64,000 nucleotides of DNA, taken from NCBI RefSeq assembly GCF_001528665.1, contig NZ_BBYJ01000009.1, positions 62,001 through 126,000 of the forward strand. The letters are read 5' to 3'. A program made the position numbers and the translations under genes. A model generated the notes under the pieces. It was not told the DNA's origin and searched no databases. It was given only the letters and a program-made list of their open reading frames with translations. Origin of the DNA: Microtetraspora malaysiensis. Lineage in GTDB: Bacteria > Actinomycetota > Actinomycetes > Streptosporangiales > Streptosporangiaceae. Each line of letters starts with the position of its first letter. The first letter of the stretch is position 1. Positions 1 to 64,000 of this stretch are shown here, in pieces.

Positions 1-1439
1 CTGACCTGGCTGAGGGCATGGGCCAGCCGAGCGACGACGCCAAGACCTGGACGTACAAGCTCAAGCAGGGCGTCAAGTTCGAGGACGGCACGCCGATCAC
101 GTCCAAGGACGTCAAGTACGCCGTGCTGCGCTCGCTCGACAAGGAGGTGTTCCCCGACGGGTACACCTACTTCAACGACTTCCTGGACCTGCCGAAGGGC
201 TACAAGGGCCCGTACAAGTCCAAGGGCGTCAATACCGACCAGGCGATCGAGACGCCGGACGACCAGACGATCGTCTTCCACCTGAAGCAGTCGCTGAGCA
301 ACTTCGACTACTTCGCCCAGCTTCCCGCGACCATCCCGGTCCCGGAGGCCAAGGACACTGGTGCGAAGTACCGCGAGCACGTGATCGCCTCTGGGCCGTA
401 CATGTTCCAGAAGAACGAGATCGGCAAGGGCTTCACGCTGGCCCGCAACCCCAACTGGGACCCGGCCACCGACCCGAACCGCCGCGCGCTCCCGGACGGC
501 TACGAGGTCACGACCAACGTCAACGCCGACGACATCGACAACCGGATCCTCTCCGGCGACCTCGACGTCGCGGTGCTCGGCACCGGCATCAAGCAGGCGG
601 CCCTCGGTCGTGTCCTCGGCGACCCGACGGTCAAGGCCAACTCCGACAACCCGACGAGCACCCGCCTCTGGTACACCTCGATCAACGGCAACGTCCCGCC
701 GCTGGACAACATCGACTGCCGTAAGGCCGTTCAGTACGCCGCGAACAAGGTGGACTACCAGACCGCCTTCGGCGGCGAGTTCGCCGGCGGTCAGATCGCG
801 ACCAGCATGCTCCCGCCGGCGATCCCCGGTCACGAGGACTTCAACCTCTACCCGCCGGGTGCCGACAACAAGGGCGACCTGGAGAAGGCGAAGGAGTCCC
901 TGAAGGCCTGCGGTCAGCCGGACGGCTTCGAGACCAACATCGCCTACCGCGTCGAGCGTCCGAACGAGAAGGCCGCGGCCGAGGCGCTGCAGCAGGCCCT
1001 GGGCCGGGTCGGCATCAAGGTGACGCTCAAGGGGTTCCCGCAGGCGGACTACTTCGCGCTGTACGCCGGCAAGCCGGGCTTCGCGAAGGACAACAAGATC
1101 GGCCTGGCCCAGAACGGCTGGCAGTCCGACTGGCCTGACGGTTTCGGCTTCTTCGGCCAGATCGTCGACAGCCGCGTCATCCGCGACACCGGCGGTTCCT
1201 CGAATGTCAGCGTCCGGGACCCCGAGGTCGACAAGCTGCTCGACCAGGCGATGGCGGAGACCGACGAGGCCAAGCGCAACGCGATCTGGACCGCGATCGA
1301 CAAGAAGGTCATGGAGGACGCCTACGTCCTGCCCGGCATCTGGACGAAGACCCTCATTGTCCGTAGCAAGAACGCGACGAACGTCTTCGTGAACGACGCG
1401 TACGGCATGTACGACTACCTGGGCCTCGGCGTCAAGTAA
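1..1439 (+). CDS. Peptide ABC transporter substrate-binding protein (family 5), 5'-truncated by the window
   Basis: Extracellular solute-binding protein of the DppA/OppA type (SBP_bac_5), which captures oligopeptides outside the membrane and hands them to the permeases encoded next. The frame is open from base 3, so the signal peptide/lipobox and roughly the first hundred residues lie outside the window. About 479 residues are visible. The family signature near the N-terminal third (WTYKLKQGVKFEDGTPITSKD) and the C-terminal DPEVDKLLDQAM...R..IWTAIDKKVMEDAYVLPG pattern support the assignment. The substrate is inferred from family only. It is followed by a strong hairpin and then the permease gene, so it is the promoter-proximal visible gene of the operon. 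Confidence 0.93.
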   Translation, partial: DLAEGMGQPSDDAKTWTYKLKQGVKFEDGTPITSKDVKYAVLRSLDKEVFPDGYTYFNDFLDLPKGYKGPYKSKGVNTDQAIETPDDQTIVFHLKQSLSNFDYFAQLPATIPVPEAKDTGAKYREHVIASGPYMFQKNEIGKGFTLARNPNWDPATDPNRRALPDGYEVTTNVNADDIDNRILSGDLDVAVLGTGIKQAALGRVLGDPTVKANSDNPTSTRLWYTSINGNVPPLDNIDCRKAVQYAANKVDYQTAFGGEFAGGQIATSMLPPAIPGHEDFNLYPPGADNKGDLEKAKESLKACGQPDGFETNIAYRVERPNEKAAAEALQQALGRVGIKVTLKGFPQADYFALYAGKPGFAKDNKIGLAQNGWQSDWPDGFGFFGQIVDSRVIRDTGGSSNVSVRDPEVDKLLDQAMAETDEAKRNAIWTAIDKKVMEDAYVLPGIWTKTLIVRSKNATNVFVNDAYGMYDYLGLGVK

Positions 1440-1475
1440 TCGCGAAACCGATCCGACACACCTGAGCACGGCAGG

Positions 1476-1499
1476 GGGCCGGCCCGTTCGGGCCGGCCC
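1476..1499 (+). terminator. GC-rich hairpin between binding-protein and permease genes
   Basis: A perfect 10-bp stem (1476-1485 with 1490-1499) closes a GTTC loop just after the binding-protein stop codon. There is no U-tract. In binding-protein operons such hairpins act as partial terminators or 3' stabilisers and keep the binding protein more abundant than the membrane parts. That role is inferred here. Confidence 0.6.
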
Positions 1500-1516
1500 T
1501 CGGAGCCGGGGGGACT

Positions 1517-2536
1517 GTGGTCACATACATCATCAGGCGGCTGATCTGGGCGGCCGTGATGCTCACCATTGTGAGCATCATCACGTTTGCCATCTTCTTC
1601 CTGGTGCCGCGCCTGGCGGGCGCGACGCCGGAGAGCCTCGCCGCTCGCTACGTCGGCCGTACCGCCAACGCGGAACAGGTGCAGATCGCCGCCGAGAAGC
1701 TCGGCTTCAACGATCCCCTGGTCGTGCAGTACGGACGATTCGCCAAGGGCATCGTCGCAGGCGCGGACTATGACTACGGTCCGGGCGTGGAGCACTGCCC
1801 CGCTCCGTGCTTCGGCTACTCCTTCCTCACCCGGCTGCCCGTCTGGCCGGACCTGCTCGACCGCCTCCCGGTGACGATGTCGCTGGCGTTCGGCGCGGCG
1901 ATCATCTGGGTGCTGGCGGGTGTGGCGACCGGCGTGGTGTCCGCCCTCAAGCGGGGCAGCTTCTTCGACCGGGCGGCGATGACGATCGCGCTCGGCGGCG
2001 TCTCCCTCCCGATCTTCTTCACGGGCATCGTGTCGATGGTGGTGTTCAGCTACGGCAACCCGTTCTCGATCACCGCGCCGGGCGGCAGTTACACCCCGCT
2101 CCTGGACGACCCCGTGGCCTGGGCGTACAGCCTGGTCCTGCCGTGGGTCACCCTCGCCTTCCTGTACGCCGCCGGATACGCGCGGCTCACCCGGGCCGGG
2201 ATGCTGGAGACGATGAACGAGGACTATATCCGCACTGCTCGGGCCAAGGGGCTGGCCGAGCGTACGGTGGTGCTCAAGCACGGCCTGCGCGGCGCGCTCA
2301 CCCCCCTCGTGACCATCTTCGGTCTCGACGTCGGCCTTCTTCTGGGCGGAGCGGTGCTCACCGAGAGCACCTACTCCTTGCCCGGCATGGGCAAGTACGC
2401 CATCGACGCCATCACGAACCAGGACCTGCCCAAGGTCATGGGCGTGGTCCTGTTCGCCGCGTTCTTCGTCGTCGTGGCGAATCTGATCGTCGACCTGCTG
2501 TACGCCGTGGTCGACCCGAGGGTGAGGTTGGCGTGA
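1517..2536 (+). CDS. Peptide ABC transporter permease (DppB-like)
   Basis: Inner-membrane permease of the BPD_transp_1 family, 339 residues. The N-terminus (IIRRLIWAAVMLTIVSIITFAIFFLVPRL in short hydrophobic runs) is the typical DppB opening helix. The EAA-type cytoplasmic loop that contacts the ATPases is seen as NEDYIRTARAKGL, followed by the LTPLVTIFGLDVGLLLGGAVLTES segment and a final helix before [12 protein letters not shown] start at 1517 follows a G-rich ribosome site. The stop overlaps the next gene's start in a GTGA. A second permease (DppC type) normally lies between this gene and the ATPases, and it is absent here. Confidence 0.93.
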   Translation: MVTYIIRRLIWAAVMLTIVSIITFAIFFLVPRLAGATPESLAARYVGRTANAEQVQIAAEKLGFNDPLVVQYGRFAKGIVAGADYDYGPGVEHCPAPCFGYSFLTRLPVWPDLLDRLPVTMSLAFGAAIIWVLAGVATGVVSALKRGSFFDRAAMTIALGGVSLPIFFTGIVSMVVFSYGNPFSITAPGGSYTPLLDDPVAWAYSLVLPWVTLAFLYAAGYARLTRAGMLETMNEDYIRTARAKGLAERTVVLKHGLRGALTPLVTIFGLDVGLLLGGAVLTESTYSLPGMGKYAIDAITNQDLPKVMGVVLFAAFFVVVANLIVDLLYAVVDPRVRLA

Positions 2537-3558
2537 CCTTCCTGGAACTGAAGGATCTGCGGATCCACTTCCCGAGCGACGACGGTCTCGTCAAGTCGGT
2601 GGACGGGCTCTCGTTCCGGCTGGAGCGGGGCAAGACCCTCGGCATCGTCGGCGAGTCCGGCTCGGGCAAGAGCGTCACCAGCCTCGGCATCCTCGGCCTG
2701 CACAAGGGCGGCCGCGCCAAGATCTCCGGTGAGATCTGGCTGGACGGCGAGGAACTGGTGAGCGCGAGCGCCGAGCACGTGCGTACGCTGCGCGGCAAGA
2801 AGATGGCGATGATCTTCCAGGATCCGCTGTCCGCGATGCACCCGTTCTACACGGTCGGCGCGCAGATCATGGAGGCGTACCGGATCCACCACGACGTGAG
2901 TAAGAAGGTCGCGCGCAAGCACGCGATCGAGATGCTCGACCGGGTCGGCATCCCGCAGCCTGACCGGCGGGTGGACAGCTACCCGCACGAGTTCTCCGGT
3001 GGCATGCGGCAGCGCGCCATGATCGCCATGGCGCTGAGCTGCGACCCCGAGCTGCTCATCGCGGACGAGCCGACGACGGCCCTCGACGTGACCGTCCAGG
3101 CGCAGATCCTCGACCTGATGCGCGACCTGCAGCGCGACTTCAACGCCGCGCTGATCGTCATCACCCACGACCTGGGCGTGGTTGCCGAGCTGTCCGACGA
3201 CATCCTGGTGATGTACGCGGGCAAGGCCATCGAGTACGGCACGGCCGAGGACATCTTCGAACGGCCGGAGCATCCGTACACCTGGGGTCTCCTCGGCTCG
3301 ATGCCCCGCCTCGACCGGGAGCGCACCGAGCGCCTCCTGCCGATCAAGGGCTCGCCGCCCTCGCTGATCAACGTGCCGCCGGGGTGCGCCTTCCACCCGC
3401 GCTGCACGTTCGCCGACCGCACCGGCGGCAGGTCCACCTCGGAGGTCCCCGAGCTCCTGGAGAGCGAGGGCGGTCACCTGGTGCGCTGCCACCTGTCCCG
3501 CGACGTCCGGCGCACCGCCTGGGAGAACGAGATCAAGCCCAATCTGGAGGCGTCGTGA
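2533..3558 (+). CDS. Peptide ABC transporter ATP-binding protein (DppD-like)
   Basis: ATPase subunit of 341 residues, started by the GTG that overlaps the permease stop (GTGA). It has the Walker A motif GESGSGKS near residue 40, the Q-loop [11 protein letters not shown], the signature [12 protein letters not shown], Walker [13 protein letters not shown] and the switch histidine in VITHDLGVV. The C-terminal oligopeptide-type extension carries the [10 protein letters not shown] cysteine motif typical of DppD/OppD. It should pair with the next ATPase as a heterodimer to power peptide import. Translational coupling to both neighbours is evident from the 4-base overlaps. Confidence 0.95.
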
Positions 3559-4658
3559 GCGAGCGTGGGACGCCGGCCGGAGCCGGCGCGGCCCGGGATC
3601 CTCTGCTGAGCGTGCAGGACCTGCAGAAGCACTTCCCGGTCACGAAGGGGCTGCTCAAGCGGCAGGTGGGTGCGGTCAAGGCCGTCGACGGCATCAGCTT
3701 CGACGTCTTCAAGGGCGAGACCCTCGGCCTGGTCGGGGAGTCGGGCTGCGGCAAGACGACCACCGGACGGCTGATCACCCGGCTGATCGAGCCGACCGGC
3801 GGCAAGATCCACTTCGAGGGCCACGACATCACCCACATGTCGCAGGGGCGGATGCGGCCGCTCCGCCGCGACGTCCAGATCATCTTCCAGGACCCGTACA
3901 GCTCGCTGAACCCCCGCCACACGGTGGGCGCCATCGTCGGCGCGCCGTTCCGGATCCAGGGGATCAAGACCGAGCAGGGCACCAAGAAGGCGGTCCAGGA
4001 GATCCTGGAGATGGTCGGGCTCAACCCCGAGCACTACAACCGCTACCCGCACGAGTTCTCCGGCGGCCAGCGCCAGCGCATCGGCATCGCGCGCACGCTC
4101 GCGCTCAAGCCCAAGCTGATCATCGCCGACGAGCCGGTGTCCGCGCTCGACGTGTCGATCCAGGCGCAGGTGGTCAACCTCCTGGAGGACCTGCAGAACG
4201 AGCTCGACCTCACCTACGTGGTGATCGCGCACGACCTGTCGGTGGTCCGGCACATCAGCGACCGGGTCGCGGTGATGTACCTCGGCAAGATCGTCGAGCT
4301 GGCCGACCGCAAGAGCCTGTACGAGGCGCCGATGCACCCGTACACGAACGCGCTCCTGTCGGCGGTGCCGCTCCCGGACGTGAAGCGGCGCAAGGAGCGC
4401 GACCGCATCCGGCTGCTGGGAGACGTGCCCTCGCCGCTCAACCCGCCGCCCGCGTGCCGCTTCCACACCCGCTGCTGGAAGGCGCAGGAGGTCTGCTCTA
4501 AGGTCGAGCCGCCGCTGCTGGCGCTCGCGTCCGGCCACCAGGTGGCCTGCCACTTCCCGGAGAACGCCCCCGCGGGCGCGACCGGCGCCGAGCCGGCGGA
4601 CGGGAACGGTACGCAGGGAGAGGCCGCGCCGGGGGAGGGCGCGACGACCTCCTCGTGA
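3555..4658 (+). CDS. Peptide ABC transporter ATP-binding protein (DppF-like)
   Basis: Second ATPase of the transporter, 367 residues from a GTG at 3555 overlapping the dppD-like stop (GTGA). It shows Walker [10 protein letters not shown], the DppF-typical Q-loop [11 protein letters not shown], signature [13 protein letters not shown], Walker [13 protein letters not shown] and H-loop VIAHDLSVV. The C-terminal peptide-transporter extension ([16 protein letters not shown]) is present, followed by a low-complexity Ala/Gly/Glu tail of about 30 residues. It is the last gene of the operon and converges with the response regulator gene, with a shared hairpin at the junction. Confidence 0.95.
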
Positions 4659-4665
4659 CGCGCGG

Positions 4666-4705
4666 TCACGCCGGGCGGCCCCTCAGGAGCGGGCGCCCGG
4701 CGTGA
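4666..4705. terminator. Bidirectional hairpin between convergent transcription units
   Basis: A perfect 12-bp stem (4666-4677 with 4694-4705) encloses a 16-base loop. It sits immediately after the peptide transporter operon and overlaps the last codons of the convergent response regulator gene. A symmetrical stem can serve both strands. Confidence 0.55.
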
Positions 4706-5369
4706 TCAGCCCGGTCTCGTAGGCGAGGACGACGGCCTGCACCCGGTCGCGCAGGGACAGTTTGGTCAGCACGTTGCCGACGTGCGTCTTCACCGTGGTC
4801 TCGCTGACCACCAGCTTCGCCGCGATCTCGGCGTTCGACATGCCCTTGGCGATGAGCTGGAGCACCTCCAGCTCGCGCTCGGTCAGCCGGTCGAGGCGGG
4901 CCGGGACCGCGCGCTCCTGCGCGGACGGCAGCCGGGTGGCGAACCGGTCGAGCAGCCGCCGGGTGACGCTCGGCGCCACGATCGCGTCGCCCCCCGCCAC
5001 CACCCGGATCGCCTGCACGAGGTCGTCCGGCGGCACGTCCTTCAGCAGGAAGCCGCTCGCCCCGGCGCGCAGCGCCTCCACGATGTACTCGTCCAGGTCG
5101 AACGTGGTCAGCACCAGGACCTTGGGCACGTGCGCGCTGGCCGACGCCTCCCGCACGATGCGCCGGGTCGCCTCGATGCCGTCCATGCCCGGCATCCGGA
5201 TGTCCATGAGGACGACGTCGGGCAGCAGCGCCCGGGACTGTTCCATGGCCATCGCGCCGTCGCCCGCCTCGCCGACGACGGTGACGTCCTGCTCGGCCTC
5301 AAGGATGAAGCGAAATCCGGTACGCAGCAGCGGCTGGTCGTCCACCAGCAGCACTCTGATCGGCATCAT
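4683..5369 (-). CDS. NarL/FixJ-type response regulator
   Basis: Two-component response regulator of 228 residues. The receiver domain (about 4-120) has the acidic pair in LLVDDQPLL, the phospho-acceptor Asp56 in VVLMDIRMPGMDG, the conserved Thr in VLVLTTFD and the Lys in GFLLKDV. The C-terminal LuxR-type helix-turn-helix (about 160-225) reads LTERELEVLQLIAKGMSNAEIA and VKTHVGNVLTKL in parts. It is translated from the second gene of a kinase-regulator pair. The ATGA overlap with the kinase stop selects the first of two adjacent ATG codons. Target genes are not visible, and the neighbouring peptide operon is only a guess. Confidence 0.95.
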   Translation of the reverse strand: MMPIRVLLVDDQPLLRTGFRFILEAEQDVTVVGEAGDGAMAMEQSRALLPDVVLMDIRMPGMDGIEATRRIVREASASAHVPKVLVLTTFDLDEYIVEALRAGASGFLLKDVPPDDLVQAIRVVAGGDAIVAPSVTRRLLDRFATRLPSAQERAVPARLDRLTERELEVLQLIAKGMSNAEIAAKLVVSETTVKTHVGNVLTKLSLRDRVQAVVLAYETGLITPGARS

Positions 5370-6589
5370 CTGTCCTTGAGGGGGAAGCGGGCGCTGACCT
5401 CGAACCCGCCCCCGTCGCGGGGACCGATTCGCAGGACTCCACCATAAAGGGCGACCCGCTCCTTGATGCCCACAAGGCCGTGACCGGTCCGGGCCGGAAG
5501 GTCGGGTTCCGGCGCCGGGCCGCGCCCGTCGTCCTCCACGTGAACCCGCAGCTCGCCGCCCTCCCGGCGGACGGTCACCCACGCCCTGGCCGCCGGTCCC
5601 GCGTGCCTGAGGCTGTTCGTGAGCGCCTCCTGGATGAGGCGGTAGGCGGCGAGGTCCACACCGGGCGGGAGCGCCGGCAGGTCGCCCCCCGCGCCGCCCT
5701 CGACGCTCAGCTCGGTGCGCAGGCCGGCCTCGCGCATCTGGTCGACCAGCGTGGGCACGTCCTGCATGCCCGGCTGCGGCCCGAGCTCGGCCGGGCCGTC
5801 GGTGCGCAGCACGCCCACGATGTTGCGCATCTCCGCCATCGCCGTGCGCCCCATCTCCTCGATGGCGCTCAACGCGTCCCGCGCCACGTCCGGCTTGACC
5901 GCCAGCATCTTGCGCGCGGCCGCGGCCTGGACCGTCATGACGCTCACGTGGTGTGCCACGACGTCGTGCAGCTCCCGGGCGATCCGGGACCGCTCCTCGG
6001 CCCTGGCGGCCCGGGTGTCGGCCTCCCGCGCCCGCTCCAGCCGGTCGGTACGGTCGACCAGCTCGGCGAGATAGGCGCGGCGCAGCCGCACGCTGCGCCC
6101 GCCGATCCAGCAGAGCATGGCGACCACCACCGCGATGACATGGTCCGCCCAGGAGAGCGGCTCGTCGCCCAGCAGCGCGCCCACGGCGTAGCCGAGGCCG
6201 GCGACGGAGAGGGCGATCAGGCTGACCGCGAACCCCCGGTGTGCGGCGGCCGAGTAGAGGAGGATCAGCGTCGCGACGCCGCCCAGCCCCGGGTTGAGGT
6301 CGAACGCGTGGAGGGCCACCTCGGGCAGCGTGGCGAAGGCCAGCGCGATCAGCGGGTAGCGGCGGCGCAGCGCCACCGGCAGCGTGCACAGCACGGCCAG
6401 GACGAGGCCGAGCGCGCCCGGGGCGCGCGGCTCCACCGCTGGGACACCCGCCCAGCTCTCTATCAGCCCGTCGCCCAGCAGCAGGATGAGCGCGAGCGAC
6501 GCCGCGGTGAGAACCGCCGCGACAGCCGAGTCGGTGATCAGGGGGTGCGATCGGATCGAGGATCTCGCACTGCCGGGGGTGGAGCGCAC
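5366..6589 (-). CDS. DesK/NarX-type sensor histidine kinase
   Basis: Membrane sensor kinase of 407 residues. Five to six hydrophobic segments lie between about residues 20 and 165. A short coiled stretch leads to the HisKA_3 dimerisation helix with the phospho-acceptor His208 in RIARELHDVVAHHVS, and a C-terminal HATPase_c domain has the N-box around LIQEALTNSLRHA and the G-box VEDDGRGP plus GHGLVGIKER. No extracellular sensing domain is evident, so the stimulus may be read within the membrane. It is co-transcribed with the response regulator downstream (ATGA overlap). The start is a GTG with a ribosome site lying very close. Confidence 0.94.
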   Translation of the reverse strand: MRSTPGSARSSIRSHPLITDSAVAAVLTAASLALILLLGDGLIESWAGVPAVEPRAPGALGLVLAVLCTLPVALRRRYPLIALAFATLPEVALHAFDLNPGLGGVATLILLYSAAAHRGFAVSLIALSVAGLGYAVGALLGDEPLSWADHVIAVVVAMLCWIGGRSVRLRRAYLAELVDRTDRLERAREADTRAARAEERSRIARELHDVVAHHVSVMTVQAAAARKMLAVKPDVARDALSAIEEMGRTAMAEMRNIVGVLRTDGPAELGPQPGMQDVPTLVDQMREAGLRTELSVEGGAGGDLPALPPGVDLAAYRLIQEALTNSLRHAGPAARAWVTVRREGGELRVHVEDDGRGPAPEPDLPARTGHGLVGIKERVALYGGVLRIGPRDGGGFEVSARFPLKDR

Positions 6590-6692
6590 GCTCCCAATTT
6601 ACGGACCCCGCCTGAGCGACCGACCCTGCCCCGGGCGGATATTCGGCTCGTCCGAAGGGATGAGTCCCGCGAGGCCTGCCGGGCGGCGGGCG

Positions 6693-7556
6693 TCACAGCT
6701 CGTCGCTGGCCGCCCGGTGGCTGCTCCTGCGCGAGCTGAGCCCCGGGTCACGGTCGGGGACGGGCGGGGGAGTGCCGCCGAACTCGGGGCACAGCTCCTG
6801 GTGGTCGCACCAGTCGCACAGCCGCGAGCGCCTGGCCCGCCACTCGCGCGACTGCAGTGAGCGCTCGATCGCCTCCCAGAGCGCCTGGACCTTCCGCTCG
6901 GTGGCCCGCAGGTCGGCCTCGTCCGGCACGTACCGGATGATCTCACCGTTGCCGAGGTACATGAGCTGGAGCATGCGCGGCACCGCGCCGCGCAGCCGCC
7001 ACAGCGCCAGGGCGTAGAACCGCATCTGGAACAGCGCCTTGGCCTCGAACTCCGGGCCCGGCGCGCTGCCCGTCTTGTAGTCGACGACCCGCACCTCGCC
7101 GGTCGGCGCCACGTCCAGCCGGTCGATGTAGCCGCGCAGCAGCAGCCCGCTGTCCAGCACCGTCTCGACGTACATCTCGCGCTCGGCCGGTTCGAGACGG
7201 CGCGGGTCCTCCAGCGTGAAGTACCGCTCGACCATCCCCCTGGCCTCGGTGAGCCAGCGGTCCCGCTCCTCGTCGTCGGCGAACAGCCCGCCGTACTCCG
7301 GGGCCTCGTCGAGCAGCCGCCGCCACTGCGGTTCGAGCAGATCCTGCGCGGCCGCCACCGTGCGGGCCCCCGAGGGCAGGTCGTACAGCCGCTCCAGGAC
7401 GGCGTGGACCAGCGTGCCGCGGACCGCGGCGGGGGAGGGCTTCTCGGGGAGCCGGTCGATCACCCTGAACCTGTAGAGCAGCGGGCATGTCATGAAATCG
7501 CCGGCACGGGATGGGGAGAGGGCGCCGATGATCGCGCGCTCTTCGGTGAGAGCCAT
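6693..7556 (-). CDS. Fe-S cluster RecB-family (PD-(D/E)XK) nuclease
   Basis: Predicted DNA nuclease of 287 residues, counted from the ATG at 7556. The catalytic core includes GTLVHAVLE (His51), the acidic YIDRLDV (Asp145), VVDYKTG (Asp159, Lys161) and the QxxxY-type motif QMRFYAL. Four cysteines (24, 247, 250, 256; a single N-terminal Cys plus a CxxC-x5-C cluster) match the 4Fe-4S arrangement known in AddB- and Cas4-like nucleases. The ATG is favoured over an upstream GTG because a TACAGT -10 box ends seven bases before it, giving a leaderless message. A DNA-damage-type promoter lies directly upstream. Genes of this family often border actinobacterial proteasome clusters (from memory, also in M. 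tuberculosis). Confidence 0.88.
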   Translation of the reverse strand: MALTEERAIIGALSPSRAGDFMTCPLLYRFRVIDRLPEKPSPAAVRGTLVHAVLERLYDLPSGARTVAAAQDLLEPQWRRLLDEAPEYGGLFADDEERDRWLTEARGMVERYFTLEDPRRLEPAEREMYVETVLDSGLLLRGYIDRLDVAPTGEVRVVDYKTGSAPGPEFEAKALFQMRFYALALWRLRGAVPRMLQLMYLGNGEIIRYVPDEADLRATERKVQALWEAIERSLQSREWRARRSRLCDWCDHQELCPEFGGTPPPVPDRDPGLSSRRSSHRAASDEL

Positions 7557-7563
7557 GTCCCGC

Positions 7564-7586
7564 ACTGTAGGACACCACGCTGACAG
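7564..7586 (-). promoter_or_regulatory. Candidate PafBC-dependent (RecA-NDp type) promoter of the Fe-S nuclease gene
   Basis: Read on the minus strand: CTGTCA at 7586-7581, then exactly 11 bases, then TACAGT at 7569-7564, seven bases before the ATG. The known LexA-independent damage promoter is tTGTCRgtg, N8, TAnnnT, which has the same spacing. Seven of the nine upstream positions match (CTGTCAGCG). Confidence 0.6.
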
Positions 7587-7681
7587 AAACCGGTCCCGGT
7601 GCCCGTACGGCCCGTGTCAGGCGTGGCCTGCGGCCACCCCGCGGCGCGTACCATCGAGGCCAAGGAGGGAAGACGACCACC

Positions 7682-8812
7682 ATGAGTACCCCTGTGAATG
7701 GCTCCCCCGGCCTGCGGATGGGACGGCCGTTCGGCATCCCGGTCTACGTCTCGCCGACCTGGCTCCTCGTGGCCGCCTTCATCACCTGGAGCGCCGAACC
7801 GTGGTTCGCGGCCTACCTCCCCGGATACGGCCGCCCCGCCACGTACGCGGTGGCGCTGCTGTTCGCGGTGCTGCTCTATCTGTCGGTGCTCGCGCACGAG
7901 CTGGCCCACTGCGTGGTCGCCAAGCACTACGGCTACCCGGTGCGCAGGATCGTCCTCTACATGCTCGGCGGCGTCTCGGAGATCGAGCGCGAGCCGGACA
8001 CCCCGGGGCGTGAGTTCCTCGTCGCGGCGGCCGGCCCGGCGCTCTCGCTGGGCCTCGGCGGCCTTGGGTACCTGCTGCTCACCTTCGCCATGCCGCCCGA
8101 GGGCCTCTTCTACGTACTCGTTTTCCAGCTCACCGGGGCCAACCTGATCGTCGGGGTCTTCAACCTGGTGCCCGGCCTCCCGCTCGACGGCGGCCGCATC
8201 CTGCGGGCGGGTGTGTGGAAGATCACCCGCAACCCCGTCAGCGGCACCGTGGCCGCCGCCTGGGTCGGCCGGGGCCTCGCCGTCGTCATGATCGCCTGGC
8301 CGCTCCTGACGTCCGTCATGACCGGGCAGGAGATGGACATCCCGCTCTTGCTCTGGTCGGTCATCCTGGCCTCGTTCATCTGGATGGGCGCCACGCAGTC
8401 GCTGCGGGTGGCCCGGGTGCGCGCCCGCCTTCCCCACCTCCGCGCCCGCACCCTCGCCCGCCGCGCGGTGCCGGTGACCGCCGAGGTGCCGCTGTCGGAG
8501 GCGCTGCGCCGGGCGCAGGACGCGGGCGCCGGAGCCATGGTCGTGGTCGACCACGAGGCCCGCCCGGTGGGCATCGTCAACGACGCCGCGGTGAACGCGA
8601 CGCCGGAGCACAGGCGGCCCTGGGTGAACGTCGGAGCCCTGGCCCGCAGCCTGGAGCCGTCGCTGGTGCTCGGGGCCGACCTGGAGGGCGAGCCGCTGCT
8701 CGACGCCATGCGCGGCAGCCCGTCGGGGGAGTACCTGCTGGTCGAGCGCGGCGGCGAGATCTACGGCGTGCTCGTCACCTCCGACGTGAACCGGGTGTTC
8801 TCCGGAGTCTGA
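7682..8812 (+). CDS. Site-2 protease family (M50) membrane metalloprotease with CBS domains
   Basis: Intramembrane zinc protease of 376 residues. The zinc site is HELAH (His72, Glu73, His76), and the third ligand lies in the NLVPGLPLDGGR motif (Asp169). About six transmembrane segments cover residues 25-240. The cytoplasmic C-terminal part (about 255-376) looks like a CBS-domain pair (VPLSEALRRAQDAGAGAMVVVD; SGEYLLVERGGEIYGVLVTSDV in parts), which usually senses adenine nucleotides. Members cleave membrane-anchored regulators such as anti-sigma factors, but the substrate here is unknown. AAGGAGGG at 7662-7669 precedes the ATG. Confidence 0.92.
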   Translation: MSTPVNGSPGLRMGRPFGIPVYVSPTWLLVAAFITWSAEPWFAAYLPGYGRPATYAVALLFAVLLYLSVLAHELAHCVVAKHYGYPVRRIVLYMLGGVSEIEREPDTPGREFLVAAAGPALSLGLGGLGYLLLTFAMPPEGLFYVLVFQLTGANLIVGVFNLVPGLPLDGGRILRAGVWKITRNPVSGTVAAAWVGRGLAVVMIAWPLLTSVMTGQEMDIPLLLWSVILASFIWMGATQSLRVARVRARLPHLRARTLARRAVPVTAEVPLSEALRRAQDAGAGAMVVVDHEARPVGIVNDAAVNATPEHRRPWVNVGALARSLEPSLVLGADLEGEPLLDAMRGSPSGEYLLVERGGEIYGVLVTSDVNRVFSGV

Positions 8813-9189
8813 CGGCGCGTCCGGCCGCGGACGCCGATCCGACCTCCCCACTCGTCTAGTGGGGGCAGGTGCGACTAGTGTTCTGATCAAACCGATCAGG
8901 AGCGTGCAGTGGCCAGCCCTCAAAGCGTCGGCGCGCCGACCCGCGAGCCATTCGGCGTCGTGCCCGCGCCCCGCACGGCGGCGGGCCGATCGGATGTCCG
9001 GGCGCGGGCGTCCGGGAGCGGATGGCCTCAGGAAGGCTGTATGCCGTTCTTTTTGCTACGTTCTGGGGTGATCGACCTGGTGTCGCCTTCGGTCACGTTC
9101 CGGGCCCCGCCCCCCGCGGACGGATTCCCGGTGAGCGCGCCGATGCCGGTGCCGTTCAACTGGTGGGGTTTCCGGAAAGGGAGAGTTCA
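8813..9189. other. Intergenic stretch between site-2 protease and FHA genes
   Basis: This 377-base stretch starts with a perfect hairpin, CCCCACT/AGTGGGG (8846-8852 with 8858-8864), probably the end of the protease message. A TAGTGT -10-like box (8876-8881) and an AGGAG sequence near 8897 follow, in front of a weak 94-codon frame described separately. I see no RNA gene in it. Confidence 0.4.
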
Positions 9190-9193
9190 GTGA
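8909..9193 (+). CDS. Possible small protein translationally coupled to the FHA gene
   Basis: A 94-codon frame that starts with GTG after an AGGAG sequence and ends in a TGA overlapping the FHA gene's GTG (GTGA). The overlap and the ribosome site favour translation. Against it, about 80% of its third codon positions are G or C, lower than I would expect for this genome, and the product has no recognisable domain. It may be a leader peptide setting translation of the FHA gene, or simply chance. Confidence 0.25.
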   Translation: MASPQSVGAPTREPFGVVPAPRTAAGRSDVRARASGSGWPQEGCMPFFLLRSGVIDLVSPSVTFRAPPPADGFPVSAPMPVPFNWWGFRKGRVQ

Positions 9194-10746
9194 CGGAACA
9201 GGGCGTGGGAGTGGTCCGCCCGCTGCCGGGAGATGGCGTCGTCGCTCATGTGAACGGCCTGCTGCTGGTCTGCGGAGCCGAGGACCAGCCGGTCGATGAG
9301 CTGCTCGCGGCGCTACGCGAGACCGCGACCTCCGGCGGGGACGGCCGGGCGCTGGCGCGCCGGGTCGCCCAGGTCCTGGCCGGGACGATGGACCGGACCA
9401 CGGGCGAGCCGGTCGCCTGCGCGATCGCCGGCCCGACCGACGGCGGCGTCGCGGTCCTGGTCAGCGGCGCGGCCGAGGCCAGCGTGCGCGGCGGGCCCGA
9501 CGGCGACGTCCATCTTGCCGGGCGTGACGCGCTCACCTGGACCGACCGCCTGGTGCGCGGCCCGGTGACGTCGATCGAGCTGCGCCTCCCCGGCGCCGGC
9601 CCCTCCAGCCCGTACGCGCGGCTGGACGGCGGCGTGGTGACGGGCGCCGGCCTGGTCCAGGATTTCACCGAGACCGGAGGGGTCGCCTTCCCGCCGCCAC
9701 CGCCGAGGCGGCAGCCGACGCCGGCTCCGGTGGCGCCGCCGGCGCCCGAGCCGATCGTCGCGCGCGAGCCGGTCGTTCCGCCGCCGTCGCCCTTCGCGCC
9801 GATGGAGCCGCCGTTCCCGCCCGGGGAGCCGCACCGGGAGCCGCAGGCGCCGCCGTCGCCCTTCCCCAGGACCGACCCCGACCGCGACTCGGGACCGTTC
9901 GCCCCGGTGACGCCCGACCCGCTGCCGTACTCCATCGCGCCGAACGACTCCGGCCCCTACCCGGCGCCGTTCGCCGAGGCGTCGCCGTACCCCGCGCCGC
10001 CCGTGCCCGGCCCGGAGATCTCCGGCCCGCCGTCCGGTCCGATCCTGGGGCTCGGCCCCGGCCCGATCGGCGAGGCGTTCCCGGGCCACTCCACCGGCCC
10101 GCAGCCGGAGCTGGGGTCCTTGGGAGGCAACGAGGACGAGGGGTCGTTGTACGACAGCGGAGGGTTCGAGCCGTTCCTGGGCTCTTCCCCGGCCGGTTCG
10201 TCGTCGGCGCCGCCAGAGGAGGAGGTGGGGGACTCCACCCAGCTCGACTCCACGCCGTCGTCGGACCCGATGCCCATGGTCTACGGCGTCGACTGCAAGA
10301 ACGACCACTTCAACGACCCGCGGGCGCAGTTCTGCGCGGTCTGCGGCGTTCCCGTCCCCGGGCACGTGCTCGTGCCGTACAAGGGGGCGCGGCCGTCGCT
10401 CGGGGTGCTGGTGCTCGACGACGGCGTCACACTGAGCCTCGACTCGGACTACGTGCTCGGGCGCGACCCGGAGCGGGCGCCCGAGGCGCAGTCGGGTGAG
10501 GCGCGCCCGGCCAGGGTGACCAGCCCCGACGGTTCGGTGTCGCGGCGCCACCTGCGGATCACGCTCGACGGCTGGGACGTCACGCTCGTCGATCTCGGTT
10601 CGGTCAACGGCACCCAGATCCAGCCGCCGGGCGACCCGAACTTCTACGACATCCCGCCGAACGAGGTCGTCGCCATCGCTCCGGGCACGACCGTGCGGAT
10701 CGGGGTCTCCCGCACCATGCGCTACGAGCCGCGCCGTACGGCCTGA
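9190..10746 (+). CDS. FHA-domain protein with proline-rich linker and zinc-ribbon-like motif
   Basis: Protein of 518 residues started by GTG at 9190 after a GGAAAGGGAGAG ribosome site. Residues 1-150 form a globular region of unknown type (DGVVAHVNGLLLVCG, repeated LARRVAQVLAGTM-like helices) that resembles PP2C-like phosphatase or sensor folds only loosely. Residues about 160-355 are a low-complexity Pro/Ser/Glu-rich linker. A Cys cluster (CKNDHFNDPRAQFCAVC) around 370-385 suggests a zinc ribbon. The C-terminal FHA domain has VLGRDPE, VSRRHLRI and LGSVNGTQI, the phosphothreonine-binding loops. It probably reads out Ser/Thr kinase signalling, but the partner kinase is unknown. The gene ends with a hairpin facing the TetR gene. 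Confidence 0.85.
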   Translation: MTEQGVGVVRPLPGDGVVAHVNGLLLVCGAEDQPVDELLAALRETATSGGDGRALARRVAQVLAGTMDRTTGEPVACAIAGPTDGGVAVLVSGAAEASVRGGPDGDVHLAGRDALTWTDRLVRGPVTSIELRLPGAGPSSPYARLDGGVVTGAGLVQDFTETGGVAFPPPPPRRQPTPAPVAPPAPEPIVAREPVVPPPSPFAPMEPPFPPGEPHREPQAPPSPFPRTDPDRDSGPFAPVTPDPLPYSIAPNDSGPYPAPFAEASPYPAPPVPGPEISGPPSGPILGLGPGPIGEAFPGHSTGPQPELGSLGGNEDEGSLYDSGGFEPFLGSSPAGSSSAPPEEEVGDSTQLDSTPSSDPMPMVYGVDCKNDHFNDPRAQFCAVCGVPVPGHVLVPYKGARPSLGVLVLDDGVTLSLDSDYVLGRDPERAPEAQSGEARPARVTSPDGSVSRRHLRITLDGWDVTLVDLGSVNGTQIQPPGDPNFYDIPPNEVVAIAPGTTVRIGVSRTMRYEPRRTA

Positions 10747-10752
10747 GCCGGC

Positions 10753-10773
10753 AGGGCCCGTTCCGCGGGCCCT
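10753..10773 (+). terminator. Hairpin after the FHA gene
   Basis: AGGGCCCG at 10753-10760 pairs perfectly with CGGGCCCT at 10766-10773 around a TTCCG loop, a few bases past the FHA stop codon. The position between convergent genes suits a terminator. Confidence 0.5.
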
Positions 10774-10819
10774 CGGCGTCGCGCTCCCGGGATCATCGTG
10801 CCCCGGGGGCGCGCGGGCG

Positions 10820-11425
10820 TCAGCGGCCGGCGAGCCGGTCCAGCTCGCGGAGGATGAGGCGTTCGAGCCGCTCCGGGGACATCCGGTCGGGGTAGAGGAG
10901 CCGGTGCGCGCTGAGCCCGTCGACCAGCGCGAGCAGCCGCTCGGTCACGTCGTCGAGGTCCTCGCCGAGGTCGGCGGCCGCGCGGATCTCTCCGGCCTCG
11001 GCCGCCGAGGAGAGCAGGCTGCGCACGAGGTAGCGCAGCTCGGCCGCGTCCTCACGCTGGAGGGCGAGGAGCGCCGGGCTGCTCAGGCCGCGTCCCCAGA
11101 AGCCGACCTCGAGGCCGGTCTCGGCGGCCCGCTCCTCGTCGAGTGGCAGGTTGTCCAGCAGGACCTCGCGCAGCGCGGCGAGGCCGGTGAGCCCGGCCAG
11201 CTTGTCCTTCAGCCGGTTGGCGATGCGGCGGTGCGAGTCGCGCAGGGCCGACAGGAGGATGTCGTCCTTGTCGGCGAAGTAGTGCGTGAGCACGCCGTTG
11301 GAGTAGCCCGCCTCCTTGGCGATCGCGCGGGTGGTCGCGCCCTCGACGCCGTCGCGCAGGATGACCCGCCGGGCCGCCGCCATCACCTCGTCCCGCCGCT
11401 CGGCGTGGTCCACGATCTTCGGCAT
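10820..11425 (-). CDS. TetR-family transcriptional regulator
   Basis: DNA-binding repressor of 201 residues. The N-terminal helix-turn-helix is typical of TetR (VILRDGVEGATTRAIAKEAGYSNG then VLTHYFADKDDIL in parts), and the C-terminal helical region would bind an unknown ligand. The start is set by the ATG at 11425 with GGGGGAA eight bases upstream; longer in-frame starts would run into the divergent operator. It is divergent from a PfkB kinase/aminotransferase operon and almost certainly controls it and itself through the palindrome in the 58-base gap. Confidence 0.93.
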   Translation of the reverse strand: MPKIVDHAERRDEVMAAARRVILRDGVEGATTRAIAKEAGYSNGVLTHYFADKDDILLSALRDSHRRIANRLKDKLAGLTGLAALREVLLDNLPLDEERAAETGLEVGFWGRGLSSPALLALQREDAAELRYLVRSLLSSAAEAGEIRAAADLGEDLDDVTERLLALVDGLSAHRLLYPDRMSPERLERLILRELDRLAGR

Positions 11426-11445
11426 CCCGATTCCCCCTTCGTCTG

Positions 11446-11476
11446 TTGACATTTTAGTCGGACGTCCGTCTATTAT
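11446..11476 (+). promoter_or_regulatory. Promoter of the PfkB kinase operon with overlapping TetR operator
   Basis: A perfect -35 TTGACA (11446-11451) and -10 TATTAT (11471-11476) are 19 bases apart. Between them lies the near-perfect palindrome TAGTCGGACGTCCGTCTA (11455-11472, 8 of 9 arms paired), which overlaps the -10 box. A bound repressor there would block polymerase. The ATG begins seven bases after the -10, so the transcript should be leaderless. Confidence 0.75.
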
Positions 11477-11483
11477 CCCGGGC

Positions 11484-12392
11484 ATGACGGTCGTCACCCT
11501 CGGCGTCCACATCGTGGACGTACTGGCCCGCCCGGTCGAATCCATCCCTCAGGGCCAGGACACACATCTGCTCGAACAGATCCGCATCACGGCGGCCGGG
11601 GCCGCCGCGGGCACCGCGGTCGACCTGGCCGCGATCGGGCTCCCGGTCGCCTCCATGGGGGTGGTGGGCGACGACGAGCTCGGCGACTTCCTCGTCATGA
11701 TCATGCGACGGCGCGGGGTGGACGTCTCCGGGATCGCCCGCAGGCCGGGCGAGCAGACCGCCGCGTCGATCCTGCCGATCCGGCCGGACGGCGGCCGCCC
11801 GTCCTTCCACGTGCCGGGGGCGAACCTCGGGCTGGCCACGGCCGACCTCGACAAGGACCGCGTCCTGGGGGCGTCCGTGCTCCACCTCGGCGGCATGGAC
11901 GTCACCTGGGGCCTGCACGACCCCGCGTTCTTCGCCCTGCTGGACGAGGCCCGCGCGGGCGGCACGGTGGTCACGATGGACCTGCTGTCCAACATGCCGG
12001 ACCTCGTCGCCGGCGCGCGGACCTTCCTTCCCCACGTCGACCACGTCCTGCCCAACGAGGAGCAGGCGCTCATGCTGACCGGCGCGGGCGACGTCGAGGA
12101 GGCGGCCGGCGCCCTGCTCGCCGCGGGACCGTCCGGCGCGGTGATCACGCTCGGTGGCGAGGGCAGCCTGGTGGCCACCGCCGGCGGCCGGGTCCGGATC
12201 CCCGCGCTCGACGTCCCGGTGGTCGACACCACCGGCTGCGGCGACGCGTACTGCGCGGGCTACATCGCCGGCCTCCTCGGGGGCCGCGACGCCGTCGGCG
12301 CCGCCCGGCTCGGCACCGCGCTCGCCGCCAGGGTCGCCGGAGGACTGGGCAGCGACGCGGGCCTCGCCGGGCTCGACCCGGCCACCCTGTGA
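11484..12392 (+). CDS. PfkB-family carbohydrate kinase
   Basis: Ribokinase-fold sugar or nucleoside kinase of 302 residues. It has the N-terminal substrate region with the di-Gly segment around AAGAAAGTAVDLAAIGLPV, an internal DLLSNMPDL/NEEQALMLTG region, and the C-terminal signature DTTGCGDAYCAGY with the catalytic Asp. The usual Ala of DTTGAGD is Cys here. The substrate cannot be told from sequence. It is the first gene of a two-gene operon with an aminotransferase, behind a TetR-controlled leaderless promoter. Confidence 0.9.
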   Translation: MTVVTLGVHIVDVLARPVESIPQGQDTHLLEQIRITAAGAAAGTAVDLAAIGLPVASMGVVGDDELGDFLVMIMRRRGVDVSGIARRPGEQTAASILPIRPDGGRPSFHVPGANLGLATADLDKDRVLGASVLHLGGMDVTWGLHDPAFFALLDEARAGGTVVTMDLLSNMPDLVAGARTFLPHVDHVLPNEEQALMLTGAGDVEEAAGALLAAGPSGAVITLGGEGSLVATAGGRVRIPALDVPVVDTTGCGDAYCAGYIAGLLGGRDAVGAARLGTALAARVAGGLGSDAGLAGLDPATL

Positions 12393-12421
12393 CCACCCCG
12401 ACAGGACGAAGGAGCTCTCCC

Positions 12422-13648
12422 GTGACCGGATTCTCGGACGCGTCGCTGCGCGAACGCGCCGCCAAGGTCGTCCCCGGCGGCATGTACGGCCACCTCAACG
12501 CCGCCCTGCACGGCGACGCCTACCCCCAGTTCTTCGTACGCGGCGAAGGCGCCCGGCAGTGGGACGCCGACGGCCGCGAGTACGTCGACCTGATGTGCAG
12601 CTGGGGGCCGATGATCGTCGGGCACCGCAACCCCAGGGTCGAGGCCGCCGCCGCGGCCCAGCAGGCGCTCGGCGACTGCCTGAACGGCCCGGGTCCGGTC
12701 ATGGTCGAGCTGGCCGAGCTGCTGGTCGACCTGATCCCGTCGGCGGACTGGGCGATGTTCTCCAAGAACGGCACCGATGCCACCACGCAGGCGCTCATGG
12801 TGGCCCGCGCGGCGACCGGGCGGACCAAGGCGCTGGTCGCGCACGGCGCCTACCACGGCGCGGACCCCTGGTGCACGCCCGGCCTGTCCGGCACCACCCC
12901 GAACCAGCGGGCCGACACCGTCGAGTTCACGTACAACGACCTGGCGAGCGCGGAGGCCGCGGCGGAGGAGGCGGGGGACGTCGCCGCGATCCTGGTGACC
13001 CCGTTCAAGCACGACTCGTTCGAGGACCAGGAGTTCGCCGAGGCGGACTTCGCCCGGGGGCTGCGCGCCCTCGCCGACCGGATCGGCGCCGCCCTGGTCA
13101 TCGACGACGTGCGCGCGGGCTGGCGGCTCGACCTGCGCGGCTCCTGGGAGCCCTTCGGCGTCCGCCCGGACCTGACCGCGTGGAGCAAGGCGATGGCGAA
13201 CGGCTTCCCGATCGCCGCCGTCACCGGTGTGGACGCCCTGCGCGGCCCGGCGCAGACGCTGTACTCCACCGGATCCTTCTGGTTCTCGGCGACCGCCATG
13301 GCGGCGGCCAAGGCGACCATCGAGATCCTGCGCGAGACCGACGGCCCCGCCCTCATGGAGCGCGCGGGGACCCGCCTGCGGGAGGGCCTGGCCGCGCAGG
13401 CGGCCTCCCACGGGTTCGTGATCAAGCAGACCGGCCCGGTGTCGATCCCCTGGTTGTCCTTCGCGGACGACGCCACCCTGGAGAAGGGCATGCGGTGGGC
13501 GGCCGCCTGCCTGAGCGAGGGCGTCTACCTCCACCCCTGGCACAACTGGTTCCTGTCCACCGCCCACACGGACGAGGAGATCGACCGCGCGCTGCTCGGC
13601 ACCGACGCCGCCTTCGCCAAGCTCAGGGCGGCGTTCGGCGCCGACTGA
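12422..13648 (+). CDS. Class III aminotransferase (glutamate-1-semialdehyde aminomutase-like)
   Basis: PLP-dependent enzyme of 408 residues. Supporting motifs are VVPGGMYGHLN near the N-terminus, YVDLMCSWGPMIVGH, the substrate/PLP-binding KNGTDATTQAL, the acidic IDDVRAGWR and the Schiff-base lysine (about Lys256) in SKAMANGFP. I chose the GTG at 12422 because AGGAG lies seven bases before it. A GTG at 12389 overlapping the kinase stop (GTGA) would add 11 residues without a ribosome site. Clustering with a sugar kinase and a TetR regulator suggests an inducible pathway for an amino-compound, not haem synthesis. This is inference. Confidence 0.88.
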   Translation: MTGFSDASLRERAAKVVPGGMYGHLNAALHGDAYPQFFVRGEGARQWDADGREYVDLMCSWGPMIVGHRNPRVEAAAAAQQALGDCLNGPGPVMVELAELLVDLIPSADWAMFSKNGTDATTQALMVARAATGRTKALVAHGAYHGADPWCTPGLSGTTPNQRADTVEFTYNDLASAEAAAEEAGDVAAILVTPFKHDSFEDQEFAEADFARGLRALADRIGAALVIDDVRAGWRLDLRGSWEPFGVRPDLTAWSKAMANGFPIAAVTGVDALRGPAQTLYSTGSFWFSATAMAAAKATIEILRETDGPALMERAGTRLREGLAAQAASHGFVIKQTGPVSIPWLSFADDATLEKGMRWAAACLSEGVYLHPWHNWFLSTAHTDEEIDRALLGTDAAFAKLRAAFGAD

Positions 13649-13666
13649 CGCAGTATCGGTCGGGGT

Positions 13667-14764
13667 TCAGCGGGTGCGCGACCACTGGATGTCGTCCACG
13701 CGGGTGCCGTCGGGGCCGGGCAGCAGGCCCTTGACGAGCACCTCCTGGACGAACCCCGCGCGCTCCAGCACCCGCTGCGAGGCCGGGTTGTCGGGCGCGG
13801 TGCCCGCGATGAGCCGGCGCAGCCGGGTGTGCGTGAACGCCCAGTCCGCGAGCAGGTCCACGGCGCGCGTGACCAGGCCGCGCCCGCGGAACTCGGGACG
13901 CAGGCCGTAGCCGATCATCGCCTGGTCGAGTGGCGGGACGACGTTCGCGAGCTGGATGTCGCCCGCGTACTCGCCGGTGACGGCGTCCCGGATCGCCATC
14001 TCGGCCGCGAGGCCGGCCAGCCACCGATGGCGGGCGTACCGGCAGCGCTCCTCGGACTCGGCGTACTGCGGCGGCTCCGGGGGCACGCGGCGCATGTAGA
14101 TGTCGGGGAGGGACACCGTGGCGTTGTAGTCGCCGGCGTCCGCGACGGTGAGGGGCGTCAGCCGCACGACGCCGTCGGTCAGCTCGTCGCCGGGGAAGAA
14201 GGGCAGGTACGGCCGGATCGCGTCGCCGGGATCGGACGTCAGGCGGGCGAAGTACGCCACGTCGGCGCGCGAGCCGTCGCGCCGGTTCGACGCGCCGCGC
14301 AGCACCCCCTCGCGCCGGAAGCCCGCGGCGCATGCGACCCGCTGGCTGGCGATGTTCTCGACGTCGGCTTGCAGGGCGACCCGGGGGACGCCCTGGGCGA
14401 AGGCCAGCTCGGCCAGCGCCCGGGTGACGGCGGTGGCGACCCCGCGGCCGCGCGCCCACGGGGCCACCCAGTATCCGACCTCGCTGTTGCCGAACCGGTC
14501 GGCGGGCTTGAGCCCGGCCGCGCCGAGGAACTCGCCGGTGTCCGAATCGGTGATCGCGTAGTCCGCGCCCCCGCCCTCCCACGTCGCGCGGGAGATTTCG
14601 TTGATCCAGTTCAGTGCGTCCTCGCGGGTGTACGGCGACGGCATTACCGGGAGGAACCGGGCGGTCTCGGGGTTGTCGCAGGCCCGCGCGACCGCGTCGG
14701 CGTCGGCCTCCACGGCCCTGCGCAGCGTGTACGGCCCGGCGGAAACCATGTTTTCGGGGTACAT
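13667..14764 (-). CDS. Tandem GNAT acetyltransferase
   Basis: Protein of 365 residues made of two GCN5-related acetyltransferase domains of the RimJ/RimL type. The first (about 10-180) has the acetyl-CoA loop APWARGRGVATAV followed by ADVENIASQRVACAAGF. The second (about 200-360) has RPEFRGRGLVTRAV and DNPASQRVLERAGF. Both keep the Q/R-x-x-G-x-G/A loop, so both could bind acetyl-CoA. The acceptor is unknown. It converges on the aminotransferase gene and is divergent from trmI. The start may be the ATG at 14764 or the one five codons later; neither has a clear ribosome site. Confidence 0.88.
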   Translation of the reverse strand: MYPENMVSAGPYTLRRAVEADADAVARACDNPETARFLPVMPSPYTREDALNWINEISRATWEGGGADYAITDSDTGEFLGAAGLKPADRFGNSEVGYWVAPWARGRGVATAVTRALAELAFAQGVPRVALQADVENIASQRVACAAGFRREGVLRGASNRRDGSRADVAYFARLTSDPGDAIRPYLPFFPGDELTDGVVRLTPLTVADAGDYNATVSLPDIYMRRVPPEPPQYAESEERCRYARHRWLAGLAAEMAIRDAVTGEYAGDIQLANVVPPLDQAMIGYGLRPEFRGRGLVTRAVDLLADWAFTHTRLRRLIAGTAPDNPASQRVLERAGFVQEVLVKGLLPGPDGTRVDDIQWSRTR

Positions 14765-14897
14765 ACGGTGGTTCTACCAGCGTGAGCCGATTCGCCGCGA
14801 CAGGGTTACGGACGCGGCGGCCCGGAAGACCGGGGGAGGAGACGGGGCGGGGCCGGGACGCGATTGGTACAGGTCGAACACGGATAGCCTTGGCGCC

Positions 14898-15761
14898 ATG
14901 GGTTTTCGCAGGCACGGGCCGTTCCAGGCCGGAGATCAGGTTCAGCTCACCGATCCGAAGGACAAGCGGCACACGGTGACGTTGAAAGAGGGTGGCGTCT
15001 TCCACACCCACAAGGGCTCCATCCCGCATGACGACCTGATCGGGCAGCCCGAGGGCTCTGTGGTCCGCTCGTCGGGAGGCACCGCGTATGTCGCCTTCCG
15101 TCACCTGTTGCAGGACTACGCGGTGTCGATGCCGCGCGGCGCGGCGGTGGTCTATCCGAAGGACGCCGCGCAGATCGTCGCCATGGCGGACATCTTCCCC
15201 GGGGCCCGTGTGGTCGAGGCGGGGGTCGGCTCGGGCGCGCTGACGTGCTTCCTGCTGCGGGCCGTCGGCGCGGAGGGCTCGGTCACCTCCTACGAGCGGC
15301 GCGCCGACTTCGCCGAGGTCGCCACCAAGAACGTGGAGAAGTTCTACGGCGGCCCGATGAACCAGTGGCGGCTGGTGGTCGGCGACTTCGTCTCCGCCCT
15401 CGACGAGCAGGACGTCGACCGCGTCGTCCTCGACATGCTCGCCCCGTGGGAGTGCGTCGACGCCGCGGCCAAGGCGCTCACCCCCGGTGGCGTGATCTGC
15501 TGTTATGTCGCGACGACCACACAGCTCTCAAGAACCGTTGAAACCCTCAGGGAACACGGGAGTTTCACGGAGCCCCATGCGTGGGAGACCTTGGTTCGCG
15601 ACTGGCATGTGGAAGGGCTCGCGGTACGCCCCGACCACCGCATGGTGGGGCACACCGGGTTCCTTGTCACGGCTCGCCGCATGGCGGACGGCGTCACGCC
15701 GCCGCCGAGGCGCAGGCGCCCCGCCAAGGGGGCGTACGGAGAGGGGACCGACTCGATATGA
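14898..15761 (+). CDS. trmI: tRNA (adenine-58-N1)-methyltransferase
   Basis: SAM-dependent enzyme of 287 residues that makes m1A58 in the T-loop of tRNAs. An N-terminal beta domain (RHGPFQAGDQVQLTDPKDK, HTHKGSIPHDDLIG) precedes a Rossmann domain with the SAM motif VVEAGVGSGALT and the DMLAPWE motif near the active site. The C-terminus ends in a basic tail. The ATG at 14898 is favoured because TAGCCT (14885-14890) ends seven bases before it, again fitting a leaderless message. This gene lies just upstream of the proteasomal ATPase in many actinobacteria, and the order is kept here. Confidence 0.93.
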   Translation: MGFRRHGPFQAGDQVQLTDPKDKRHTVTLKEGGVFHTHKGSIPHDDLIGQPEGSVVRSSGGTAYVAFRHLLQDYAVSMPRGAAVVYPKDAAQIVAMADIFPGARVVEAGVGSGALTCFLLRAVGAEGSVTSYERRADFAEVATKNVEKFYGGPMNQWRLVVGDFVSALDEQDVDRVVLDMLAPWECVDAAAKALTPGGVICCYVATTTQLSRTVETLREHGSFTEPHAWETLVRDWHVEGLAVRPDHRMVGHTGFLVTARRMADGVTPPPRRRRPAKGAYGEGTDSI

Positions 15762-15966
15762 CGATTCAGCCACAAACCGGCAAAACCGCGTGATTTGGGA
15801 ACAACTAGGTGTGTCCCTAATGCTCACCTGAATAAACCGTCCATTCGGTGCTAAACACCGGACACCCGATGTAACTACACGAACACTGCCCGGCCAGGTT
15901 ACGTACAGCGGCAAGATAGGTAGGGTCTTGAGTAGTCGTTCTCGACGGGGAAGGAGGTGACGGGGC
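15762..15966 (+). promoter_or_regulatory. AT-rich leader region of the proteasomal ATPase gene
   Basis: 205 bases clearly poorer in G+C than everything around them. Contents: a small hairpin CGGTG-CTAAA-CACCG (15846-15860), a looser inverted repeat formed by GTGATTTGGGA and TCCCTAATGCTCAC on either side of 15805, a -10-like TAGGGT (15921-15926) with TTACGT 16 bases upstream, and a near-perfect Shine-Dalgarno AAGGAGGTGA (15951-15960). It probably holds the arc promoter and possibly a structured leader. Confidence 0.5.
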
Positions 15967-17730
15967 GTGGCAGCTCGCGACGACGCTGAGGCTCGGGCCG
16001 CGCAGCGCGAACGGGAGGTCGCCGACCTCACAACGCAGGTCTCCTTCCTGCAGGAGGAGATCACCGCACTGCGGCGGAAGCTGGCAGAGTCCCCTCGCCA
16101 GGCCAGGGTCATCGAAGAGCGTCTCCATGAGGCACAGGCCCAGGTGGCCGCCCTCACTGGGCAGAACGAACGGTTGGTCTCGACACTCAAGGAGGCCAGA
16201 GACCAGATCGTCGCATTGAAGGAAGAGGTCGACCGGCTGGCGCAACCGCCGTCCGGGTTCGGCGTCTTCCTGGAGACGAGGGAGGACGGCACGATCGAGG
16301 TGTTCACCGGGGGCCGCAAGCTCCGGGTGAACGTCAGCCCGGCCGTGGACGTGGACTCGCTCCGGCGTGGCCAGGAGGTCATGCTGAACGAGGCGCTCAA
16401 CGTGGTCGAGGTACTCGGCTTCGAAGACGTCGGCGAGATCGTCATGTTGAAGGAGCTCCTCGAGGACGGCGAGCGCGCGCTGGTGATCTCGCACGCCGAC
16501 GAGGAGCGCGTGGTCAAGCTGGCTGACTCGCTGAAGGACCAGCCGGTCCGCGCCGGTGACTCGCTCCTGCTCGAACCTCGTTCCAACTATGTCTACGAAC
16601 GCATTCCCAAGTCCGAGGTCGAGGAGCTGGTGCTCGAGGAGGTGCCGGACATCTCCTACGAGGAGATCGGCGGCCTCTCCCGGCAGATCGAGCAGATCAG
16701 GGACGCGATCGAGCTGCCCTACCTCTACGCCGACCTGTTCCGTGAGCACAAGCTCCGTCCGCCCAAGGGCGTGCTGCTGTACGGCCCGCCCGGGTGCGGC
16801 AAGACGCTCATCGCCAAGGCGGTCGCCAACTCCCTGGCCAAGCAGGTCGCGGAGAAGACCGGCCAGTCCGGCAAGAGCTTCTTCCTCAACATCAAGGGCC
16901 CCGAGCTGCTGAACAAGTACGTCGGCGAGACCGAGCGGCACATCCGCCTGGTCTTCCAGCGGGCGAGGGAGAAGGCGTCCGAGGGCACCCCGGTGATCGT
17001 GTTCTTCGACGAGATGGACTCGATCTTCCGCACCCGGGGGTCCGGCGTCTCCTCCGACGTCGAGAACACCATCGTCCCCCAGCTGCTGTCGGAGATAGAC
17101 GGCGTGGAGGGCCTGGAGAACGTCATCGTCATCGGCGCGTCCAACCGCGAGGACATGATCGACCCGGCGATCCTGCGGCCCGGCCGCCTGGACGTCAAGA
17201 TCAAGATCGAGCGGCCGGACGCCGAGGCGGCGCGGGACATCTTCTCCAAGTACCTCATCAGCGACCTGCCGCTGCACCCCGAGGACCTCACCGAGCACGG
17301 TGACAGCCGGGAGAGCACGATCGCGGAGATGATCCAGCGGGTCGTCGAGCGGATGTACACCGAGAGCGAGGAGAACCGCTTCCTCGAGGTGACCTACGCC
17401 AACGGCGACAAGGAAGTCCTCTACTTCAAGGACTTCAACTCCGGCGCCATGATCCAGAACATCGTGGACCGGGCGAAGAAGATGGCGATCAAGGAGTTCC
17501 TCGACACCAAGCAGAAGGGCCTGCGGATCGCGCACCTGCTGGCCGCCTGCGTGGACGAGTTCTCCGAGAACGAGGACCTGCCCAACACCACCAACCCCGA
17601 CGACTGGGCCCGCATCTCCGGCAAGAAGGGCGAGCGGATCGTCTACATCCGCACCCTCGTGCAGGGCAAGCAGGGCACCGAGGCCGGCCGTTCGATCGAC
17701 ACGGTCGCCAACACCGGCCAGTACCTCTAG
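15967..17730 (+). CDS. arc: Proteasome-associated AAA ATPase (ARC/Mpa)
   Basis: Hexameric unfoldase of 587 residues that recognises Pup and feeds tagged proteins into the 20S proteasome. The N-terminal coiled coil (about 5-90, heptads from AREREVADL-like repeats to LKEEVDRL) binds Pup. Tandem OB domains follow (about 95-240), then the AAA domain with Walker A GPPGCGKT at 273-280, Walker [11 protein letters not shown] and arginine finger region RPGRLD. It ends in GQYL, the C-terminal tail with penultimate Tyr that docks on the proteasome. The GTG start has AAGGAGG nine bases upstream. A strong terminator follows. Confidence 0.98.
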
Positions 17731-17750
17731 TCGCCGGCTCCGGTACACCG

Positions 17751-17781
17751 AAGGCCGGGAGGGGATCTCCCTCCCGGCCTT
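17751..17781 (+). terminator. Strong intrinsic terminator after arc
   Basis: A perfect 13-bp stem (17751-17763 with 17769-17781) closes a GATCT loop, starts with AA and ends in TTT. It lies 20 bases past the arc stop, so arc is probably transcribed separately from dop. Confidence 0.85.
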
Positions 17782-17918
17782 TCCGTATATCCGGAAGCGC
17801 GTCATTTAGGGTGAAATGTACTAATTTCCGGAAAGTGGCGTGAGGATTCCGGAAATTTCGGGGAACCGGGGAGATCGGATTTACGTCAAAGGGGCGTGAT
17901 CTACCTAGGTGTGCGCCC

Positions 17919-19106
17919 GTGACGTATGTGCCTGCGCATGGTCCGGCCGCGGGCCGTACGACGAGGGGGCCACGCCTCGTCGAACTCGACGTGCTGCGTT
18001 TCATCGCCGCGTTCGCCGTCATGTCCTTCCATTTCATGGCGGCCAGCAAGTCGCTCTGGGACGACTACCCCACGGCACTGTTCTCGAGCGTCAACCGCGT
18101 CACGACACTCGGCATCCTCGGCGTCGAGCTGTTCTTCCTCATCAGCGGGTTCGTCATCCTGATGAGCGCGTGGGGGCACAGCCTCGGCGACTTCGTGGTC
18201 TCCCGGGTCTCCCGGCTGTACCCCGCGTACTGGTTCGTCGTGATCGCGCTCTTCGTGATGTACACGTTCGTCGGCGTGAAGGGCTTCGACCCCAAGCTGT
18301 CGCTCCGCGACTACCTGGTCAACATGACCATGCTGCAGGGCGGAACCGGCATCGGGCACGCGGGCGCCGTCTTCTGGTCGCTCTGGGTGGAGCTCAGGTT
18401 CTACATCCTGGTTGGCCTGTTCACGCTGGTCGGCATCACGCTGCGGCGATGCCTCGGCTTCATGGCGGCCTGGCTCATCCTTGTGGTCCTCGCCGAGGGC
18501 ACCCACAACGACGTGCTGACCTTCCTGTTCATGCCCCGCCAGGCGCCCTACTTCATCGCCGGAATGGCGTTCTACCTGATCTACCGGTTCGGCTCCACGC
18601 TGGTGCTGTGGACCTTCGTGGGCGTGTCGTACGGGCTGTGCCTGCTCGCGGCCACCGAACGGATCAAGGGCCGGGTGGATATGATCGGGTTCGCGCACTA
18701 TCCGGCTCCCCCGGAGGGCGCGATCATCGCGATCACGCTGATTTTCCTGCTGATCGCGGCGGTGGCGCTGGGCTGGCTCCGCTGGCTGCGGTGGCGGGCG
18801 CTGACCACCCTCGGCGCGCTCACCTACCCGCTCTACCTGATCCACCAGAACGTCTCGGCCGTGCTCATCCCCGGCCTGAAGGACTCGATCGGCCGCTGGC
18901 CGCTGGTGGGCCTCACCATGGCGACCTCGATCGCGGTCGCCTACCTCATCTACCGGCTGGTGGACCGGCCGGGACAGCGGTGGCTGCGGGCCGCCCTGGG
19001 CGCCTCGCTGGACCGGATCCGGCTGCGCGACGGGGTTTCCGCGACGCCCCCTCCCGCACCGGTGGCGGGGGCCGCTACGCAAACAAAGGAAGCATCTGTG
19101 CCGTAA
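17919..19106 (+). CDS. Acyltransferase 3 family membrane protein
   Basis: Integral membrane O-acyltransferase (Acyl_transf_3) of 395 residues with about ten hydrophobic segments. Family marks are [20 protein letters not shown] (catalytic His after helix 1), [13 protein letters not shown], and [10 protein letters not shown]. Such enzymes acetylate or succinylate sugars, glycans or antibiotics. The acceptor here is not predictable. It sits between arc and dop, where no role in pupylation is known, so it looks like a passenger. The GTG start lacks a good ribosome site. The C-terminal 35 residues are a disordered cytoplasmic tail. Confidence 0.9.
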
Positions 19107-19188
19107 CTGTCCGGTAGCCGGGCATAGAGAAGAGGCTAGGCTCGGGGATATAACGGCGGAACGACGGCCTAAAGCAGGCGGGGTGCGC

Positions 19189-20706
19189 ATGACGGTACGG
19201 CGGGTGATGGGCATCGAGACCGAGTACGGCATTGCCGTACCCGGGCAGCCGGGGGCGAACGCGATGGTGACCTCCTCACAGGTCGTCAACGCGTACCTTG
19301 CGGCCTCGGCCGCGAGAGCTCGCCGGGCTCGGTGGGACTTCGAGGAGGAGAACCCGCTCCGCGACGCCCGGGGGTTCGACCTCGCCAGGGAGGTGGCAGA
19401 CCAGAGCCAGCTCACCGACGAGGACCTGGGCCTCGCCAACGTGATCCTGACCAACGGCGCGCGCCTGTACGTGGACCACGCCCACCCGGAGTACTCCACA
19501 CCCGAGTGCACCAACCCGCGTGCCGTGGTGATCTGGGACAAGGCGGGGGAGCGGGTCATGTACGACGCCGCCGTCCGCGCCTCGGCGATGCCCGGCAACG
19601 CGCCCATCCAGCTCTACAAGAACAACACCGACGCCAAGGGCGCCTCCTACGGCTGCCACGAGAACTACCTGATGCGGCGGGCGACGCCGTTCGCCGACAT
19701 CGTGCGGCACCTGACGCCGTTCTTCGTCTCGCGCCAGGTCGTCTGCGGCGCGGGCAAGGTCGGCATCGGGCAGGACTCGCGCGGCGAGGGCTTCCAGATC
19801 AGCCAGCGCGCCGACTTCTTCGAGGTCGAGGTCGGCCTGGAGACGACGCTCAAGCGGCCGATCATCAACACCCGGGACGAGCCGCACGCCGACCCGGAGA
19901 AGTACCGCCGGCTGCACGTCATCATCGGCGACGCCAATATGTCGGAAATTTCGACATATCTGAAGCTGGGGACGACGTCGCTGGTGCTCGCGATGATCGA
20001 AGACGGCTTCCTCACCCAGGACCTCTCGGTCGAGTCGCCGGTGGCGGCCCTTCGCGCGGTCTCCCACGACCCGACCTGCCGCTACGAGATCGCCCTGCGC
20101 AACGGCCGCAAGATGACGGCCGTCCAGCTCCAGATGGAGTACCTGGAGCAGGCCCGCAAGTACGTCGAGGACCGCTACGGCGCGGGCGTCGACGACATGA
20201 CCAAGGATGTTCTCAACCGGTGGGAGTCGGTGCTCACCCGGCTCGCCGAGGACCCGATGCAGCTCTCGCGCGAGCTCGACTGGGTGGCCAAGCTCGAACT
20301 GCTGGAGGGCTACCGCACCAGGGACGGCCTGCCCTGGTCGCACCCGCGGCTCCAGCTCGTGGACCTGCAGTACACCGACATCCGGCCCGACCGCGGGCTC
20401 TACAACCGCCTGGTCGCGCGCGGCCGGATGCAGCGCCTCGTCGAGGAGCCGGACGTGGAGCGCGCGATCGAGCTGCCGCCCACCGACACCCGCGCCTACT
20501 TCCGGGGCCGCTGCCTGCGCCAGTACAGCGACTCCGTGGCGGCCGCGTCGTGGGACTCGGTCATCTTCGACATCCCCGGCAGGGAGTCCCTCCAGCGGGT
20601 GCCGACCCTGGAGCCGCTGCGCGGGACCAAGGCCCACGTCGGGGATCTGCTCGACCGCTGCCGCACCGCCGCCGCCCTCGTGGCGGCCCTGACCGGCGAC
20701 AAGTGA
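19189..20706 (+). CDS. dop: Deamidase/depupylase of Pup
   Basis: Enzyme of 505 residues with the glutamine-synthetase-like fold of the PafA/Dop family. It converts the C-terminal Gln of Pup to Glu and removes Pup from substrates. Diagnostic motifs are [10 protein letters not shown] (ATP/Mg site), [15 protein letters not shown] with the essential Asp, [18 protein letters not shown] and [20 protein letters not shown]. The Dop-specific loop with [24 protein letters not shown] in parts is present near residues 45-65. I chose the ATG at 19189, with AGGCGGGG five bases upstream, over a GTG two codons earlier that overlaps the ribosome site. It converges with the kinase-like gene. Confidence 0.97.
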
Positions 20707-20724
20707 CGCCGGCCCGGCGAAAAT

Positions 20725-21600
20725 CTACTTGGTAAAGGTGCGAGCCGGAGGAATTTCGGGCCGTCGGCCGGGCGGCGCCGCCGAGATGCCCAGCCGCCGG
20801 AGCACGCCGATCAGCAGCGAGACCGCCTCCTTGGCGGTCAGCCGGGCGTCCGGGTCCGGCCGCAGCAGGCCCTCGAGGACGGGGCGGAGCGGACCCGCAC
20901 GGTGTGACGGCGCGGGTTCACTCCCCAGAGCGCGCACCAGATCGGCCAGCGACCTCGTCTCGCCGTACGGGGGGCGGCCCTCCACGGCGCGGTACAGCGT
21001 CGCCCCGAAGGACCACAGGTCCGCCGCCACGGTCGGCGCCGCGCCGGTCACCCGCTCTGGGGCCAGATAGGCCGCCGTACGGACGATCGGGAGCGTGGTC
21101 GAACCCGCGCCGTCGATCGCCGCCATCCCGAAGTCGGTCAGCACGACGCGGTCCTCGGTCAGCAGGACGTTCGCCGGCTCGATCGCCCCGTGGACCACGC
21201 CCGTCTCGTGGGCGTGCCGTACGCCGGAGAGGAGCTGGAACCCGACCCAGGCGGCCCAATGGGCCGGCAACTGGCCGAGGTGGCGGACCGTCTCCTCCAG
21301 GGTGAGGCCCTCGAGGAGCTCCGTGACGATCCACAGCCGGCCGTTGGCCTCCAGCAGGTCGTGCACGGTCACCACGCCGGGGTGGCTCAGCCGGGCGGCC
21401 GACCGGGCCTCGCGCAGCGCCCGCCGCCGCGCCGTCTGCAGGTCGGTCTCGTCCTCCTCGTGGGACGGCCGCAGCTCCTTGATCGCCACGTTGCGCCGCA
21501 GCCGCAGGTCATGCGCGTGCCACATGACCATCTCCCGCCCGCGGCGAACGGCGGAGAGCAGCCGATAGCGATCCCCCAGCAGTTCGTGATCCGTCCCCAT
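20725..21600 (-). CDS. Kinase-fold protein lacking catalytic residues (predicted pseudokinase)
   Basis: Protein of 291 residues with the Hanks-type Ser/Thr kinase fold. Conserved: the VAIK lysine (Lys41), an alpha-C helix region, DFG (156-158) and the APE-like LAPERV. Lost: the glycine-rich loop reads LLSAVRRGREMVMW, and the catalytic HRDLKPEN reads HGAIEPAN (137-144), so the catalytic Asp is Ala and the following Lys is Glu. The Asn and DFG could still bind nucleotide. No transmembrane or sensor domain follows. It is convergent with dop and divergent from pup across 300 bases. The role is unknown; a scaffold or regulatory partner is possible. Confidence 0.85.
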   Translation of the reverse strand: MGTDHELLGDRYRLLSAVRRGREMVMWHAHDLRLRRNVAIKELRPSHEEDETDLQTARRRALREARSAARLSHPGVVTVHDLLEANGRLWIVTELLEGLTLEETVRHLGQLPAHWAAWVGFQLLSGVRHAHETGVVHGAIEPANVLLTEDRVVLTDFGMAAIDGAGSTTLPIVRTAAYLAPERVTGAAPTVAADLWSFGATLYRAVEGRPPYGETRSLADLVRALGSEPAPSHRAGPLRPVLEGLLRPDPDARLTAKEAVSLLIGVLRRLGISAAPPGRRPEIPPARTFTK

Positions 21601-21900
21601 GAGCCACCCCCTGACACGACACGGCCCCAATGTCTCCCGGATACATATTGTGGTCGTAAAAAGGATCACGGTTGTCCGGGGTACGGCCCCGGTGGGGGTA
21701 ACGATCCGGTCTCCGCGATGATCTTGGCATGCCCGCCCGGCCTCCGCGGGCGGGACGCGGGCTTGCTTTCCGGCCGCGCGGAGGGTTGAGTGTCTGGACC
21801 GCTCCCCGAGCTGGGCGAAAGATCGCGGGCGATCCGCGCGAATTGTCGCCGGTTCGGGGAAGATACGAGAGAGAGGCATCCCCCGAGCGGAGGTATCCAT
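21601..21900. promoter_or_regulatory. Divergent control region between pseudokinase and pup
   Basis: 300 bases without a gene. The half nearest the pseudokinase is relatively AT-rich (CATATTGTGGTCGTAAAAAGG in parts) and probably holds its promoter. The half nearest pup carries TTGTCG (21843-21848), TTCGGGGA and a GATACGAG stretch (21862-21869) that resemble the pafA promoter, then a GGAGG ribosome site at 21889-21893. A GC-rich imperfect inverted repeat lies near 21730-21750. Confidence 0.5.
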
Positions 21901-22110
21901 ATGGCGACGAGGGACACCGGCGGCCAGAAGCAGACGGGTCGTCAGGAGAGCGAGGTCGAGGAGACCGAGGCGCAGCCGACTTCCGATGTTCAGGAGCGCC
22001 ACGAGAAGCTCAGCGACGATGTCGACTCCATCCTCGACGAGATCGACGAGGTCCTTGAGGAGAACGCGGAGGAGTTCGTGAGGTCGTACGTCCAGAAGGG
22101 CGGACAGTAA
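21901..22110 (+). CDS. pup: Prokaryotic ubiquitin-like protein Pup
   Basis: Small acidic, intrinsically disordered tag of 69 residues that is attached through its C-terminus to lysines of proteins destined for the proteasome. The C-terminal half has the Arc-binding helix (DVDSILDEIDEVLEENAEEFV in parts) and the terminal SYVQKGGQ. It ends in Gln, so Dop must deamidate it before PafA can use it. The N-terminal Gln/Glu/Thr-rich part initiates unfolding. GGAGG lies seven bases before the ATG. A long hairpin terminator follows, and prcB lies nine kilobases away, whereas the two are normally adjacent. Confidence 0.98.
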   Translation: MATRDTGGQKQTGRQESEVEETEAQPTSDVQERHEKLSDDVDSILDEIDEVLEENAEEFVRSYVQKGGQ

Positions 22111-22136
22111 GGCCGGGAACGGCCGCGAAGGGGAGG

Positions 22137-22186
22137 CCCGGGTCCGGAGGAGATCGCGGACGTGATCCGCGGACTCCGGGCCCGGG
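22137..22186. terminator. Long hairpin between pup and the mannosidase gene
   Basis: A 13-bp outer stem (22137-22149 with 22174-22186, one G-U pair) contains an inner 6-bp stem CGCGGA/TCCGCG (22155-22160 with 22166-22171). It sits between convergent stop codons and can terminate both transcripts. Confidence 0.7.
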
Positions 22187-22217
22187 CCGGCACCCGGTGT
22201 TCGCCTGACGTCGCCGG

Positions 22218-24989
22218 TCAGGCCGAGAGGTGAACGGTGGCGATCTCGAAGGGACGCAGCGGGAGCCGTACGACGCCCGCCGAGACCGCAAGGGGTGCGG
22301 TGGGGGAGCCGAGGGCGTCGGCCAGGCGCGCGGCCGTGAAATCGCCGCGGATCACGGCCTCTGTCGCTGTCGGATGCTCGGCGACCAGGCGGACCTCCAA
22401 GAGGCCGTCCCGCCCCCGCAGCGCCGCCATCACGACGCCCTCGCCCGACACCGCGATCTCGCGGTTCCTCCGTTCAGGAGCAGCCGTGGCGACCGGCTTC
22501 GGGGCGTTTCCCGCTCCGGGGACGGCGAGCAGATCGTGGCGGTACTCCTCGGCCAGGCGCGGCAGGTCCGCCTCGGCCCAGCCGCCCGCATAGGGGAGGA
22601 CGGCGAACCGCACCGAGAACGGCCCCTGGCACTGGGCGGCGGGTGTCGCCAGTTCCGGTCCCGCGGGCTCGTCCCGATAGGGGTTCCGGTTCCGTGACAG
22701 ATATCCGACCGACCGCATCAGGGTGAGGGCCAGCTCCGCACGCCCGGACGCACCATCCGTGCCGCCTTCTCGCCCGGCGGGAAGCACCTCATACTCCGTG
22801 ACGTGGTCGAGCAGCACCGCGAGGCCGCCGGCCGCCACGAATCCCTCGGCGGGGAAGGTCGGGATCGGCCGCTCACCGGAGCCTCCGGCCTTGTCCGCAC
22901 CTGCTGCCGCGTCGTCCACCGGGGTCAGGCCGCGCCGTACGACCGCGAACTGGCCCTCCGCGAACGACTCGGCGGCCGGGCGGGGGAGCGGCGCGTGCCA
23001 CCGGAGGCGGTGATCACGACAGCGGACGTCGAGATCGATCGCGCATCGGGCGAACGGCTCGCCCGCCCGCAGCTCCACCCGGGTGGTGACGACGGTGTTC
23101 ACGCTCTCGTCGCGGGACGCGCCCCATTCGGCGGACAGGGCGCCCACGGGCCACTCGTAGGACCGGGAGACCTCCAGCACGGACACGAGCGGCCCTCGGC
23201 AGATCTCCTCGACCTTCACGTACGCGGGGCGGTCGATGACGCGGTCTCCCGGCGGGGGCGCGTAGTTGTAGGTGTCGCCGACGTCGCCGCCGTGCGCGAT
23301 CCGGCCGACGCCGTGCGCCTCGGTCCCGTCCCGGCCGTACAGCGAGAGCGTGCCGTCGTCGGCGACGGTCACCCGCAGCAGTCCGTTGTCCAGGGTGTTC
23401 TCGGGGGCGGCGAGGGCGGCCGCCGCCTCGGGTGTGCGGGTCAGCGGGACGGAACCCCAGGAAGCGGGTTCCGCGGTCAGGACGGAGCGGCCCAGCGGCG
23501 GCACGGTGACCTGCGCCGCGACGGTGACGACCGGTTCGGCCAGCGTCTGTACCGTCCACGGGCCGGGACCCGCCTCGACGATGGCCCGGCGCAGGTCCTC
23601 GTACGCGTAGTCTCCGGAGGCGTGCCGGCTCACGGTGATCGTGAAGACGCCGTACGCGGCCTCCCACGAGACGATCTCGTGCCCGAACAGCTCCCGCTCG
23701 TGCACCCGGCCGAGGAGTTGGGAGAGATCGTCCATGACGGTCTCGTCGAGCAGCGTGGGCGCGTGCTCCAGCCGCTGGATCGGCACGGCGTCCCCTGCCG
23801 AGTCCGTCAGCCGCGAGCGGTGCTCGGGCAGGTCGGCCAGCACCAGCGCGGTTCGTTCGAACGGCGACGGGTTGACCACGACCAGCGCGCCGCGCGGCGA
23901 CTCGGCGGCCAGCGTGGCGCTCACCAGGTCCACCACGGCCTGGCCGATCTGCTCCGCCTCGGCGATCCGGGCGGCGACCTGCTGCGCGGTCGCGTCGGCA
24001 CCGCACCCCGTCACCGAGTCGTGCCCCGAGCAGGCGATCAGCCGCCGCCAGGCGAGGTCGAGCAGCCGGGCGGACGCGGTGTGGTCGGCCGACCACAGGG
24101 TGGACAGCGGCTCGGCGTACCGGATGAGGACGCGTTCCGCGCGGGCCATCGCCTGCTTGATCGGGACGCGGGCCGAGACGACTCCGGGCAGGATGTTCGC
24201 CCGCGCGTGGGAGCGCAGCTCGCCGCGCACCTCCGGCAGGTCCGCGGGGGCGCCGGCCAGGTCGAGGAACTCCTCGAGGGTGGCGACGCGCGGACCGTGT
24301 CCGGTGATCTCGGCGGCCGGGGCGGAGTGGTCGGCGCCGTACATGGCGAGCAGCGGGCCGTCCGGACGCCACGGGCGCATGGACGCGGCGAACGCGGAGA
24401 GCCGGTCGGGCAGCCCCTCGCCGGGGCCGCTGAACAGGGCGACGGCGTTGCCGTACCCGCCGGGCAGGTAGCGGGTCTCAACGGTGGAGCCGTCGGCGCC
24501 GGTCCACGCGAAGGCGTCCCGGCGCACCGACGCGGGCACGCCGCGCCACAGGCACGCCCGGCGCAGTCCGGCGAGCGAGAGGATCTGCGGCATCTGCGCG
24601 CAGTGCCCGAACTGGTCGGGCAGGTACCCCACCCGCATGGCCCCGCCGAGGGCGGCCGCGCCGCGCATGCCGTACTCCAGGTTGCGGATCAGGGTCTCGC
24701 CGGAGCAGAGGAACTCGTCGGCGAGGATCATCCAGGGGCCGACGGCGAGGCGGCCCTCCTCGACGAACCTCCTGACGTCGTCGCGCCGCTCCGGGCGGAT
24801 CTCCAGGTAGTCCTCGACGGCGGCGAGCTGCCCGTCCACGGTGAAGCGGTAGAGCGGGTCGGCCGCCATGATGTCGAGGACCTCGTCCAGCATGCGGACC
24901 AGTCCCATGCGGAACCGCTGGAAGGGCAGGTACCACTCGCGGTCCCAGTGCGTGTGCGGGACGACGACGATCTCGTGGGGGGCGTTCAC
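22218..24989 (-). CDS. Alpha-mannosidase, glycoside hydrolase family 38
   Basis: Zinc-dependent retaining glycosidase of 923 residues without a signal peptide, so it is probably cytoplasmic. The N-terminal catalytic domain opens with VVVPHTHWDREWYLPF, whose His and Asp bind zinc, and contains the nucleophile Asp in GYLPDQFGH. The GHDSVTGCGAD segment matches the C-terminal part of the catalytic region, and the last 500 residues are the beta-sandwich domains usual for the family. It would release mannose from imported mannosides. It is the last gene of the minus-strand operon (ABC importer, PHP protein, oxidoreductase). The GTG start has AGGAG upstream. Confidence 0.93.
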   Translation of the reverse strand: MNAPHEIVVVPHTHWDREWYLPFQRFRMGLVRMLDEVLDIMAADPLYRFTVDGQLAAVEDYLEIRPERRDDVRRFVEEGRLAVGPWMILADEFLCSGETLIRNLEYGMRGAAALGGAMRVGYLPDQFGHCAQMPQILSLAGLRRACLWRGVPASVRRDAFAWTGADGSTVETRYLPGGYGNAVALFSGPGEGLPDRLSAFAASMRPWRPDGPLLAMYGADHSAPAAEITGHGPRVATLEEFLDLAGAPADLPEVRGELRSHARANILPGVVSARVPIKQAMARAERVLIRYAEPLSTLWSADHTASARLLDLAWRRLIACSGHDSVTGCGADATAQQVAARIAEAEQIGQAVVDLVSATLAAESPRGALVVVNPSPFERTALVLADLPEHRSRLTDSAGDAVPIQRLEHAPTLLDETVMDDLSQLLGRVHERELFGHEIVSWEAAYGVFTITVSRHASGDYAYEDLRRAIVEAGPGPWTVQTLAEPVVTVAAQVTVPPLGRSVLTAEPASWGSVPLTRTPEAAAALAAPENTLDNGLLRVTVADDGTLSLYGRDGTEAHGVGRIAHGGDVGDTYNYAPPPGDRVIDRPAYVKVEEICRGPLVSVLEVSRSYEWPVGALSAEWGASRDESVNTVVTTRVELRAGEPFARCAIDLDVRCRDHRLRWHAPLPRPAAESFAEGQFAVVRRGLTPVDDAAAGADKAGGSGERPIPTFPAEGFVAAGGLAVLLDHVTEYEVLPAGREGGTDGASGRAELALTLMRSVGYLSRNRNPYRDEPAGPELATPAAQCQGPFSVRFAVLPYAGGWAEADLPRLAEEYRHDLLAVPGAGNAPKPVATAAPERRNREIAVSGEGVVMAALRGRDGLLEVRLVAEHPTATEAVIRGDFTAARLADALGSPTAPLAVSAGVVRLPLRPFEIATVHLSA

Positions 24990-25067
24990 GTGTGCTCCTG
25001 ACGGGCTGGTCCGCGCGGCCGGGCGGCGGACGAGGCGCTGCGGGTAGTGACAGCCGGGCGACGCGGT

Positions 25068-26228
25068 TCAGGTCGTGGTCGGCGAGGTCGCCGGGGACGT
25101 GGTGGCCGGCGCGCCCACGTCCGGGGAGGCCTCCGGTGTGGCCGCCTCGCCTCCGATCGGCAGTCCGGCGGACTCGGCGAGGCGGCGGACGATCCGCTGC
25201 GCCGTGACGATATCGCTCAGGGCGCCGTCCCGTCCGGTGAGTGGCGGTTCGTCCTGGGTGGCGAACCGGTGGAAGGCGACGAGCTGCCGTTCGAACGCCT
25301 CCGCGATGTCCCGGAACACGATCCTCCGCTCGGTGGTCCCGAGCCGGGTCACCGAGGTGAGCGTCGTGGGCGTGTTCATCAGGTACGGCGACGCGAAGTC
25401 GAGTTCGAGCGAGCCGTGCTCGTGGTGGATGATCACGTGCTCCTGGTAGGAGGGGTATCCCGGCAGGTAGTGCCAGCGCAGGCTGTACCTGCCGACGGCC
25501 AGGTCCCCGTTCGCCTCCACCGAGGGCGGGAAGACGTCGTCCGGCCAGACGGCCACGTGGTCCACCCCGGTCGGCGGGCCGGTGAACATCCGCATCAGCG
25601 CCATGTCGTGGCAGAGGCTGCCCAGCACGACCTGGGAGTAGAGCCGTCTCAGCCGCTGCGGCGCCCGCGGGCCGAGCGCCGTCGTGACCGCCTTCTCGTC
25701 CACCTCGACGTACGGCGCGAGCGCGTCCGGCGAGGGGTGCGAGGTGCGCGCCTTGGCGAAGAGGAGCTGGGACTCGCTCGACGGATGCAGCACGGTCACG
25801 TCCAGATGCCGTACCGACTCCGGGCCGCCCGCCTCGTGGAGGACCTCGGCCATCCGCTGGCTGGCCGGGTCGTACTGCTTCATGTAGCCCACCATCAGCC
25901 GCGCGTCGGCCGGGATGGCGTCCAGCTCGGCCCTGCTGTACGCGAGCGGCTTCTCGCACAGCACCCAGTAGCCGCGGTCGAGGGCGGCCCGGACCAACGG
26001 GGCGTGCGTTCCGTTGGTGAGCACGATGAGCGCGTCGAAGCCGCCTCTGTCGAGCAGCACCATGGGATCGCCGTACGCGGTCACGCCCAGCTCTCCGCCG
26101 ATCCTGGCGGCGTGGGCGTCGTCCAGGTCGCAGACGGCGCTGAGCTCGAAGAGGTCCCTGCGGCGGGCCAGCAGCGGCAGGTACATCACCTGCGCGGCGA
26201 CCCCCAGCCCCATGACGGCGATCTTCAT
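25068..26228 (-). CDS. Gfo/Idh/MocA family NAD(P)-dependent oxidoreductase
   Basis: Sugar dehydrogenase-like enzyme of 386 residues. The N-terminal Rossmann fold begins KIAVMGLGVAAQVMYLPLL, the central signature CEKPLAYSRAELD contains the conserved EKP lysine, and a C-terminal alpha/beta substrate domain follows. The last 25 residues are a Pro/Thr/Ala-rich tail. It starts at the ATG at 26228 with GGGGGAG upstream. It lies in the alpha-mannoside operon and may oxidise the released sugar or a derivative; some relatives act in NAD-assisted glycosidase chemistry. The exact substrate is unknown. Confidence 0.9.
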   Translation of the reverse strand: MKIAVMGLGVAAQVMYLPLLARRRDLFELSAVCDLDDAHAARIGGELGVTAYGDPMVLLDRGGFDALIVLTNGTHAPLVRAALDRGYWVLCEKPLAYSRAELDAIPADARLMVGYMKQYDPASQRMAEVLHEAGGPESVRHLDVTVLHPSSESQLLFAKARTSHPSPDALAPYVEVDEKAVTTALGPRAPQRLRRLYSQVVLGSLCHDMALMRMFTGPPTGVDHVAVWPDDVFPPSVEANGDLAVGRYSLRWHYLPGYPSYQEHVIIHHEHGSLELDFASPYLMNTPTTLTSVTRLGTTERRIVFRDIAEAFERQLVAFHRFATQDEPPLTGRDGALSDIVTAQRIVRRLAESAGLPIGGEAATPEASPDVGAPATTSPATSPTTT

Positions 26229-26354
26229 GGCTCCCCCAATCGCAGTGGGCGCGATCGCCCGGAAGAAATGGGCGAATGAGCTCTTTGTCGGATTTGTGAC
26301 CAGGTACAGATTCCCTGGGAAGCGCCCCGGCATGCGGCGGACCGGGCCCGGGTG

Positions 26355-27584
26355 TCAGGTGCACAGGGCCATGACCTCGTTCGCCGGGGTCTCCAGCCGG
26401 TGCGTACCGGGGCCCGCCGGGAACGCGGCCCGCTCGCCCCGGACCACCGCGCGCGTTTCGGGACCCCACAGGACCAGGCCGTCCGCGTCGATCGCGAGGA
26501 ACTCGTCGCCGTGGCGCAGCAGCAGCGGCCCGTCCGGCGCGGCGGAGACGGCGGTGCGGCCCTCCGCCACGGCGGCGACGACCCCCTCGGCTCCCGCCGC
26601 CGGGTCCGCGAGCACCCAGGTCGCCGGCGCTCCGGGCGGATGCCCCTCCTCCGGCCGGTGGAAGTCGCCGCCCCCGACCACCACGAGATCCTCCGCCCAC
26701 GCCTGGCCCCAGGCGAGCGGCGCGCCCCAGGTGCGGTCCCACCAGCTCCAGTGCCACAGCTCGGCCACCCTCGGCCGCTCCGCGGCCCACGGATGCCGCC
26801 ACGCGCAGTCGGCCGCCACCGGGTGGTTGACCGACAGGACGCCGCCCCGCTCGCGCACGGCCTTCGCCCACTCGTCCGGACCGGTACGGAAGTCCACCCA
26901 GCCGATGTCGCCGTACGCGTTGGCGTGCCCGAGATCGGTGGTCACCTCCTGTCCGGGGACGAGAAGGAGCCCGGCCAGCGCCGAGGCGGCGGCCAGCTCG
27001 GCGTGGTGGCTGACGGTGTTGTGGTCGGTGACGGCGAGGAAGTCCAGACCGCGGTCGGCGGCGAGGCAGGCCAGCTCGTGCACGCCGAGCGAGCCGTCGG
27101 AGTGGGTCGTGTGCGCGTGCAGGTCGCCGGCGAGCCAGCGCAGCCCCTCCAGTGCGGGCAGCCCGCGACGGGAGGCGGCCGGCTCCCGGTGCTGAACGCG
27201 CGGCACCCGGACGCCGGCGACCGGATGGTCGCGCGGCATCGCCGGAGGGCGCCGGTGCGGGATCACGCTGATCTCGTACGGCAGGCCCTCCGCCGGGATC
27301 CGGTAGAGCCCGAGGAGGACCGACCACACACCCGGCTCGATCTCGCCGGGCAGGTATCCGGGCGTGGCCCACACCGGTCCGATGGTGAACTCCGAACGCG
27401 CGCCGCCCGACCAGCCTCGGAAGCCGCCCGGACCGGAGCAGCCGAGGTCCAGCGTCCCCGCGGACCGGTCGTAGGAGAGCCGCATGGTCACGGCGGCGGT
27501 GCCCGGGGGCAGCTCGACCGGCACCTCCCGCACCGGGCCGCGGACCCGGTCGTCGAGCGTCCACACACCTCTGATCGCCGTCAT
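26355..27584 (-). CDS. CehA/McbA-type PHP-domain metallohydrolase
   Basis: Metal-dependent phosphoesterase-like protein of 409 residues. The N-terminal 135 residues form a beta-rich domain, then the PHP core starts at WLAGDLHAHTTHSDGSLG, with FLAVTDHNT, HANAYGD, VLSVNHPV and GGGDFHRPEE supplying the remaining metal ligands. A short C-terminal beta domain follows. Family members hydrolyse phosphoesters or carbamate/ester bonds. In this operon it might process a mannosylated phosphodiester, which is inference. The ATG at 27584 overlaps the transporter ATPase stop (ATGA), so the two are coupled. Confidence 0.88.
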   Translation of the reverse strand: MTAIRGVWTLDDRVRGPVREVPVELPPGTAAVTMRLSYDRSAGTLDLGCSGPGGFRGWSGGARSEFTIGPVWATPGYLPGEIEPGVWSVLLGLYRIPAEGLPYEISVIPHRRPPAMPRDHPVAGVRVPRVQHREPAASRRGLPALEGLRWLAGDLHAHTTHSDGSLGVHELACLAADRGLDFLAVTDHNTVSHHAELAAASALAGLLLVPGQEVTTDLGHANAYGDIGWVDFRTGPDEWAKAVRERGGVLSVNHPVAADCAWRHPWAAERPRVAELWHWSWWDRTWGAPLAWGQAWAEDLVVVGGGDFHRPEEGHPPGAPATWVLADPAAGAEGVVAAVAEGRTAVSAAPDGPLLLRHGDEFLAIDADGLVLWGPETRAVVRGERAAFPAGPGTHRLETPANEVMALCT

Positions 27585-28654
27585 CGGTTCGCACCGTTCG
27601 CGGGACAGGGGGATACCAGCCGGTCATCGCGGTAGACGAGCGCGCGGCCGGGCCGGGGGACCGCCCACGCGGCCGTGCCCGGGGACGGCTCCGCGCCCTC
27701 GGGGACGACGGTCTGGATCAGGTGTTCTCCGGATTCGAGAGTGACGAGATGCGCCGTGCCGAGGTTCTCCACGACCGCTACCTTCCCCGCGAACGCGTCT
27801 GCTCGCGGCGTGAGCGATAAATCCATGTATTCCGGGCGTACGCCGTACACGATCGGGCCGTCCGGGACACCGCCCGGCAGGGGGAGGACCGCCCCGGCCA
27901 CGCGCAGGGCGCCGTCCCCCGCCGTACCGGGCAGCAGGTTCATCGGGGTCGAGCCGATGAACGCGGCCGTGAACGTGTTCGCCGGCCGCTGGAAGACCTC
28001 GGTCGGCGTGCCGACCTGGGTGAAACGGCCCGCCGACATGACGGCGATCCGGTCGGTGAGCGCCAGCGCCTCGCCCTGGTCGTGCGTGACGAAGACGGTG
28101 GTCACCGCGAGCTCGCGCTGGAGCCGCTTGAGGAAGGTGCGCGCCTCCAGACGGAGCCGCGCGTCGAGGTTGGACAGCGGCTCGTCGAAGAGGAACGCCC
28201 TCGGGTGGCAGGCGACGGCCCGGGCCAGGGCCACCCGCTGCTGCTGCCCGCCGGACAACTGGGCGGGGCGGCGGGCGAGCAGCTCCGAGAGGCTGAGCCG
28301 GGAGGCGGTCTCGGCCGCCCTGGCCTCGCGCCGGGCCCGGGGGACCTTCCTGATCCGGAGGGGATAGGCGACGTTGGCCGTGACATCCATGTGGGGGAAC
28401 AGCGCGTAGTCCTGGAACACCATGGCGACGTCCCGCTTGCCCGGCGGGACGGACGTCACCTCGGTCCCGCCGATCCAGATATTTCCGGACGTCGGGGTTT
28501 CCAGGCCGGCGATCGTCCGCAGCAGCGTCGTCTTCCCGCACCCGGACGGGCCGAGCAGCGCGAAGAACTCGCCGTCGGCGATCTCCAGATCCAGCCCGTC
28601 GAGCGCCCGCACCCCGCCGGGGAACTCCTTGGTCAGCCCGCGCAACGCGATCAA
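27581..28654 (-). CDS. Carbohydrate ABC transporter ATP-binding protein (MalK/UgpC-like)
   Basis: ATPase of 357 residues. It has Walker A GPSGCGKTT, Q-loop FQDYALFPHM, signature LSGGQQQRVALARA, Walker B AFLFDEPLSNLDA and H-loop VTHDQGEAL. The C-terminal TOBE-type regulatory region (about 240-357) is typical of importers for sugars. The start is a TTG at 28654, supported by GGAGGG nine bases upstream and by a 4-base overlap (TTGA) with the permease stop. It should drive the mannoside importer. Confidence 0.93.
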   Translation of the reverse strand: MIALRGLTKEFPGGVRALDGLDLEIADGEFFALLGPSGCGKTTLLRTIAGLETPTSGNIWIGGTEVTSVPPGKRDVAMVFQDYALFPHMDVTANVAYPLRIRKVPRARREARAAETASRLSLSELLARRPAQLSGGQQQRVALARAVACHPRAFLFDEPLSNLDARLRLEARTFLKRLQRELAVTTVFVTHDQGEALALTDRIAVMSAGRFTQVGTPTEVFQRPANTFTAAFIGSTPMNLLPGTAGDGALRVAGAVLPLPGGVPDGPIVYGVRPEYMDLSLTPRADAFAGKVAVVENLGTAHLVTLESGEHLIQTVVPEGAEPSPGTAAWAVPRPGRALVYRDDRLVSPCPANGANR

Positions 28655-29478
28655 CTCTTGATCCCTCCGTGGAAGCGGAAGCCGTACCGGCGACTGACGA
28701 ACACGTACATGACCACCACCGGCAGCGAGTAGAGCAGGGAGAACGCGGAAATCAGGTCGAGCCGCGGCGCGCCGCCCTCGGTGTACAGCGTGTAGAGGAT
28801 GACCGCCCCCGGCGCCTTCTCCGGATCCCGGAGCAGGATGAACGGCTGCAGGAAGCTGCCCCACACGTTGGCCACCGCCCACACCGCGATCGTCGCCAGA
28901 CCCGGCCGGACCAGCGGGATCACGACGTGCCGCAGGATCTGCCCCGACGACGCGCCGAACACCCGCGCCGACTCCTCGTACGAGGTCGGCGTGCCGTCCA
29001 TGAAGTCCTTCATGATGAAGATCGCCGCGGGCAGCAGGCCGCCGGACAACGTCAGCACCACGCCCAGATGCGTGTCGATCAGGCCCAGCCTGGTCGCCAG
29101 CTCGAACAGCGGCACCATCGCCGCCGTGCCCGACACCACCGACGACAGCAGCAACAGCACGTACAGCAGGGCGTCCCGGCCCGGGACCCGCGCCCGCGAC
29201 AGCGCGTACGCCGCCAGCGCCGCGAGCGTCACCACCAGCACCGCGCTTCCCCCGGCCTGGATCAGCGAGTTCCGCAGCGAGGTCAGCGCGTACGGATTGT
29301 CGAGCAACGCCTGGAAGTTTCGCAGCGTGAACTCCGGAACCGACACCGCGATCCCCGGCCGCGCGTCGAACGGGGCCGTCGCCAGCCACAGCAGCGGCAA
29401 CGCGAAGAACCCCAGCACCGCGGCCAGGAACGTCGCCCGCCCGATCACCGCCACTACATGCCGAAAGTGCTCCCTCAT
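28651..29478 (-). CDS. Carbohydrate ABC transporter permease (MalG-like)
   Basis: Membrane permease of 275 residues with six predicted helices. The EAA loop that binds the ATPase is YEESARVFGASSGQILRHVVIPLVRPG in parts. The N-terminus (VVAVIGRATFLAAVLGFFALPLLWL) and the C-terminal RRYGFRFHGGIKS match MalG-type subunits. The ATG at 29478 overlaps the preceding permease's stop (ATGA). It normally pairs with a full-length MalF-type subunit, which is damaged in this operon. Confidence 0.92.
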   Translation of the reverse strand: MREHFRHVVAVIGRATFLAAVLGFFALPLLWLATAPFDARPGIAVSVPEFTLRNFQALLDNPYALTSLRNSLIQAGGSAVLVVTLAALAAYALSRARVPGRDALLYVLLLLSSVVSGTAAMVPLFELATRLGLIDTHLGVVLTLSGGLLPAAIFIMKDFMDGTPTSYEESARVFGASSGQILRHVVIPLVRPGLATIAVWAVANVWGSFLQPFILLRDPEKAPGAVILYTLYTEGGAPRLDLISAFSLLYSLPVVVMYVFVSRRYGFRFHGGIKS

Positions 29479-29876
29479 GGGGCGGCCTCCGCGTGGCGGG
29501 AACGGAGCAGCCGCAGGTAGGCGAGGGCGAACACCACCCGCTTCACCGGCCCCCGGCGGTCCCGCAGCACCCAGGCGATCGCGAACCCCAGCCCCGCCTG
29601 CCCGATCACCGCCGATCCCAGCACGAACTGCACCGTCAGCCACAGCGACCCGCGGAACCGCTCGTCACCCAGCGCCGAGGTGTAGTTGTCCAGCCCGACC
29701 ACCTGCGGCTCGGCCGCCTCCAATCCCGTGAGCCGGTAGTCCGTCAGCCCCAGATAGATGGTCCACAACGCGGGGAAGACCAGGAACACCCCGATCAACA
29801 CCAGTGCCGGCAGCACGAACGTGCTTACTTGCCTCGCTTCGCCCGGCGGGCTCGGGGCGCCCTTGAGGCGGCTCAT
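29475..29876 (-). CDS. Truncated carbohydrate ABC permease (MalF-like, internal deletion)
   Basis: Only 133 codons, against about 290-300 for full-length family members. The first 115 residues are normal: a Pro-rich start, helix 1 (FVLPALVLIGVFLVFPALW), the loop with VGLDNYTSAL, helix 2 (VQFVLGSAVIGQAGLGFAIAW) and RRGPVKRVVFALAYL. The protein then passes straight into RLLRSRHAEAAP, which looks like the genuine C-terminus of such a permease. The last four helices and the EAA loop are missing, with both gene overlaps (ATGA on each side) intact. This suggests a clean deletion of about 450-500 bases. The product should not form a working channel. Confidence 0.85.
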   Translation of the reverse strand: MSRLKGAPSPPGEARQVSTFVLPALVLIGVFLVFPALWTIYLGLTDYRLTGLEAAEPQVVGLDNYTSALGDERFRGSLWLTVQFVLGSAVIGQAGLGFAIAWVLRDRRGPVKRVVFALAYLRLLRSRHAEAAP

Positions 29877-31255
29877 CGGGAGACGTTGGCGGCGCCGACG
29901 ATGGATTCGAGTTTGCGCTGGTAGGCGGCGGCCGCCTCATCGACCGACCGGCCGGACACCACCTCGGCGGTGGCCTCCTGCAGGGCGACCGAGACCTGCG
30001 GATAGACGGCCAGCGGCGGCCGGTACGCGGTGATCGGCAGCACCTCGTCCGAGACGAACTTGAGCATCGGGTCGACGCTCAGCACCTTGTCGTTCACGTC
30101 CGTGCGCGAGGTGATCCGGACCGCGCCCGCGAGCTGCGCCGTCGTCGCCTCCGCCGAGTGCATGAACGACAGCAGCTCCCACGCCAGCTTCGGGTTCTTC
30201 GAGAACGGGTTCACCACGCGTACGGCGCCGCCCGACATGCTGACCGCGTCCTGCCCGCGGATGCCCGCGCCGGGGCGCTCCGCCGGGATCAGCGCGTACC
30301 CGACGTCGGAGTCGCGGGTGGCCATCGGCGCGACCCCGGTCTTGGGGTCGATCACCGAACGCCAGAAGTAGTCGCCCTCCGCGAGGATGCCGACCTTGCC
30401 CTCGGCGAAACGGGCGAACGACTTGTCCCGGCCCTGCGCCTCCTGCTGCAGCCGCGGATCGCCGAGCCCGGTCGTGTAGATCTGCCGGTAGAAGCCCAGC
30501 ACGTCCTTCACCGCCTGGGTGGCGCCCGTCCACCTGCCGTCGGCGTAGATCTCGGCCCCGGCGCCCGCGAGCAGCGGCAGCATCCCCTGCATGGTCGTGG
30601 CCTCGCCCATCGCCGTGCCCGCGTCGATCTGGATCGGCACGGGCACCCCGGCCCGCTTGAGCGCCGCGCCCGCGTCGAGGATCTCCTGCCAGCTCTTCGG
30701 CCGCCAGTCGGAGGGCAGGCCGGCCGCGGCGAACAGCTTCTTGTTGTAGAAGAGGACCCGCCCGTCCGTGCCCTGCGGCAGCGCGTACCGCTTCCCGTCG
30801 AAGACGCCGAGTCCCTGTACGGCCGGCGGGATGCGCGCCCAGCCCTCCCACGCGTCCACCTCGGGCCCGGCCACGTCGGCGAGCGGTTTCACGTAGCCGG
30901 CCTGGGCGAACTCGCCGACCCAGATGCCGTCCAGATCGATCACGTCCGCGCCCGAGTGCGACTTGAGGTCCAGCGCGATCTTCGTCTTGTACTGCTCGTC
31001 GGCGACGCCGCTCGGCTGGAAGCGCACCCGGACGGCACGGCCTGCGGCCTTCTGCGCGGCCTCGAACCGGGGGATCACCCACTTCTCGGTCCACTCGGCG
31101 GACTCGGAGTTCTTGCCGCCGGAGATGGCGTTCGCCGTGATGACGAGCGTGACCTCACCGCCTGACCCGCCTGACCCGCCACCGGATCCACCGCCGGTCC
31201 CGCACCCCGCCAGAGCCAGTACGGCTCCCGCCACCACCGCGAACGCAGGTCTCAT
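29873..31255 (-). CDS. Sugar ABC transporter substrate-binding lipoprotein
   Basis: Family 1 extracellular solute-binding protein of 460 residues. The ATG at 31255, with GAGGAGG six bases upstream, gives a lipoprotein signal ending in ALAGC (Cys18), followed by a Gly/Ser linker. The mature part has the family pattern KWVIPRFEAAQ near the N-terminus, GADVIDLDGIWVGEFA, GRVLFYNKKLFAAAGLP and KNPKLAWELLSFMHS. It is the first gene of the mannoside operon, which together with GH38 points to mannose-containing oligosaccharides as ligand (inferred). A TAACCT sequence read on the minus strand about 30 bases upstream may be the -10 box. Confidence 0.93.
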   Translation of the reverse strand: MRPAFAVVAGAVLALAGCGTGGGSGGGSGGSGGEVTLVITANAISGGKNSESAEWTEKWVIPRFEAAQKAAGRAVRVRFQPSGVADEQYKTKIALDLKSHSGADVIDLDGIWVGEFAQAGYVKPLADVAGPEVDAWEGWARIPPAVQGLGVFDGKRYALPQGTDGRVLFYNKKLFAAAGLPSDWRPKSWQEILDAGAALKRAGVPVPIQIDAGTAMGEATTMQGMLPLLAGAGAEIYADGRWTGATQAVKDVLGFYRQIYTTGLGDPRLQQEAQGRDKSFARFAEGKVGILAEGDYFWRSVIDPKTGVAPMATRDSDVGYALIPAERPGAGIRGQDAVSMSGGAVRVVNPFSKNPKLAWELLSFMHSAEATTAQLAGAVRITSRTDVNDKVLSVDPMLKFVSDEVLPITAYRPPLAVYPQVSVALQEATAEVVSGRSVDEAAAAYQRKLESIVGAANVSR

Positions 31256-31416
31256 GGACGGCCTCCTCGTAGAGGTTAGGACGTACAGACAAATCGACAG
31301 TCGCACGTGATGACGTGACGGTAAAGAACGAGTCGGCCTGTCCGGTAAGGGCTTCCGCGTTGGGGTGGTTCGCCCTTAGCTGATCGGGAAGAGTGCAACC
31401 AGCGCCGCGACATGAG

Positions 31417-31422
31417 TAGGGT
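31417..31422 (+). promoter_or_regulatory. -10 box of prcBA
   Basis: TAGGGT lies 35 bases before the prcB start and resembles the -10 boxes of pafA, arc, the FKBP gene and helY in this window. A -35 match is not convincing. The 201-base gap also contains the start region of the divergent mannoside operon. Confidence 0.45.
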
Positions 31423-31456
31423 CGGTTCGTAACAACGCACGCTTGGAGGGAGTCGC

Positions 31457-32293
31457 GTGGCATCTCAGCAGGCCTGGATGAACAACCTCTTCACGAACAC
31501 GGGATCGCCGTCGTTCACCGAGTTTCTCGGCGCGTACGCACCGGACCTGCTGCCGACCCGCGCGCAGGCGCTGGCCGTCCCGGTCGAGGACCAGATCCCG
31601 CACGCCACCACCATCATCGCCGCCACCTGCGCCGGAGGCGTGGTGATGGCCGGCGACCGGCGCGCCACCTCCGGGAACATCATTTCCCAGCGGGACATGG
31701 AGAAGGTCTTCCGCACCGACGACTACTCGTGCGTCGGCATCGCCGGGACCGCGAGCACCGGCATCGAGCTGGCCCGGCTCTACCGGGTCGAGCTTGAACA
31801 CTACGAGAAGATGGAGGGCCGCTCGCTCTCCACCGAGGGCAAGGCCAACCGCCTGGCCACCATGATCCGCGGCAATCTCGCCATGGCGATGCAGGGCCTC
31901 GTGGTCGTCCCGCTCTTCGCCGCGTACGATCCCGACCGCGACGCCGGGCGCATCTTCGGATACGACGTGGGCGGCGGGCCGTACGAGCAGCGGCAGTACC
32001 ACTCGATCGGCTCCGGGTCGATCTTCGCGCGCGGTTCGCTGAAGAAGCTGTACCGGGAGAACTCCTCCGCCGAGGACGTCGTGCTCACCTGCCTGCAGGC
32101 GCTCTACGACGCCGCCGACGACGACTCTGCCACCGGCGGGCCGGACGTGACGCGGAAGATCTGGCCCGTGGTCGCGGTGATCACCGCGGACGGTTACCGC
32201 CGCCTGTCCGACGATGAGGTCGCGGAGTACGTCCAGCGATTGATCGACGGCAGGATGACCGACCCCGACGGCCCGACCGCCCCGCTGCGATAA
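31457..32293 (+). CDS. prcB: 20S proteasome beta subunit
   Basis: Catalytic subunit of 278 residues. A 50-residue propeptide is removed autocatalytically to expose the nucleophile Thr51, in [24 protein letters not shown]. The conserved Asp and Lys of the Ntn-hydrolase site are in [21 protein letters not shown]. The GTG start is preceded by GGAGGGAG. It assembles as the two inner rings of the proteasome and degrades pupylated proteins delivered by Arc. It is separated from prcA by 22 bases and from pup by the mannoside operon. Confidence 0.98.
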
Positions 32294-32315
32294 GTCGAAG
32301 AGAGGATCACCACCG

Positions 32316-33104
32316 GTGTCCATGCCCTTTGGATATGCCTCACCCGAGCAGATCATGCGGGACCGCGCGGAATACGCGCGGAAGGGCATCGCGCGAGGCC
32401 GCAGCGTGGTCGTCATGCAGTATGCCGACGGCATCCTGTTCGTGGCGCCCAACCCGTCCAAGGCGTTGCACAAGATCAGCGAGATCTACGACCGCATCGG
32501 GTTCGCGGCCGTCGGGCGGTACAACGAGTTCGAGTCGCTCCGCCTGGCCGGCATCCGCTACGCCGACATCAACGGCTACACCTACAACCGCAGCGACGTG
32601 ACCGGCCGCGGGCTGGCCAACCTGTACGCCCAGCAACTCGGCATGATCTTCACCGAGTCGATCAAGTCGCTGGAGGTGGAGATCGTGGTCGCCGAGGTCG
32701 GCGAGGAGCCGGAACGCGACCAGATCTACCGGCTCACCTTCGACGGCTCGGTCTTCGACGAGCAGGGCATGGCCGTCATCGGCGGTCAGGCCGAGGCGGT
32801 CAGCGGCCGGCTGAAGGAGCGCTACCGGGAGGGCCTGCCGCTCGCCCAGGCGCTCGAGGCCGCGCTGTTCGCGCTCACCGAGCCGGGAGGCGAGCGCCCG
32901 GCCCCGGCCCAGCTCGAGGTGGCGGTGCTCGACCGCAACCGCGAGCACCGCAAGTTCCTCCGGCTGGCCGGTCCCCGCCTGCAGCGGCTGCTCGAGGAGA
33001 CCGAGCTCCCCACACCGCCCGCCGAGCCGTCCCCGGCTCCCGCCCCCGAGACCCAGCCGCCGATCGGCCCCGAGGGCGAGATCGACACCGGCTCCGGCGA
33101 GTAG
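32316..33104 (+). CDS. prcA: 20S proteasome alpha subunit
   Basis: Outer-ring subunit of 262 residues that gates the proteasome and receives the Arc C-terminus. It begins [27 protein letters not shown] (in parts), the N-terminal gate and H0 helix of actinobacterial PrcA, and continues with [20 protein letters not shown] and YGQ-like [10 protein letters not shown]. The C-terminal 30 residues are Pro/Glu-rich and disordered. The GTG at 32316 follows GAGAGG; an ATG two codons later is an alternative. It is co-transcribed with prcB, and a hairpin terminator follows. Confidence 0.97.
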
Positions 33105-33124
33105 CCCCGACGTTCTCCGCCCCC

Positions 33125-33148
33125 GCCGCGCCCCTCAGGGGGCGCGGC
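33125..33148 (+). terminator. Terminator of prcBA
   Basis: GCCGCGCCCC (33125-33134) pairs with GGGGCGCGGC (33139-33148) around a TCAG loop, followed by CCTT. It lies 20 bases after the prcA stop codon. Confidence 0.65.
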
Positions 33149-33239
33149 CTTCCGCGTCCGCCGCGCCGGCGGCGCGTCAGTGGCGAAGATCACGGAGCGC
33201 GGACAAACCCAACCCAGGGTTCGCTAGTCTCATGCGGTT

Positions 33240-33932
33240 ATGACCATATTCACGGACTTTACGACGTTCGGTGCGTTCCGGCGGGTGGGTGTCCCCGTCG
33301 CCATCGCCGTCTCCGCCCTTTCGCTGGCCGCCTGCTCGGGGTCCGGCACCGACGCCGCACCCGCCGCCACGGTGACGGTGACGGCGCCCCCCTCCCCGTC
33401 CGAGGAGCCGTCCTCCGAGCCGGCCCCGGACGCGTCGCCGTCGGCGTCCGAGTCCGCCGCGAGCGGCGTTTTCGACGACCCGGCCGACGACGACTGGCCG
33501 CCGATCACGGGCAAGAACCCGCCGGTCTTCGGCGAGCAGTTCCAGGCCGACCCCGGCCACGACTTCACCAAGGGCGTCAGCCCCAGCCGGGACGGCGTCA
33601 TCCGCGCCGAGCTGCGGACCATGCAGGACGCGAACGTGGCCGAGTACGTCCCGATCAAGTTCGTCAAGGACCCGAGCACCAACCAGGGCCGGTTCGAGGG
33701 GCCGGCGGAGGGCGACGCGATGGCCTTCGCCGCGCCGGTCGCCAAGAACGTGGTCTTCCTGAGCGCCGTCGGTTGCGACGGCAAGGACCAGACGATCAAC
33801 GGCCAGTACGTCGGCACCCAGAGCTGCTCCCGTGACACGCTCATCTCACGCGCGGTCAAGGGCGGTCTGTACGCTCTGGTGACAGTGAAGAACCACCAGA
33901 TCGCGAAGGTCGTGGAGATTTACGCGTCGTGA
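33240..33932 (+). CDS. Putative lipoprotein of unknown function
   Basis: Exported protein of 230 residues. The signal peptide ends in the lipobox LAAC (Cys32). Residues 33-85 are a Thr/Pro/Ser/Glu-rich spacer, and the compact remainder (PVFGEQFQADPGHDFTKGV, two Cys in VGCDGKDQ and TQSCSRD that could form a disulphide, ending KNHQIAKVVEIYAS) belongs to no family I recognise. TAGTCT (33225-33230) ends nine bases before the ATG, so the leader would be very short. It lies between prcA and pafA but has no visible link to pupylation. Confidence 0.75.
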   Translation: MTIFTDFTTFGAFRRVGVPVAIAVSALSLAACSGSGTDAAPAATVTVTAPPSPSEEPSSEPAPDASPSASESAASGVFDDPADDDWPPITGKNPPVFGEQFQADPGHDFTKGVSPSRDGVIRAELRTMQDANVAEYVPIKFVKDPSTNQGRFEGPAEGDAMAFAAPVAKNVVFLSAVGCDGKDQTINGQYVGTQSCSRDTLISRAVKGGLYALVTVKNHQIAKVVEIYAS

Positions 33933-34005
33933 CCGGGTACGGCTACCGCCACGCGCACGCCGCGGTAGCCGTACGTCGACACACCTGTGACCGATCCCTA
34001 TCCGC

Positions 34006-34028
34006 TTGTCGCCTTCGGGGAATAGGGT
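34006..34028 (+). promoter_or_regulatory. pafA promoter with PafBC-like element
   Basis: TTGTCG (34006-34011), 11 bases, then TAGGGT (34023-34028), with the pafA ATG six bases later. The spacing equals that of the LexA-independent damage promoter TTGTCRgtg-N8-TAnnnT, though the gtg part is not kept (CCT). The same TTGTCGCC and TTCGGGGA blocks occur upstream of pup. Confidence 0.5.
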
Positions 34029-34034
34029 GATGTG

Positions 34035-35393
34035 ATGGATCGTCGCATCTTCGGGCTCGAGAACGAGTACGGCGTCACCTGCACGTTCCGTGGACAGCGG
34101 AGGCTGTCGCCGGACGAGGTCGCGCGGTACCTGTTCCGTCGAGTGGTGTCCTGGGGCCGATCGAGCAACGTCTTCCTCCGCAACGGCGCACGTCTGTATC
34201 TCGACGTGGGCAGCCATCCTGAGTACGCCACCCCTGAATGCGACAACGTCGTGGAGCTGGTCACCCACGACAAGGCGGGGGAGCGCATCCTCGAAGGACT
34301 CCTCCTGGACGCCGAGAAGCGGCTCCGGGAGGAGGGCATCGCGGGGGACATCTACCTCTTCAAGAACAACACCGACTCCGCGGGAAACTCCTACGGCTGC
34401 CACGAGAACTACCTCGTCGGGCGGCACGGCGAGTTCGGCCGGCTGGCCGACGTGCTGATCCCGTACCTCGTCACCCGGCAGATCATCTGCGGGGCGGGCA
34501 AGGTGCTGCAGACGCCGCGCGGCGCGGTCTACTGCGTGTCGCAGCGGGCCGAGCACATCTGGGAGGGCGTGTCGTCCGCGACCACCCGATCCCGGCCGAT
34601 CATCAACACGAGGGACGAGCCGCACGCCGACGCCGAGCGGTTCCGCCGCCTGCACGTCATCGTCGGCGACTCGAACATGAGCGAGACCACGATGCTGCTC
34701 AAGGTCGGCGCCACCGACCTGGTGCTGCGCATGATCGAGGCCGGCGTCGTGATGCGGGACCTGTCGCTGGAGAACCCGATCCGGGCGATCCGCGAGGTGT
34801 CCCACGACATGACCGGGCGCCGCCGGGTCCGGCTCGCGAACGGCCGCGAGGCCTCCTCGCTGGAGATCCAGGAGGAGTACCTCGTCAAGGCGAAGGACTT
34901 CGTCGACCGCAGGGGCGGCGACGAGACGAGCAAGCGAGTCCTGGAACTGTGGGAGCGCACGCTCCGCGCGGTCGACACCGGCGATCTCGACCTCGTCGCG
35001 CGCGAGATCGACTGGGTCACCAAGTACCAGCTCATTGAACGTTACAGACGGAAGTACGACCTGCCGCTGTCGTCGCCGAGGGTCGCCCAGCTCGATCTGG
35101 CGTACCACGACGTGCATCGGAAGCGGGGGCTCTACTACCTCCTGCAGCGTCGCGGCTCGGTCGAGCGGGTCGCCTCGGACGTCCGGATCTTCGAGGCGAA
35201 GTCGGTTCCGCCGCAGACCACGCGGGCGAAGCTGCGCGGCGAGTTCATCCGCAAGGCCCAGGAGAAGCGCCGTGACTTCACGGTCGACTGGGTGCATCTG
35301 AAGCTCAACGACCAGGCTCAGCGGACGGTGCTCTGTAAGGATCCCTTCCGTAGCGTTGACGAAAGGGTCGATAAGCTGATCGCGGGCATGTGA
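34035..35393 (+). CDS. pafA: Pup ligase
   Basis: ATP-dependent ligase of 452 residues with the glutamine-synthetase-like fold. It phosphorylates Pup's C-terminal Glu and joins it to substrate lysines. Key motifs are [14 protein letters not shown] (ATP/Mg), [16 protein letters not shown] with the catalytic Asp, [39 protein letters not shown] and the C-terminal [15 protein letters not shown] that forms the Pup-binding groove. Unlike Dop it lacks the inserted loop after the first motif. The ATG at 34035 is used because the -10 TAGGGT ends six bases upstream (leaderless); a GTG one codon earlier is possible. Confidence 0.98.
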
Positions 35394-35466
35394 TCTCTTT
35401 ACCTCGGGCGGACAGCGGGTTCGGGTAGGGTTACGCGAACCTAGCTGTCTGTCTGAGGAAATCCAC

Positions 35467-36414
35467 ATGCGCCGCCGTACGGCAGTACTCGCCGCTCTGC
35501 CCTTGATATTCGCCGCAGCCTGCGGAACCGCCCAGAAGAGCGACTCCAGCGGGAGCTCGGCGGCGGCTTCGGAGATCAAGGTGACGGGCCAGGCCGACCA
35601 GAAACCGACGTTGACCTTCCCGACCGGGAAGCCGCCGTTGACCTCTTCCTCCAAGACGATCACTGAGGGGAAGGGCGATCCGGCCAAGGAAGGTGACGTG
35701 CTCACCGCCAAGGTCACCGTCTACAGCTGGGACGGCAAGGAGAACAAGTCTCCCGGCTCTGACTACGACCAGGGCAAGTCCGAGTTCGTCACCGTGAGCC
35801 CGCAGCTGCCCAAGGCGTTGTACCAGGCGCTTCAGGGGGCCAAGCCGGGCGCGCGGGTGCTCGCGGTGATCGCGAAGGACAATCTGACCGAGGACCAGGT
35901 CGCCAACGCGAAGCAGCAGGGCACCGACTTCACCACCAGCTCGCAGGTCCTCGTGGTGGACGTCCTGGCGAGGGCGCCGAAGGCGGCCCAGGGCCCCGCG
36001 ACCGACCCGGGCGTCGAGGGCGTCAAGATCGTCAACCCGGGCGACGACAAGGCGCCCACGCTGACCACCAAGACGAAGGCCAAGCCGCCGAAGGACCTGG
36101 TCGTCAAGACGGTGATCGAGGGCAAGGGTCCCAAGGTCACCGCCGACCAGACGGTCCTCGCGCATTACACCGGCAAGATCTGGGGCACCGACAAGCAGTT
36201 CGACTCGAGCTGGGAGCGCGGTGAGCCGTCGACGTTCGCCCTCAACCAGGTCGTGAAGGGCTGGTCCCAGGGCCTCACCGGCGTCCCGGTCGGCAGCCGC
36301 GTGCTGATCACCATCCCGCCGGAGCTCGGCTACGGCAAGGAGGGCAACCCCCAGGGCGGCATCAAGGGTACCGACACCCTGGTGTTCGTCGTGGACGTCC
36401 TCGGGGCCGCCTGA
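35467..36414 (+). CDS. FKBP-type peptidyl-prolyl isomerase lipoprotein
   Basis: Exported isomerase of 315 residues. The lipobox FAAAC gives Cys19. Two FKBP-like units follow. The first (about 55-175) is degenerate. The second (about 205-315) has the family core VLAHYTGKIWGTDKQFDSSWERG, PPELGYGKEGNPQGGIKGTDTLVFVVDVL in parts. It would help fold exported proteins. A gene of this type follows pafA in several actinobacteria (from memory). A TAGGGT box (35426-35431) and GAGGAAA ribosome site precede the ATG, so it has its own promoter. Confidence 0.92.
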   Translation: MRRRTAVLAALPLIFAAACGTAQKSDSSGSSAAASEIKVTGQADQKPTLTFPTGKPPLTSSSKTITEGKGDPAKEGDVLTAKVTVYSWDGKENKSPGSDYDQGKSEFVTVSPQLPKALYQALQGAKPGARVLAVIAKDNLTEDQVANAKQQGTDFTTSSQVLVVDVLARAPKAAQGPATDPGVEGVKIVNPGDDKAPTLTTKTKAKPPKDLVVKTVIEGKGPKVTADQTVLAHYTGKIWGTDKQFDSSWERGEPSTFALNQVVKGWSQGLTGVPVGSRVLITIPPELGYGKEGNPQGGIKGTDTLVFVVDVLGAA

Positions 36415-36438
36415 GCCCGCGACCGCGTCGTGAAGCGG

Positions 36439-36475
36439 CGGCGCGCCGGAGACGGGACCCGTCTCCGGCGCGCCG
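36439..36475. terminator. Bidirectional terminator between FKBP and chitosanase genes
   Basis: A perfect 15-bp stem (36439-36453 with 36461-36475) closes the loop GGGACCC and lies between convergent stop codons. Confidence 0.75.
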
Positions 36476-36505
36476 CTCTCGCATGCCCGGAGCCCCCGGG
36501 CCCGA

Positions 36506-37363
36506 TCACCTCTTGATCGAATAGCTGTCGCCGTACACCTTCCACCTGAGCGGCGGGTCGAGGTCGAGGTTGCCCGCCCTGAGGAAGACCCGCTGCGCGG
36601 TGTCCACCCGGCTCGTGTCGCCGTGCGCCTCCTCGGTCTTCATCGCGGCCGTGCGCGCGTCGAGGAAGGCGTTGAGGTAGGCGACCTCGTCGCCTCCCTG
36701 CGCCGGCGTCCTGGCCTTCTTCATGGCGTTCCGCCGGATCGCGCCGAAGCTTGCCGCGTCGTCCCCTCCGCCGTGCATCACGATGGCGTCGTAGTAGGCG
36801 AACTGGCCGAGCGCGCGGAGCCCGTCCCGCTTCGCCTGCCGTACGGCGGGGGTGAAGTAGACCCGGTCGCGCTCGTCGTTCTGCGCGCGCTGGAACTTCC
36901 TGTCCTTGGCGGCCCGGCGCCAGGCGCGTTCGAAGGCGGGGCCGAGCCCCTTGTGGGAGTCGGTGCCGTTGACCTTGCGCAGGGCCGGGAGGTACCGGGC
37001 GAGCACGTTCCCCGGCTTGCGCCGGGTGTAGCGCTTGACCAGGTCGAGCATGTCGCCGGTGCCCGAGCAGAACCCGATGATCCCCGCCGTGTAACCGCGG
37101 CCGTCGTCGATGTCCTCGATGTACTTGTACTGCGCCTTCCAGTTGAGGGAGGAGTTCTCCGCGCTGGAGACCAACCGCATGGCGATCTCCTTCTTGTGCG
37201 GGTCGCTGAGGTCGGTGTGACGGCCGTCGGCGGCTCCGGCGGAGACCCGGGCGGCCGCGAGCTGGGCCCGTACCGGATGCCGCGCGGGGAGCTGGGCCGT
37301 GGCGACGGCGACGGCGGTCGCCGCGAGCAGGAGGGCGGTTCGCCTGATGGCGGGGTGGGGCAT
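36506..37363 (-). CDS. csn: Secreted chitosanase, glycoside hydrolase family 46
   Basis: Extracellular endo-chitosanase of 285 residues, very like the Streptomyces N174 enzyme as I remember it. Catalytic residues are Glu69 in LVSSAENSSLNWKAQYKY and Asp87 in IEDIDDGRGYTAGIIGF, 18 residues apart as in that enzyme. QNDERDRVYF and GQFAYYDAIVMHG further identify the family. The signal peptide begins with a twin-arginine-like IRRTALLLAA; related chitosanases use the Tat route. It hydrolyses chitosan in soil and has no link to the proteasome, so it is a passenger in this cluster. Confidence 0.95.
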   Translation of the reverse strand: MPHPAIRRTALLLAATAVAVATAQLPARHPVRAQLAAARVSAGAADGRHTDLSDPHKKEIAMRLVSSAENSSLNWKAQYKYIEDIDDGRGYTAGIIGFCSGTGDMLDLVKRYTRRKPGNVLARYLPALRKVNGTDSHKGLGPAFERAWRRAAKDRKFQRAQNDERDRVYFTPAVRQAKRDGLRALGQFAYYDAIVMHGGGDDAASFGAIRRNAMKKARTPAQGGDEVAYLNAFLDARTAAMKTEEAHGDTSRVDTAQRVFLRAGNLDLDPPLRWKVYGDSYSIKR

Positions 37364-37466
37364 GGAGGTCGTCTCCGTTTCCCGCCGCTCGCTGCCGGCG
37401 TATCGGGGGAGCGAGGGCGGTCGAGTGAGGGGGAAGATCCGCGGACATCCTGGCAGAAAGACGCTA

Positions 37467-37484
37467 GTTAAGAAGGTTTCCTAC
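37467..37484 (-). promoter_or_regulatory. Imperfect palindrome upstream of the chitosanase gene
   Basis: GTTAAGAAGGTTTCCTAC lies about 105 bases upstream of the chitosanase start. It resembles the TTAGGAAA/TTTCCTAA inverted repeats I recall as chitosan-responsive operators in Streptomyces, but one arm is degenerate. No matching regulator gene is adjacent. Confidence 0.35.
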
Positions 37485-37547
37485 CGAGAGCGGGGTTGAT
37501 CTCCGCCGTCAACGTCGCGCCCCGGGCGGCCCGCCTAGACTCCGGCT

Positions 37548-38207
37548 GTGGAAAGCGACGAACTCGACGCCGTTGGCCTGCTGAGCGACCCTCTCCGGCG
37601 GAAGCTGTACCGCTTCGTGGCCGAGCGCGGGCGCGAGGTCGGCCGGAACGAGGCGGCCGAGGCCCTCGGGGTCCAGCGCACTCTCGCGGCCTTCCATCTC
37701 GACAAGCTGGCCGACGCCGGCCTGCTCGAAACGGACTTCCGGCGCCTCGGCGAGCGGACGGGGCCGGGAAGCGGCCGCCCGGCCAAGGTGTACCGGCGGG
37801 CCGGGGCGGAGCGGCTGGTGAGCCTGCCTCCGCGTGACTACCGCGCCCTCGCGCTGATGATGGCCGAGGTCGTCGATCTCCTCGGGGCCGAGGAGGAGGC
37901 CGAGCGGGTCGCCCGGCGGGCGGGTGAGCGGCTGGCGCGCGCCGCGTCCCCGGCGGACAAGGGGGGCGACGTGGCCGCACTGCTCGCGGAGCGCGGCTAC
38001 GAGCCGTACGAGGAAGGCGGCCGGATCCGGCTGCGCAACTGCCCGTTCCGGATGTCGGCCGAACGGCATCCGCTGCTGGTGTGCTCGATGAACTTGGCGC
38101 TGTGCCAGGGCGTGCTCGCGGGGCTCGGCGTGTCCGAAGGGGCGGCGGAGCTGGACCCGCGCCCGGGGGAGTGCTGTGTCTCGATTTCTAAAAACAATGA
38201 GAGTTGA
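37548..38207 (+). CDS. Winged-helix regulator with C-terminal cysteine cluster (COG2345-like)
   Basis: Transcription factor of 219 residues. The N-terminal winged helix (LLSDPLRRKLYRFVAERG, VGRNEAAEALGVQRTLAAFHLDKLADAGLL in parts) is of the ArsR/SufR kind. The C-terminal domain carries the cysteines NCPF, LVCSMNLALC and ECCV in the pattern of iron-sulphur-sensing SufR relatives. It may respond to redox or iron-sulphur status. TAGACT (37536-37541) ends six bases before the GTG, suggesting leaderless translation. Its 3' end is AT-rich and contains the -35 box of the next gene. Confidence 0.82.
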   Translation: MESDELDAVGLLSDPLRRKLYRFVAERGREVGRNEAAEALGVQRTLAAFHLDKLADAGLLETDFRRLGERTGPGSGRPAKVYRRAGAERLVSLPPRDYRALALMMAEVVDLLGAEEEAERVARRAGERLARAASPADKGGDVAALLAERGYEPYEEGGRIRLRNCPFRMSAERHPLLVCSMNLALCQGVLAGLGVSEGAAELDPRPGECCVSISKNNES

Positions 38208-38240
38208 CATAGAAGCGACGGGCGCGGAAGGCTGGGCGAC

Positions 38241-38696
38241 ATGCATCTCGCCCAGCTGAACGTCGCGCATCTGATCGCGTCCCTCGACAGCCCCCAGCTC
38301 GCCGACTTCGTCGCCAACCTCGAACCCGTCAACGCCGTCTCCGACGTCGCGCCCGGCTTCGTCTGGCGGCTCAAGGGCGGTGACCAGCCGACCGACACCG
38401 TCAAGCACGACTACGGGGACGATCTACTGATCAACTTCTCGGTCTGGGAGTCGCGCGAGACGTTGTGGAACTTCGTCTACCGCAGCCCGCACCTTCCGGT
38501 GCTGAAGCGCCGCCGCGAGTGGTTCCACCGGGTGGCCGTGCCGTACACGGTGATGTGGTGGATCCCCGAGGGCCACATCCCGTCACTGGAGGAGGGGATG
38601 GCGCGGCTGGACCTGCTGCGCGCCGAGGGGCCGGGCCCGGAGGCGTTCACCTTCAAGGAGTTCTACGAGCCCGACGGCGCCTTCGCGAGCTACTGA
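38241..38696 (+). CDS. DUF3291 domain protein
   Basis: Protein of 151 residues covering a single DUF3291 domain: LAQLNVAHLIASLDSPQLADFV at the start, NFSVWESRETLWNFVYRSPH, then the aromatic VAVPYTVMWWIPEGHIPS. The fold is thought to be related to antibiotic-biosynthesis monooxygenase-like ferredoxin folds. No activity is assigned. It begins 33 bases after the COG2345-type regulator. A perfect TTGACA (38204-38209) lies across that regulator's stop codon, so it may have its own, possibly regulated, promoter. GGAAGG precedes the ATG. Confidence 0.85.
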   Translation: MHLAQLNVAHLIASLDSPQLADFVANLEPVNAVSDVAPGFVWRLKGGDQPTDTVKHDYGDDLLINFSVWESRETLWNFVYRSPHLPVLKRRREWFHRVAVPYTVMWWIPEGHIPSLEEGMARLDLLRAEGPGPEAFTFKEFYEPDGAFASY

Positions 38697-38732
38697 CCGA
38701 CCGCGCCCCGGCGCGGCCTCGGATTCAGAGCG

Positions 38733-39839
38733 TCAGGCGAGGAGGGAGGCGGCGTGGCGGCCGGCCGCGGCCGAGGCCAGGAAGCCGGCGAGGTCCTCGT
38801 CGAGTCCCCGGCCCATCGTGGACAGCCGGACCGGGCTGCGCCGCAGCGCCTCGTACAGGCCGTCCACGGGCACCCGGACCAGCTCATGCCGTACGGCGAG
38901 GGCCTCGGCCTGCTCCGCCACCCGCCTGCCGAACTCGCCCGGCAGCTCCGGGACCACGACCTGCGCCCGGGTGAGCGCGACCCGCCCGTACGCGGTGAGT
39001 GAGTGGTGCGACACCCCCTGGTGGCGTTCGCGCAGGTCGCCCTCGCTCACCCGGAGCGCGGCCACCGGGCGTCCGCCCAGGGCGGCCACCGCGTTGACGG
39101 CCTCGCCCGCCGAGACGCCGGAGAAACCCCAGCGCGTGCCGGTGCCGAGGTTGCCCGGCCCCTGGGCGACGATCGCGACGTCCGCGCCCAGGACGTGCCG
39201 GGCCGCGAGCAGACCCGTGTGCAGGGTCGCCGCCTCCACATCGCCGCCGAACGCCTGGCCGGTCGTGACCACGCCGCACAGCCAGTCCAGCTCGCGCAGG
39301 CGGGCGGCCGACATGGAGAACCAGGCGGGGAGCGCCCCGCCGTCCGGCATCACGTACGCGACGCGGGGGTGCGGCCCCGGCCAGGGGAGATCGCCGTCCC
39401 CCGCGACGGAGTGGGTCGCGTCGAACAGGCCGCACAGGACGGCGGGCAGGGCCGAGTGCAGGTCCGCGACGATCACGGGCATCCCGTCGATCGAGTCGGC
39501 GTCCCTGAGGAGCGGGTGGTGGGGCGAGTCCTGCTCGTCCGCGCCGAGGACCGTCGCCTGCAGCGGGGTGTACCGCGCCTTGACCAGATGGCCCGGTCCC
39601 GAAGGATCTTGTGGCAAACGGTCCGGGACGGCGACCACCATGGCGTAACCTCCCGTACCGAGACCCATGGCGAGCGCGGTCGTGTTCAGCAGCACCGTGT
39701 CGCCGGGCTCAGGACGACCGACCAGCGAGGGATAGGCCAGCGCCCGGCACTCTCCCTCCGGGACGGTGACGTCCAGCTCCATGGCCCCCGGCCATTCCCG
39801 CCGGACCCGGAGCACCTCGCCCTTGCGCCATCTGATCAC
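38733..39839 (-). CDS. DUF3866 family protein
   Basis: Protein of 368 residues that matches the DUF3866 family, often found next to pafB in actinobacteria. It starts IRWRKGEVLRVRREWPGA and has VLLNTTALAMGLGTGGYAMV, a conserved DLHSALPAVLCGLF segment and GPGNLGTGTRWGFSG, motifs that suggest a binding or enzymatic pocket. The function is unknown. The GTG at 39839 is chosen because TACCCT (minus strand, 39852-39847) ends seven bases upstream, a leaderless arrangement. It is divergent from pafB, with 67 bases between the starts, so the two may be co-regulated. Confidence 0.85.
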   Translation of the reverse strand: MIRWRKGEVLRVRREWPGAMELDVTVPEGECRALAYPSLVGRPEPGDTVLLNTTALAMGLGTGGYAMVVAVPDRLPQDPSGPGHLVKARYTPLQATVLGADEQDSPHHPLLRDADSIDGMPVIVADLHSALPAVLCGLFDATHSVAGDGDLPWPGPHPRVAYVMPDGGALPAWFSMSAARLRELDWLCGVVTTGQAFGGDVEAATLHTGLLAARHVLGADVAIVAQGPGNLGTGTRWGFSGVSAGEAVNAVAALGGRPVAALRVSEGDLRERHQGVSHHSLTAYGRVALTRAQVVVPELPGEFGRRVAEQAEALAVRHELVRVPVDGLYEALRRSPVRLSTMGRGLDEDLAGFLASAAAGRHAASLLA

Positions 39840-39906
39840 GTCGCAAAGGGTAGCGTTCAGCACGGAATGACGGGGCGCGTCCGAACGAGGCCGGAGGGGA
39901 GGCACG

Positions 39907-40848
39907 ATGTCACGTCGGAAGACCGAGCGCCTGCTCAATCTTGTGATCTGCCTGCTCGCGACCCATCGGCCGCTGAGTGCCGAGCAGATCAGGCAGGCCG
40001 TGCCCGGGTACGACCCGGACAACGACGAGGCGTTTCAGCGCATGTTCGAGCGCGACAAGAACGAGCTGCGCGAGATCGGCATCCCCATCGATGTCCACAA
40101 GGACCCCTGGGACGACGATCCCGGCTATCGGATCGTCCGTGAGTCGTACGAGCTGCCCGAGATCACGCTTGAGCACGATGAGGCGGCGGTCATCGGGCTC
40201 GCCGCCCAGGTCTGGCAGCGGGCCAGCCTCGCCGAGGCGGCCAGTGGCGCCCTGCTCAAGCTGCGGGCGGGCGGCGTGCGCGCGGACCTCTCCCCGAGCC
40301 CGCTCGAACTCCGGGTGGACACCCGCGACCCGGCCTTCCCCCCGCTGTGGGAGGCGGTCAGGGATCGCCGCGCGGTGACCTTCGGCTACCGGCGGGCGGC
40401 GGGCGAGTCGGTGCTGACCCGCACCGTCGAGCCGTGGGGCGTGGTTAGCCGGCGCGGCCGGTGGTACGTCGTCGGCCACGACCGCGACCGGGGTGCGTCC
40501 CGGGTGTTCCGGCTCGGCCGCATCGTCGGCACGGTCACCCCGATCGGCAGGCCCGGCAGCGTGATCGTGCCGGAGGGCGTGGACCTGCGCGCCATGGTCG
40601 GATTCCAGGAGATGGGCGTCGAGCGGACCGCCCTCGTCCGGGTCCGCCGGGGCACCTGCCTCGGGCTGCGCCGCGCGGCACAGGAACTGCGGCCCGGCCG
40701 GGACGGCTGGGACGAGGCGGAGCTGACCTTCTCCGACCCCGAGTGGCTGGCCGGCTGGATCGCCAGCCTCGGCTCCGACGCCGTCGTCGTCGGCCCGCCG
40801 GACGCGCGCGAGGCCGTGATCCGCCGGTTGAAGGGCGCACTCCAGTGA
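39907..40848 (+). CDS. pafB: WYL-domain transcriptional regulator PafB
   Basis: Subunit of the PafBC activator, 313 residues. An N-terminal winged helix (RRKTERLLNLVICLLATHRPLSAEQIRQAVPGY in parts) is followed by a WYL domain with RTVEPWGVVSRRGRWYVVGHDRD and a C-terminal WCX extension. PafB and PafC together switch on the LexA-independent DNA-damage response in mycobacteria. GGAGGGGAGG precedes the ATG. The damage-type promoters noted at the Fe-S nuclease and pafA genes would be its local targets. Confidence 0.96.
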   Translation: MSRRKTERLLNLVICLLATHRPLSAEQIRQAVPGYDPDNDEAFQRMFERDKNELREIGIPIDVHKDPWDDDPGYRIVRESYELPEITLEHDEAAVIGLAAQVWQRASLAEAASGALLKLRAGGVRADLSPSPLELRVDTRDPAFPPLWEAVRDRRAVTFGYRRAAGESVLTRTVEPWGVVSRRGRWYVVGHDRDRGASRVFRLGRIVGTVTPIGRPGSVIVPEGVDLRAMVGFQEMGVERTALVRVRRGTCLGLRRAAQELRPGRDGWDEAELTFSDPEWLAGWIASLGSDAVVVGPPDAREAVIRRLKGALQ

Positions 40849-40897
40849 CCGCCACGCCGCCCCGGCACCGCCGCGCCGTACGAAGGGGGATCGAGCG

Positions 40898-41851
40898 ATG
40901 AGTTCCGACCGGCTGCCGCGCCTGCTCGCGCTGGTGCCGTACCTGATGTCGCACCCGGGCGCGGAGGTGCCCGAGGTGGCCGAGCTGTTCGGCCTGTCGG
41001 AGAAGCAGCTCATCGACGACCTCCAGCTCGTGTGGATGTGCGGGCTCCCCGGCCACACCCCCGGCGACCTGATCGACGTCTCCTGGGACGGCGGCGAGAT
41101 CATCATCGACAACGCCGACACGATCGCCCGGCCGCTCAAGCTCGGCGTGGACGAGGCGAGCGCGCTGCTCGTGGCGCTGCGGATGCTCGGCGAGCTGCCC
41201 GAGTTCAAGGACATGGACGTGCTCGGCCGCGTGATCGCCAAGCTGGAGAGCGCGGCGGGCGAGGGCGCGGCCACGGTCAGCGCCCAGGTCCAGGTCGAGA
41301 TCGGCGCGGCGCCGGGCGCGCACGCGGCCATCACGGACGCGACGCGGCGGCGCAGGCGGCTCTCGCTGCGCTACTACGTGCCCGGCAGGGATGAGATCAC
41401 TCCCCGCGAGGTGGACCCGATCCGGGTCGTGCTCGTGGAGGGGCGGCACTACCTCGAGGGCTGGTGCTACCGGGCCGAGGCCATGCGGATGTTCCGTGTC
41501 GATCGGATCGTCGAGGTCGAGATCCTCGACGTGCCCGCCGACCCCCCGGCCGAGGCCGAGCCGATGGACGTCACCGAGGGCGTGTTCCGGCCCTCCGAAA
41601 GCGACGAGCTGGTGGAGCTGGAACTCACCGCCATGGGGCGCTGGGTCGCGGAGTACTACCCCTGCGAGGAGGTCACCGAGCTGGGTGAGGGCCGCCTGCG
41701 GGTCACCCTCCGGGTGCGCGACCAGTCCTGGCTCGTACGGCTCGCGCTCCGGCTGGGCGAGAACGGCACGGTGATCGCGCCCCCGTCGCTGACCGAGCAG
41801 GTCGCCGACGCCGCCCGGCAGGCCCTGGCCAACTACGAGCACATGGCCTGA
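40898..41851 (+). CDS. pafC: WYL-domain transcriptional regulator PafC
   Basis: Partner of PafB, 317 residues. It has a winged helix (RLPRLLALVPYLMSHPGAEVPEVAELFGLSEKQLIDDLQLVW in parts), then a WYL domain with REVDPIRVVLVEGRHYLEGWCYRAEAMRMFRVDRI in parts, and a WCX region to the end. The domain order matches the heterodimeric activator. It begins 49 bases after pafB and is co-transcribed with it. The two are separate genes here; in some actinobacteria they are fused. Confidence 0.96.
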   Translation: MSSDRLPRLLALVPYLMSHPGAEVPEVAELFGLSEKQLIDDLQLVWMCGLPGHTPGDLIDVSWDGGEIIIDNADTIARPLKLGVDEASALLVALRMLGELPEFKDMDVLGRVIAKLESAAGEGAATVSAQVQVEIGAAPGAHAAITDATRRRRRLSLRYYVPGRDEITPREVDPIRVVLVEGRHYLEGWCYRAEAMRMFRVDRIVEVEILDVPADPPAEAEPMDVTEGVFRPSESDELVELELTAMGRWVAEYYPCEEVTELGEGRLRVTLRVRDQSWLVRLALRLGENGTVIAPPSLTEQVADAARQALANYEHMA

Positions 41852-41905
41852 TCGGCTGCGACCGGGGGCGGCGACCGCGACCCGGCATCGGTACGATGGC
41901 GCATC

Positions 41906-42094
41906 ATGATCTGGATCTCTACCGCGGTCGGACTGGCGGTCCTGGGCCTCGCCGTTCTCGGCGTGCTCGCGGCCCGGGTGTTCGTCGCGGCCCGTGATCT
42001 GAGCCGGGAACTCGACCGGACGCGTCAGCGGCTGGAGCGACATTCCGGTGAATTTCGGGTGCGGATAGGGACCAACCAGGACGGGCAAGGGTGA
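41906..42094 (+). CDS. Small single-pass membrane protein
   Basis: Protein of 62 residues with one N-terminal transmembrane segment (ISTAVGLAVLGLAVLGVLAA) and a short basic, heptad-like cytoplasmic helix (ARDLSRELDRTRQRLERH). No family is recognised. TACGAT (41892-41897) lies eight bases before the ATG, which suggests a leaderless or near-leaderless message separate from pafC. It lies directly upstream of tatA, and a link to Tat translocation is conceivable but unsupported. Confidence 0.65.
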   Translation: MIWISTAVGLAVLGLAVLGVLAARVFVAARDLSRELDRTRQRLERHSGEFRVRIGTNQDGQG

Positions 42095-42159
42095 AGACTG
42101 CCCATCACACCGCGTACCATCGGGCTGAGGTACTTCCCTGCGTTTGCTAAGGATGCGTT

Positions 42160-42513
42160 ATGGGCAACTTGGGCCCCACTGAGCTGATCATCATTGGCGT
42201 GGTCGTCCTGCTCCTGTTCGGCGCCAAGCGGTTGCCTGACACGGCGAAGGCGCTGGGCCAGTCCCTGCGGCTCTTCAAGAAGGAGACCGCGAAGCTCCGC
42301 GACGACGACTCGTCCGAGCCCACCGTGGTCAAGGCGCAGGCCGAGACCGTCACGGCGCCGGCGGCGCCGCAGCAGGTGACCACCGCCTCCTCGGTCGAGG
42401 ACCGGCTCCGCGCGCTGGAGGAGGAGAACCGGCGTCTGAAGGCCGCCACCTCCGAGCCCACGGTCAACGGCACGCCGCTCTCGCAGACGCAGAAGGACCA
42501 GTCGTCGAGCTGA
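42160..42513 (+). CDS. tatA: Sec-independent translocase subunit TatA
   Basis: Component of the twin-arginine translocase, 117 residues. A short N-terminal membrane helix (LGPTELIIIGVVVLLLFGAKRLPD) with the conserved FG-x-KRLPD hinge is followed by an amphipathic helix (LGQSLRLFKKETAKL) and a disordered, charged tail. TatA oligomers form the passage for folded proteins. AAGGA precedes the ATG. tatC follows after 28 bases. The chitosanase upstream has a Tat-like signal and could be a client. Confidence 0.95.
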   Translation: MGNLGPTELIIIGVVVLLLFGAKRLPDTAKALGQSLRLFKKETAKLRDDDSSEPTVVKAQAETVTAPAAPQQVTTASSVEDRLRALEEENRRLKAATSEPTVNGTPLSQTQKDQSSS

Positions 42514-42541
42514 GCTCCCTCCCCGCGGTAAGGATCCCCAG

Positions 42542-43399
42542 ATGGCGCTGCTGAAGCGGTCGAGCACGGCTGCCCCCGCCGACGACGACGGTCGCATGAC
42601 ACTCATGGAGCACGTCCGTGAGCTGCGCAACCGTTTGATCAAGATGATCCTCGCCGTGCTCGCCGGCACGATCATCGGGTTCGTCTTCTTCGACCCCATC
42701 TGGACCTTCATGACGGGGCCGTTCTGCCGGCTTCCCGAGGCGTACAAGCTCAACGGCGGCGCGGGCTGCACGCTGGTCGTGCACGGCGTGCTGGACGGTT
42801 TCTTCATCAACCTGAAGGTCGCGGCGATCTTCGGCGCCGTCGTCAGCGCGCCGATCTGGCTCTACCAGATCTGGGCGTTCGTCACCCCCGGCCTCTACAA
42901 CAACGAGCGGCGTTACTCGCTGACCTTCCTTGGCCTGGCCGTCCCGCTGTTCGGCGCGGGCGCCGCCCTCGCGTACCTCACCCTGGACAAGGGGCTCGCG
43001 CTGCTCCTGGGGTTCGTCCCCGCGAACGCCGTCCCACTGATCGACGTGAGCGACTATCTCGGGTTCCTGATCATGATGCTCGTCATCTTCGGGATCTCGT
43101 TCCTGATGCCGCTGCTGATGGTGTTCTTGAACTTCCTCGGGGTGCTGAGGTTCAAGACGGTCGCCAAGCACCAGCGGATGGTCGTCTTCCTGCTCTTCGT
43201 GTTCGCCGCGGTGGCCACGCCGAGCCAGGACCCGTTCACCATGCTGGCGCTGGCCATCCCCATGGTGCTGCTGTTCTTCGCCGCCGAGGGCGTCATGTAC
43301 CTCCGCGACCGCAAGCGCGACGCGGAGGAGGCCGCCCGGGAGAAGGCGCTCGAAGAGGAGCTCGACGGAACGGCCGTCGCCGCCGACGACGACTGGTAG
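42542..43399 (+). CDS. tatC: Sec-independent translocase subunit TatC
   Basis: Twin-arginine signal receptor of 285 residues with six transmembrane helices. Family marks are MTLMEHVRELRNRLI at the N-terminus, the Pro-rich SAPIWLYQIWAFVTPGLYNNERR and the F/GISFLMPLLMVFL helix. A 35-residue acidic cytoplasmic tail ends the protein. It is co-transcribed with tatA. No tatB is visible, as is usual where TatB lies elsewhere. In M. tuberculosis helY follows tatC directly (from memory), whereas here four kilobases of other genes intervene. Confidence 0.96.
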   Translation: MALLKRSSTAAPADDDGRMTLMEHVRELRNRLIKMILAVLAGTIIGFVFFDPIWTFMTGPFCRLPEAYKLNGGAGCTLVVHGVLDGFFINLKVAAIFGAVVSAPIWLYQIWAFVTPGLYNNERRYSLTFLGLAVPLFGAGAALAYLTLDKGLALLLGFVPANAVPLIDVSDYLGFLIMMLVIFGISFLMPLLMVFLNFLGVLRFKTVAKHQRMVVFLLFVFAAVATPSQDPFTMLALAIPMVLLFFAAEGVMYLRDRKRDAEEAAREKALEEELDGTAVAADDDW

Positions 43400-43446
43400 C
43401 CGGCCGGGCGCGGGCCCGGCCGCTGCGAGGGGATCGCTCCCGGGTC

Positions 43447-43475
43447 TCGACTGCGGGGATTCGTCCCGATAGGTT
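43447..43475 (+). promoter_or_regulatory. Promoter of the diacylglycerol kinase gene
   Basis: -35 TCGACT (43447-43452) and -10 TAGGTT (43470-43475) are 17 bases apart, and the GTG start is six bases after the -10, giving a leaderless transcript. Confidence 0.55.
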
Positions 43476-43481
43476 CCGGGT

Positions 43482-44426
43482 GTGTCCGGTGATCTCGTCG
43501 TTCTGGTGAACCCCACCGCCCGCGGCGGCAGGGCCCGCCGGGTGGTCGATCCTGTCGTACAGCGGCTGCGGGAGGGCGGACACGACGTCCGCGTGATCGT
43601 CGGCGCGTCCGCCGAGGACGCCCTCGCCAGGGCGCGTACGGCGGTCGCGCAGGGACCGGACGCGCTGGTCGCGCTCGGCGGCGACGGGCTGGTGCATCTC
43701 GCGGTGCAGGCCGTGGCGGACACGGGCGTCCCCCTCGGCATCGTCCCGGCCGGGACGGGCAACGACATCGCGTCCGCGCTGGGCATCCCCCGCGATCCGC
43801 TGGCCGCGGCCGCCATCGTGGCCGGGGCGGCGGGCGGCGACGGCGCGGCGGTCCGGTCGGTGGACGCGGCCCAGGTCGGTGGCCCGGGCGGCGCGGACCG
43901 ACGATGGTTCGCCGGGGTCGTCGCCTGCGGCTTCGACTCGCGGGTGAACGAGCGCGCCAACGGCATCGCGTGGCCCCCGGGGATGGCCAAGTACCTCGTG
44001 GCGCTGGTCCAGGAACTGCGTTCCTTCACCCCGATCCCGTTCCGGATCACGCTCGGCTCCGGCGACGGCGCGGAGGAGACGGAGGTCATCGAGCGGGAGG
44101 CGATGCTGGTGGCCGTGGCCAACACCCGCTCATACGGCGCCGGAATGCGGGTCTGCCCGGACGCCCGGCCGGACGACGGCCTGTTCGACGTGCTCGTCCT
44201 GGGGGCGGTGCCCAAGGGGGAGTTCCTCCGTACGTTCCCGAAGGTCTACCGGGGCGGTCACGTGGGGCATCCGGCGGTGACCATCCGGAGGGCGGCCCGC
44301 GTCACGCTGGAGGCGGTCGGGCCCGGGGCCGATGTGGTCGCCTACGCCGACGGGGAGCGGGTGGGCCCGGTCCCCGTGACCTGCGCGGTGGTGCCGGGCG
44401 CGCTGCGTGTGCTGGTGCCCGCCTGA
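43482..44426 (+). CDS. Diacylglycerol/sphingosine-type lipid kinase
   Basis: Lipid kinase of 314 residues. The DAGK catalytic domain has LVVLVNPTARGG, the nucleotide-binding VALGGDGLVHLAVQAV and GIVPAGTGNDIASALG, and the C-terminal beta-sandwich ends with VAYADGERVGPVPV. It would phosphorylate diacylglycerol or a related lipid to feed phospholipid synthesis. GTG start with promoter described separately. It begins the run of genes inserted between tatC and helY. Confidence 0.92.
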   Translation: MSGDLVVLVNPTARGGRARRVVDPVVQRLREGGHDVRVIVGASAEDALARARTAVAQGPDALVALGGDGLVHLAVQAVADTGVPLGIVPAGTGNDIASALGIPRDPLAAAAIVAGAAGGDGAAVRSVDAAQVGGPGGADRRWFAGVVACGFDSRVNERANGIAWPPGMAKYLVALVQELRSFTPIPFRITLGSGDGAEETEVIEREAMLVAVANTRSYGAGMRVCPDARPDDGLFDVLVLGAVPKGEFLRTFPKVYRGGHVGHPAVTIRRAARVTLEAVGPGADVVAYADGERVGPVPVTCAVVPGALRVLVPA

Positions 44427-44616
44427 GAGCGGACGCGAGCCGTTCGCCGGGACGAGGACCGTCCTGATCATTTCGTTTCGCCGCTCGTCGGACGGGCAAT
44501 TACTGTCCGCAGTCGCTCCGATGCCGGCACCGATCAAACGGGCATCCACTGCGGGACACATCGCGCGACCCGCACCTACGGCGGGAGCTCCGCAACACAG
44601 CAGTCGGGGGAATCAC

Positions 44617-44790
44617 ATGGCCAACGACGCCCTCACGCCATCGGATCCGATCGGCGTCGAGGTGTGGGTTCTGCAGTTCCTGCGCCTCACGGGTGCCTGT
44701 GCGTCCGTACCCGATCAGCGCGTCTACCTGCCCCAGAGCATCGTGCCGCTCCGGCCCGGCTCCCGATCGGAGGAGCCCGCCGCCGAGTGA
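44617..44790 (+). CDS. Small protein of unknown function (57 residues)
   Basis: A 57-codon frame with GGGGG before the ATG and strong G/C preference at third codon positions, as in real genes here. The product (ANDALTPSDPIGVEVWVLQF, then CASVPDQRVYLPQSIVPL, then an acidic tail) has no membrane segment or domain I recognise. The 190 bases upstream include CGGACGGGCAATTACTGTCCG, an imperfect inverted repeat that may belong to its control region. It could be a peptide precursor or a small regulatory protein; I cannot tell. Confidence 0.5.
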   Translation: MANDALTPSDPIGVEVWVLQFLRLTGACASVPDQRVYLPQSIVPLRPGSRSEEPAAE

Positions 44791-44876
44791 CGGCGCGAAG
44801 GTCGCCGATGAGAGGCCGCGCCCAACCGCGGCTAGAGTCGTCGCTTCCTGGAAGATCAAGCGATCAGGAGGCAGTT

Positions 44877-45563
44877 GTGGCGTTCGGCAGGAACCGGAAA
44901 GCCGATGAGCCGCCGGTGGAGCCCGTCGCGTGGACGGAGGCCTGGGAGTTCGTCGTGGGCAAGGTGGAGCGCCCGGAGACGCCCAAGCGCAAGAAGGCGA
45001 GCTGGGGAGCGCACGCGGTGCGGGTTCCCGGCGGAGGGAAGTTCGACAAGGTCCTCGCCCCATGCGCGTACGTCGCCTCCGGGCGGTCCGAGGGGTTGCC
45101 CGCGGCTCCGGGGCTGACCCTCTTCGAGGACGCCGCCCAGCAGCGTCTGCTCTGTTATGTCGCGGCTCCCCAGGAGGTGGACGGGGAGCGCCACCATGTC
45201 GTGCACGACGGGCAGGGCCAGGTCATCGGCACCATTAAGCGGATCCCGCCGAAGCGCCCGTTCCGGCACACCTGGCGGATCGAGCAGCCGGGACATCCGG
45301 AGATCACGGGACGCAACGAGTGGGCGAGTGGCAGCGCCACAGAGATCGCCGGGCTGGCGGCCGTACGGTTGCTGTCCACGGTTGTCGACGGTCTGCTCTC
45401 TCCTGGAGACGGGTCTGATCAGGGTGGGAAACCCCGCTCACTCGAATGGCGGGCGGGCGATGAGGTCGTGATGACCTCGGAGGGGAGCGCCCAGGTCAGG
45501 ATCCGCAAGGAATGGCTGGATCGGCGTCTCGCCTTCGCCTACGCGCTCATCGGGGACGCCTGA
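44877..45563 (+). CDS. Conserved hypothetical protein, possibly tubby/LURP-like fold
   Basis: Protein of 228 residues with GTG start and AGGAGG five bases upstream. A -10-like TAGAGT lies near 44834. No signal peptide. The middle (HHVVHDGQGQVIGTIKRIPPKRPFRHTWRI in parts) and the end (LEWRAGDEVVMTSEG, then KEWLDRRLAFAYALIGD) recall the twelve-stranded scramblase/LURP-one fold in which a final hydrophobic helix fills a beta barrel. This is a weak impression. Otherwise it is unrecognised. Confidence 0.65.
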   Translation: MAFGRNRKADEPPVEPVAWTEAWEFVVGKVERPETPKRKKASWGAHAVRVPGGGKFDKVLAPCAYVASGRSEGLPAAPGLTLFEDAAQQRLLCYVAAPQEVDGERHHVVHDGQGQVIGTIKRIPPKRPFRHTWRIEQPGHPEITGRNEWASGSATEIAGLAAVRLLSTVVDGLLSPGDGSDQGGKPRSLEWRAGDEVVMTSEGSAQVRIRKEWLDRRLAFAYALIGDA

Positions 45564-45717
45564 GGCGCCACGCGACCCCACCGGCGCCGAGGCGGCTCGT
45601 CACCGGGGGCGGAGTGCTCTGTCCCCCGCCGTGCGGAGAGCGGCGACGGCGTGTCGCCGTCGCCGCTCCGACGGCCCGCCTCACGCGGGCCGTTCTACCG
45701 GCCGGAGCCGATCACGA

Positions 45718-46245
45718 TCAGGGTGTCGACTCCTCGGTGCCGCCACCGCCGTGCCCCGGCCACATCGGCCGGCTGAGGTCCGCGACAAACGCGGCGGGGG
45801 CGGATTCGCCCTTTCCGACGGCGACAACGAACGCCTTGTCACCGGTCGCGATCTCGGCCAGCCCATTGCGCCCCGTGGAGACGCGGCTGGAGTCGGTGAC
45901 GGCGTACTTCTGTGCGACGCCGTCCAGGCCCTTGATCTCGATGGAGTTCTGGTCGACCGATGTCACGGTGCCGCTGTGCACGGTGAGGGTCTGCTGGCCG
46001 CCACCCTCCTTCGTGATGGTCAGCTCGCCGCGGATGGAGCCGATCGAGTGGCCGCCGGGCGTCTCCTCGCTCGGAGACAGCGTCGTCCGGGCGGAGGGGG
46101 AGTCGCCGCTGGCCGCGGCGGCCACGCCCGTACCCGTGGCGAGGAGCAGCACGGTGGCGGCTCCGAGAAGGAGTCCGCGACGCGCCGCGCTTCGGGCCGG
46201 TTTGGTGGTGGGGAGGTGGGTTCGGGTGATCTCGAGATCGGTCAT
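45718..46245 (-). CDS. Exported DUF5666-like protein
   Basis: Protein of 175 residues. A 20-residue charged N-terminus precedes one hydrophobic segment (GLLLGAATVLLLATGTGVAAAAS) that may be a signal or anchor. The exported part has SIRGELTITKEGGGQQTL then GTVTSVDQNSIEIKGLDG and a KYAVTDSSRVS/GDKAFVVAVG pattern, the small beta-barrel repeat of DUF5666-type proteins. The function is unknown. The ATG at 46245 has only a weak ribosome site. It is convergent with the gene at 44877. Confidence 0.7.
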   Translation of the reverse strand: MTDLEITRTHLPTTKPARSAARRGLLLGAATVLLLATGTGVAAAASGDSPSARTTLSPSEETPGGHSIGSIRGELTITKEGGGQQTLTVHSGTVTSVDQNSIEIKGLDGVAQKYAVTDSSRVSTGRNGLAEIATGDKAFVVAVGKGESAPAAFVADLSRPMWPGHGGGGTEESTP

Positions 46246-46562
46246 AAGGCTTGGGGCGGAGAACCCCGCCTCAGTGCGCGAGGTGGGGAAGACCGCCCCT
46301 CCTCCTCTCGGGTTCCCGTTGTGCGGTATCCGTCGTTTTCGGGTCCGCACGCGGTGTGGCTGCCCCTCTACCCGGCTGAGGACGATGGTGACGGCCGGGT
46401 CGGTAAAGACCTCGTCGAGGCGGAACCGCCGGAGCGCGAATCAGGCGCTGCAGCGGCGGGAGTCGAAGATGTGCTCATGGCCGGCGCTGTTGAAGGCTGC
46501 CCCAACGCGAGCGGGCCACGTAGGGTGCTCGCGGCACAAGCGCGACAAGGAGCGTGACAGGC
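46246..46562. other. Gap between DUF5666-like and TauE genes
   Basis: 317 bases. A TAGGGT (46521-46526) and AAGGAG (46547-46552) before the TauE start are the only clear signals. I see no RNA gene. If the IS remnant downstream once spanned this region, its left end might lie here, but I could not find one. Confidence 0.35.
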
Positions 46563-47414
46563 GTGGCCCCGGACGACAGCGCTATTCCCGCCCGCGTGGT
46601 GACCTCGCTCCCGCTGGCGTTCACCGCCGGGGCGGCGGTGGGCGCGCTGGGCGGGATGATCGGCCTGGGCGGTGCGGAGTTCCGGCTGCCGCTGCTGATC
46701 GGCCTGTTCGGATTCGCCGCGCTGGCCGCGGTCATCTTGAACAAAGCGATGAGCCTGATCGTGGTGCTCACCGCCTTGCCCGCTCGCCTGGCCACTGTCC
46801 CGCCGGCCGATTTGGGCGCGCATTGGACGGTCGTGGTCAACCTGCTGGCCGGCAGCCTGCTGGGGGCCTGGGCCGGTGCCTCATGGGCGGTGCGGATGCG
46901 CGGCGCGACCTTGTACAAGGTGCTGGCGGCCCTGATGGTGCTCATGGCCGCCGCGCTGGTGCTCACCCACACCGCCACCGTGGGTGCCCTGCCCCTGCCC
47001 GGTCCCGTGCGGGCCGTCGCCGGAGTGGCGGCCGGGTTCGGCATCGGAGTGGTGGCGGCGATCATGGGAGTCGCCGGCGGGGAACTGCTGATCCCCACGA
47101 TCGTGCTGCTGTACGCCATCGACATCAAGGTCGCCGGCAGCCTGTCCCTGCTGGTGTCCCTGCCCACCATGCTGGTGGCCTTCGCCCGTTACAGCCGAGA
47201 CGGCAGCTTCGCCGTCCTGCGCTCCAACCTGCGTTTCACCGTCACCATGGTCGCCGGTTCCATCGCCGGGGCTCTGCTGGGCGGCCTGCTGCTTGGCGTG
47301 ATCCCTGACAGGGTGCTGATCCCCGCTCTCGCCGTCATCCTGCTGATCTCAGCGGCCAAGCTGGCCCGCCACGCTCCTCCGGACGCGAGACAGGCCGGCT
47401 TGCCGGACAACTGA
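46563..47414 (+). CDS. TauE/SafE-family anion permease
   Basis: Membrane transporter of 283 residues with eight to nine hydrophobic segments in two inverted halves. Signature stretches are GGMIGLGGAEFRLPLLIGLF in the first half and AAIMGVAGGELLIPTIVLLY in the second, the paired Gly-rich motifs of TauE/SafE. Members export sulphite, sulphoacetate or related organic anions. The substrate is unknown. The GTG at 46563 is ten bases after AAGGAG; another GTG at 46554 is too close to it. A hairpin terminator and then an IS remnant follow. Confidence 0.88.
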   Translation: MAPDDSAIPARVVTSLPLAFTAGAAVGALGGMIGLGGAEFRLPLLIGLFGFAALAAVILNKAMSLIVVLTALPARLATVPPADLGAHWTVVVNLLAGSLLGAWAGASWAVRMRGATLYKVLAALMVLMAAALVLTHTATVGALPLPGPVRAVAGVAAGFGIGVVAAIMGVAGGELLIPTIVLLYAIDIKVAGSLSLLVSLPTMLVAFARYSRDGSFAVLRSNLRFTVTMVAGSIAGALLGGLLLGVIPDRVLIPALAVILLISAAKLARHAPPDARQAGLPDN

Positions 47415-47425
47415 GGGCAGAACAC

Positions 47426-47450
47426 CTTGTCCGCCGGGCCGGCGGACAAG
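47426..47450 (+). terminator. Terminator after the TauE gene
   Basis: CTTGTCCGCC (47426-47435) pairs perfectly with GGCGGACAAG (47441-47450) around GGGCC, followed by TAAAA. It ends three bases before the TnpB remnant begins. Confidence 0.65.
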
Positions 47451-47453
47451 TAA

Positions 47454-47531
47454 AACGCCTGTGGAGCTGGGGTAGGACCTCAACGAGAGTTCTCTCGGAC
47501 GGGGCGCCCGGCGGTGAAGCGGGAAGCCTGA
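47454..47531 (+). pseudogene. C-terminal fragment of a TnpB (OrfB) RNA-guided nuclease
   Basis: Twenty-five codons and a stop read NACGAGVGPQ..., ending AVKREA. This is the typical tail of actinobacterial TnpB proteins (NACG, a short basic stretch, then a K-R/Q-E ending). The codon before it is a stop that belongs to the TauE terminator region, so the rest of tnpB was lost by deletion. Confidence 0.6.
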
Positions 47532-47578
47532 CCGGTGACGGTGGGAATCCCCCTCGTTTACGAGGGGGAGGATGTCAA
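47454..47578 (+). mobile_element. Right-end remnant of an IS200/IS605-family element
   Basis: The stretch has the typical order of such right ends: the last codons of tnpB, then GTGGGAAT, a hairpin CCCCCTCG-TTTA-CGAGGGGG (47549-47556 with 47561-47568), then GAGGATGTCAA with the cleavage-type tetranucleotide TCAA at 47575-47578. A second small hairpin CGAGA-GTTC-TCTCG lies at 47484-47497. In intact elements this segment is also the scaffold of the TnpB guide RNA. The left end, tnpA and most of tnpB are absent. The junction is 24 bases before the helY -10 box. Confidence 0.7.
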
Positions 47579-47601
47579 TCGGCCTTTCCTCCAGGGATCT
47601 G

Positions 47602-47607
47602 TAGGGT
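47602..47607 (+). promoter_or_regulatory. -10 box of helY
   Basis: TAGGGT ends seven bases before the helY ATG, giving a leaderless transcript. A -35 at the usual distance would fall at 47578-47584, right at the end of the IS remnant. Confidence 0.5.
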
Positions 47608-47614
47608 TGGACCC

Positions 47615-50329
47615 ATGAGCACGCCGGCGGAACGCTACGCCGCCTTCCGTGAGCAGCAGGCCGGTAGCGGGCCCGCCCTCACCTCGTTCCGGGGTCTGTA
47701 CGACTTCGCGCTCGACGAGTTCCAGATCGACGCCTGCGAGGCGCTGGAGGCCGGAGACGGCGTCCTGGTCGCCGCCCCCACCGGGTCGGGCAAGACGGTT
47801 GTCGGGGAGTTCGCCGTCCACCTCGCTCTTGAGCAGGGGCGCAAATGTTTCTACACCACCCCCATCAAGGCGCTGTCGAACCAGAAGTACAACGACCTCG
47901 TCCGCCGGTACGGCGCGGCCAAGGTGGGCCTGCTCACCGGGGACAACAGCGTCAACGGCGAGGCCCCGATCGTCGTCATGACCACCGAGGTCCTGCGCAA
48001 CATGCTGTACGCCGGGTCCGGCACGCTCGCCGGGCTCGGCTACGTCGTGATGGACGAGGTGCACTACCTCGCTGACCGGTTCCGCGGCGCGGTGTGGGAA
48101 GAGGTGATCATCCACCTGCCCGAGTCGGTGCGGGTGGCCGCGCTCTCCGCCACGGTCAGCAACGCCGAGGAGTTCGGCGAGTGGCTCGGCGAGGTCCGCG
48201 GCGAGACCACCGTCATCGTGGACGAGCACCGCCCGGTGCCGCTGTGGCAGCACATGCTGGTCGGCAACCGCCTGTACGACCTGTTCGCCAACGAGAGCGA
48301 CGGCGTGCTGCGGATCAACCCCAACCTGATGCGGATCTCCCGCGACGAGGTGCGGGAGGCCCAGGCCCGGGGACGGCGCGGCTACTCCCGGCCGCGGCGC
48401 GGTCCCGCCGCGAACCGGCCCGGCGTCATCGAGAAGCTCGACACGGAGGGGCTGCTGCCCGCGATCACGTTCATCTTCTCCCGCGCGGGGTGCGACAGCG
48501 CCGTGATGCAGTGCCTGTACGCGGGCCTGCGGCTGACCACGGAGAAGGAACGGCACGAGATCCGGCAGATCGTCGACGAGCGCACCGCGCACCTGCCGGA
48601 CGAGGACCTGGCCGTCCTGGGCTACCTGGAGTGGCGCGAGTGCCTGGAACGCGGGCTCGCCGCCCACCACGCGGGGATGCTGCCCGCGTTCAAGGAGGTC
48701 GTCGAGGAGCTGTTCACCAAGGGGCTGGTCAAGGCTGTGTTCGCCACCGAGACCCTGGCGCTGGGCATCAACATGCCCGCCCGCTCGGTGGTGATCGAGA
48801 AGCTCGACAAGTGGAACGGTGAGACCCACGCCGACCTCACGCCGGGGGAGTACACCCAGCTGACCGGCCGGGCCGGGCGGCGGGGGATCGACGTCGAGGG
48901 CCACGCGGTCGTGGTGTGGCAGCCGGGCATGGACCCGGTCTCCGTGGCCGGGCTCGCCAGCACCCGCACGTACCCGCTGCGCTCCAGCTTCCGTCCGTCG
49001 TACAACATGGCGGTCAACCTGGTCGGGCAGGTCGGCCGGGTCCGGGCTCGCGCGCTGTTGGAGGACTCCTTCGCGCAGTTCCAGGCCGACCGGGCGGTCG
49101 TCGGACTGGCCCGCCAGCTCCGCAAGTCCGAGCAGGCCCTGGAGGGCTACACCGAGGCCATGACCTGCCACCTCGGCGACTTCCCGGAGTACGCGGCGCT
49201 GCGCAGGCGGCTGTCGGACCGCGAGTCCGAGCTGGCCCGCCAGCGCGGGGCCGCCCGCAGGGCCGAGGCCGCACGGTCCCTGGAGGAGCTGAAGCCCGGC
49301 GACGTCATCCGGGTCCCCGGTGGGCGGCGGGCCGGGCTGGCGGTGATCCTCGACCCTGGCGTGAAGGTCAGGGGAGAGGGACCGTCCCCGCTCGTGCTCA
49401 CCGCGGGCAAGCAGGTGAAGCGGCTGTCCCCGGCCGACTTCCCGGTGCCGGTGGAACCGGTCGAGCGCATCAGGATCCCCAAGGGCTTCAACGCCCGCAC
49501 CCCCAAGGATCGGGCCAACCTCGTCTCCACCATGCACGCCAAGGTCGGCGATCGCGACCTGGGCAAGCCGCCGCGCGCCAGGGACCACGTCACCGAGGAC
49601 GAGGAGATCCTGCGGCTGCGCCGGCAGCTCCGGCAGCACCCCTGCCACGGCTGCGACGAGCGCGAGGACCACGCCCGCTGGGCCGAGCGGTACCACAAGC
49701 TGCTGCGCGAGACCGAAGGGCTGCGCCGCCGGGTGGAGGGGCGCTCGCACGTCATCGCCCGGACCTTCGACCGGGTCTGCGGCGTGCTCGACCAGCTCGG
49801 CTACCTGGAGGAGGAGAACGTCACGCAGGAGGGGCGGCGGCTGGCCAAGCTCTACACCGAGCTGGACCTGCTCACCGCCGAGTGCCTGCGCGCGGGGCTG
49901 TGGGACCGGCTGGACCCGGCCGAGCTGGCCGCCTGCGTGTCGTCGCTGATCTACGAGTCGCGGCAGTCGGACGAGGCTCGCAACCCGCGCATCCCGGCCG
50001 GGCCGGCCCAGGAGGCGCTGGCGGCCATGATCCGGCTGTGGGGCGAGCTGGAGTCCATCGAGGAGGACCACGGGCTCTCCTTCACCAAGGAGCCCGATCT
50101 CGGGTTCGTCTGGACGGCGTTCCGCTGGGCCAAGGGGCACAGCCTCGACGCCGTGCTCACCGACGGCGATCTCGCGGCCGGCGACCTGGTCCGCTGGATG
50201 AAGCAGCTCCTCGACCTGCTCGGCCAGCTCAGAGATGCCGCGCCGGTCGGGAGCAAGGTCAAGGAGAACGCCGACAAGGCCATCGACGCGCTGCGTCGCG
50301 GGGTCGTCGCGTACTCCTCCGTCGGCTGA
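47615..50329 (+). CDS. helY: DEAD/DEVH-box RNA helicase HelY (Ski2/Mtr4-like)
   Basis: Superfamily 2 helicase of 904 residues. Motif I is APTGSGKT (near residue 53), motif Ia TTPIKALSNQKYNDL, motif II DEVH, motif III ALSATVSNAEEF, motif V TETLALGINMPAR and motif VI QLTGRAGRRGID. A KOW-like arch region and a long C-terminal helical domain follow, as in Mtr4/Ski2. It probably unwinds structured RNA for turnover. In actinobacteria it is usually next to tatC. The start agrees with the leaderless promoter. A hairpin terminator follows. Confidence 0.95.
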   Translation: MSTPAERYAAFREQQAGSGPALTSFRGLYDFALDEFQIDACEALEAGDGVLVAAPTGSGKTVVGEFAVHLALEQGRKCFYTTPIKALSNQKYNDLVRRYGAAKVGLLTGDNSVNGEAPIVVMTTEVLRNMLYAGSGTLAGLGYVVMDEVHYLADRFRGAVWEEVIIHLPESVRVAALSATVSNAEEFGEWLGEVRGETTVIVDEHRPVPLWQHMLVGNRLYDLFANESDGVLRINPNLMRISRDEVREAQARGRRGYSRPRRGPAANRPGVIEKLDTEGLLPAITFIFSRAGCDSAVMQCLYAGLRLTTEKERHEIRQIVDERTAHLPDEDLAVLGYLEWRECLERGLAAHHAGMLPAFKEVVEELFTKGLVKAVFATETLALGINMPARSVVIEKLDKWNGETHADLTPGEYTQLTGRAGRRGIDVEGHAVVVWQPGMDPVSVAGLASTRTYPLRSSFRPSYNMAVNLVGQVGRVRARALLEDSFAQFQADRAVVGLARQLRKSEQALEGYTEAMTCHLGDFPEYAALRRRLSDRESELARQRGAARRAEAARSLEELKPGDVIRVPGGRRAGLAVILDPGVKVRGEGPSPLVLTAGKQVKRLSPADFPVPVEPVERIRIPKGFNARTPKDRANLVSTMHAKVGDRDLGKPPRARDHVTEDEEILRLRRQLRQHPCHGCDEREDHARWAERYHKLLRETEGLRRRVEGRSHVIARTFDRVCGVLDQLGYLEEENVTQEGRRLAKLYTELDLLTAECLRAGLWDRLDPAELAACVSSLIYESRQSDEARNPRIPAGPAQEALAAMIRLWGELESIEEDHGLSFTKEPDLGFVWTAFRWAKGHSLDAVLTDGDLAAGDLVRWMKQLLDLLGQLRDAAPVGSKVKENADKAIDALRRGVVAYSSVG

Positions 50330-50342
50330 CGTCGCACGCCCG

Positions 50343-50367
50343 CACGCCCGGTCGTACCCCGGGCGTG
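50343..50367 (+). terminator. Terminator after helY
   Basis: CACGCCCGG (50343-50351) pairs with CCGGGCGTG (50359-50367) around a 7-base loop, 14 bases after the helY stop. A second copy of GGGCGTG follows and allows an alternative pairing. Confidence 0.55.
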
Positions 50368-50508
50368 TCCGGGCGTGCACGGCGAACTGACCGCCCGGTC
50401 GGGCGTGTGTAGCGGCTGGTTCGCGGACAGTAACCGCGCGGCAAGGTTCTCGGGTGATCTGGGCGGAAATTTCCCTATAACAAGCCCCCTGGGTCCCTGG
50501 AGGTAGGG

Positions 50509-50676
50509 ATGTTCGCTCTCCTCGCCGCGTTGTTCTTCCTCGCCGCGCTGGTCTTCGCCATCGGCGGCTGGGCCGTCGGCGCCGTCCTCACGGTGACCAC
50601 CCTCGGCGTCGCCGGCCTGTTCTTCCTCGCGCTGCACCTCGGCGGGTACGGCACGAGCTGGAGCCTCAAGAAGTAG
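50509..50676 (+). CDS. Small two-helix membrane protein (55 residues)
   Basis: A 55-codon gene with a strong ribosome site (GGAGGTAGGG directly before the ATG) and a -10-like TATAAC at 50476-50481. The product is almost entirely hydrophobic: MFALLAALFFLAALVFAI, then TVTTLGVAGLFFLALHL, with a short SWSLKK end. Nearly all codons end in G or C. It looks like a real small membrane protein; the function is unknown. Confidence 0.65.
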   Translation: MFALLAALFFLAALVFAIGGWAVGAVLTVTTLGVAGLFFLALHLGGYGTSWSLKK

Positions 50677-50757
50677 CCTCCCGCGGCTACGCACCAGGAA
50701 ACACCGCGGGCCCCGAGGACGGCCGTCCTCGGGGCCCGCGGTGTGCGGTGCGGACGT

Positions 50758-51669
50758 TCAGGCCGCCGTACGCGAGGAGAGCGCGGAGAGCAGGCGGTTC
50801 ACCGGGCCATCCAGACCGTACCGGTCGGCGAGGGCCACCAGGCGCTCGGCGTCGCGCGGCCCGGCCGGGCAGGCCAGGTCGGCGGCGGGCATCGGCGCGT
50901 CGTGCGCCACCCGCACCACGGCGGGCGCGACGTCGAGGTAGGCGCGGGCGGCGGCCAGCTTGGCCCGCGTCCCGGAGGGGAAGCCCTCCTGGACGCCCTC
51001 GTCGAGCGCGCCGAGCAGCTTCACCAGGGAGCCGAACCGGCTGACCAGGGCGGCGGCCGACTTCTCGCCGATGCCGGGGACGCCGGGCAGGCCGTCACTC
51101 GGGTCGCCGCGCAGCGTGGCGAAGTCGGCGTACGTCCGGCCGGGGATGCCGTACTTCTGCGTCACGAACGCCTCGTCGACCGTCTGGAGATTCCGGATTC
51201 CCCTTACTGTGTACAGGACCCGGCACGGGCGCGCGTCGTCCACGAGCTGGAAGAGATCGCGGTCGCCGGTGACGATGTCGACCGCGCCGGCCTCTCGGTG
51301 GGCCAGGGTCCCGATGACGTCGTCCGCCTCGTAGCCCTCGGCGGCGAGCCGTGCGATGCCGACCGCGTCGAGGAACTCCTCGATGACGGGGATCTGCGGG
51401 ACCAGGGCGTCGGGTACCTCCTCCTCGTTCCCGGTCGCGACGCGGTGCGCCTTGTACGAGGGGATCGCGGCGACCCGGAAGGCGGGGCGCCAGTCGGCGT
51501 CCATGCAGGCGGCCAGGCCGGTGGGCGAGTGGTCGCGGACCAGCGTGGCGATCATGTCGATCAACCCGCGTACGGCGTTGACCGGCATGCCGTCCGGCGC
51601 GGTGATCGAATCAGGCACGCCGTAGAAAGCGCGGAAGTAGAGCGACGGGGTGTCGAGAAGCATCAGCAC
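50758..51669 (-). CDS. 5'-3' exonuclease (flap-nuclease family)
   Basis: Stand-alone nuclease of 303 residues related to the N-terminal domain of DNA polymerase I. Metal-binding acids are in LLDTPSLYFRAFYG, AEGYEADDVIGTLA and VTGDRDLFQLV. The helix-3-turn-helix motif is GDPSDGLPGVPGIGEKSAA. It removes RNA primers and flaps in replication and repair. The GTG at 51669 is preferred because GACAAT, a -10-like box, ends six bases before it. An orthologue lies at the same side of helY in M. tuberculosis (from memory), so the gene order is conserved. Confidence 0.92.
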   Translation of the reverse strand: MLMLLDTPSLYFRAFYGVPDSITAPDGMPVNAVRGLIDMIATLVRDHSPTGLAACMDADWRPAFRVAAIPSYKAHRVATGNEEEVPDALVPQIPVIEEFLDAVGIARLAAEGYEADDVIGTLAHREAGAVDIVTGDRDLFQLVDDARPCRVLYTVRGIRNLQTVDEAFVTQKYGIPGRTYADFATLRGDPSDGLPGVPGIGEKSAAALVSRFGSLVKLLGALDEGVQEGFPSGTRAKLAAARAYLDVAPAVVRVAHDAPMPAADLACPAGPRDAERLVALADRYGLDGPVNRLLSALSSRTAA

Positions 51670-51769
51670 CCGTCCATTGTCGCGCTCCGGAGCGGCGGCG
51701 GCGCGGCTCGTGTTCGGCGCCGCGTCAGCGCCGGAGCGCACGTATGGTTCCCGCCGCCGCGTGTGCGTG

Positions 51770-52624
51770 CTAGCCGTCGAGGACGCCGACCGCGAGGAGA
51801 CAGGTGTCGTCCTCGGGGTTCGGGCCGCCGAGCGCGTCGAGCAGCCGGTCGAGGCCGGGGTCGAGGTCGTCGTGCCCGGAGATCATCTCGGCCGCGTCGA
51901 GGGTCAGGGCGAGGCCCTCGTCGATGTCGCGCGAGCGTCGCTCGACCAGGCCGTCGGTGAACATCAGCAGCAGGTCGTCCGGGCGGAGCGGTATCTCGGC
52001 CACGCTGTATCTCGGGCCGGGAGCCGCGCCGAGGACCACGCCTTGCGGCGGCTGGAGCTGCCGGGCGATGCCGTCCCGGACCAGGATGGGCGACAGGTGG
52101 CCCGCCTGGGCCCAGGTGAAGACCCGGGTGGCCGGGTCGAACCGGCCGACGATCACGGTCGCGGTGGTCTCGTCGAGGCGGCTGAGCACGAGCTCGTTGA
52201 GCCAGGCCAGGAGCCGGTCCGGGGACTCGCCGGTCATGGTCAGCCCCACCAGCGCGTGCCTGAGCTGGGCCATCTGCGCGATGGCGGGCAGTCCGTGGCC
52301 GGAGACGTCGCCGATGGCGAGGAGCATCCGCCCGTCCGGGAGCTGGGCCGCCTCGTACCAGTCGCCGCCGAGGCTGGCCGCCTTCTCCGCCGGGACGTAG
52401 CGGACCGCGACCCGCGCGTGCGGGAGGTCGATGGAGCCGCCCGGCTCGGGCAGGATCGCGTCGCGCAGGGCCAGCGTGACCGTGCGGTCCTCGGCGGCCT
52501 GCTCGCGCACTTCGAGCAGCTGCGTTCGCAGCCTGTCCACGATCTCCGCGGTCGTCGTGGGGACCACTGGGCGTTCGCCGGTGAGGGGAGGGCATGGTCC
52601 GGCGCCGCCAGCTACGGCGATCAT
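51770..52624 (-). CDS. SpoIIE/RsbU-type PP2C serine phosphatase
   Basis: Protein phosphatase of 284 residues. A short helical N-terminus (EIVDRLRTQLLEVREQAAEDRTVTLALRDAIL in parts) precedes the SpoIIE domain, with metal ligands in GGDWYEA, LLAIGDVSGHGLPA, MFTDGLVERR and EDDTCLLAV. No PAS, GAF or membrane domain is attached. Such enzymes dephosphorylate anti-sigma-factor antagonists or similar partners; none is nearby. It starts with the ATG at 52624 and is divergent from the M24 peptidase gene. Confidence 0.92.
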   Translation of the reverse strand: MIAVAGGAGPCPPLTGERPVVPTTTAEIVDRLRTQLLEVREQAAEDRTVTLALRDAILPEPGGSIDLPHARVAVRYVPAEKAASLGGDWYEAAQLPDGRMLLAIGDVSGHGLPAIAQMAQLRHALVGLTMTGESPDRLLAWLNELVLSRLDETTATVIVGRFDPATRVFTWAQAGHLSPILVRDGIARQLQPPQGVVLGAAPGPRYSVAEIPLRPDDLLLMFTDGLVERRSRDIDEGLALTLDAAEMISGHDDLDPGLDRLLDALGGPNPEDDTCLLAVGVLDG

Positions 52625-52842
52625 GGTTGAGTAGCTCCTCGAGCAGGAAGGGATGGGGAGCGACAGAGAGTGACTGTCTAGAGGCGCAGCGTAGCACCGT
52701 GGGGGAGGTTCTCCGAACCGCGGGGGTGGCCCCGAGGGGGTCCCCGACCAGGCCCGTCACCTGCTCTCCCGGCGGCTCCCGAGCCACTCCCGGAGGGCAC
52801 CTGATGTGGGCCGTCCGCGTGTCTGTCGTTAGATTGGATCGC

Positions 52843-53958
52843 GTGACAACGACGTCCTCTGATCTCTATCCCGTGTCCCGACTCGCCGCCGTCCGGGAGG
52901 CGACCGCCGCCGCCGGTCTTGACGCGCTGCTGCTCACGCCCGGCCCCGACCTCCGCTACATCAGCGGGTACGACGCGCTGCCGCTGGAGCGGCTCACCTG
53001 CCTGGTCGTCCCGGTCTCCGGGGAGCCGTTCATGATGGTCCCGCGGCTCGAACTGCCGGCCGCCGAGCACTCGCCCGCCTCGCGGCTCGGCGTCGAGTTC
53101 GTCGCCTGGGACGAGACGGACGACCCGTACGCGCACGTCGCGCACCGGATCGGCTCCGTGGCCAAGGTGGGGCTCGCGGACCGGATGTGGGCTCTGCAGT
53201 CGCTGCGCTTCCGTGCGGCGATGCCGGGCGTCGAGCAGGTGCTCGGCGGGTCGGTGCTCGGCCCGCTGCGGGCGCGTAAGTCCCCCGCCGAGGTCGCCGC
53301 GCTGCGGGCCGCGGGCGCCGCGATCGACGCGGTCCACGCCCAGGTGCCGCAGTTCCTCAAGGCCGGGCGCACCGAGCGTGTCGTGGGCAAGGACATCGCC
53401 GAGGCGATCCTCGCCGCCGGGCACGCCACGGTCGACTTCGTGATCGTCGGCTCCGGCCCGAACGGCGCCAGCCCGCACCACGAGGTGTCCGACCGGGTCA
53501 TCCAGCCGGGTGACGCCGTGGTGGTGGACATCGGCGGCACGATGCCGAGCGGCTACTGCTCGGACTCCACCCGGGTCTACTGCGTGGGCGAGCCGTCGCC
53601 GGAGTTCGTGAAGTACTACGAGGTGCTCAAGGAGGCCCAGGAGGCGGCCTGCGCCCACGTGCGGCCCGGCGTCACCTGCGAGTCCGTCGACGCCGCCGCC
53701 CGTGACGTGATCACGGAGGCCGGTTACGGCGAGTACTTCATCCACCGGACCGGGCACGGCATCGGCCTGGAGACCCACGAGGACCCGTACATGGTGTCCG
53801 GCAACACCACGCTGATGGAGCCGGGCTTCGCGTTCTCGGTCGAGCCCGGGATCTACCTGCCCGGCCGCCACGGCGCGCGGATCGAGGACATCATGATCTG
53901 TGGGGAGACCACGGGCGAGCGGCTGAACCACAGCACCCGCGACCTCGTCATCGTCTAG
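52843..53958 (+). CDS. M24-family Xaa-Pro dipeptidase/aminopeptidase
   Basis: Metallopeptidase of 371 residues. The N-terminal creatinase-like domain (about 1-135, PGPDLRYISGYDALPLERL) is followed by the pita-bread domain with the dimetal ligands in VVDIGGTMPSGYCSDSTR, HRTGHGIGLETHE, FSVEPGIYLPG and IEDIMIC. It cleaves Xaa-Pro bonds in peptides. The GTG at 52843 is chosen because TAGATT (52830-52835) ends seven bases earlier (leaderless). A homologous gene (pepE) neighbours the exonuclease gene in M. tuberculosis as I recall. Confidence 0.92.
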   Translation: MTTTSSDLYPVSRLAAVREATAAAGLDALLLTPGPDLRYISGYDALPLERLTCLVVPVSGEPFMMVPRLELPAAEHSPASRLGVEFVAWDETDDPYAHVAHRIGSVAKVGLADRMWALQSLRFRAAMPGVEQVLGGSVLGPLRARKSPAEVAALRAAGAAIDAVHAQVPQFLKAGRTERVVGKDIAEAILAAGHATVDFVIVGSGPNGASPHHEVSDRVIQPGDAVVVDIGGTMPSGYCSDSTRVYCVGEPSPEFVKYYEVLKEAQEAACAHVRPGVTCESVDAAARDVITEAGYGEYFIHRTGHGIGLETHEDPYMVSGNTTLMEPGFAFSVEPGIYLPGRHGARIEDIMICGETTGERLNHSTRDLVIV

Positions 53959-53969
53959 CGGCGGGAGGG

Positions 53970-54665
53970 GTGGCACCTGGTGGCGATGATGTATTCCGCG
54001 GTGCGCCGGTGAGCGGCGCGGCGCATCCGCTGGCGGAGGTGCTGGACGCCGCCGGCAAGGGCGCCTTCCCCGAGCCGGACGGCGCCGTACGCTTCCTGGG
54101 CCAGCCGAACGCCCGGGACTGCGGCGTGATCGCCTTCACCGCGCACAGCGTCGTCTTCGCGGACGTGGACCCGGCGTGGGCGCGCGGGCTGCTGCCGGAG
54201 GACGACCTGTCCGCGCCGCTGAACCCGCCGTTCCTCAGCGCTCTGGAGGAGCGGACCGGGCGCAGGGTGAACAACATCGACATGCTGGTGGTGGCGGAAC
54301 CGCTGCCGGGTCCGCCCCCGCTCGCCCTCACCGAGATCACCGACCCCGGCCACCCCCGGGTGCGCTATGCCGTACGGCACCGGGACGGTGTGCGGGTGTG
54401 GCGGGCGGACGGCGGGATCGTCCTGCTCGGCCGGGGCGTGGCGGGCCGCTGGGAGATCGCGGTCGAGGTCGATCCCGGCCACCGCGGCCGGGGGCTCGGC
54501 GCGCTGCTGGCCCGCGCCGGACGGCACCTGCTCGGTGAGGGGCGGGTGGTGTGGGCCCAGATCGCTCCCGGAAACGCGGCGAGCGTCCGGACCTTCCTGT
54601 CCGCCGGGTTCACGCCGGTCGGGGCCGAGGCCTTGCTCGTCCCGGCCGCCGATCACGACGTGTGA
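53970..54665 (+). CDS. GNAT-family acetyltransferase
   Basis: Protein of up to 231 residues. The N-terminal 100 residues are family-specific. The GNAT core is in the second half: WEIAVEVDPGHRGRGLGALLARAG is the acetyl-CoA loop and APGNAASVRTFLSAGFTPVGAEALL the last strands. The acceptor is unknown. The GTG at 53970 lies right behind GGGAGG (spacing short); a GTG at 54009 is an alternative. It begins 11 bases after the M24 stop and is probably co-transcribed with it. Confidence 0.85.
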   Translation: MAPGGDDVFRGAPVSGAAHPLAEVLDAAGKGAFPEPDGAVRFLGQPNARDCGVIAFTAHSVVFADVDPAWARGLLPEDDLSAPLNPPFLSALEERTGRRVNNIDMLVVAEPLPGPPPLALTEITDPGHPRVRYAVRHRDGVRVWRADGGIVLLGRGVAGRWEIAVEVDPGHRGRGLGALLARAGRHLLGEGRVVWAQIAPGNAASVRTFLSAGFTPVGAEALLVPAADHDV

Positions 54666-54680
54666 CGACCGGGTGGGCGG

Positions 54681-55277
54681 TCAGGCGGCGGCGTCCGGTG
54701 TGGCGCCGATGGCGTGTGCCAGAGACACGGGCAGGGGGTAGGGACGCTCGACGGGGAGCAACTCGGTCACGTCCCGCCCCTCCCGCACCGCCGCGTGGAT
54801 GTCCCGGACCCGGCCGGTGACGTCGGCGATGCCCACGATCCACTCGTCCACGTAGCGGCCGACCGACTCCCCGGACAGGCCGATCTGGATGGAGCGGTAC
54901 GGCAGGGCGTTGTGGTGCGGGTCCCGCTCGGGGTCCCACTGGATCCGGACGGGGCTGCGCCGGAGCCGCTCCGCCCATGCGTCCCGGTCGGCGCCGTCCG
55001 GGTGGCTGAGGCAGGCGTGCCCGAGCGCCCACTCGAACCCGGATCGGGAGATGTCGATCGCCAGGACGCGGGTCTGCCCCGGCTTCGCGGCCCAGCCGCA
55101 GCGGTACATCATCCAGAGGAACGAGGGCTTGATCCACGTCATGCGCTCGCGCTTGAACGGCGGGACGAACCGCCCCGCCGCGACGGCGGGGCCGGCGATC
55201 GCCGGATCGTAGGCCTGGTAGACGGTGACGGCCTCCTCGTCGTAGGCGGCGCGGATTTGCCGGTAGGGCGTTTTCAT
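54681..55277 (-). CDS. DUF4291 domain protein
   Basis: Protein of 198 residues matching the DUF4291 family over its full length: YRQIRAAYDEEAVTVYQAY near the start, then the highly conserved FVPPFKRERMTWIKPSFLWMMYRCGW in parts, and VRIQWDPERDPHHNALPYRSIQIGL. No activity is assigned to the family. The ATG at 55277 puts the first family motif at residue 4; a longer frame would start upstream without support. It is convergent with the GNAT gene and divergent from the large kinase gene. Confidence 0.88.
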   Translation of the reverse strand: MKTPYRQIRAAYDEEAVTVYQAYDPAIAGPAVAAGRFVPPFKRERMTWIKPSFLWMMYRCGWAAKPGQTRVLAIDISRSGFEWALGHACLSHPDGADRDAWAERLRRSPVRIQWDPERDPHHNALPYRSIQIGLSGESVGRYVDEWIVGIADVTGRVRDIHAAVREGRDVTELLPVERPYPLPVSLAHAIGATPDAAA

Positions 55278-55411
55278 GCCGCTCAGCGTCGCGAATCCGT
55301 CCGCGGCCCGGCAACCGCATTTCGGGTTGTCGAGCCGCATCGAGGGAGCAGGCGCTCCGCTCGGTGAAACGGCCTCTTGGCCGGTGGCGGCCGACGTAGC
55401 ACCATCGGTGC

Positions 55412-58400
55412 GTGGCGGCCCTGGCTCCCGGCGACCCGCGCCGGATCGGTGAGTACTGGCTCGCCGGTCGGCTGGGCGAGGGCGGCCAGGGGATCGTCTA
55501 CGAGGCGTACGACGCGGCGGGCCGCCGGGTGGCCGTCAAGGTGCTGCGCGCCGGCGACGGGGTGGGCACGCGCGCGAGGTTCGCCAAGGAGGCCGCCGCC
55601 GCGCGCCGGGTCGCCCCGTTCTGCACGGCGCGGGTGATCGAGGCCGACCTCGACGCGCCCCTGCCGCACATCGTGAGCGAGTACGTGGGCGGGCCGAGTC
55701 TGCGCCGGGCGGTCGAGCTGGACGGGCCGTACGAGGAGGACCGGCTCTACCGGCTGGCCACCGGCGTGGCGACCGCGCTGGCGGCCATCCATCAGGCGTC
55801 GGTCATCCACCGCGACCTCAAACCGGACAATGTGCTCATCGGCCCGGACGGGCCGAGGGTGATCGACTTCGGGATCGCCCGGACCCGCGAGATGTCGCTC
55901 ACGACCACGGGACACATGGCGGGCACGCCGGCGTTCATGGCGCCGGAGATCGTCCTCGGGCGGCGCGCGGGCCCGGAGGTGGATGTTTGGGCGTGGGGCG
56001 CGGTCACGGTGTTCGCCGCGACCGGGCGTGAGCCGTTCGGCGGGGACGGCGTCGCCGCGCTCTTCCACGGGATCCTGGCCGAGGAGCCGGATCTCTCCAT
56101 GCTCAAGGAGCCGCTGCGCGGCCTGGTCGCCGCGGCGATGGCGAAGGACCCGCGCGACCGGCCGTCCTCCCGCAGGCTGCTGCTCGGCCTCGTCGGCGGC
56201 GGCGACGAGCTGGCGCCGCTGCTCGCGGCGGGCACCCGTACGGCGGAGCTGGTCCGGCCCCCGGCGGGCGCCTCCCCGCCGTCGCTGGCGACGCTGGCCG
56301 AGGAGGTCTACGCCGGGCTGGTCCCCGGGGATCGGGCGCTGGTGCCCCGGGTGCTGCTCCGCATGATCACGCCGGGGGAGGGCGGCGACGACCTGCCGAG
56401 GAGGGTCCGTCCGGACGATCTCCTCGACGGCGTGGTGGGGGCGGAGACCGCCGAGCGCGTGCTGTCCGCGTTCGCCCGGATGGACCTGGTGGCGCGGGAG
56501 GGTGGCGAGGTGTCCGTCGCGAACGCGGCTCTGCCCCGGGCCTGGCCGCGGCTGCGGGAGTGGATCGACGCGGAGCGGGACGGCCTGCGCTTTCACCGGC
56601 GGCTCGGCGAGGCGGCCGCGCTGTGGGACGGCCACGGCCGCCGCCCCGGCGACCTCTACCAGGGGACGGCGCTGGAGACGGCGGTGGCGTGGGCCGCCAC
56701 CGGCCGCCGGCACGTCACGCTCAACCTGCTGGAGAGCGCCTTCCTCGACGCCTCGCTCGCGCTCGGCCGGGTGCGCGGCCGGCGCAGGCGCCAGCTCACC
56801 GCGGCGCTCGCCGCGCTGCTCGTCCTCGCGCTCGCGTCGGCCGTGGTCGCGGTCGTGCAGGGGGCCGCGGCCGCCCGGCAGCGCGACGTCGCCGCCGCGC
56901 GGCAGACGGCCGCCCGCGCCGACTCGCTGCGGTCGTCCGACCCGGCCACGGCGATGCTGCTGAGCGTCGCCGCGTGGCGGCTCGCCCCGGTGTCCGAGGC
57001 GCGGGCCGCGCTGTACGGCTCGCTCGCCCAGCGCGAGCGCCGCGTGTCCGCGCCGCCGAAGGTCACGGCCGAGGCGCGCTTCGCCCTCAGCGGCGACGGC
57101 CTGACCCTCGCCGTCGTGGACCAGGACCGCGCGGTGCTGTGGGACGTGGCGGCCGGCCGGGAACGCGGCGCGGTGTCCGGCGTGGGCCGCGCCGTTCGGG
57201 AGGTCGCGCTGAGCCGGGACGGCAGGTGGCTCGCGGTCGCGGGAGAGCGATCGGTGCGCGTCTGGGACCTGTCGGCGCGGCGTCCGGCCGGGCCGGAGAT
57301 CGCCGGGGCGGCGCGGTGGCTGGAGTTCGGCCCGAGCGGGCGGCTGCTCGCCCTGGTGACCGACGGCGGCCGGTGGCAGGTCTGGGGCGTGGCCGGCGGC
57401 GCCCGGCTGATCGACCGTCCCGCCTCGGGGGCCGAGGCCGTAGCGGTGTCGTACGACGACCGGCTGGCGGCGCCGATGCTGGACGGCGACCGCTTCGAGC
57501 TGTGGGACCTGACCACGGGGCGGCGGCTGCGCGCCCCAGGTGGAGGGCGGGCGGTCTGGGTCGCCTTCGATCCCGACGGCCGGACCCTCGCCGTGAGCGC
57601 GGGGCCCGACGTCGTCTTCTGGGACCTGACCGGCCGCGCCCGGCCCGGGACGCGTTTGGAGGGCGCGGGGGCGGTCTGGCTGGCCTTCGGCGCCGATGGC
57701 CGCCTCGTGGTCACCTATGACAAGCGGAGCGTCGGCCTGTGGACGTCCGAGGGCGTGTCGCTCCTGCGCTATCCGCTGGCCGACACCACCGGGATGCCGT
57801 CGGCCGCGATCGGCGCGGACGGCCGCGCCCTCAGCTACCTCCTCGGCGGGGGAGCGGTCGCGGTGCTGGACGTGGACGCCGGCGATCGGCCGCCGCGGCT
57901 CGCCTCCGAGATCCGGACGGTCGCCTTCGGCGGCGACGCGCGCCTGGCCGCCGTGCAGACCGCGACCTCCCTTGAGCTGTGGGACGTCGCCGCGGGCCGG
58001 AGGCTCGGCGATCCCCTGGAGTCCCCGGCGGCCACGGCGCTCGCGTTCAGCCCCGACGGTCGGCTGCTGGCCGTGGGCGCGGAGGATCCCCCGGTGCTCA
58101 CCCTGTGGGACGTGGCCCGGCGGGAACGGCTGGCCGCCCTTCCGCTCGCGGACGTGAGCTGGGTGGGCGGGCTGGCCTTCAGCCCCGACGGGCGGACGCT
58201 CGCGGTGTCCCCGTCGAACGGCAGCTTCGAGCGGGTGCAGCTCTGGGACGTGGCCGCGCACAGGAAGTCGGCGGTCCTCGCGCACGAGGGCGGGGACGTC
58301 ATGGCGTTCCGGCCGGACGGCGCGGCCCTGGCGGTGGGCGGGCTCGGCAACGCGCTCGTCGCGCTCCCGAGCGGGCGGGTCTGGGACCGGCCCTTCGGGC

Positions 58401-58867
58401 CCAGCGACGACGGCGTGCGCTCGGTGGCGTTCAGCCCGGACAGCCGCACTGTCGCGACCGGGTTCAGCAAGCTCGGGGTGGACCTGTGGGACGCCTCGAC
58501 CCGCCGCCGGATCGGCCGTCTCGCGCCGACCCAGGGACGCCTCGACGACGTGGTGGCGCTGGCGTTCTCCCCGGACGGCCGCCTGCTGGCCACCGGAGGG
58601 GCGAGCGGCGACGTGCGTCTGTGGGACGTGGCGGCGCGGCTGCCGCTCGGCCGGCCGTACTCGGCGCACTCGGGGCAGGTGGCGGCCCTCGCGTTCGGCC
58701 CGGGCGGGCGCGATCTCTACAGCCTGGGCGGGGACGGAACGCTGCAGCGTTATCCCGTCGATCCCGAGCGGGCCGCGGCGGCGGTCTGCGCGCGTGCCGG
58801 GACGACGTTGTCGGAGGACGAATGGCGAGGCCTCATTCCCGAGGCGTCCTATCGAAAGGTGTGTTGA
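55412..58867 (+). CDS. Membrane Ser/Thr kinase with STAND-like arm and WD40 propeller
   Basis: Protein of 1151 residues. The N-terminal Hanks-type kinase is intact: GRLGEGGQGIVYEAY, the VAVKVL lysine, HRDLKPDN and DFGIA, ending near 270. Residues about 290-455 (LAEEVYAGLVPGDRALVPRVLLRM, VANAALPRAWPRLREWIDAERDG, GDLYQGTALETAVAWA) resemble the winged-helix and helical arm that follows the NTPase in STAND-type WD40 proteins, but no P-loop is present. A transmembrane helix lies at about 460-485. A WD40 region of about a dozen repeats (endings such as LWDVAAGR, VFWDLTGR, RLWDVAAR) fills the rest. The propeller is probably outside the membrane. The GTG start lacks a clear ribosome site. Confidence 0.88.
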   Translation: MAALAPGDPRRIGEYWLAGRLGEGGQGIVYEAYDAAGRRVAVKVLRAGDGVGTRARFAKEAAAARRVAPFCTARVIEADLDAPLPHIVSEYVGGPSLRRAVELDGPYEEDRLYRLATGVATALAAIHQASVIHRDLKPDNVLIGPDGPRVIDFGIARTREMSLTTTGHMAGTPAFMAPEIVLGRRAGPEVDVWAWGAVTVFAATGREPFGGDGVAALFHGILAEEPDLSMLKEPLRGLVAAAMAKDPRDRPSSRRLLLGLVGGGDELAPLLAAGTRTAELVRPPAGASPPSLATLAEEVYAGLVPGDRALVPRVLLRMITPGEGGDDLPRRVRPDDLLDGVVGAETAERVLSAFARMDLVAREGGEVSVANAALPRAWPRLREWIDAERDGLRFHRRLGEAAALWDGHGRRPGDLYQGTALETAVAWAATGRRHVTLNLLESAFLDASLALGRVRGRRRRQLTAALAALLVLALASAVVAVVQGAAAARQRDVAAARQTAARADSLRSSDPATAMLLSVAAWRLAPVSEARAALYGSLAQRERRVSAPPKVTAEARFALSGDGLTLAVVDQDRAVLWDVAAGRERGAVSGVGRAVREVALSRDGRWLAVAGERSVRVWDLSARRPAGPEIAGAARWLEFGPSGRLLALVTDGGRWQVWGVAGGARLIDRPASGAEAVAVSYDDRLAAPMLDGDRFELWDLTTGRRLRAPGGGRAVWVAFDPDGRTLAVSAGPDVVFWDLTGRARPGTRLEGAGAVWLAFGADGRLVVTYDKRSVGLWTSEGVSLLRYPLADTTGMPSAAIGADGRALSYLLGGGAVAVLDVDAGDRPPRLASEIRTVAFGGDARLAAVQTATSLELWDVAAGRRLGDPLESPAATALAFSPDGRLLAVGAEDPPVLTLWDVARRERLAALPLADVSWVGGLAFSPDGRTLAVSPSNGSFERVQLWDVAAHRKSAVLAHEGGDVMAFRPDGAALAVGGLGNALVALPSGRVWDRPFGPSDDGVRSVAFSPDSRTVATGFSKLGVDLWDASTRRRIGRLAPTQGRLDDVVALAFSPDGRLLATGGASGDVRLWDVAARLPLGRPYSAHSGQVAALAFGPGGRDLYSLGGDGTLQRYPVDPERAAAAVCARAGTTLSEDEWRGLIPEASYRKVC

Positions 58868-59940
58868 CCGTGCTGCGACTTCTCCTTCTTCTCTGGACGT
58901 CCACGCTCGCCCGCCTCTCCGGGGGCGGCCGGCGACCGGGCGACGGCCGGGACCGGGACCCGGCGGCCGTCGAATACGCCGAGGTCGTCCCGGACCCGGT
59001 GGTGCTGGAACGGGGTGCGCGGACGCCGATCCTGATCAACCTCGTCACCAGCGGATCGGCCGGTGAGCGGCCGCGCGGCGTCCTGGAGGGGCCGGACGGC
59101 TCCCGCGCCGAGCTGGGCTTCGACCGCTCCGACAAGGCGCCGTACGAGGAGGGCTGGCGGGCGGAGCACGTCTTCCTCCCGGGCATCGCCCTCGGGACCT
59201 GGCGGGCGGTCATCGAGTACGGCGCGGCCGTCCACGAGCTGGAGTTCTCGGTCGAGGACGCGGAGGAGAGGGATCCGGCCACCATCGTGGACTTCCGGGT
59301 GGTCGCCGACCCGGTGGAGGAGGACGCCCCGATCACGCTCGCGGGCTTCCTGAAGGCCGAGCGGTCCCGGCTGCGGGATCGCCGGGTCGTGCTGTCCTTC
59401 CGCCCCGAGGACGCGCTCGCCTGGAGCGAGATCGCGGAGGCGTGGACCGGAGAGGACGGCGACTTCGCCGTGACGCTCGACGCGTGGGAGCCGGGCTGGT
59501 GGCGCGCGGTCTACTACGGGACGCCACGCTGGTCCGACGGCGGGCACCCGCTGCGGGGCACGCGCAGTGAGGCCGTCTTCATGGCGATGCGCAGCGGGCC
59601 CAAGACGCGGTCGCGGTTCTCCGGCTACACGGCGCTGCCCTCGCCCACATCCGCCGGGAAGCTGGTGAAGCACTCGGGGCGGCTCATCCACGAGACCCCG
59701 CTCGACCCGCCGCCCGGCGTCGAATGGGTGGCCGCCGCGTCGCGGGAGGTGACGTTCTGGTTCAGGCCCGCGGGCGGCTCGTGGTCGCCGAACCCCGTCG
59801 GCAGGGCGACGACCACGAACAACGGCTCCTTCACCAAGAAGCTCACCGCGTCGAGGTCGGGGGAGTGGCAGGTGCGCTACGGCGGACAGAGCGGGGACCT
59901 CAAGGCCACCCCGAAGAGCCGTCAGGTGAAGGTCAGGTGA
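58861..59940 (+). CDS. Hypothetical protein coupled to the kinase-WD40 gene
   Basis: Frame of up to 359 residues that overlaps the kinase stop codon, so the two are translationally coupled. The start may be GTG 58861, TTG 58864 or GTG 58870; AAAGG at 58854-58858 fits the later two better. A weak hydrophobic N-terminus (LRLLLLLWTSTLARLSG) could be a signal. Residues about 35-130 and 140-240 look like beta-sandwich repeats (PTILINLVTSG-like, FRVVADPVEEDAPITLAGFL), and the C-terminal 100 residues (GRLIHETP, VTFWFRPAGGSW, GEWQVRYGGQSGD) resemble extracellular Ig-like modules. It may be the binding partner of the propeller. Confidence 0.7.
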   Translation: MLTVLRLLLLLWTSTLARLSGGGRRPGDGRDRDPAAVEYAEVVPDPVVLERGARTPILINLVTSGSAGERPRGVLEGPDGSRAELGFDRSDKAPYEEGWRAEHVFLPGIALGTWRAVIEYGAAVHELEFSVEDAEERDPATIVDFRVVADPVEEDAPITLAGFLKAERSRLRDRRVVLSFRPEDALAWSEIAEAWTGEDGDFAVTLDAWEPGWWRAVYYGTPRWSDGGHPLRGTRSEAVFMAMRSGPKTRSRFSGYTALPSPTSAGKLVKHSGRLIHETPLDPPPGVEWVAAASREVTFWFRPAGGSWSPNPVGRATTTNNGSFTKKLTASRSGEWQVRYGGQSGDLKATPKSRQVKVR

Positions 59941-60017
59941 GGGGCCGGTGAGAGTGAGGACAAACTGACACCTTCCGGCGGCCCCCGGCGCTTTGATCCG
60001 GCGCTACCGTGTCAGGG

Positions 60018-60491
60018 ATGGAGGAGATCGATCGCCGCATCGTGTCGTTACTGGCCCGTGACGGCCGGATGAGCTTCACCGATCTGGCCAAGGAGACGGG
60101 GCTGTCGGTGTCGGCCGTGCACCAGCGGGTGCGCCGGTTGGAGAAACGCGGTGTGATCCGCGGCTACGCGGCGCTGGTCGACTACGACGAGATCGGCCTC
60201 CCGCTGACCGCGTTCATCTCGATCAAGCCGATCGACCCGGCCGCGCCCGACGACGCGCCGATCCGGCTGAGCCACATCGCCGCGATCGAGGCGTGCCACA
60301 GCGTGGCGGGCGACGAGAGCTACATCCTCAAGGTCCGGGTGGCCTCGCCGATCGCCCTGGAGGAGCTGCTGCAGCAGATCCGCGCCTCGGCCAACGTGAG
60401 CACCCGCACCACGATCGTCCTGAGCACGCCGTACGACTACCGCAGCCCGGAGATCGAGCCCGGCCAGGCCGGCGGCGACGCCGAGCGCTGA
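60018..60491 (+). CDS. Lrp/AsnC-family transcriptional regulator
   Basis: Regulator of 157 residues. The N-terminal helix-turn-helix (EEIDRRIVSLLARDGRMSF, DLAKETGLSVSAVHQRVRRL) precedes a RAM ligand-binding domain (AFISIKPIDP, CHSVAGDESYILKVRV). It probably senses an amino acid. TACCGT (60005-60010) ends seven bases before the ATG, so the message appears leaderless; an in-frame GTG three codons earlier overlaps that box. It converges on the second sugar operon. Confidence 0.92.
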   Translation: MEEIDRRIVSLLARDGRMSFTDLAKETGLSVSAVHQRVRRLEKRGVIRGYAALVDYDEIGLPLTAFISIKPIDPAAPDDAPIRLSHIAAIEACHSVAGDESYILKVRVASPIALEELLQQIRASANVSTRTTIVLSTPYDYRSPEIEPGQAGGDAER

Positions 60492-60503
60492 CCGGGCGGC
60501 CCG

Positions 60504-60533
60504 GGCCGCCGCCGAGCCCTCGGGGCGGCGGCC
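60504..60533. terminator. Bidirectional hairpin between Lrp gene and sugar operon
   Basis: GGCCGCCGCC (60504-60513) pairs perfectly with GGCGGCGGCC (60524-60533) around a 10-base loop, between convergent stop codons. Confidence 0.55.
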
Positions 60534-60586
60534 ATGGGATGACTCATGATCTCAGCCCGCCCGAGGCCGTCGCCGGCCGGGGCGAT

Positions 60587-61576
60587 CTAGACCTGGGCCG
60601 GGAGGAAGTGCCCGCGCACCCGTTCGTAGGCTTCGGGCGCGGCGCCGAACCGGTCGAGGCCGAGCAGGGCGGCCCCGACGATCGGCGGCACGTCGGCGAC
60701 GACCAGCACGGCGTGCGGCGCGCGCGCGGCGTAGCCCCGTTCGACGAGCGACATGAGCAGCTCGTCGCCCGCGGTCAGCACCCCGCCGCCGAGGACGACC
60801 TCGCACGGCTCGTTCAGCAGGCCGAGGCGGCGCATCGCCACCTCGCCGAGGACGGTCACCTCCTCGGCCAGCCGCTCGACCAGGCCGCGGGCGATCGCGT
60901 CGCCGCGCGCCGCCGCCAGCAGCGGGGGCACCAGCTCGTGCAGCCGCTCGGCGGGCAGCTCCCCGAAGTGCAGCCCGATGACCGCCTCCTCGACCGTGGC
61001 CGTGCCGAACCCGGCGCGGACCACGTCCACCAGGGCGGTGCCCGGCCCCCTGCCGTCCTCGGCGCGCGCGGCGTGCCAGAGCACCTCCTCGCCGAGGCCG
61101 TACCCGCCGCCCCAGTCGCCGCTGAGCCGGCCGAGCGCGGGGAACCTGGCCACCTCGCCGGAGGGGGCGACGCCGACGGCGTTGATCCCGGCCCCGCAGA
61201 CCACCGCCACGCCCCACGGGCCGGAGGCCCCGGCGCGCAGCAGGGCGAACGTGTCGTTGCCGACGACGACGTCGGGGGCGTGGCCGCGCGTGAGCAGTTC
61301 GTCGCGCAGGCGCTCCTCCTCGATCGGCAGGTCGGCCCCGGCCACGTAGGCGGCGACATGGTCCGCCACGGGAACTCCGGGACGGTACGCGGGGACCGTG
61401 CGGGCGACGATCTCGCCGATCACGTCGATCGCCGCCGCCACCCCCGCGCTCTGCGGCAGGAACGCCGCGCCTCTGCCGGTGGCGAGCACGGACCCGTCCT
61501 CGGAGACGAGGGCTACGGCGGTCTTGCTGTTCCCCCCGTCGACCGCCAGCACGGTGCGCGGACGGCGGTCGGTCAC
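60587..61576 (-). CDS. BadF/BadG/N-acetylglucosamine-kinase-type ATPase
   Basis: Actin-fold sugar kinase of 329 residues. The phosphate-1 loop is VLAVDGGNSKTAVAL, followed by GNDTFALLRAG and the phosphate-2/adenosine region VVCGAGINAVG, GRLSGDWGGGYGLGEE and EVVLGGGVL. Homologues phosphorylate N-acetylglucosamine or glucosamine-type sugars. The GTG at 61576 overlaps the GH4 stop (GTGA). It is the last gene of the operon, downstream of the transporter and GH4 enzyme, and probably phosphorylates the imported sugar. Confidence 0.9.
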   Translation of the reverse strand: MTDRRPRTVLAVDGGNSKTAVALVSEDGSVLATGRGAAFLPQSAGVAAAIDVIGEIVARTVPAYRPGVPVADHVAAYVAGADLPIEEERLRDELLTRGHAPDVVVGNDTFALLRAGASGPWGVAVVCGAGINAVGVAPSGEVARFPALGRLSGDWGGGYGLGEEVLWHAARAEDGRGPGTALVDVVRAGFGTATVEEAVIGLHFGELPAERLHELVPPLLAAARGDAIARGLVERLAEEVTVLGEVAMRRLGLLNEPCEVVLGGGVLTAGDELLMSLVERGYAARAPHAVLVVADVPPIVGAALLGLDRFGAAPEAYERVRGHFLPAQV

Positions 61577-62835
61577 CGGGACACCGCCCACGGCAGATGC
61601 GCCCGGCCCGCCTCGACGAGCAGCCGGGCCAGCTCGTCGGACAGGGAGGCCTGCCCGACCAGCGGGTGCGCGAGCAGGGCGTCCCGCACCCGCCGTTCGC
61701 CGCCGCGCAGCGCCGCGTCCAGCGCCAGCGACTCGTACGCGGAGACGTGCGCGACCAGCCCCCGGTACAGCGGTTCGAGCGGTTCGACCGGGAGCGGCAC
61801 GGCCCCGGCGGCGGTGATCCGCGCGGGCACCTCGACGACCGCGTCGGCGTCCAGGAACGGCAGCGTGCCGCCGTTGCGGGTGTTGACCACCTGGACGTCG
61901 CCCCGGTCGTTCACGAGGGACGCGATGAGCGCCACGGCCGCCTCCGAGTAGAAGGCGCCGCCCCGCTTCTCCAGCAGCTCCGGCTTGGTGTCCACGGAGG
62001 GGTCGGCGTACAGGTCGAGCAGGGCGGACTCCATGGCCGCGACCTCGGCCGCCCGGGACGGCTTGCTCCGCTGCTCCTCCACCACCTCGTCGTGGGCGTA
62101 GAAGTAGCGCAGATAGTAGGAGGGGACGACGCCGAGGTCGCGGAGCAGCCCGGCCGGCAGCCCGAGGTCGGCGGCGATCTCGTCGCCGTGCTCGGCCAGA
62201 ATCCGGGGGAGGACGTCGCGCCCGTCGAGGTGGACGGAGCGCACCCAGGTCAGGTGGTTGAGCCCGACGTGGCCGAGCGAGATCCGCTCGGGGGGCACCC
62301 CGAGGCCGGCGGCGAAGCGGCGCTGGAACCCGATCGCCACGTTGCACAGCCCGATCGCGCGGTGGCCCGCGTCGAGCAGCGCCCGGGTGACGATGCCGAC
62401 GGGGTTGGTGAAGTCCACGATCCACGCGTCCGGCGCGAGCCGGCGCACCCGCTCGGCGAGGTCCAGCACCACGGGGACGGTGCGCAGCGCCTTCGCCAGG
62501 CCGCCCGCCCCCGTCGTCTCCTGGCCGACGCAGCCGCAGCGCAGCGGCAGCGTCTCGTCCACGTTCCGCGCGGCCTGCCCGCCGACCCGGAGCTGGAACA
62601 GCACGGCCCCGGCCCCGGCGACGCCGTCCTCGACGGTCGTGGCGGTGCGGACCACGGCGGGATGGCCGGCCCGGGCCAGCATCCGCCGGGCCATCCCGGA
62701 CACCAGCCCCAGACGGTGCTCGTCCGGGTCGATCAAGGCGATCTCAGACAGCGGGAGTTCGTCGCGTAGCCGGGCGAACCCGTCGATCAGCTCCGGCGTG
62801 TACGTCGAGCCGCCCCCGACAACGGCCAGTTTCAT
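61573..62835 (-). CDS. Family 4 glycoside hydrolase (6-phospho-beta-glucosidase-like)
   Basis: NAD- and metal-dependent glycosidase of 420 residues. The Rossmann motif KLAVVGGGSTYTPELIDG binds NAD. DFTNPVGIVTRALLDAG, the metal-binding Cys in GLCNVAIGFQRR and the His in GHVGLNHLTWV are as in 6-phospho-beta-glucosidases. It cleaves by oxidation at C3 and elimination. With a kinase and an ABC importer (no PTS), the phospho-substrate must be made inside the cell. The ATG overlaps the permease stop (ATGA). Confidence 0.93.
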   Translation of the reverse strand: MKLAVVGGGSTYTPELIDGFARLRDELPLSEIALIDPDEHRLGLVSGMARRMLARAGHPAVVRTATTVEDGVAGAGAVLFQLRVGGQAARNVDETLPLRCGCVGQETTGAGGLAKALRTVPVVLDLAERVRRLAPDAWIVDFTNPVGIVTRALLDAGHRAIGLCNVAIGFQRRFAAGLGVPPERISLGHVGLNHLTWVRSVHLDGRDVLPRILAEHGDEIAADLGLPAGLLRDLGVVPSYYLRYFYAHDEVVEEQRSKPSRAAEVAAMESALLDLYADPSVDTKPELLEKRGGAFYSEAAVALIASLVNDRGDVQVVNTRNGGTLPFLDADAVVEVPARITAAGAVPLPVEPLEPLYRGLVAHVSAYESLALDAALRGGERRVRDALLAHPLVGQASLSDELARLLVEAGRAHLPWAVSR

Positions 62836-63725
62836 TTCACTCCTGTCAGTTTGACGCCCTCGATGAAGACCTTCTGGGCGAAGAAGAAGATGACGATCAC
62901 GGGTGCCATGGCCAGCACGGTCGCGGCCATGGTGAGGTTCCACTGGACGCGGTGCACCGACCGGAACGCGGCCAGCCCGAGCGACAGCGTCCAGTTGTCC
63001 AGGTCGGTCCCCGCGTACAGCAGGGGGCCGTAGTAGTCGTTCCAGCAGTAGAAGAACTGGAACAGGGCGACGGCCGCGATGGCCGGCTTCGCCATGGGCA
63101 GGATCACCCGGACGAGGGTGCGGAACTCGCCGCAGCCGTCGACCCGGGCCGCGTCGGAGTACTCGCGTGGGATCGTCACGAGGAACTGCCGCAGCAGGAA
63201 GATCGAGAAGGCGTCGCCGAGCAGCATCGGGATGATCAGCGGCCACAGGGTGCCGGTGAGGTGGAACCGGGCCCACACGAGGTAGACGGGCACGGCGACG
63301 ACCTGCGGCGGCAGCATCATCGTGGTGATGACCAGCAGGAACGCCAGCCTGCGCCCCCGGAACCTGAACCGGGCCAGCGCGTACGCCACGGGGATCGACG
63401 ACAGCAGCATGAACACGGTGGCGAGCACCGAGTACATGATCGTGTTGCCGATCCAGGTGAGCAGCGGCGTCTTCTCGAAGATCTCCGCGAAGTTGGACCA
63501 GTTCCAGGCGTCCGGCCACAACCGCGAGGTGAGCGCCTGCTGGTCGCTCATCACGGCGGTGAGCGCGATGAAGACCAGCGGACCGAGGAACATGATCGCC
63601 AGCGCGATGGCGATGGCGTGCTTGGCGATCCAGTACAGCGCGGCCCGGCCGCGGCGGGGCCGGGCGGGCGCGGGCGGCGTGGCGCCGGCCCGCTCCCGGA
63701 CGGTGGCGGCGGGGGCGGCGGTCAT
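62832..63725 (-). CDS. Carbohydrate ABC transporter permease (MalG-like)
   Basis: Membrane permease of 297 residues. A 28-residue Ala/Pro/Arg-rich cytoplasmic start is followed by six helices. The EAA loop reads YSDAARVDGCGEFRTLVRVILPMAKPA in parts. The end FIEGVKLTGVK is typical of MalG/LacG subunits. The ATG at 63725 overlaps the stop of the other permease. It belongs to the GH4 sugar operon; the binding protein is presumably beyond the window. Confidence 0.93.
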   Translation of the reverse strand: MTAAPAATVRERAGATPPAPARPRRGRAALYWIAKHAIAIALAIMFLGPLVFIALTAVMSDQQALTSRLWPDAWNWSNFAEIFEKTPLLTWIGNTIMYSVLATVFMLLSSIPVAYALARFRFRGRRLAFLLVITTMMLPPQVVAVPVYLVWARFHLTGTLWPLIIPMLLGDAFSIFLLRQFLVTIPREYSDAARVDGCGEFRTLVRVILPMAKPAIAAVALFQFFYCWNDYYGPLLYAGTDLDNWTLSLGLAAFRSVHRVQWNLTMAATVLAMAPVIVIFFFAQKVFIEGVKLTGVK

Positions 63726-64000
63726 GCGTCCTCCTCACCGAAGCCGCGGAACTGGCGCAGCAGGATCAGGGTGAACACCATGGACACCGCGAACAGGACG
63801 AGCGCCAGGACGCAGGCGTAGCCCATCGCGAAGTCGCGGAACCCCTGATGGAACAGCCATTCCGGGAAGGTCAGGGTGGACTGGTCGGGATAGCCGGGGA
63901 CGAACACCGACCCGGCGGAGTCGGTCGCACCGGAGGCGACCCGCGCGGCCACCATCGCCTGGGTGAAGTACTGCAGGGTCTGGATGACCCCGGTGACGGC
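63722..64000 (-). CDS. Carbohydrate ABC transporter permease (MalF-like), cut by the window edge
   Basis: C-terminal 92 codons of the partner permease; the frame stays open to base 64000. VIQTLQYFTQAMVAARV, DQSTLTFPEWLFHQGFRDFAMGYACVLALVLF in parts, and the final helix ending LILLRQFRGFGEEDA match the last third of MalF-type subunits. Unlike the permease at 29475-29876, this one keeps its C-terminal helices. It overlaps the next gene by ATGA. Confidence 0.88.
   Translation of the reverse strand, partial: AVTGVIQTLQYFTQAMVAARVASGATDSAGSVFVPGYPDQSTLTFPEWLFHQGFRDFAMGYACVLALVLFAVSMVFTLILLRQFRGFGEEDA

Follow-up and report, generated by a model that had tools for sequence, protein, structure and literature searches.

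A scaffold-keeping right-end remnant of a TnpB-only IS200/IS605-type element between tauE and helY in Microtetraspora malaysiensis

By sequence comparison, the 161 bp at positions 47418-47578 of the window (the whole 64,000-nucleotide stretch of DNA that was analysed, whose numbering is used throughout) are the right-end remnant of a TnpB-only IS200/IS605-type element, and the subfamily from which it came is still resident in the same genome. The remnant is located between tauE and helY on contig 9 of the 8.82-Mb genome (G000) and is composed of 11 tnpB codons with their stop (47418-47453), followed by the omega-RNA scaffold up to 47578. The explanation which best accounts for the data as a whole, and to which we assign a probability of about 0.87, is a right-end remnant that kept its scaffold after an inferred insertion and a later deletion, most likely a relic today, with occasional use of its RNA in trans being possible. 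The features of the region are the following:

46554-47414, plus strand: tauE/safE-type exporter gene (PF01925), adjoining the remnant, without sign of being cargo
47418-47453, plus strand: last 11 codons (QNTLSAGPADK) and TAA stop (47451-47453) of the lost tnpB, from alignment with the copies L004 and L005
47426-47450, plus strand: helix 1, a perfect 11-bp palindrome that overlaps the tnpB tail and lies 11 nt past the tauE stop (alignment and fold)
47458-47523, plus strand: helices 2 to 5, the scaffold centre; 3 and 5 covary; changes in 2 and 4 are one-sided or absent
47476-47478, plus strand: GAC, candidate pseudoknot partner of GTC at 47574-47576 (-103 to -101 with -5 to -3), proposed by analogy with ISDra2
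47529-47544, plus strand: helix 6, a hairpin with both-side changes in 5 of 6 pairs
47549-47568, plus strand: helix 7, the subterminal right-end hairpin CCCCCTCG-TTTA-CGAGGGGG (sequence and pair test)
47569-47578, plus strand: right-end terminus AGGATGTCAA; scaffold/guide boundary after 47578, since past GTCAA 75 of 80 related copies lose similarity
47579-47594, plus strand: guide position of 16 nt (TCGGCCTTTCCTCCAG), the first bases past the boundary
47583-47592, minus strand: possible displaced Shine-Dalgarno GGAGGAAAGG, left by a gene since lost whose start codon would have been the insertion site
47602-47607, plus strand: TAGGGT, a putative -10-like box before helY
47615-50329, plus strand: helY, DEAD/DSHCT helicase (domain matches)

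Identity and extent of the remnant

A 181-base query matched the genome at two other places (E 1.7e-44 and 3.4e-41), which excludes chance likeness. These are two TnpB elements, L004 on contig 22 and L005 on contig 15, both with an intact TnpB, 87-89% identical to the remnant over its length and, across about 1.4 kb, sharing 94.7% identity between themselves; a search for TnpB genes and for copies with the same right end, as suggested in a preliminary description of this DNA, thus recovers both. Their TnpBs have 368 amino acids each, counted from an ATG chosen in the analysis, and carry OrfB_IS605, TNB and HTH domains (PF01385/PF07282). Over residues 6-364 the resident TnpB matches the structures 8h1j and 8bf8, presumably ISDra2 TnpB, with an E value of 2e-67. 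The L004 protein, the one so aligned among the six TnpBs of the genome, runs along the nuclease 9yyg through VDAG, VIEDL and HDRD, which we take to be the catalytic motifs of the TnpB nuclease; this speaks for an active partner rather than a RuvC-inactivated one of the TldR type.

When GTDB genomes were scanned with the L004 TnpB as query, the best 80 of 559 loci were kept. All of these 80 match 47418-47578 in part (E 1.1e-13 or better), and in 75 the match reaches the last base of the remnant, the remaining 5 being partial. As the sequences differ after GTCAA, the boundary between element and guide is placed there, by the same criterion as that given in the available part of PMC10278001. In an omega-RNA tree of 66 selected rows the remnant groups with L004, L005 and L076 (support 100/95).

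An orphan TnpB right end with an omega-RNA scaffold upstream of helY and a guide position from 47579 had been proposed in the preliminary description. The two genomic and the 80 GTDB homologues (best 80 of 559), which also answer its call for related elements in relatives, and a covarying fold bear out the first point; the divergence after 47578 in 75 of these 80 loci agrees with the second. Its hairpin, GAGGATGTCAA and the right boundary at 47578 were all found as described, so that both the subterminal hairpin and the sharp boundary to a variable guide are present. Of the proposed extent, 47454-47578, the right edge stands and the left edge does not, the matching stretch starting at about 47418. 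The tail codons read there (NACGAGVGPQ...AVKREA) lie past the tnpB stop and are non-coding omega-RNA in this copy. The nuclease gene is indeed lost, with 11 codons left and no TNB-domain match inside the window; on contig 9 there is one such match, at 262612, outside it. No TnpA (Y1) is present in the element, the three Y1 matches of the genome being on contigs 14, 25 and 28, and an Rfam search of the window at gathering thresholds returned 0 matches.

A profile of the left end gave no significant match in the window (best E 0.14), while the same search detected L005 (E 2.5e-17), L076 (E 2.7e-14) and L004 (E 9.2e-11). With its left end missing, the remnant does not show the layout of a PATE or mini-element, in which both ends surround a short nuclease-free interior. 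The left end formerly placed near 46.2-46.5 kb was not found and is rejected, since the profile was not significant and the candidate at 46256 (E 7.1) is sequence common to the near relative G137. The same region matters for the reading of tauE as cargo, that is an IS605-type unit in which tauE replaces tnpB, for which size and orientation would be fitting and a hairpin is present at about 46.26 kb. However, neither the best left-end match of the window nor the 46256 candidate is significant, the 8.5 kb of G137 which run up to helY show no right-end motif, and the motif is likewise absent from the flanks of 19 other fetched tauE loci, the remnant being the only case among 20. As tauE is also sporadic (matched at E 1e-30 in 17 of 250 genomes, this one included), we rejected this reading as extremely improbable.

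Fold of the omega-RNA and its drift

The conserved secondary structure predicted for the 3' omega-RNA scaffold is present in the remnant. RNAalifold gave 47 pairs for 78 tails, of which the remnant forms 46 and L004 and L005 45 each (range 35-47). Covariation was tested on 43 named pairs in a 52-row alignment selected from these tails: pairing is found in 94.6% of the cells, 25 pairs show changes on both sides, and the covariation score is 0.306 versus 0.141 in shuffles. None of 500 shuffles was as high on any of five measures, and the signal disappeared when the partners were slid; kinship of the rows inflates such tests, the counts of pairs and types least so. The remnant keeps 42 of the 43 tested pairs, the sole failing one being 47530/47543 (G/G) in helix 6. 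In a genome search with the covariance model R1 the remnant scored 175.7 bits, L004 172.4, L005 165 and the next match 32.6 or less; since all three copies are among the training rows, these scores compare copies and do not validate the model. Folded alone, the remnant has a z of -2.17, with 4 of 200 shuffles equally good. The columns of GAC and GTC are almost invariant (middle pair T/A in 115 of 122 rows), and covariation is therefore unable to test the candidate pseudoknot.

According to the available parts of PMC8612924 and PMC10097598, the omega-RNA (reRNA) of ISDra2 derives from the 3' end of tnpB plus the right end, with the guide outside the element, and its 116-nt scaffold has a pseudoknot of -5 to -3 with -105 to -103 (PMC10097598). 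The remnant resembles this RNA in layout and, as far as its candidate pseudoknot goes, in a pairing that lies about 100 nt before the guide (PMC10097598). It differs by having neither nuclease gene nor left end, and its family inserts at TCAT whereas ISDra2 uses TTGAT (PMC8612924, PMC10097598). For AmaTnpB, the accessible text of PMC10278001 gives the TAM TCAC and a processed scaffold of 106 nt; the likeness to the remnant, drawn without a comparison of the scaffolds, is that the right-end boundary ends the scaffold and that the TAM is similar in form.

Drift was followed from an ancestor approximated from seven close copies, on a pairing scheme derived with the remnant among its rows. The remnant has 11 private substitutions, 6 of them at paired positions, which broke no pair (from 42 to 43 of 44). 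In simulations of 20,000 runs each, placing the substitutions at random reached this number of pairs in 0.8% of runs over all sites and in 0.3% when confined to paired sites. Among the private events is a joint replacement of both partners at 47471/47507, which turned T:A into G:C. All four differences from its nearest copy L076 in the tnpB tail are non-synonymous (K-Q, I-T, A-S, L-P). Unbroken pairs together with a tail that differs only by amino acid replacements make it seem that the coding constraint was relaxed and pairing retained; a share predating the loss of tnpB may be part of this.

The same observations (P 0.003-0.008 in the simulation, the double change, the altered tail codons), together with two partner TnpBs in the genome, are what would be expected of a living orphan guide RNA, transcribed with tauE, bound in trans by a resident TnpB and kept by selection. 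But the private branch may partly predate the loss of tnpB, the approximated ancestor and the structure built with the remnant among the rows weaken the simulation, G:C at 47471/47507 is shared by 6 distant rows, and the genome offers no second target for the guide, whose 20-mer from 47579 occurs once with up to 3 mismatches. We hold such a living RNA to be rather unlikely.

A further reading starts from helix 1. T 47430 is found in the remnant alone among 122 rows and pairs with A 47446, thereby completing the palindrome, while the other rows have G/A (102), G/C (10) or G/T (9) at these positions. A perfect palindrome so close behind tauE might, with the rest of the tail, now merely terminate or stabilise the tauE mRNA. 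Against this there is no U-tract, a terminator scan finds no terminator, and the intact distal helices are left unexplained, so that we consider this role unlikely, slightly more so than the living guide RNA.

Insertion sites and nuclease-free relatives

In a survey of 89 elements of the family (82 full, 7 mini) the left-end pattern stands directly after TCAT, which is ATGA on the opposite strand, in 76; the 13 misses include L004 and L076. In 49 of 73 testable elements versus 106 of 606 control sites, the site reads as a start-like codon whose gene points away from the element, the calls being made by codon-position G+C and the controls being other TCAT sites in the same flanks. Beyond the right end a Shine-Dalgarno-like motif was present in 38/73 elements and 89/606 controls, and codon and motif occurred together in 33/73 and 20/606. 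Ten adjoining genes encode recognisable proteins, among them a biotin carboxylase and an alanine dehydrogenase, and in four of the ten the domain starts at residue 3-5; these were chosen by eye (10 of 12 placed) and illustrate rather than estimate. Taken together, the comparison suggests host start codons as the habitual site of this family. A Shine-Dalgarno-like motif in the left end reads into the adjoining host gene in L005 and most of L077-L155. A count of 71/73 for left ends supplying a Shine-Dalgarno was discarded as circular, since the pattern itself required such a motif or TTCTGGCG.

Upstream of tnpB, 43 of the 82 full copies carry a box matching at least 9 of 12 positions of the TCGAAC-N4-GTTCGA type, which we take to be LexA-like, versus 45 of 1640 mononucleotide shuffles. 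In 37 of the 43 it lies 45-49 nt upstream (copies from L076-L155, L004 and L005), hinting at SOS control of tnpB.

Seventy right ends were examined with their upstream DNA, 30 being loci returned by the omega-RNA search and 40 fetched from its list, among the matches listed. Twenty of them have no full TnpB, including the remnant and L222, which ends at a contig edge; as the omega-RNA was the query, its retention in these 20 follows from the search. Partial tnpB genes with a kept omega-RNA end were seen in L171, L181, L207, L210, L214 and L224. Related sequences also occur in the plasmid collection, where 12 of 13 records are 60-80% identical and the remaining one 90-95%, and in the phage collection (1 record at 76%).

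Seven of the nuclease-free right ends share a left end and a spacer-like interior. Searching with the spacer alone, at most three candidates being scored per genome, found it in 13/250 family genomes and 4/68 genera, and nowhere in this genome. An omega-RNA follows the spacer at all 23 mini-element loci (L234-L256; 94-180 bits), and TnpB was detected at none of the 23 at E 1e-5. The left-end pattern follows TCAT in 18 of the 23, and 19 have a recognisable right terminus; the 15 that could be measured are 278-346 bp long. Their RNAs covary (24 rows including the remnant: 95.0% paired, 21 pairs changed on both sides, 0/500 shuffles), of which ancestry shared with full copies may explain part. 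On the RNA tree the mini-elements are scattered, with 8 label changes of which at least 5 are forced. Their RNAs match full copies of the same genome in 3 of 8 testable cases (of 23; permutation P 0.04), all three from one genome and too few to use. These data suggest that guide-RNA-only mini-elements with conserved folds exist in other genera.

The remnant could in principle come from such a mini-element (left end, short spacer, omega-RNA, right end) whose left end was lost later, and its tnpB and that of the mini-elements indeed break at positions that agree to about one codon. The spacer search of this genome nevertheless gave 0 matches, the spacer profile was not significant in the window, the anchored comparison of upstream bases was weak (best 35/1500 among 8 tries), and the tree places the remnant with the full copies and apart from the mini-elements. 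This descent, supported by none of these analyses, was rejected and is very unlikely. In the available text of PMC7290912, a PATE-like element of Halanaerobium keeps the last 58 tnpB bases and the entire 160-base right end; it resembles the remnant as a short derivative with a whole right end, and differs in that it keeps the left-end hairpin. Short derivatives keeping the whole right end are thus already published, as far as this source goes (PMC7290912), and the remnant adds another one.

Proposed history and meaning of the remnant

The region before helY was searched in 250 family genomes, 249 of which matched, with two candidates scored for each. Among the matches listed no foreign helY match starts before query base 288, and to that extent the insertion would be private to this lineage. 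Homology to the four near relatives G137, G095, G117 and G060, all under one common genus label, resumes at 47582, 3 bp past the element end, and nothing in these four matches 46451-47581. Further to the left, 45240-45611 is matched in G060 and 44442-46450 in G137. The stretch before helY (44442-47581) is variable, the distance from the last shared left-hand sequence to helY being about 250 bp in G060 and about 5.8 kb in G137. In 9 relatives the box before helY is TAGGGT (6) or else TAGTGT or TAGGCT (3); a consensus scan of 46400-47700, of a kind poorly suited to actinomycetes, found no promoter-like site.

Within the preferred reading, that of a right-end remnant, the insertion would have taken place beside helY and hit a minus-strand gene at its start codon, so that the Shine-Dalgarno of that gene would now lie within the guide position. 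We infer this from the right flank, which passes the same Shine-Dalgarno test as 38/73 elements and 89/606 control sites, and from the habit of the family. Proof of such an insertion is hindered by the missing left end, by L004, whose own left flank lacks TCAT, and by the near relatives, in which no matching gene was found at the site. The loss of the minus-strand gene together with the left end and tnpB would be due to a later deletion or rearrangement, through which tauE came to adjoin the tail. Since the left end is absent, the remnant should not move; most likely it is an immobile relic that forms the 3' tail of tauE, with its guide before helY.

Read-through from tauE would make this tail a 3'-UTR omega-RNA, which the two resident TnpBs could trim and load. 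In the available part of PMC10278001, a TnpB from a different species is described as trimming the 5' side of its own transcript. Use of the remnant RNA in trans by the sister TnpBs would be plausible. The one genomic match of the guide is its own locus. There GTCAA, rather than TCAT, stands before it, so that no cutting at home is expected; the guide would act solely on an empty allele of the remnant site.

A wider view would unite the remnant with a Streptosporangiaceae class of nuclease-free omega-RNA loci, kept by RNA-level selection through TnpBs serving in trans, whose mobile form would be a guide-RNA-only mini-transposon, in a family that parks at host start codons, where its left end would equip the gene with a new Shine-Dalgarno. 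As a joint claim this is tentative and stays on the doubtful side. The titles and abstract openings searched, mostly outside the subscription literature, contain no description of start-codon parking, of SOS-controlled tnpB or of this mini-element spacer family.

Taken alone, the remnant is a well-preserved transposon relic. It is also a clean test case for the use by TnpB of guide RNAs encoded away from its own gene, because the tail no longer stands with its nuclease, the genome has partner genes, and the base at which the RNA should end is known. Its relatives offer two ideas that can be tested: mini-elements that would consist of a guide RNA only, and a transposon that may be tolerated because it inserts at start codons and supplies the ribosome-binding site.
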